From NCBI GenBank assembly GCA_031257695.1, contig JAIROB010000018.1:1-9459 (forward strand): 9,459 bases of DNA, given 5' to 3'. Position numbers and translations under genes: made by a program. Shown piece by piece: positions 1 through 9,459 of this stretch (positions within the stretch are counted from its first letter, which is position 1; each line of letters starts with the position of its first letter). The notes below the pieces were generated by a model. The model was not told the origin of the DNA. It made no database searches and was given only the letters and a program-made list of their open reading frames with translations. The DNA is from Treponema sp. (lineage in GTDB: Bacteria > Spirochaetota > Spirochaetia > Treponematales > Breznakiellaceae).

Positions 1-62
1 CCATTCTTCTTGACAGAATTGAGCCTTTCGGAACTTGGAATTACAAAATCCGCTACGCTTAA
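1..62 (+). CDS. C-terminal tail of an unidentified upstream gene (partial)
   Basis: An open frame enters from the left edge (codons from position 3) and gives 19 residues ending in EPFGTWNYKIRYA before a TAA at 60-62. The final A of this stop is the first base of the next gene's ATG, a TAATG overlap typical of translationally coupled genes. Too little is visible to name the protein. Because the next gene encodes a TolC-like channel, an inner-membrane transporter or periplasmic adaptor subunit is a reasonable guess, but the sequence does not show it. Confidence 0.45.
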   Translation, partial: ILLDRIEPFGTWNYKIRYA

Positions 63-1192
63 TGGGTCATGTTATTATTTTACAATTCCTAACCGCCTCC
101 TATGGCTTAAACCGGGATATGCCTTCCCCGGAGAAATGGGGATTCGCCCAGGACCTGCAAGGTAAAATCGGCATTGGACAGTCCCTGAATCCTTGGTGGC
201 TGCATACCGGCAAAAATCCCTATACGACGGGAGCCGCCCTGCAAACAAACCTTGCAAGAAACGATTATAACGCTGCGGTCAAAGCGGCCCTCTCTTCTTG
301 TGTAGACGCTTATATTTCTTTACGAAAGGCGGAACGCGGCCGGGACCTGCTTAATGAAAGAATATCCCTTTATGAGGAAATGCTGGCCGCCTACCGGCAG
401 ATGCGGAATACCGGAGGTGTTTCATGGCGGGAATTACAGAATATACGAAAAGATAAGTGGGAAGATGAAGAAGCTCTTTTTTCACTGGAACAGAATATAA
501 ACACCTTACAATCGGAACTGTATCAGCTAACAAGAATATACGCCAGCACGGTCAGCGCTGAACCCCGGCTCTCCCTTAATAACCCCATCTGGTCAAAGCT
601 TTTTCTTAATGCACAAAGGGAAGAAATACAACGGCTTGAGGAGACGAATGTACATTTTCAGAAAGAAAGCCTTCTTCATGAAAGGTTTATTTCACGGCAA
701 AGTAACGCCCCCCTGGTAAAAATTGAATTTGGGTCGTCTTTTAATCTGCCGGTAAAAGAAAAGGACGCTTTGGATGACGCCTGGCATAAAGACAGCTTTA
801 CCGATAATATCCTTAACAACTGGTCATTAACGATCAGTCTCGACCTGTCGGGCCTGCTGTCTCCGCTCAATAAAAAAAATGAAGCATCGTACCGGTTGTC
901 ACAAACCGCCTTAGATAAGCTATTGGAAAACATATATGCTAATAAAGAAAAGGGGGAAATACAGCTTGCCGCTATTATAAACCAGTTGGAAGAATATGTT
1001 GCCCGGCTCACGCTTATTATCCATGAAGAAGAAAAAAACATACAAGACGATAAGATACTGTTTGACGAAGGCGCCTTGACCGAACTGGAATACCGCCAGT
1101 CTTTGCTGGAATACCAATCAAAACAGACGCTCTTGGAAAATTTTACCGACGACCTTTGGCTGTATCAATTCATTCATTCTTTTTATCCGTAA
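62..1192 (+). CDS. TolC-family outer membrane efflux protein
   Basis: This 376-residue protein reads as an outer membrane efflux protein of the TolC/OEP family, the exit duct of tripartite efflux or type I secretion pumps. It consists largely of long amphipathic, coiled-coil-prone helices (about residues 60-165 and 275-365), with short beta-prone stretches between them such as NNWSLTISLDLSGLL, the usual helix-strand-helix pattern of the family. I chose ATG 62 because it overlaps the stop of the preceding frame (TAATG); an in-frame TTG at 35 has no ribosome site and lies inside that frame. The N-terminus (MGHVIILQFLTASYG) is a poor signal peptide without a basic start. At 376 residues the protein is shorter than the usual 420-480, so the N-terminal part may be eroded or divergent. 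No terminator is obvious after the tandem TAA TAA at 1190-1195. The family assignment comes from overall pattern rather than one diagnostic motif. Confidence 0.65.
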   Translation: MGHVIILQFLTASYGLNRDMPSPEKWGFAQDLQGKIGIGQSLNPWWLHTGKNPYTTGAALQTNLARNDYNAAVKAALSSCVDAYISLRKAERGRDLLNERISLYEEMLAAYRQMRNTGGVSWRELQNIRKDKWEDEEALFSLEQNINTLQSELYQLTRIYASTVSAEPRLSLNNPIWSKLFLNAQREEIQRLEETNVHFQKESLLHERFISRQSNAPLVKIEFGSSFNLPVKEKDALDDAWHKDSFTDNILNNWSLTISLDLSGLLSPLNKKNEASYRLSQTALDKLLENIYANKEKGEIQLAAIINQLEEYVARLTLIIHEEEKNIQDDKILFDEGALTELEYRQSLLEYQSKQTLLENFTDDLWLYQFIHSFYP

Positions 1193-1269
1193 TAAGGGGT
1201 ATTTTTGTACATATATACTGCTTTAGCCATAAAAATGCCAATTGCCTAAAGACAAAAATAAACGAGTTC

Positions 1270-1657
1270 ATAACAATTGCTGAAGAAAAGATAGGGATAC
1301 TATTGGCAAAGCGATTATTCTGCGTATTATTACTGCTATTTGAAATTAACCGGAAGATCATTGTCGAGAAGCTGGGGGTCTCCCGGGCAACCGTGAAAAA
1401 TACGACGCGTTAATAGGGGCGGGAAATATTCAGGATATATTTGCGGACACGATCTATCGCCGCAGAAGCGGGTAGGGCTGATATTCCTTCCGCCGTACTC
1501 CCCGAATCTGAACCTGATAGAGCGTTTTTGGAAACTGGTGAAAGCGAAAGTACTTAACGCGGCCTACCACGGGACATTTGAGGACTTTAAGAGAACAATA
1601 GACGATTGTGTTTCAGGATCGGATGGAAGAACCTGTAACAATTTTTGGAAAGCATAA
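1270..1657 (+). pseudogene. IS630-family transposase remnant with internal deletion
   Basis: Two pieces of one transposase type lie in different frames. The first (1270-1410) encodes a helix-turn-helix ending in KIIVEKLGVSRATVKN, as at the N-terminus of IS630 transposases, and stops at TAA 1411-1413. The second (1463-1657) encodes FLPPYSPNLNLIERFWKLVK and then a helical tail. The motif PYSPxLNxIExxW carries the final catalytic glutamate (codon 1520-1522) of the DDE domain. IS630 transposases are normally about 340 residues. Only about 50 bases separate the two pieces here, so roughly 200 residues, including both catalytic aspartates, are gone. It cannot be active. The C-terminal piece is the firm part; the HTH piece is assigned from its general pattern and position. 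Confidence 0.7.
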
Positions 1658-1946
1658 GAAAGAAACGGCTTCCCTTATTTCTGAGAACTTTCAGTTGTTC
1701 ACCGATGTTTATATATCGGCCGCTTGATGATATTTCCATACCTAAAGCAGTATATACCGCTTCCCAAAAATCGGTTCCCGGCTTCCTGTTCACTTCAAAA
1801 ATACATCCTTGAATTAGGATAACACTCATCCTTTGACAGCAGTTCCCCCATTGCTTTGCTCTTCTCCATGGTAGTTTATCGGATTTGTTCGTGTAGCTCG
1901 TGAGGTCCTATGTGGTTACTCTAAAATGAAAAGTCCTGAATTTCCG
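1658..1946. other. Gene-poor stretch in the accessory region
   Basis: Nothing here is convincingly coding. On the minus strand an 80-codon frame (ATG at 1829, end 1587) contains TDFWEAVYTALGMEISSS, which looks somewhat protein-like, but the frame overlaps the transposase remnant at its 3' end and lacks a ribosome site. A second minus-strand frame starting near 1870 (MEKSKAMGELLSKDECY) stops after 24 codons. Together they may be fragments of a broken gene. I do not recognise the family. Confidence 0.3.
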
Positions 1947-1952
1947 TTGACA

Positions 1953-1985
1953 ATGCGAATGCTTGACAAATACATTCATTTGCAT
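1953..1985. promoter_or_regulatory. Inverted repeat around the -35 box: possible RelB operator
   Basis: ATGCGAATG (1953-1961) and CATTTGCAT (1977-1985) are inverted copies with one mismatch in nine. They flank the TTGACA box at 1963-1968, and the right arm touches the -10 box. RelB/DinJ antitoxins are ribbon-helix-helix proteins that bind palindromes over their own promoter, so this is a natural autoregulatory operator. The role is inferred from position and symmetry. Confidence 0.45.
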
Positions 1986-1991
1986 TATAAT
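1963..1991 (+). promoter_or_regulatory. Consensus sigma-70 promoter of the antitoxin gene
   Basis: TTGACA at 1963-1968 and TATAAT at 1986-1991 both match the consensus exactly, with the ideal 17-base spacer. The expected start of transcription is near 1998, about 32 bases before the antitoxin start codon. A second TTGACA at 1947-1952 has no -10 partner at the right distance. Confidence 0.85.
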
Positions 1992-2029
1992 ATATATACA
2001 AGTCTTTTATTTTGTAGGAGCTTATCATT

Positions 2030-2302
2030 ATGGCGACAATACAGATTCGTGTGGATGATACCACGAAAGTGGCAGCCGATTCACTTTTCAACGCCCTCGG
2101 ACTTGATACCTCAACGGCGGTGCGTATGTTCATATCCGCTTCGCTTGAGTATGACGGCATACCTTTTCCGATAAAGCGTATCAGCGCAAAAAAACCCAAT
2201 GCGGAACTTAGCGAGGCCATGGAAGATGCGCGCTTGCACAGAAACCTCCACGGGCCATTTGGCACAGCGGAGGAAGCGGTGGGATCAATGCTGGAGGAAT
2301 GA
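2030..2302 (+). CDS. RelB/DinJ-family type II antitoxin
   Basis: The 90-residue product is a typical RelB/DinJ antitoxin. Residues 1-45 form the ribbon-helix-helix DNA-binding and dimerisation domain (MATIQIRVDD, then the helices around VAADSLFNALGLDTSTAVRMFI), followed by the family signature ASLEYDGIPFPI at 37-48. The acidic C-terminal segment (FGTAEEAVGSMLEE, 77-90) is where such antitoxins wrap around a RelE/YafQ-type mRNase. The start is set by AGGAG at 2016-2020, nine bases ahead of ATG. The gene sits under a consensus promoter with a possible operator. It should be followed by a toxin gene, but only a toxin start is present, so the antitoxin appears orphaned. The frame is intact, with no sign of decay. 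Confidence 0.93.
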   Translation: MATIQIRVDDTTKVAADSLFNALGLDTSTAVRMFISASLEYDGIPFPIKRISAKKPNAELSEAMEDARLHRNLHGPFGTAEEAVGSMLEE

Positions 2303-2305
2303 CCT

Positions 2306-2467
2306 GTGTTGCGAATCGTTTGCACCAACAAGATGATGCTTAACGCTTCCCGATATAGTGCGTTTAGCCTCAGTTTGGTGGATGATGATTTCAGAATTAT
2401 CAAATCTCATATCCAATCACCCCCAGTCTTTTGCGGATTTCATCCTCCAATTCATGTGACCGCTTAA
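2306..2467 (+). pseudogene. Truncated YafQ/RelE-type toxin start fused to foreign sequence
   Basis: Three bases after the antitoxin stop, GTG 2306 follows GGAGG (2293-2297) at eight bases, the normal arrangement for the toxin of a relB/dinJ operon. The product begins LRIVCTNKMM, which resembles the first strand of YafQ-type toxins. From about codon 12 the similarity ends. The remaining frame to TAA 2465-2467 (54 codons in all) runs antisense through restriction-modification debris and lacks the central and C-terminal catalytic part of a roughly 90-residue toxin. I read it as a toxin gene cut by a recombination event between about 2338 and 2345. Toxin identity rests on a short N-terminal match and gene order. 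Confidence 0.4.
2342..2410 (-). pseudogene. N-terminal fragment of a RhuM-like protein
   Basis: An ATG at 2410 overlaps the end of the hsdM fragment by 11 bases and begins MRFDNSEIIIHQTEAKRT. This resembles the opening of RhuM-family proteins (SEIIxYQTEDGKTKI type), which are often encoded inside type I restriction-modification operons directly after hsdM. The similarity fades near 2342, where the truncated toxin begins on the other strand. The match is short, but operon position and overlap support it. Confidence 0.4.
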
Positions 2468-2516
2468 ACATCTCCGAAAGTTCGCCCGTCAGCCGCGTCA
2501 TCTTCTCTTCGATATG
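2400..2516 (-). pseudogene. hsdM: C-terminal fragment of type I restriction methyltransferase subunit HsdM
   Basis: The minus strand encodes 38 residues ending at TGA 2400-2402, including EEKMTRLTGELSEMFKRS and EDEIRKRLGVIGYEI. This is the characteristic end of HsdM, the N6-adenine methyltransferase subunit of type I systems: a helix of the form MxxLxxEL, then (L/E)xxEIRKxLxxxGYE. A TAA at 2517-2519 interrupts the frame just upstream, and sequence beyond it no longer resembles HsdM, so the catalytic NPPY domain (roughly 450 residues) is missing. It is debris of a restriction-modification locus that once read leftward through a RhuM-like gene. Confidence 0.65.
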
Positions 2517-2708
2517 TTACCACGATTGGCGGGTAATATCAAAGAAAAAGGCAGGCACATAAGAAACACGCGACGGGCTCTGCGGAGAACAGCATCTGGC
2601 GCATGGCTAAGCTCCCCGGAAACCAGTTTTTCTATTGTGTCCGGTCAGCTGAACGCCGATTCCTTCGACGGCTTAGCATATTTCCTTGCCCTGTAAGGAC
2701 TTACCTAC
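2517..2708. other. Spacer between restriction-modification debris and tRNA-Thr
   Basis: No gene is supported here. A plus-strand frame of 60 codons (2514-2696) and minus-strand frames in the same interval lack ribosome sites and recognisable motifs. If an element integrated at the tRNA, its attachment site should lie at the right end of this interval. I found no second copy of the tRNA 3' end within the window. Confidence 0.35.
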
Positions 2709-2781
2709 AGCCAAGGCCGGGAATCGAACCCGGGACCTACGCATTACGAGTGCGTCGCTCTACCGACTGAGCCACCCTGGC
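2709..2781 (-). tRNA. tRNA-Thr (anticodon CGT)
   Basis: The minus strand folds into a complete 73-nt cloverleaf. The acceptor stem pairs GCCAGGG with CCTTGGC (one G-T pair), the D-stem pairs GCTC with GAGC, the anticodon stem pairs ACGCA with TGCGT around the loop CTCGTAA, and the T-stem pairs CCGGG with CCCGG around TTCGATT. The anticodon CGT at positions 34-36 reads ACG, threonine. The discriminator base is T, and no CCA is encoded, so CCA must be added after transcription. The 3' end faces the degraded accessory region on the left. Protein-like frames across it are artefacts. Confidence 0.96.
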
Positions 2782-2818
2782 GGAACTGCCCGGAAGTGTC
2801 CCGGGCTATCTGAGACAT

Positions 2819-2848
2819 ACTATAGCAAATTGAGCGGGGGAAAGGCAA
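2819..2848 (-). promoter_or_regulatory. Putative promoter of tRNA-Thr
   Basis: On the minus strand TTGCCT (2843-2848) and TATAGT (2819-2824) are separated by 18 bases, about 38 bases upstream of the mature tRNA 5' end. Between them and the tRNA lies a small GC hairpin, GCCCGG (2788-2793) with CCGGGC (2801-2806), in the leader. Confidence 0.55.
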
Positions 2849-2924
2849 GGCGGGCTTTGAAATTCCACTGATTTTTTCCATCCCGACTAAAGCAAAATGA
2901 GGGGGCTTTCCCATAGCTTCTTTA

Positions 2925-2933
2925 GGGGGGGGG
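2925..2933 (+). repeat. G9 homopolymer upstream of comF
   Basis: Nine consecutive G residues lie 17 bases before the comF start codon, just ahead of the AAGGAG ribosome site (2941-2946). Such tracts are prone to slipped-strand length change. With nine G the frame from an upstream ATG at 2897 continues into comF; loss or gain of one G would close that extension without touching the start at 2951. Confidence 0.8.
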
Positions 2934-2950
2934 AACCCCAAAGGAGCGTT

Positions 2951-3694
2951 ATGATTACCCGTTTTATTCGCCAGGCCGCCCTGACAGCGGCATATATCCG
3001 GGAATACCTGTTCCCCATGGGCTGCCCCATCTGCGGCGGCGAACTCCTGGACCGGGACGAAGCCTGGATCGGCCTATGCGGCCCCTGCAGGACGGGCCTG
3101 GTTATAGACGACGAAAGGCGCTGTTCGAGCTGCGGCCGGCCCCTCATTTCAGAGCAGGGCGCGTGCATGCAATGCCGGGGACAGGAGGAATCGGGAGCCC
3201 AGGGCGCCCATATTTTTGACGGCGCTTTTAGCGTTTTCCCCTATGCCGGCAAATACCGGAAGCTCTTACGCTCCTATAAATTCGGCAAAAACCTTCCCCT
3301 GGGCAATTTCCTCGCGGAGCGCATTGTGGAAGCCCTGGGGAGGCTTTCCCCGGACGCGCGGGAGGGGGTTCCGGTCCCGGTTCCGCCCCGGCCGGGGAAA
3401 ATACGCAAAACCGGCTGGGATCAGGTGGCTTACCTGGGAGGGCGCCTTGCAAAGCTGGGGGAGCGTTCCCAAAGCTGCCTTAAACGGCTGCCGTCGAAAA
3501 GCCAGAAGGAGCTGGACAAGGCGAACAGAAAAACTAATCTTATGGGAAGAATAATCTGTGTCAAACCGCCGCCGAAGGTAGCGATACTGTTCGACGATGT
3601 GATTACCACCGGGGCGACCCTCGACGCCTGCGCGGCGGCGCTTAAAAATGCCGGCGCTGAAAAAGTGTACGGGGTATGTTTGTTTTACGATTAG
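2951..3694 (+). CDS. comF: ComF family phosphoribosyltransferase-like protein
   Basis: This 247-residue protein has the full ComF layout. Residues 25-75 contain eight cysteines in four pairs (C25/C28, C43/C46, C58/C61, C72/C75), forming an N-terminal zinc-binding region. The C-terminal half is a type I phosphoribosyltransferase fold ending in the PRPP-binding loop ILFDDVITTGATL (212-224) with the acidic pair D215-D216. ComF proteins act in the cytoplasm in natural DNA uptake in competent bacteria, and related proteins occur widely in bacteria not known to be competent; the reaction is not firmly established. I chose ATG 2951 because AAGGAG lies four bases upstream. ATG 2897 would add 18 residues with no homology value and no ribosome site. 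The gene is divergent from tRNA-Thr and convergent with the pyridoxal kinase gene, which ends 35 bases away. Confidence 0.92.
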   Translation: MITRFIRQAALTAAYIREYLFPMGCPICGGELLDRDEAWIGLCGPCRTGLVIDDERRCSSCGRPLISEQGACMQCRGQEESGAQGAHIFDGAFSVFPYAGKYRKLLRSYKFGKNLPLGNFLAERIVEALGRLSPDAREGVPVPVPPRPGKIRKTGWDQVAYLGGRLAKLGERSQSCLKRLPSKSQKELDKANRKTNLMGRIICVKPPPKVAILFDDVITTGATLDACAAALKNAGAEKVYGVCLFYD

Positions 3695-3721
3695 CGTTCA
3701 GGCATCTTTGCGCTGAAACGC
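3694..3721. terminator. Weak hairpin between convergent comF and pdxY
   Basis: GCGTTCAG (3694-3701) pairs with CTGAAACGC (3713-3721) with one bulged A and an 11-base loop, starting at the last base of the comF stop. Its position between converging genes suits a shared terminator, but no T-run follows closely on either strand. Confidence 0.25.
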
Positions 3722-3729
3722 TACAGGCT

Positions 3730-4584
3730 CTAGAGTTTTTCCGCCTTGAATACATGGCGGGGTTTTACCAGCTCCTCCTGGGAGGCTATGAGCAGCAGTT
3801 CCCGGCTGCCCGCCTTAAAGGTGGCGTCCATGACGCCGAAGATGGAGCCCGCGGTGAGTTCCAGGGTGTCCCGAACGCTGCCGGTTTCCAGATAACGGGA
3901 CAGAAAGAGCGCGGCGGTCACATCCCCGGACCCGGCCATTCCCGCTCCCAGGGGAAGCTCCGGGGTGCGGACCCTGTAGGCCGAGCTCCCGTCTGAGGCC
4001 AGCATTTCAATGTGGTCTTCCACGCCCCCCTGCTCCCGGTAGCTGGTTACCAGTACTACCCGGGGGCCCATGGCGTGGATGATGTCTATGGCTTTCCGGG
4101 CGGCGGCCAGGGTGGAGGTGTCCAGGGCGGCGAGGGCCTCCAACTCGAACTGGTTGGGGGTGGCTATGTCCGCCATGGGGAGCGTTTCGTTTTTAAACAT
4201 CCCCGGTATGTCCGCATGAACATAGAAGCCCCGGCCCACATCGCCCATCACGGGGTCGCAGCAATAGAGCGCGGCGGGGTTGAGCGCCTTGACTTTTTGC
4301 ACCGCTGCCATGACAGCGCGGCCTACCCCGGCATCCCCCATGTAGCCCGACAGAACCGCTTCGCAGTCCCTGAGAACTCCCCGGTCTTCAATGCCCGCTA
4401 CCAGTTCCTCCGCGAGGCCCGCGTCCAGGACCTTGCCCCGCCAGGAGCCGTAGCCGGTGTGGTTGGAAAATTCCACGGTGTTTACCGCCCAAACATCCCG
4501 GCCCATCCGCTGGAGCGGAAAAACCGCGGCGGAGTTTCCCGCGTGCCCGTAGGCCACGTGGGATTGAATCGATAAAATTGCCAT
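3730..4584 (-). CDS. pdxY: Pyridoxal kinase (PdxY/PdxK type)
   Basis: The 284-residue product is a ribokinase-fold B6-vitamer kinase that phosphorylates pyridoxal with ATP to make pyridoxal 5'-phosphate in the salvage pathway. Seen in order: ILSIQSHVAYGHAGNSAAVFP (3-23) at the substrate site, the NTVEFSNHTGYG segment (35-46), CCDPVMGD (108-115), TPNQFELEAL (142-151), and GAGMAGSGDVTAALFL (213-228), whose GSGD carries the catalytic base D221 and the anion hole. Length and motif order are normal. Its ATG shares a base with the stop of the preceding gene (TAATG, 4582-4586), so it is probably translated by coupling as the last gene of a three-gene operon. Nothing here decides between the PdxY and PdxK names with certainty; the motifs favour PdxY. 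Confidence 0.93.
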   Translation of the reverse strand: MAILSIQSHVAYGHAGNSAAVFPLQRMGRDVWAVNTVEFSNHTGYGSWRGKVLDAGLAEELVAGIEDRGVLRDCEAVLSGYMGDAGVGRAVMAAVQKVKALNPAALYCCDPVMGDVGRGFYVHADIPGMFKNETLPMADIATPNQFELEALAALDTSTLAAARKAIDIIHAMGPRVVLVTSYREQGGVEDHIEMLASDGSSAYRVRTPELPLGAGMAGSGDVTAALFLSRYLETGSVRDTLELTAGSIFGVMDATFKAGSRELLLIASQEELVKPRHVFKAEKL

Positions 4585-5501
4585 TACCCTTCTCCTTTTT
4601 TGTTGATCAGCCGCGCCAGGAACGCGAGGGGCCCCTTGCGGGCGACGCCGTATTTTTCGGAAAAATCCCTGGCCGCTTCCCGCAGCGAAAAGCCCAGGCC
4701 GTATTTTTTTTTAAGAAAATCCCAGTGCGTTACAATCCAAACGTAGAGATCCCCGGAGGTCCTGCCGGGAAAATGCAGGTACAGCCGCTCCTCCTGGATG
4801 ATGGCTATGATGGGTTTATACACCTGGTTATACCAGGAAACCAGGGCGTCGGAAAAGGGTATTTCCCCGGCGGCCTGCTCGTTCATGTAGTATTTGTGCA
4901 CCAAAATATGGTTGTAAATGACATCATAACGGCCGGCGGAGCTAAAATCCAGATCCGCGCAGTCCGTGAGACGCAGAAAACCGGTTTTTTCATAAAAGAT
5001 CTTTTTCTCGTACTTGATCAGCGCGATCCGCAACTCGTCCTGGGTCATTGAAGGGCTGATGGGGATCTCGCTGGAGAGGCTGATCACCTCCGCGTCGATG
5101 ATCTCTACCCCCTGGGAATGCGCCACCGATACCCGGTGGTTGCCGTCCCGCACAAAGTACACCCCCCCTATCTCGTACAGTTGAATGGGGGGCAGGATGA
5201 TGTTTTTGAGCCGGGCAATGTCCACCCGTTCCCAGCGCTGCCGGAGGTGTTCCGACCGGGGGAGAAAGTACTTGTTAAAATCCCGGTACCGCCCTTCGCT
5301 TCCCACGATAAGATTAATGGGAACCGTCTGCATGCCCCGGTAGGTTTCGTTTTTCGGTTTGAGGATTTCCTTAACATCGTTGAGGGACAGGAGCCTGTCC
5401 CTGTCCATGTTCATAAAATGCCGCAGCCGGTGCAGCAGGGCCCTCCCCCGGGCTCTGCTAAAATCATCCGATGCCTGCTGTATTTGATGCATATCGCTCA
5501 T
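4584..5501 (-). CDS. ParB/sulfiredoxin-fold domain protein of unknown function
   Basis: The 305-residue protein carries a ParB-N-like domain at about residues 58-140. VPINLIVGSEGRYRDFN opens it, and VYFVRDGNHRVSVAHSQG (114-131) matches the ParB-type G-x-HR-x-x-x-A loop. In ParB itself this fold binds and hydrolyses CTP, while in related proteins it has nuclease, kinase or sulfiredoxin roles; which applies here cannot be read from the sequence. No helix-turn-helix follows, as a chromosome-partition ParB would have. The C-terminal part (about 150-290) is helical and contains DLYVWIVTHWDFLKKKYG. The gene starts four bases after the stop of the phosphoesterase gene and its stop overlaps the kinase start, so it sits in the middle of a tight operon. 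No signal peptide or membrane segment is visible. A genome partition role is unlikely. Confidence 0.75.
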   Translation of the reverse strand: MSDMHQIQQASDDFSRARGRALLHRLRHFMNMDRDRLLSLNDVKEILKPKNETYRGMQTVPINLIVGSEGRYRDFNKYFLPRSEHLRQRWERVDIARLKNIILPPIQLYEIGGVYFVRDGNHRVSVAHSQGVEIIDAEVISLSSEIPISPSMTQDELRIALIKYEKKIFYEKTGFLRLTDCADLDFSSAGRYDVIYNHILVHKYYMNEQAAGEIPFSDALVSWYNQVYKPIIAIIQEERLYLHFPGRTSGDLYVWIVTHWDFLKKKYGLGFSLREAARDFSEKYGVARKGPLAFLARLINKKGEG

Positions 5502-5505
5502 GGCG

Positions 5506-6138
5506 TTATTTTTGTGCCTCTGTGTCTATGATACAATGGCTGTAGGCGTTTATTACCTGGGTTTTCTTATACTCCGTGGAACGCACTTCGGAAAAGTCGT
5601 ACAAATGGATATGGCCGTGGACCAGGTACCGGGGCTTAAAAACCCGCATGAACCAGAGAAAGGCCTCAAAGCCCCGGTGGCAGAGGTCCTCCCGGTCGTG
5701 GATGCCCCGGGGAGCGGCGTGGGTCAGGAGCACGTCGAGAAAACGTCCCCGGAACAGGCGGTTAAAGAGCAGCGCCGGAATGAGGCGCAGAATCCGGCAG
5801 CCCATCTGAAAATTGGTGTACTGGTTCTCCCCCCGGTTGTACCGCATGGAGCCCCCCAGCCCGGCTACGATGAGATCCCCCTCCCTGACTACCCGGGAGC
5901 CCACGTGGACGACGCCGTGCCCGTTGTCCCGGCCGGCGGCCTGTTCCGCGAAGGTCTCCACATGGTGGTTCCCGAACACGAACAGCAGGGGCTTGTTCAG
6001 GCTGGAAACGACAAAATCCAGATAATCCAGGGGAAGATCCCCCGCGCTGAGAATCAGGTCTATGTTCTTAAAACGTTCTTTTATTGACTCCGAGTAAACC
6101 AGGGGATCAATCTGATCGGAAATACAGAGGATTTTCAT
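5506..6138 (-). CDS. Calcineurin-like metallophosphoesterase
   Basis: The 210-residue protein shows the metal-binding signatures of the calcineurin-like phosphoesterase superfamily: SDQID at 7-11, AGDLPLDYLD at 32-41 with D34, FGNHH at 55-59, LTHAAPRGIHD at 138-148 with H140, and VHGHIHLY at 173-180. The first motif is unusual: SD-x-I-D replaces the common D-x-H, and the third is GNHH rather than GNHD, so metal preference may differ. The small compact domain without a signal peptide suggests a cytoplasmic enzyme acting on a phosphomonoester or diester; the substrate is unknown. It is the first gene of the operon with the ParB-fold and pyridoxal kinase genes. No Shine-Dalgarno sequence is visible before ATG 6138; a hairpin occupies that position. 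Confidence 0.87.
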   Translation of the reverse strand: MKILCISDQIDPLVYSESIKERFKNIDLILSAGDLPLDYLDFVVSSLNKPLLFVFGNHHVETFAEQAAGRDNGHGVVHVGSRVVREGDLIVAGLGGSMRYNRGENQYTNFQMGCRILRLIPALLFNRLFRGRFLDVLLTHAAPRGIHDREDLCHRGFEAFLWFMRVFKPRYLVHGHIHLYDFSEVRSTEYKKTQVINAYSHCIIDTEAQK

Positions 6139-6145
6139 ATTTAAG

Positions 6146-6176
6146 GCTGTTCCAAAACTTCAGTTTTTGGAACAGC
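6146..6176. repeat. Hairpin 1 upstream of the phosphoesterase gene
   Basis: GCTGTTCCAAAA (6146-6157) and TTTTGGAACAGC (6165-6176) form a perfect 12-base-pair stem with a seven-base loop. It ends eight bases before the phosphoesterase start codon and shares its GTTCCAAAA core with hairpin 3 at 6223-6261. It could form in RNA from either strand. Confidence 0.85.
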
Positions 6177-6193
6177 TTCCTTAGATTTACTAA

Positions 6194-6218
6194 AAAAACC
6201 GGGCTCTGACCGGTTTTT
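6194..6218. repeat. Hairpin 2
   Basis: AAAAACCGG (6194-6202) pairs with CCGGTTTTT (6210-6218) around a seven-base loop. On the plus strand the right arm is a T-run, so it resembles a rho-independent terminator, but no plus-strand gene ends here. A related sequence, CCCGGTTCTGACCAGTT, lies at about 6351-6367. Confidence 0.7.
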
Positions 6219-6222
6219 CCAA

Positions 6223-6261
6223 GAGCTTGTTCCGAAACCAACAGGGTTTTGGAACAAGCTC
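6223..6261. repeat. Hairpin 3, long palindrome related to hairpin 1
   Basis: GAGCTTGTTCCGAAACC (6223-6239) pairs with GGTTTTGGAACAAGCTC (6245-6261) over 17 positions with one mismatch (a G-T pair in one orientation) and a five-base loop. The arm is a lengthened version of the hairpin 1 arm, suggesting two members of one dispersed palindromic repeat family. Confidence 0.85.
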
Positions 6262-6376
6262 AATTGTCCCCCGCTATTGCCGATAATTACCTTGACCATT
6301 GGTTTTTCCAATTTAACAAGAACATATTTTATTGTAGTATATGCAAAATGCCCGGTTCTGACCAGTTGGAAAGGCC

Positions 6377-6541
6377 GGGGGTCCGGGGGTATTGAACCCC
6401 CGGAGAGGGGAGCTGCCGAAGGCAGCGGGGTGCCCGAGGGGGCGTCCCCCTCGGCTGGGGGTCCGGGGGCATCGAGCCCCCGGAGAGGGGGTAGCGTAAG
6501 ACGTGCGAAGCACGGCTGAAGCGAGGGGGAGACTTCCCCCC
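6377..6541. repeat. GC-rich hairpin array with a 34-base direct repeat
   Basis: Two 34-base copies (6377-6410 and 6457-6490) start exactly 80 bases apart and differ at three positions, all transitions. Each begins GGGGGTCCGGGGG and holds a CCGGGGG/CCCCCGG stem with a seven-base loop; all three differences lie in the loop. Between and after them are GCTGCC-GAA-GGCAGC (6412-6426), CCGAGGGGG-CGT-CCCCCTCGG (6434-6454), CGTGC-GAA-GCACG (6502-6514) and GGGGG-AGACTT-CCCCC (6525-6540). That is six stems in 165 bases. Open frames through it are low-complexity artefacts. It ends 31 bases before the start of the next gene. The repeated, palindromic build suggests a dispersed intergenic element or a structured RNA leader. 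Confidence 0.85.
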
Positions 6542-6571
6542 TTGAGAAACCGGGATTTGGAGGAACGGCGG

Positions 6572-7279
6572 GTGTTTTTCGGGAAGAGGGCCTTTGCGGC
6601 GCTTTGTTTTTCATGCTTCTTCGCTGGGAGCCTCTACGGGCAGAGTTCCTTTGCCCAGGGGGAGGAGCTTTTTCTTCGCAACAAGCCCCAGGAAGCGCTG
6701 GTCTACCTTGAGTCGGCCATAGCGGAAAACCCCGGCCAGATCCGGGCCTATCTCTACCTGGGGGTTGCCTACCAGCAGTTGAACCGCCTGGACGAGGCTG
6801 TCGTTGTGTACCGCCGGGCCCTGCCTATCGCCGGTCCGGATACGGCGCTCATAGCCTTTAATCTGGGCAATGTCTACTACGCCCAGGGAAACCTCACCCA
6901 GGCGGAGGATCTGTACACCCAGGCTCTGGAGGCAAACCCGGGCTACGCGGCGGCCTACCTGAACCGGGGAAACGCCAGGCTCGCCAGGCAGGCCCTGCAG
7001 GACGCGATTTACGATTATGAAGCCTACCTCAACCTTGAGCCGGGGGCGGCCAAACGGGGCAGGATAGAACAGCTTATATCGGCGATCCGCTCGGACTTTG
7101 CAGCGGCGGAACGGGAACGCATCCAGGCCGAGGCGAAGGCGTCCGCGGAAACGGATCGAAAACGGCGGATCCTGGAGGAGGCAGCGGCTTCTCTGCAATC
7201 CGCGGCGGAGGACACCAAGGGGCTTTCCTCGGGCAGCGAGGGGGGGCTCGGTTACGAGGGCGAATTTGAACTGGAATAG
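6572..7279 (+). CDS. Exported TPR-repeat protein
   Basis: I place the start at GTG 6572, which has GGAGG (6559-6563) eight bases upstream; the frame also reads back to 6503, but that part is repeat sequence. The 235-residue protein begins with a basic start (FFGKR) and a hydrophobic core (AFAALCFSCFFAGSLYG), so it is probably exported, with cleavage near residue 23. No good lipobox is seen. Residues 27-158 hold about four tetratricopeptide repeats (for example AYLYLGVAYQQLNRLDEAVV and AAFNLGNVYYAQG-type units), helical hairpins that bind partner proteins. Residues 175-212 are a charged coiled-coil-like helix, and the tail is acidic and glycine-rich (GSEGGLGYEGEFELE). The next gene starts nine bases after its stop and also encodes a TPR protein, so the two likely form an operon and may form a complex at the cell envelope. 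Substrate or partner is unknown. Confidence 0.85.
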   Translation: MFFGKRAFAALCFSCFFAGSLYGQSSFAQGEELFLRNKPQEALVYLESAIAENPGQIRAYLYLGVAYQQLNRLDEAVVVYRRALPIAGPDTALIAFNLGNVYYAQGNLTQAEDLYTQALEANPGYAAAYLNRGNARLARQALQDAIYDYEAYLNLEPGAAKRGRIEQLISAIRSDFAAAERERIQAEAKASAETDRKRRILEEAAASLQSAAEDTKGLSSGSEGGLGYEGEFELE

Positions 7280-7288
7280 GACACAGTG

Positions 7289-9175
7289 ATGGTTAAGAAA
7301 AAAGTGATTGCCGGCGTATCCGCGGCTGTGCTCGCGCCGGCGCTGATAGCCGCCGCGGTTTTTTTTATCGCCGCTCCACAGCGCCATGAAGCGAAGCTGC
7401 GCGCCAATTCCCTTGCCCTGGCCGGGGAGTACCTTGCCCAGGGCGAATACCAGCGGGCGCTGGATATTCTGGACCGCCTGCTGATAGCCGACGCGGGGGA
7501 TGAGGATGCCCGGGCCCTGCGGGATGAAATACTCCGGTTCCGGCGCCTGTCCGCCGCGGCGGAGGGGGAAGAGGCGCCCCCCTCCCCTCCCCCGGCTGAG
7601 GAACCCCCGCCCGCGGCGGAGCCGGCGGAGCCTTCCGCCGCGGACGCGGAGAGGGCCGCGGAACTGGCCGCGGAGCGCGCCGCGGAAGCGGAACGCCGCA
7701 GGGCGCAGGAGGAGGAGCTGGCCAGGAAATCCGCGGAGAAGCAGGCGCAGATGCGGGAGGCGCTGGCCCTGGTTGCCCAAGGGCGGGAAGCGATAGGCCG
7801 GAACGACCTGGGGGCCGCCCGGAAAGCCTTCGGCGAGGCCCTGGAGCGGATGCCCCAGGGGGAGGACCGCTTTGAGGCGCAGGCAATGACGGAGATAGCC
7901 GAAGCCTGGTACCAGGCCTTTGCCCGGCAGCCCGGCGCGGCCGAGGGGCGGGAAGCGGCCCAGGAGGCCGGGGCCTACGCCCGCCTGGCTATTCAGAAGG
8001 ACCCGGCCCAGGCGCCGCCCCACTACACCCTGGGCAGGGTAAGCCGGGACCTGGGCAGGATCGAGGACGCCATCGCGGATCTGGAGGAGGCGGCGCGGCT
8101 GGACAGCGGCAATTATCTCTATGTCTTTGATCTGGGCCGCTCTTATTTCACCAACCGGGACTATGAGGGCGCCCGGCGATCCTTTGAAGCCGCAACAAAC
8201 CTGAACCGCGGCTTCGAGTCCGCGTGGTACAACCTGGGGGGCGCGTACCGCGCCCTGGGCAGGCCGGAGGATGCGCTTGCCGCGTACCGCAGGGCCGTGG
8301 GGGCTAAGCCGGACTACGCGGTGGCGCACCGGGAAATAGGCCGCATCCTCAACGCGGGGGGCGATTTCAGGGGCGCGGCGGACGCCTTTGCCAGGGCCCT
8401 GGAACACGCTCCCGGGGACACGGCCTCGGCGCGGGAACTGGGCGCGGCGCACATGGCCGGGGGCGATTACGCTGCCGCGGAGGCGGCCTTTGACCGGGCG
8501 CTCCGGGCGGCTCCCGGGGACGATCAGACCAATTACAATATGGCGGTGGTTAAGCTCAACCTGGAAAAGGGCGCCGAGGCCCTGGCTTACGCGCAAAGGG
8601 CCGCGGATATTGTTCCCGAAAGCGCCCTCTACGCCTATACCCTGGGGCTTGCCGGGGAAGCCTCCGGGGACTTTGAGGCCGCGGTGGCCGCCTACGGCCG
8701 GGCGATTTCCCTGGACGCGGCCTACATACGCCCCAGAATCAACCTGGGCAACCTGTACCTGGACAACGGCTTTGCGGAACAGGCGCTGGACCTGCTCGCC
8801 GCGGCCTACGACCGGGATCCCGCTTCCTTTGAAGTAAACAACAACCTGGGCGCCGCCTACGCCAGGCTTGAACAATGGGGCCAAAGCGTGGAACACTACA
8901 GAAAGGCGCTGGAGGCGGAGCCGGGCAGCCCCACGGTCAGGATAAACCTGGCCCGGGCCCTGGTGGGGTCCGGGGCGCTTGACGAAGCCCGGGACGCCTA
9001 CCTGGAATGTCTCCGGCTTGACGCGGCCAACTGGGACGCCCGGCTGGAACTGGGCAAGACCTATGTGAGCCTGGGAGACAAGGATTCGGCGAAACGTTCC
9101 CTCCAGGAACTGATTAGCCGCAACCCCGATTATGCGGGAAAGGCCGAGGCGGAGCGGATACTCTCCGGCCTGTAA
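7289..9175 (+). CDS. Membrane-anchored protein with eleven contiguous TPR repeats
   Basis: The 628-residue product starts at ATG 7289 (weak TAGGA at 7277-7281; GTG at 7286 is an in-frame alternative). Residues 6-29 form one hydrophobic segment after MVKKK, a signal anchor or uncleaved signal peptide. A TPR-like unit follows at 42-71, then a proline/glutamate-rich linker (about 93-118), a charged alanine-rich helix (119-155), and a helical region to 242. Residues 243-616 are eleven TPRs of exactly 34 residues each with no insertion, for example units beginning LYVFDLGRSYFTNRDYEGA and SAWYNLGGAYRALGRPEDA. Eight repeats make about one superhelical turn, so the array should give a long groove for binding other proteins. 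It is probably a periplasmic scaffold working with the preceding TPR protein. Codon use is very GC-rich. The exact role is unknown. Confidence 0.88.
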   Translation: MVKKKVIAGVSAAVLAPALIAAAVFFIAAPQRHEAKLRANSLALAGEYLAQGEYQRALDILDRLLIADAGDEDARALRDEILRFRRLSAAAEGEEAPPSPPPAEEPPPAAEPAEPSAADAERAAELAAERAAEAERRRAQEEELARKSAEKQAQMREALALVAQGREAIGRNDLGAARKAFGEALERMPQGEDRFEAQAMTEIAEAWYQAFARQPGAAEGREAAQEAGAYARLAIQKDPAQAPPHYTLGRVSRDLGRIEDAIADLEEAARLDSGNYLYVFDLGRSYFTNRDYEGARRSFEAATNLNRGFESAWYNLGGAYRALGRPEDALAAYRRAVGAKPDYAVAHREIGRILNAGGDFRGAADAFARALEHAPGDTASARELGAAHMAGGDYAAAEAAFDRALRAAPGDDQTNYNMAVVKLNLEKGAEALAYAQRAADIVPESALYAYTLGLAGEASGDFEAAVAAYGRAISLDAAYIRPRINLGNLYLDNGFAEQALDLLAAAYDRDPASFEVNNNLGAAYARLEQWGQSVEHYRKALEAEPGSPTVRINLARALVGSGALDEARDAYLECLRLDAANWDARLELGKTYVSLGDKDSAKRSLQELISRNPDYAGKAEAERILSGL

Positions 9176-9218
9176 GCGTAGCAGCGCAGCAATACTACTT
9201 GTGCTGATGGAGGAACCC

Positions 9219-9459
9219 ATGAACGCTATTATCACCGTGGTGGGCACGGACAAGGTGGGCATCATCGCCGCGGTGAGCGCCTTTCTGGCGGAGCGGAACA
9301 TCAACATTGAGGACATTACCCAGACCATACTGTCGGGAAACTTTGTGATGATGATGATGGTGGATCTTTCCCTCAGCGCCCAGCCCCTGGAAGTGGTGAA
9401 GGAGGAGCTCGCCAAAAAAGGGGAGGACATGAACGTTTCCATCAGCATCATGCACGAAA
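9219..9459 (+). CDS. ACT-domain regulatory protein (partial, runs off the window)
   Basis: ATG 9219 has GGAGG at 9209-9213, five bases upstream; an in-frame ATG at 9207 overlaps this site and is less likely. The 80 visible residues begin MNAIITVVGTDKVGIIAAVS and include LAERNINIEDITQTILSGNF, MMMMVDLSLS and MNVSISIMHE. This is the ACT fold of the small UPF0237 family (about 90 residues), related to the ACT domains of the glycine-cleavage regulator GcvR. Such domains bind amino acids or other small ligands, and the family is often encoded just before a PFL/DUF711-type gene, which would lie beyond the window. About ten residues are missing at the end. It starts 43 bases after the TPR gene. Confidence 0.9.
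   Translation, partial: MNAIITVVGTDKVGIIAAVSAFLAERNINIEDITQTILSGNFVMMMMVDLSLSAQPLEVVKEELAKKGEDMNVSISIMHE

Follow-up and report, generated by a model that had tools for sequence, protein, structure and literature searches.

Palindromes that lie in frame within coding sequences are best known from Rickettsia. PMC10969869 describes Rickettsia palindromic elements of about 150 bp, with 44 insertions in R. conorii genes. For REP sequences, PMC3733652 gives an unpaired terminal GTAG in >90% of the members of most GTAG families, and a GGGGWSAS motif that forms inverted repeats around some Y1 genes. The same paper places CGTC REPs mainly in alphaproteobacteria and also in Spirochaetes, with intragenic copies and no known transposase. 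Here we describe a hairpin array in a Treponema sp. genome that is very probably a tandem pair of a dispersed, apparently mobile three-hairpin palindromic element.

The hairpin array and its surroundings

The window, the whole stretch of 9,459 nucleotides that was analysed, encodes an outer-membrane-efflux-like protein, a RelB-like antitoxin, a tRNA, a double-zinc-ribbon protein, a pyridoxal-kinase-like protein, a calcineurin-like phosphoesterase (minus strand, start 6138), two TPR proteins, an ACT-domain protein and a protein with a sub-threshold DUF4032 match. The hairpin array lies within the divergent gap 6139-6571. To judge from the sequence, GTG 6572 is the most likely start of the TPR gene, with GGAGG at 6559-6563, and the array ends shortly 5' of this ribosome site, as the sequence-only reading had stated. 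An Rfam search of the window at the gathering score gave a single match, the tRNA at 2709-2781, and none at the array. Directly 3' of the RelB-family antitoxin gene (PF04221, 2030-2302), no ORF of at least 80 amino acids was present on the same strand as a candidate toxin, and at approximately 1470-1655 there is a fragment that by eye resembles the C-terminal end of an IS630-like transposase (LPPYSPNLNLIERFWK) and seems to have decayed. Two more hairpins in the same gap as the array, 6144-6178 and 6223-6261 (TGTTCCAAAAC...GTTTTTGGAACA and GAGCTTGTTCCGAAACC...GGTTTTGGAACAAGCTC), are mutually related by look and may belong to another repeat family.

A repeat search found one direct repeat in the gap, with 38-nt copies at 6373-6410 and 6453-6490 that are 89% identical and 80 bases apart from start to start, the spacing that had been claimed for the repeated units. 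The predicted fold contained the six hairpins previously proposed, and the folding energy of the array lay beyond that of 200 of 200 dinucleotide shuffles on both strands (z -4.0 for the plus strand, -5.6 for the minus strand). The copies had also been said to differ at three positions of a 34-base core, all of them in loops. There are indeed three differences, but two of these constitute one compensatory stem-closing pair: in hairpin A (stem TCCGGGGGT/ACCCCCGGA, loop ATTGA), T6390-A6396 of copy 1 corresponds to C6470-G6476 of copy 2, a T-A to C-G replacement, leaving T6393/C6473 as the sole loop difference. A fourth difference was located inside the 4-base 5' extension of the core. The most fitting description of the array is a three-hairpin element that occurs twice in tandem (Table 1). 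Close pairs of this kind were rare, with two matches no more than 250 nt apart in 4 of 125 loci, one of which was an overlapping weak reverse match.

Table 1. Coordinates of the array, its hairpins and the adjacent features, with the basis of each assignment
Feature	Position	Strand	Basis
Promoter-like site TTAACA-16-TAGTAT, 5' of array	6313..6340	+	Consensus match only
Unit 1, degenerate copy	6375..6450	+	Covariance model R1 match, 34.8 bits, E 5.2e-6; 38-nt repeat with unit 2
Unit 1 hairpin A, TCCGGGGGT-ATTGA-ACCCCCGGA	6382..6404	+	Fold
Unit 1 hairpin B, GCTGCC-GAA-GGCAGC	6412..6426	+	Fold
Unit 1 hairpin C, CCGAGGGGG-CGT-CCCCCTCGG	6434..6454	+	Complementarity; partly in folds, parts pair otherwise; overruns model match
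Unit 2, canonical copy	6455..6540	+	R1 match, 92.5 bits; copy itself in R1 training alignment
Unit 2 hairpin A, TCCGGGGGC-ATCGA-GCCCCCGGA	6462..6484	+	Fold; family covariation
Unit 2 purine tract GAGGGGG, mirror image of hairpin C 5' arm	6485..6491	+	Sequence; family statistics
Unit 2 hairpin B, variable stem, GAA loop 6507-6509	6492..6524	+	Fold; family covariation
Unit 2 hairpin C, GGGGGA-GACT-TCCCCC	6525..6540	+	Family alignment and pair counts
TPR gene, 3' of array	6572..7279	+	ORF and TPR families; start GTG 6572 chosen; listed ORF from 6503

Distribution and covariation of the family

A scan of a species-genome collection with the hairpin A pattern returned nine stretches. Six were in Treponema or Spirochaetes/Spirochaetaceae MAGs and had a longer skeleton in common, which was absent from the other three, unrelated stretches (Streptomyces, Synergistaceae and Hasllibacter; L001, L003 and L006). 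By BLAST, each of the six spirochaete genomes yielded 8-44 matches at E <= 10, and the weakest of these are attributable to chance. The covariance model R1, built from 16 copies aligned with MAFFT including window positions 6455-6540, found 9, 2, 12, 5, 35 and at least 150 copies in the six MAGs at E <= 0.01, compared to 0, 0 and one weak match (E 0.007) in the genomes of the three unrelated stretches.

At least 32 of 247 Spirochaetota genomes were positive for R1 at E <= 1e-3, with a best E <= 1e-6 in 28 of the 32. Under the stricter threshold of E <= 1e-6, which was used for the other groups, at least 12 of 385 alphaproteobacteria were positive (13 copies, with the same skeleton by eye), and there were no matches in 384 Actinomycetes or 185 Synergistota, absences that are soft and come from control sets with no known positive among them. 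The counts from searches of more than 40 genomes are lower bounds, the first look having taken 18 candidates per genome in Spirochaetota, 11 in alphaproteobacteria and Actinomycetes, and 24 in Synergistota. At E <= 1e-4, the copies numbered 58 in genome G238, 38 in G203, 16 in G152, 15 in G122, 4 in G257 and 6 in G258. Among plasmid records, four had a match to the window array and nine to a plasmid copy; with the exception of Polymorphobacter and Tardibacter, these plasmids are Sphingomonadaceae-like by name. Phages had no match at E <= 0.01, and viral contigs had no exact pattern match. The unit, mostly 71-133 nt long with three hairpins, was GC-rich even where the locus was about 40% GC. 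The abundance of the element at unrelated sites of spirochaete genomes, and its few copies in alphaproteobacteria, support the earlier suggestion of an intergenic repeat or mobile palindromic element. No account of such a family in spirochaetes was found in the open-access literature covered; PMC3733652 does mention CGTC repeats from Spirochaetes, with no species named.

The stems of the family have been kept through compensatory changes, in line with the selection on structure that had been suggested. Among 93 distinct copies, 93.7% of the cells were paired, two-sided change was seen in 19 of 23 pairs and two-sided cells numbered 240 versus a shuffled mean of 58.9, in an alignment that was fitted to R1 and whose pair counts therefore lean toward structure. 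The 16-copy MAFFT alignment, which was not fitted to the model, had 35 two-sided cells versus 14.6 and a covariation score of 0.255 versus 0.097. Its 8 pairs with two-sided change were equalled by 73 of 500 shuffles; the other measures were never or rarely reached. Hairpin B was the most variable of the three. One-sided changes, G-U pairs included, were few (43 cells in the 93-copy alignment), and this scarcity, together with placement in either orientation, would fit DNA pairing better than RNA pairing. Among the 124 copies with a scored hairpin, 29 of 54 hairpin B triloops fit GNA, a type of loop that is suggestive of DNA hairpins.

The 5' arm of hairpin C mirrors the purine tract that precedes hairpin B, and the two tend to co-vary. 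In 121 parsed copies, the arm GGGGGA was accompanied by the tract AGGGGG in 59, while the arm GGGGAA was accompanied by AAGGGG in 21 and by AGGGGG in 1; exceptions to the mirror included AAGGGG with GGGGGA (18 copies) and AGAGGG with GGGGGA (7 copies). Such co-change is what a purine-purine-pyrimidine triplex would need, and common descent of subfamilies could produce the same pattern. The idea that the purine tract pairs with the 3' C tract and its flank was discarded, as the flank does not change along when inspected by eye.

Placement, coding copies and mode of spread

All 58 copies in G238 are on the first contig (3.43 Mb), and 13 of them are in frame, with the frame staying open for 150 nt or more to either side. 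The reading frame is held in either orientation, 7 copies being antisense and 6 sense to the element. Ten of the 13 are in recognisable genes: MetH (two), GltB, ABC-F ATPase (two), DNA polymerase I, a PcrA/UvrD-like helicase, CarA, PurF and MnmE. The gene calls were mechanical with the most upstream starts, and the NCBIfam names of the MetH piece, which was cut by the fetched stretch, and of the helicase were below the curated cut-offs. The ORFs that hold the remaining three (L106, L114 and L267) lack a good name. The element is predicted to add about 25 amino acids to these housekeeping proteins, and peptides like GGSLPLAPA...TPSAGDTP and GGVTGVSP...GEGETSP have the appearance of translated repeat DNA and not of domains. 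The alignment of PurF with 1ao0_A stopped at residue 187 (query 231) and restarted at 188 (query 257), a clean 25-residue insert, and residues 330-367 of the ABC-F protein were opposite chain residues 335-338 of 4fin_A; the MnmE alignment was too loose at the element to reveal a clean insert. In CarA the element precedes the glutaminase domain in both G238 (sense) and G203 (antisense), probably as a result of independent landings. The coding copies are all outside the window.

One loop of GltB was compared in 30 loci, taken from among 49 genomes with a match; 29 of the loci were informative. The element was present in 4 (L221, L226, L230 and L237), 2-6 residues were found in 12, and the other 13 had different stretches of 9-50 residues, some of which are other palindromes by eye; several palindromes use this loop as an insertion hot spot. 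Other insert families, with peptides such as VVEPVETT and SHGFDFANAK, were seen in this loop in L222, L228, L229, L238 and L247. The position of the element within GltB also differs between G238 and G087 (L108 and L151). The peptide VVSIRPxAYSTT, perhaps a further coding repeat family, was found in both CarA and MetH of G203 (L144 and L147).

Of the other 45 copies in G238, 44 could be classed as co-directional (30; 14 sense and 16 antisense), convergent (8) or divergent (6). On the assumption that the origin lies close to the start of the contig, 37 of the 58 copies are in one sense, a count that was not used as evidence of strand bias. The copies listed begin with GGGG and end with CCCC, only 4-5 bp for a possible terminal inverted repeat, and the 3' flank preference is TYYT (80 copies). 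Matching flanks of 2-9 nt, the sign of a target-site duplication, were found in 0 of 80 copies versus a shuffled expectation of 2.9 for 2 nt, although the element ends were assumed and a shifted boundary could mask a duplication. Two sites of G152 with different flanks share the same 72-nt copy, letter for letter. Neither a mobilising enzyme nor a copy gained or lost between near-identical strains was seen, and the element may have spread by ordinary duplication and recombination. We favour its spread as non-autonomous mobile DNA, which would involve a trans-acting enzyme that recognises folded DNA, rather than any action as RNA; the copies would persist where they are least harmful, immediately past gene ends or, in frame, within loops and domain linkers.

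It is very unlikely that the element is a REP moved by a Y1 (RAYT) transposase. The distribution is REP-style, with intragenic copies as in PMC3733652, and of the 114 copies that could be parsed (138 distinct, 24 unparsed), 71 have GTAG before hairpin B. However, the GTAG bases are partly paired, the G and the following C being within hairpin B, and there was no association with Y1_Tnp: among Spirochaetota genomes, it was present in 12 of the 32 that bear the element and in 85 of the other 215, and it was lacking in genome G005. Y1 loci were fetched for 16 of the 22 matches in element-bearing genomes and for 9 others, and the element was found near none of the 16 or the 9 at E <= 0.05 (best match in the 16, 15 bits, E 0.09). 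The stretch GGGGAGAC of hairpin C resembles the GGGGWSAS motif; 10 of the 16 loci from element-bearing genomes lack the motif, and the other 6 have no inverted pair near the gene by eye. With no link in presence/absence or neighbourhood, Y1/RAYT was rejected as the mobiliser. A bolder proposal is that the element represents a new translation-tolerant class of mobile palindromes in Spirochaetota and alphaproteobacteria, whose mover, neither Y1/RAYT nor a transposase that makes duplications, would recognise a DNA fold of three hairpins with the purine tract as a third strand on hairpin C. We regard this proposal as speculative and, taken as a whole, unlikely.

The location of the array between a promoter-like site and a ribosome site, the strong fold, and several other copies that end close 5' of a start codon (e.g. 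L070, L081 and L152) would suit regulation of the TPR gene by a structured RNA leader, such as an attenuator or riboregulator, as the sequence-only reading had proposed. When the TPR protein was compared with the seven genomes of the genus to which G005 belongs, five clear homologues emerged (L191-L195, 49-59% identity), whose leaders are shorter than that of the window. R1 found no array at that position in any of the five and nothing at all in four; in L194 (G005) a weak degenerate copy of 17.8 bits was further upstream, past a promoter-like block by eye. The gene order is unlike the window in at least one of these relatives: the phosphoesterase gene of L192 is again upstream, as it is in the window, but a divergent TPR gene, recognised by eye, separates it from the TPR homologue. 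Because the five orthologous leaders lack the array, it is a lineage-specific insertion and not a conserved leader RNA. Moreover, Rfam had no match at the array, the G238 copies occur in either orientation, mostly nearer gene ends than starts or intragenic, and divergent gaps hold only 6 of the 44. A leader function is thus extremely improbable, and any effect of the array on the TPR gene would probably be incidental. At this locus, the element would have landed between the promoter-like site and the TPR ribosome site and been duplicated in tandem. A divergent TPR gene between the phosphoesterase and TPR genes was seen by eye in both L192 and L194; at that place the window has repeats only, as if the gene had been lost.

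A transcription terminator or mRNA-end block, also suggested earlier, has an equally slight chance of being correct. In G238, 23 of the 30 co-directional copies are nearer the upstream stop than the downstream start, a count biased by the use of the most upstream starts, but orientation in these gaps is neutral (14 versus 16). The hairpins of the array have no T-run after them, no gene ends into the divergent gap of the window, and the sole terminator-like site in 6130-6620 is another hairpin, 6144-6178. Finally, a chance cluster of GC-rich hairpins is virtually inconceivable: such hairpins form easily in GC-rich DNA and the first pattern scan caught three unrelated sites, but the reading is refuted by copies that are dispersed and covarying, GC-rich in loci of about 40% GC, and absent at E <= 1e-6 from the 384 Actinomycetes genomes.

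Comparison with known systems

The family would be a second large in-frame palindrome system beside that of Rickettsia, with tens to more than 100 copies in some genomes. The inserts in DNA polymerase I, PurF, CarA, GltB, MnmE and MetH would be natural experiments on the tolerance of an insert of about 25 residues, and the element makes the question of what moves such palindromes testable across spirochaetes. Similar intergenic clusters should not pass as gene-specific leaders in annotation. The most interesting parts are outside the window, namely the copies in housekeeping genes and the possible purine mirror in the fold.

Like the Rickettsia palindromic elements of PMC10969869, the element is a dispersed palindrome found in frame in unrelated genes and apparently translated as extra peptides, as seen in 13 of the 58 G238 copies and in PurF, ABC-F and CarA when set against solved homologues. 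By description, the two differ in host, Rickettsia versus spirochaetes and alphaproteobacteria, and in the three hairpins and mostly 71-133 nt of the present element. The resemblance to MITEs is also partial: the element is small, non-coding alone, present in many copies and, in the copies listed, has GGGG...CCCC ends, but neither a target-site duplication, which a MITE of a duplication-making transposase would have, nor a parent transposon was found.

The GTAG REP/RAYT system, as described in PMC3733652, resembles the element in high copy number, placement near gene ends and intragenic copies that include DNA polymerase I and a UvrD/Rep-type helicase, and many copies of the spirochaete element read GTAG before hairpin B. 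However, the spirochaete element has three hairpins versus one, its GTAG-like bases are degenerate and partly paired, where an unpaired tag is the rule in GTAG families, and the RAYT association is missing. CGTC REPs share with it the range of alphaproteobacteria and Spirochaetes, the lack of a known transposase and the intragenic copies; in the same paper, they have a single 8-9 bp stem that opens with A-T pairs, a CGTC tag and mostly a CCA tail. The consensus here, GGGGCGTTGCGGGG...CCCCGCAGAGGGGG, lacks this combination of tag, A-T-starting stem and 3-base tail, having CGTT before a GC stem in addition to hairpins B and C. High copy number, conserved stems, sites near gene ends and in-frame copies within genes are traits that it has in common with REP and Rickettsia palindromic elements. 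Because the tests for the GTAG tag, the CGTC tag and RAYT failed, the element is considered a new family or variant of the REP/Rickettsia-palindrome kind and not a member of either REP superfamily. By analogy with both systems as described in PMC3733652 and PMC10969869, it works like REP and Rickettsia palindromic elements.
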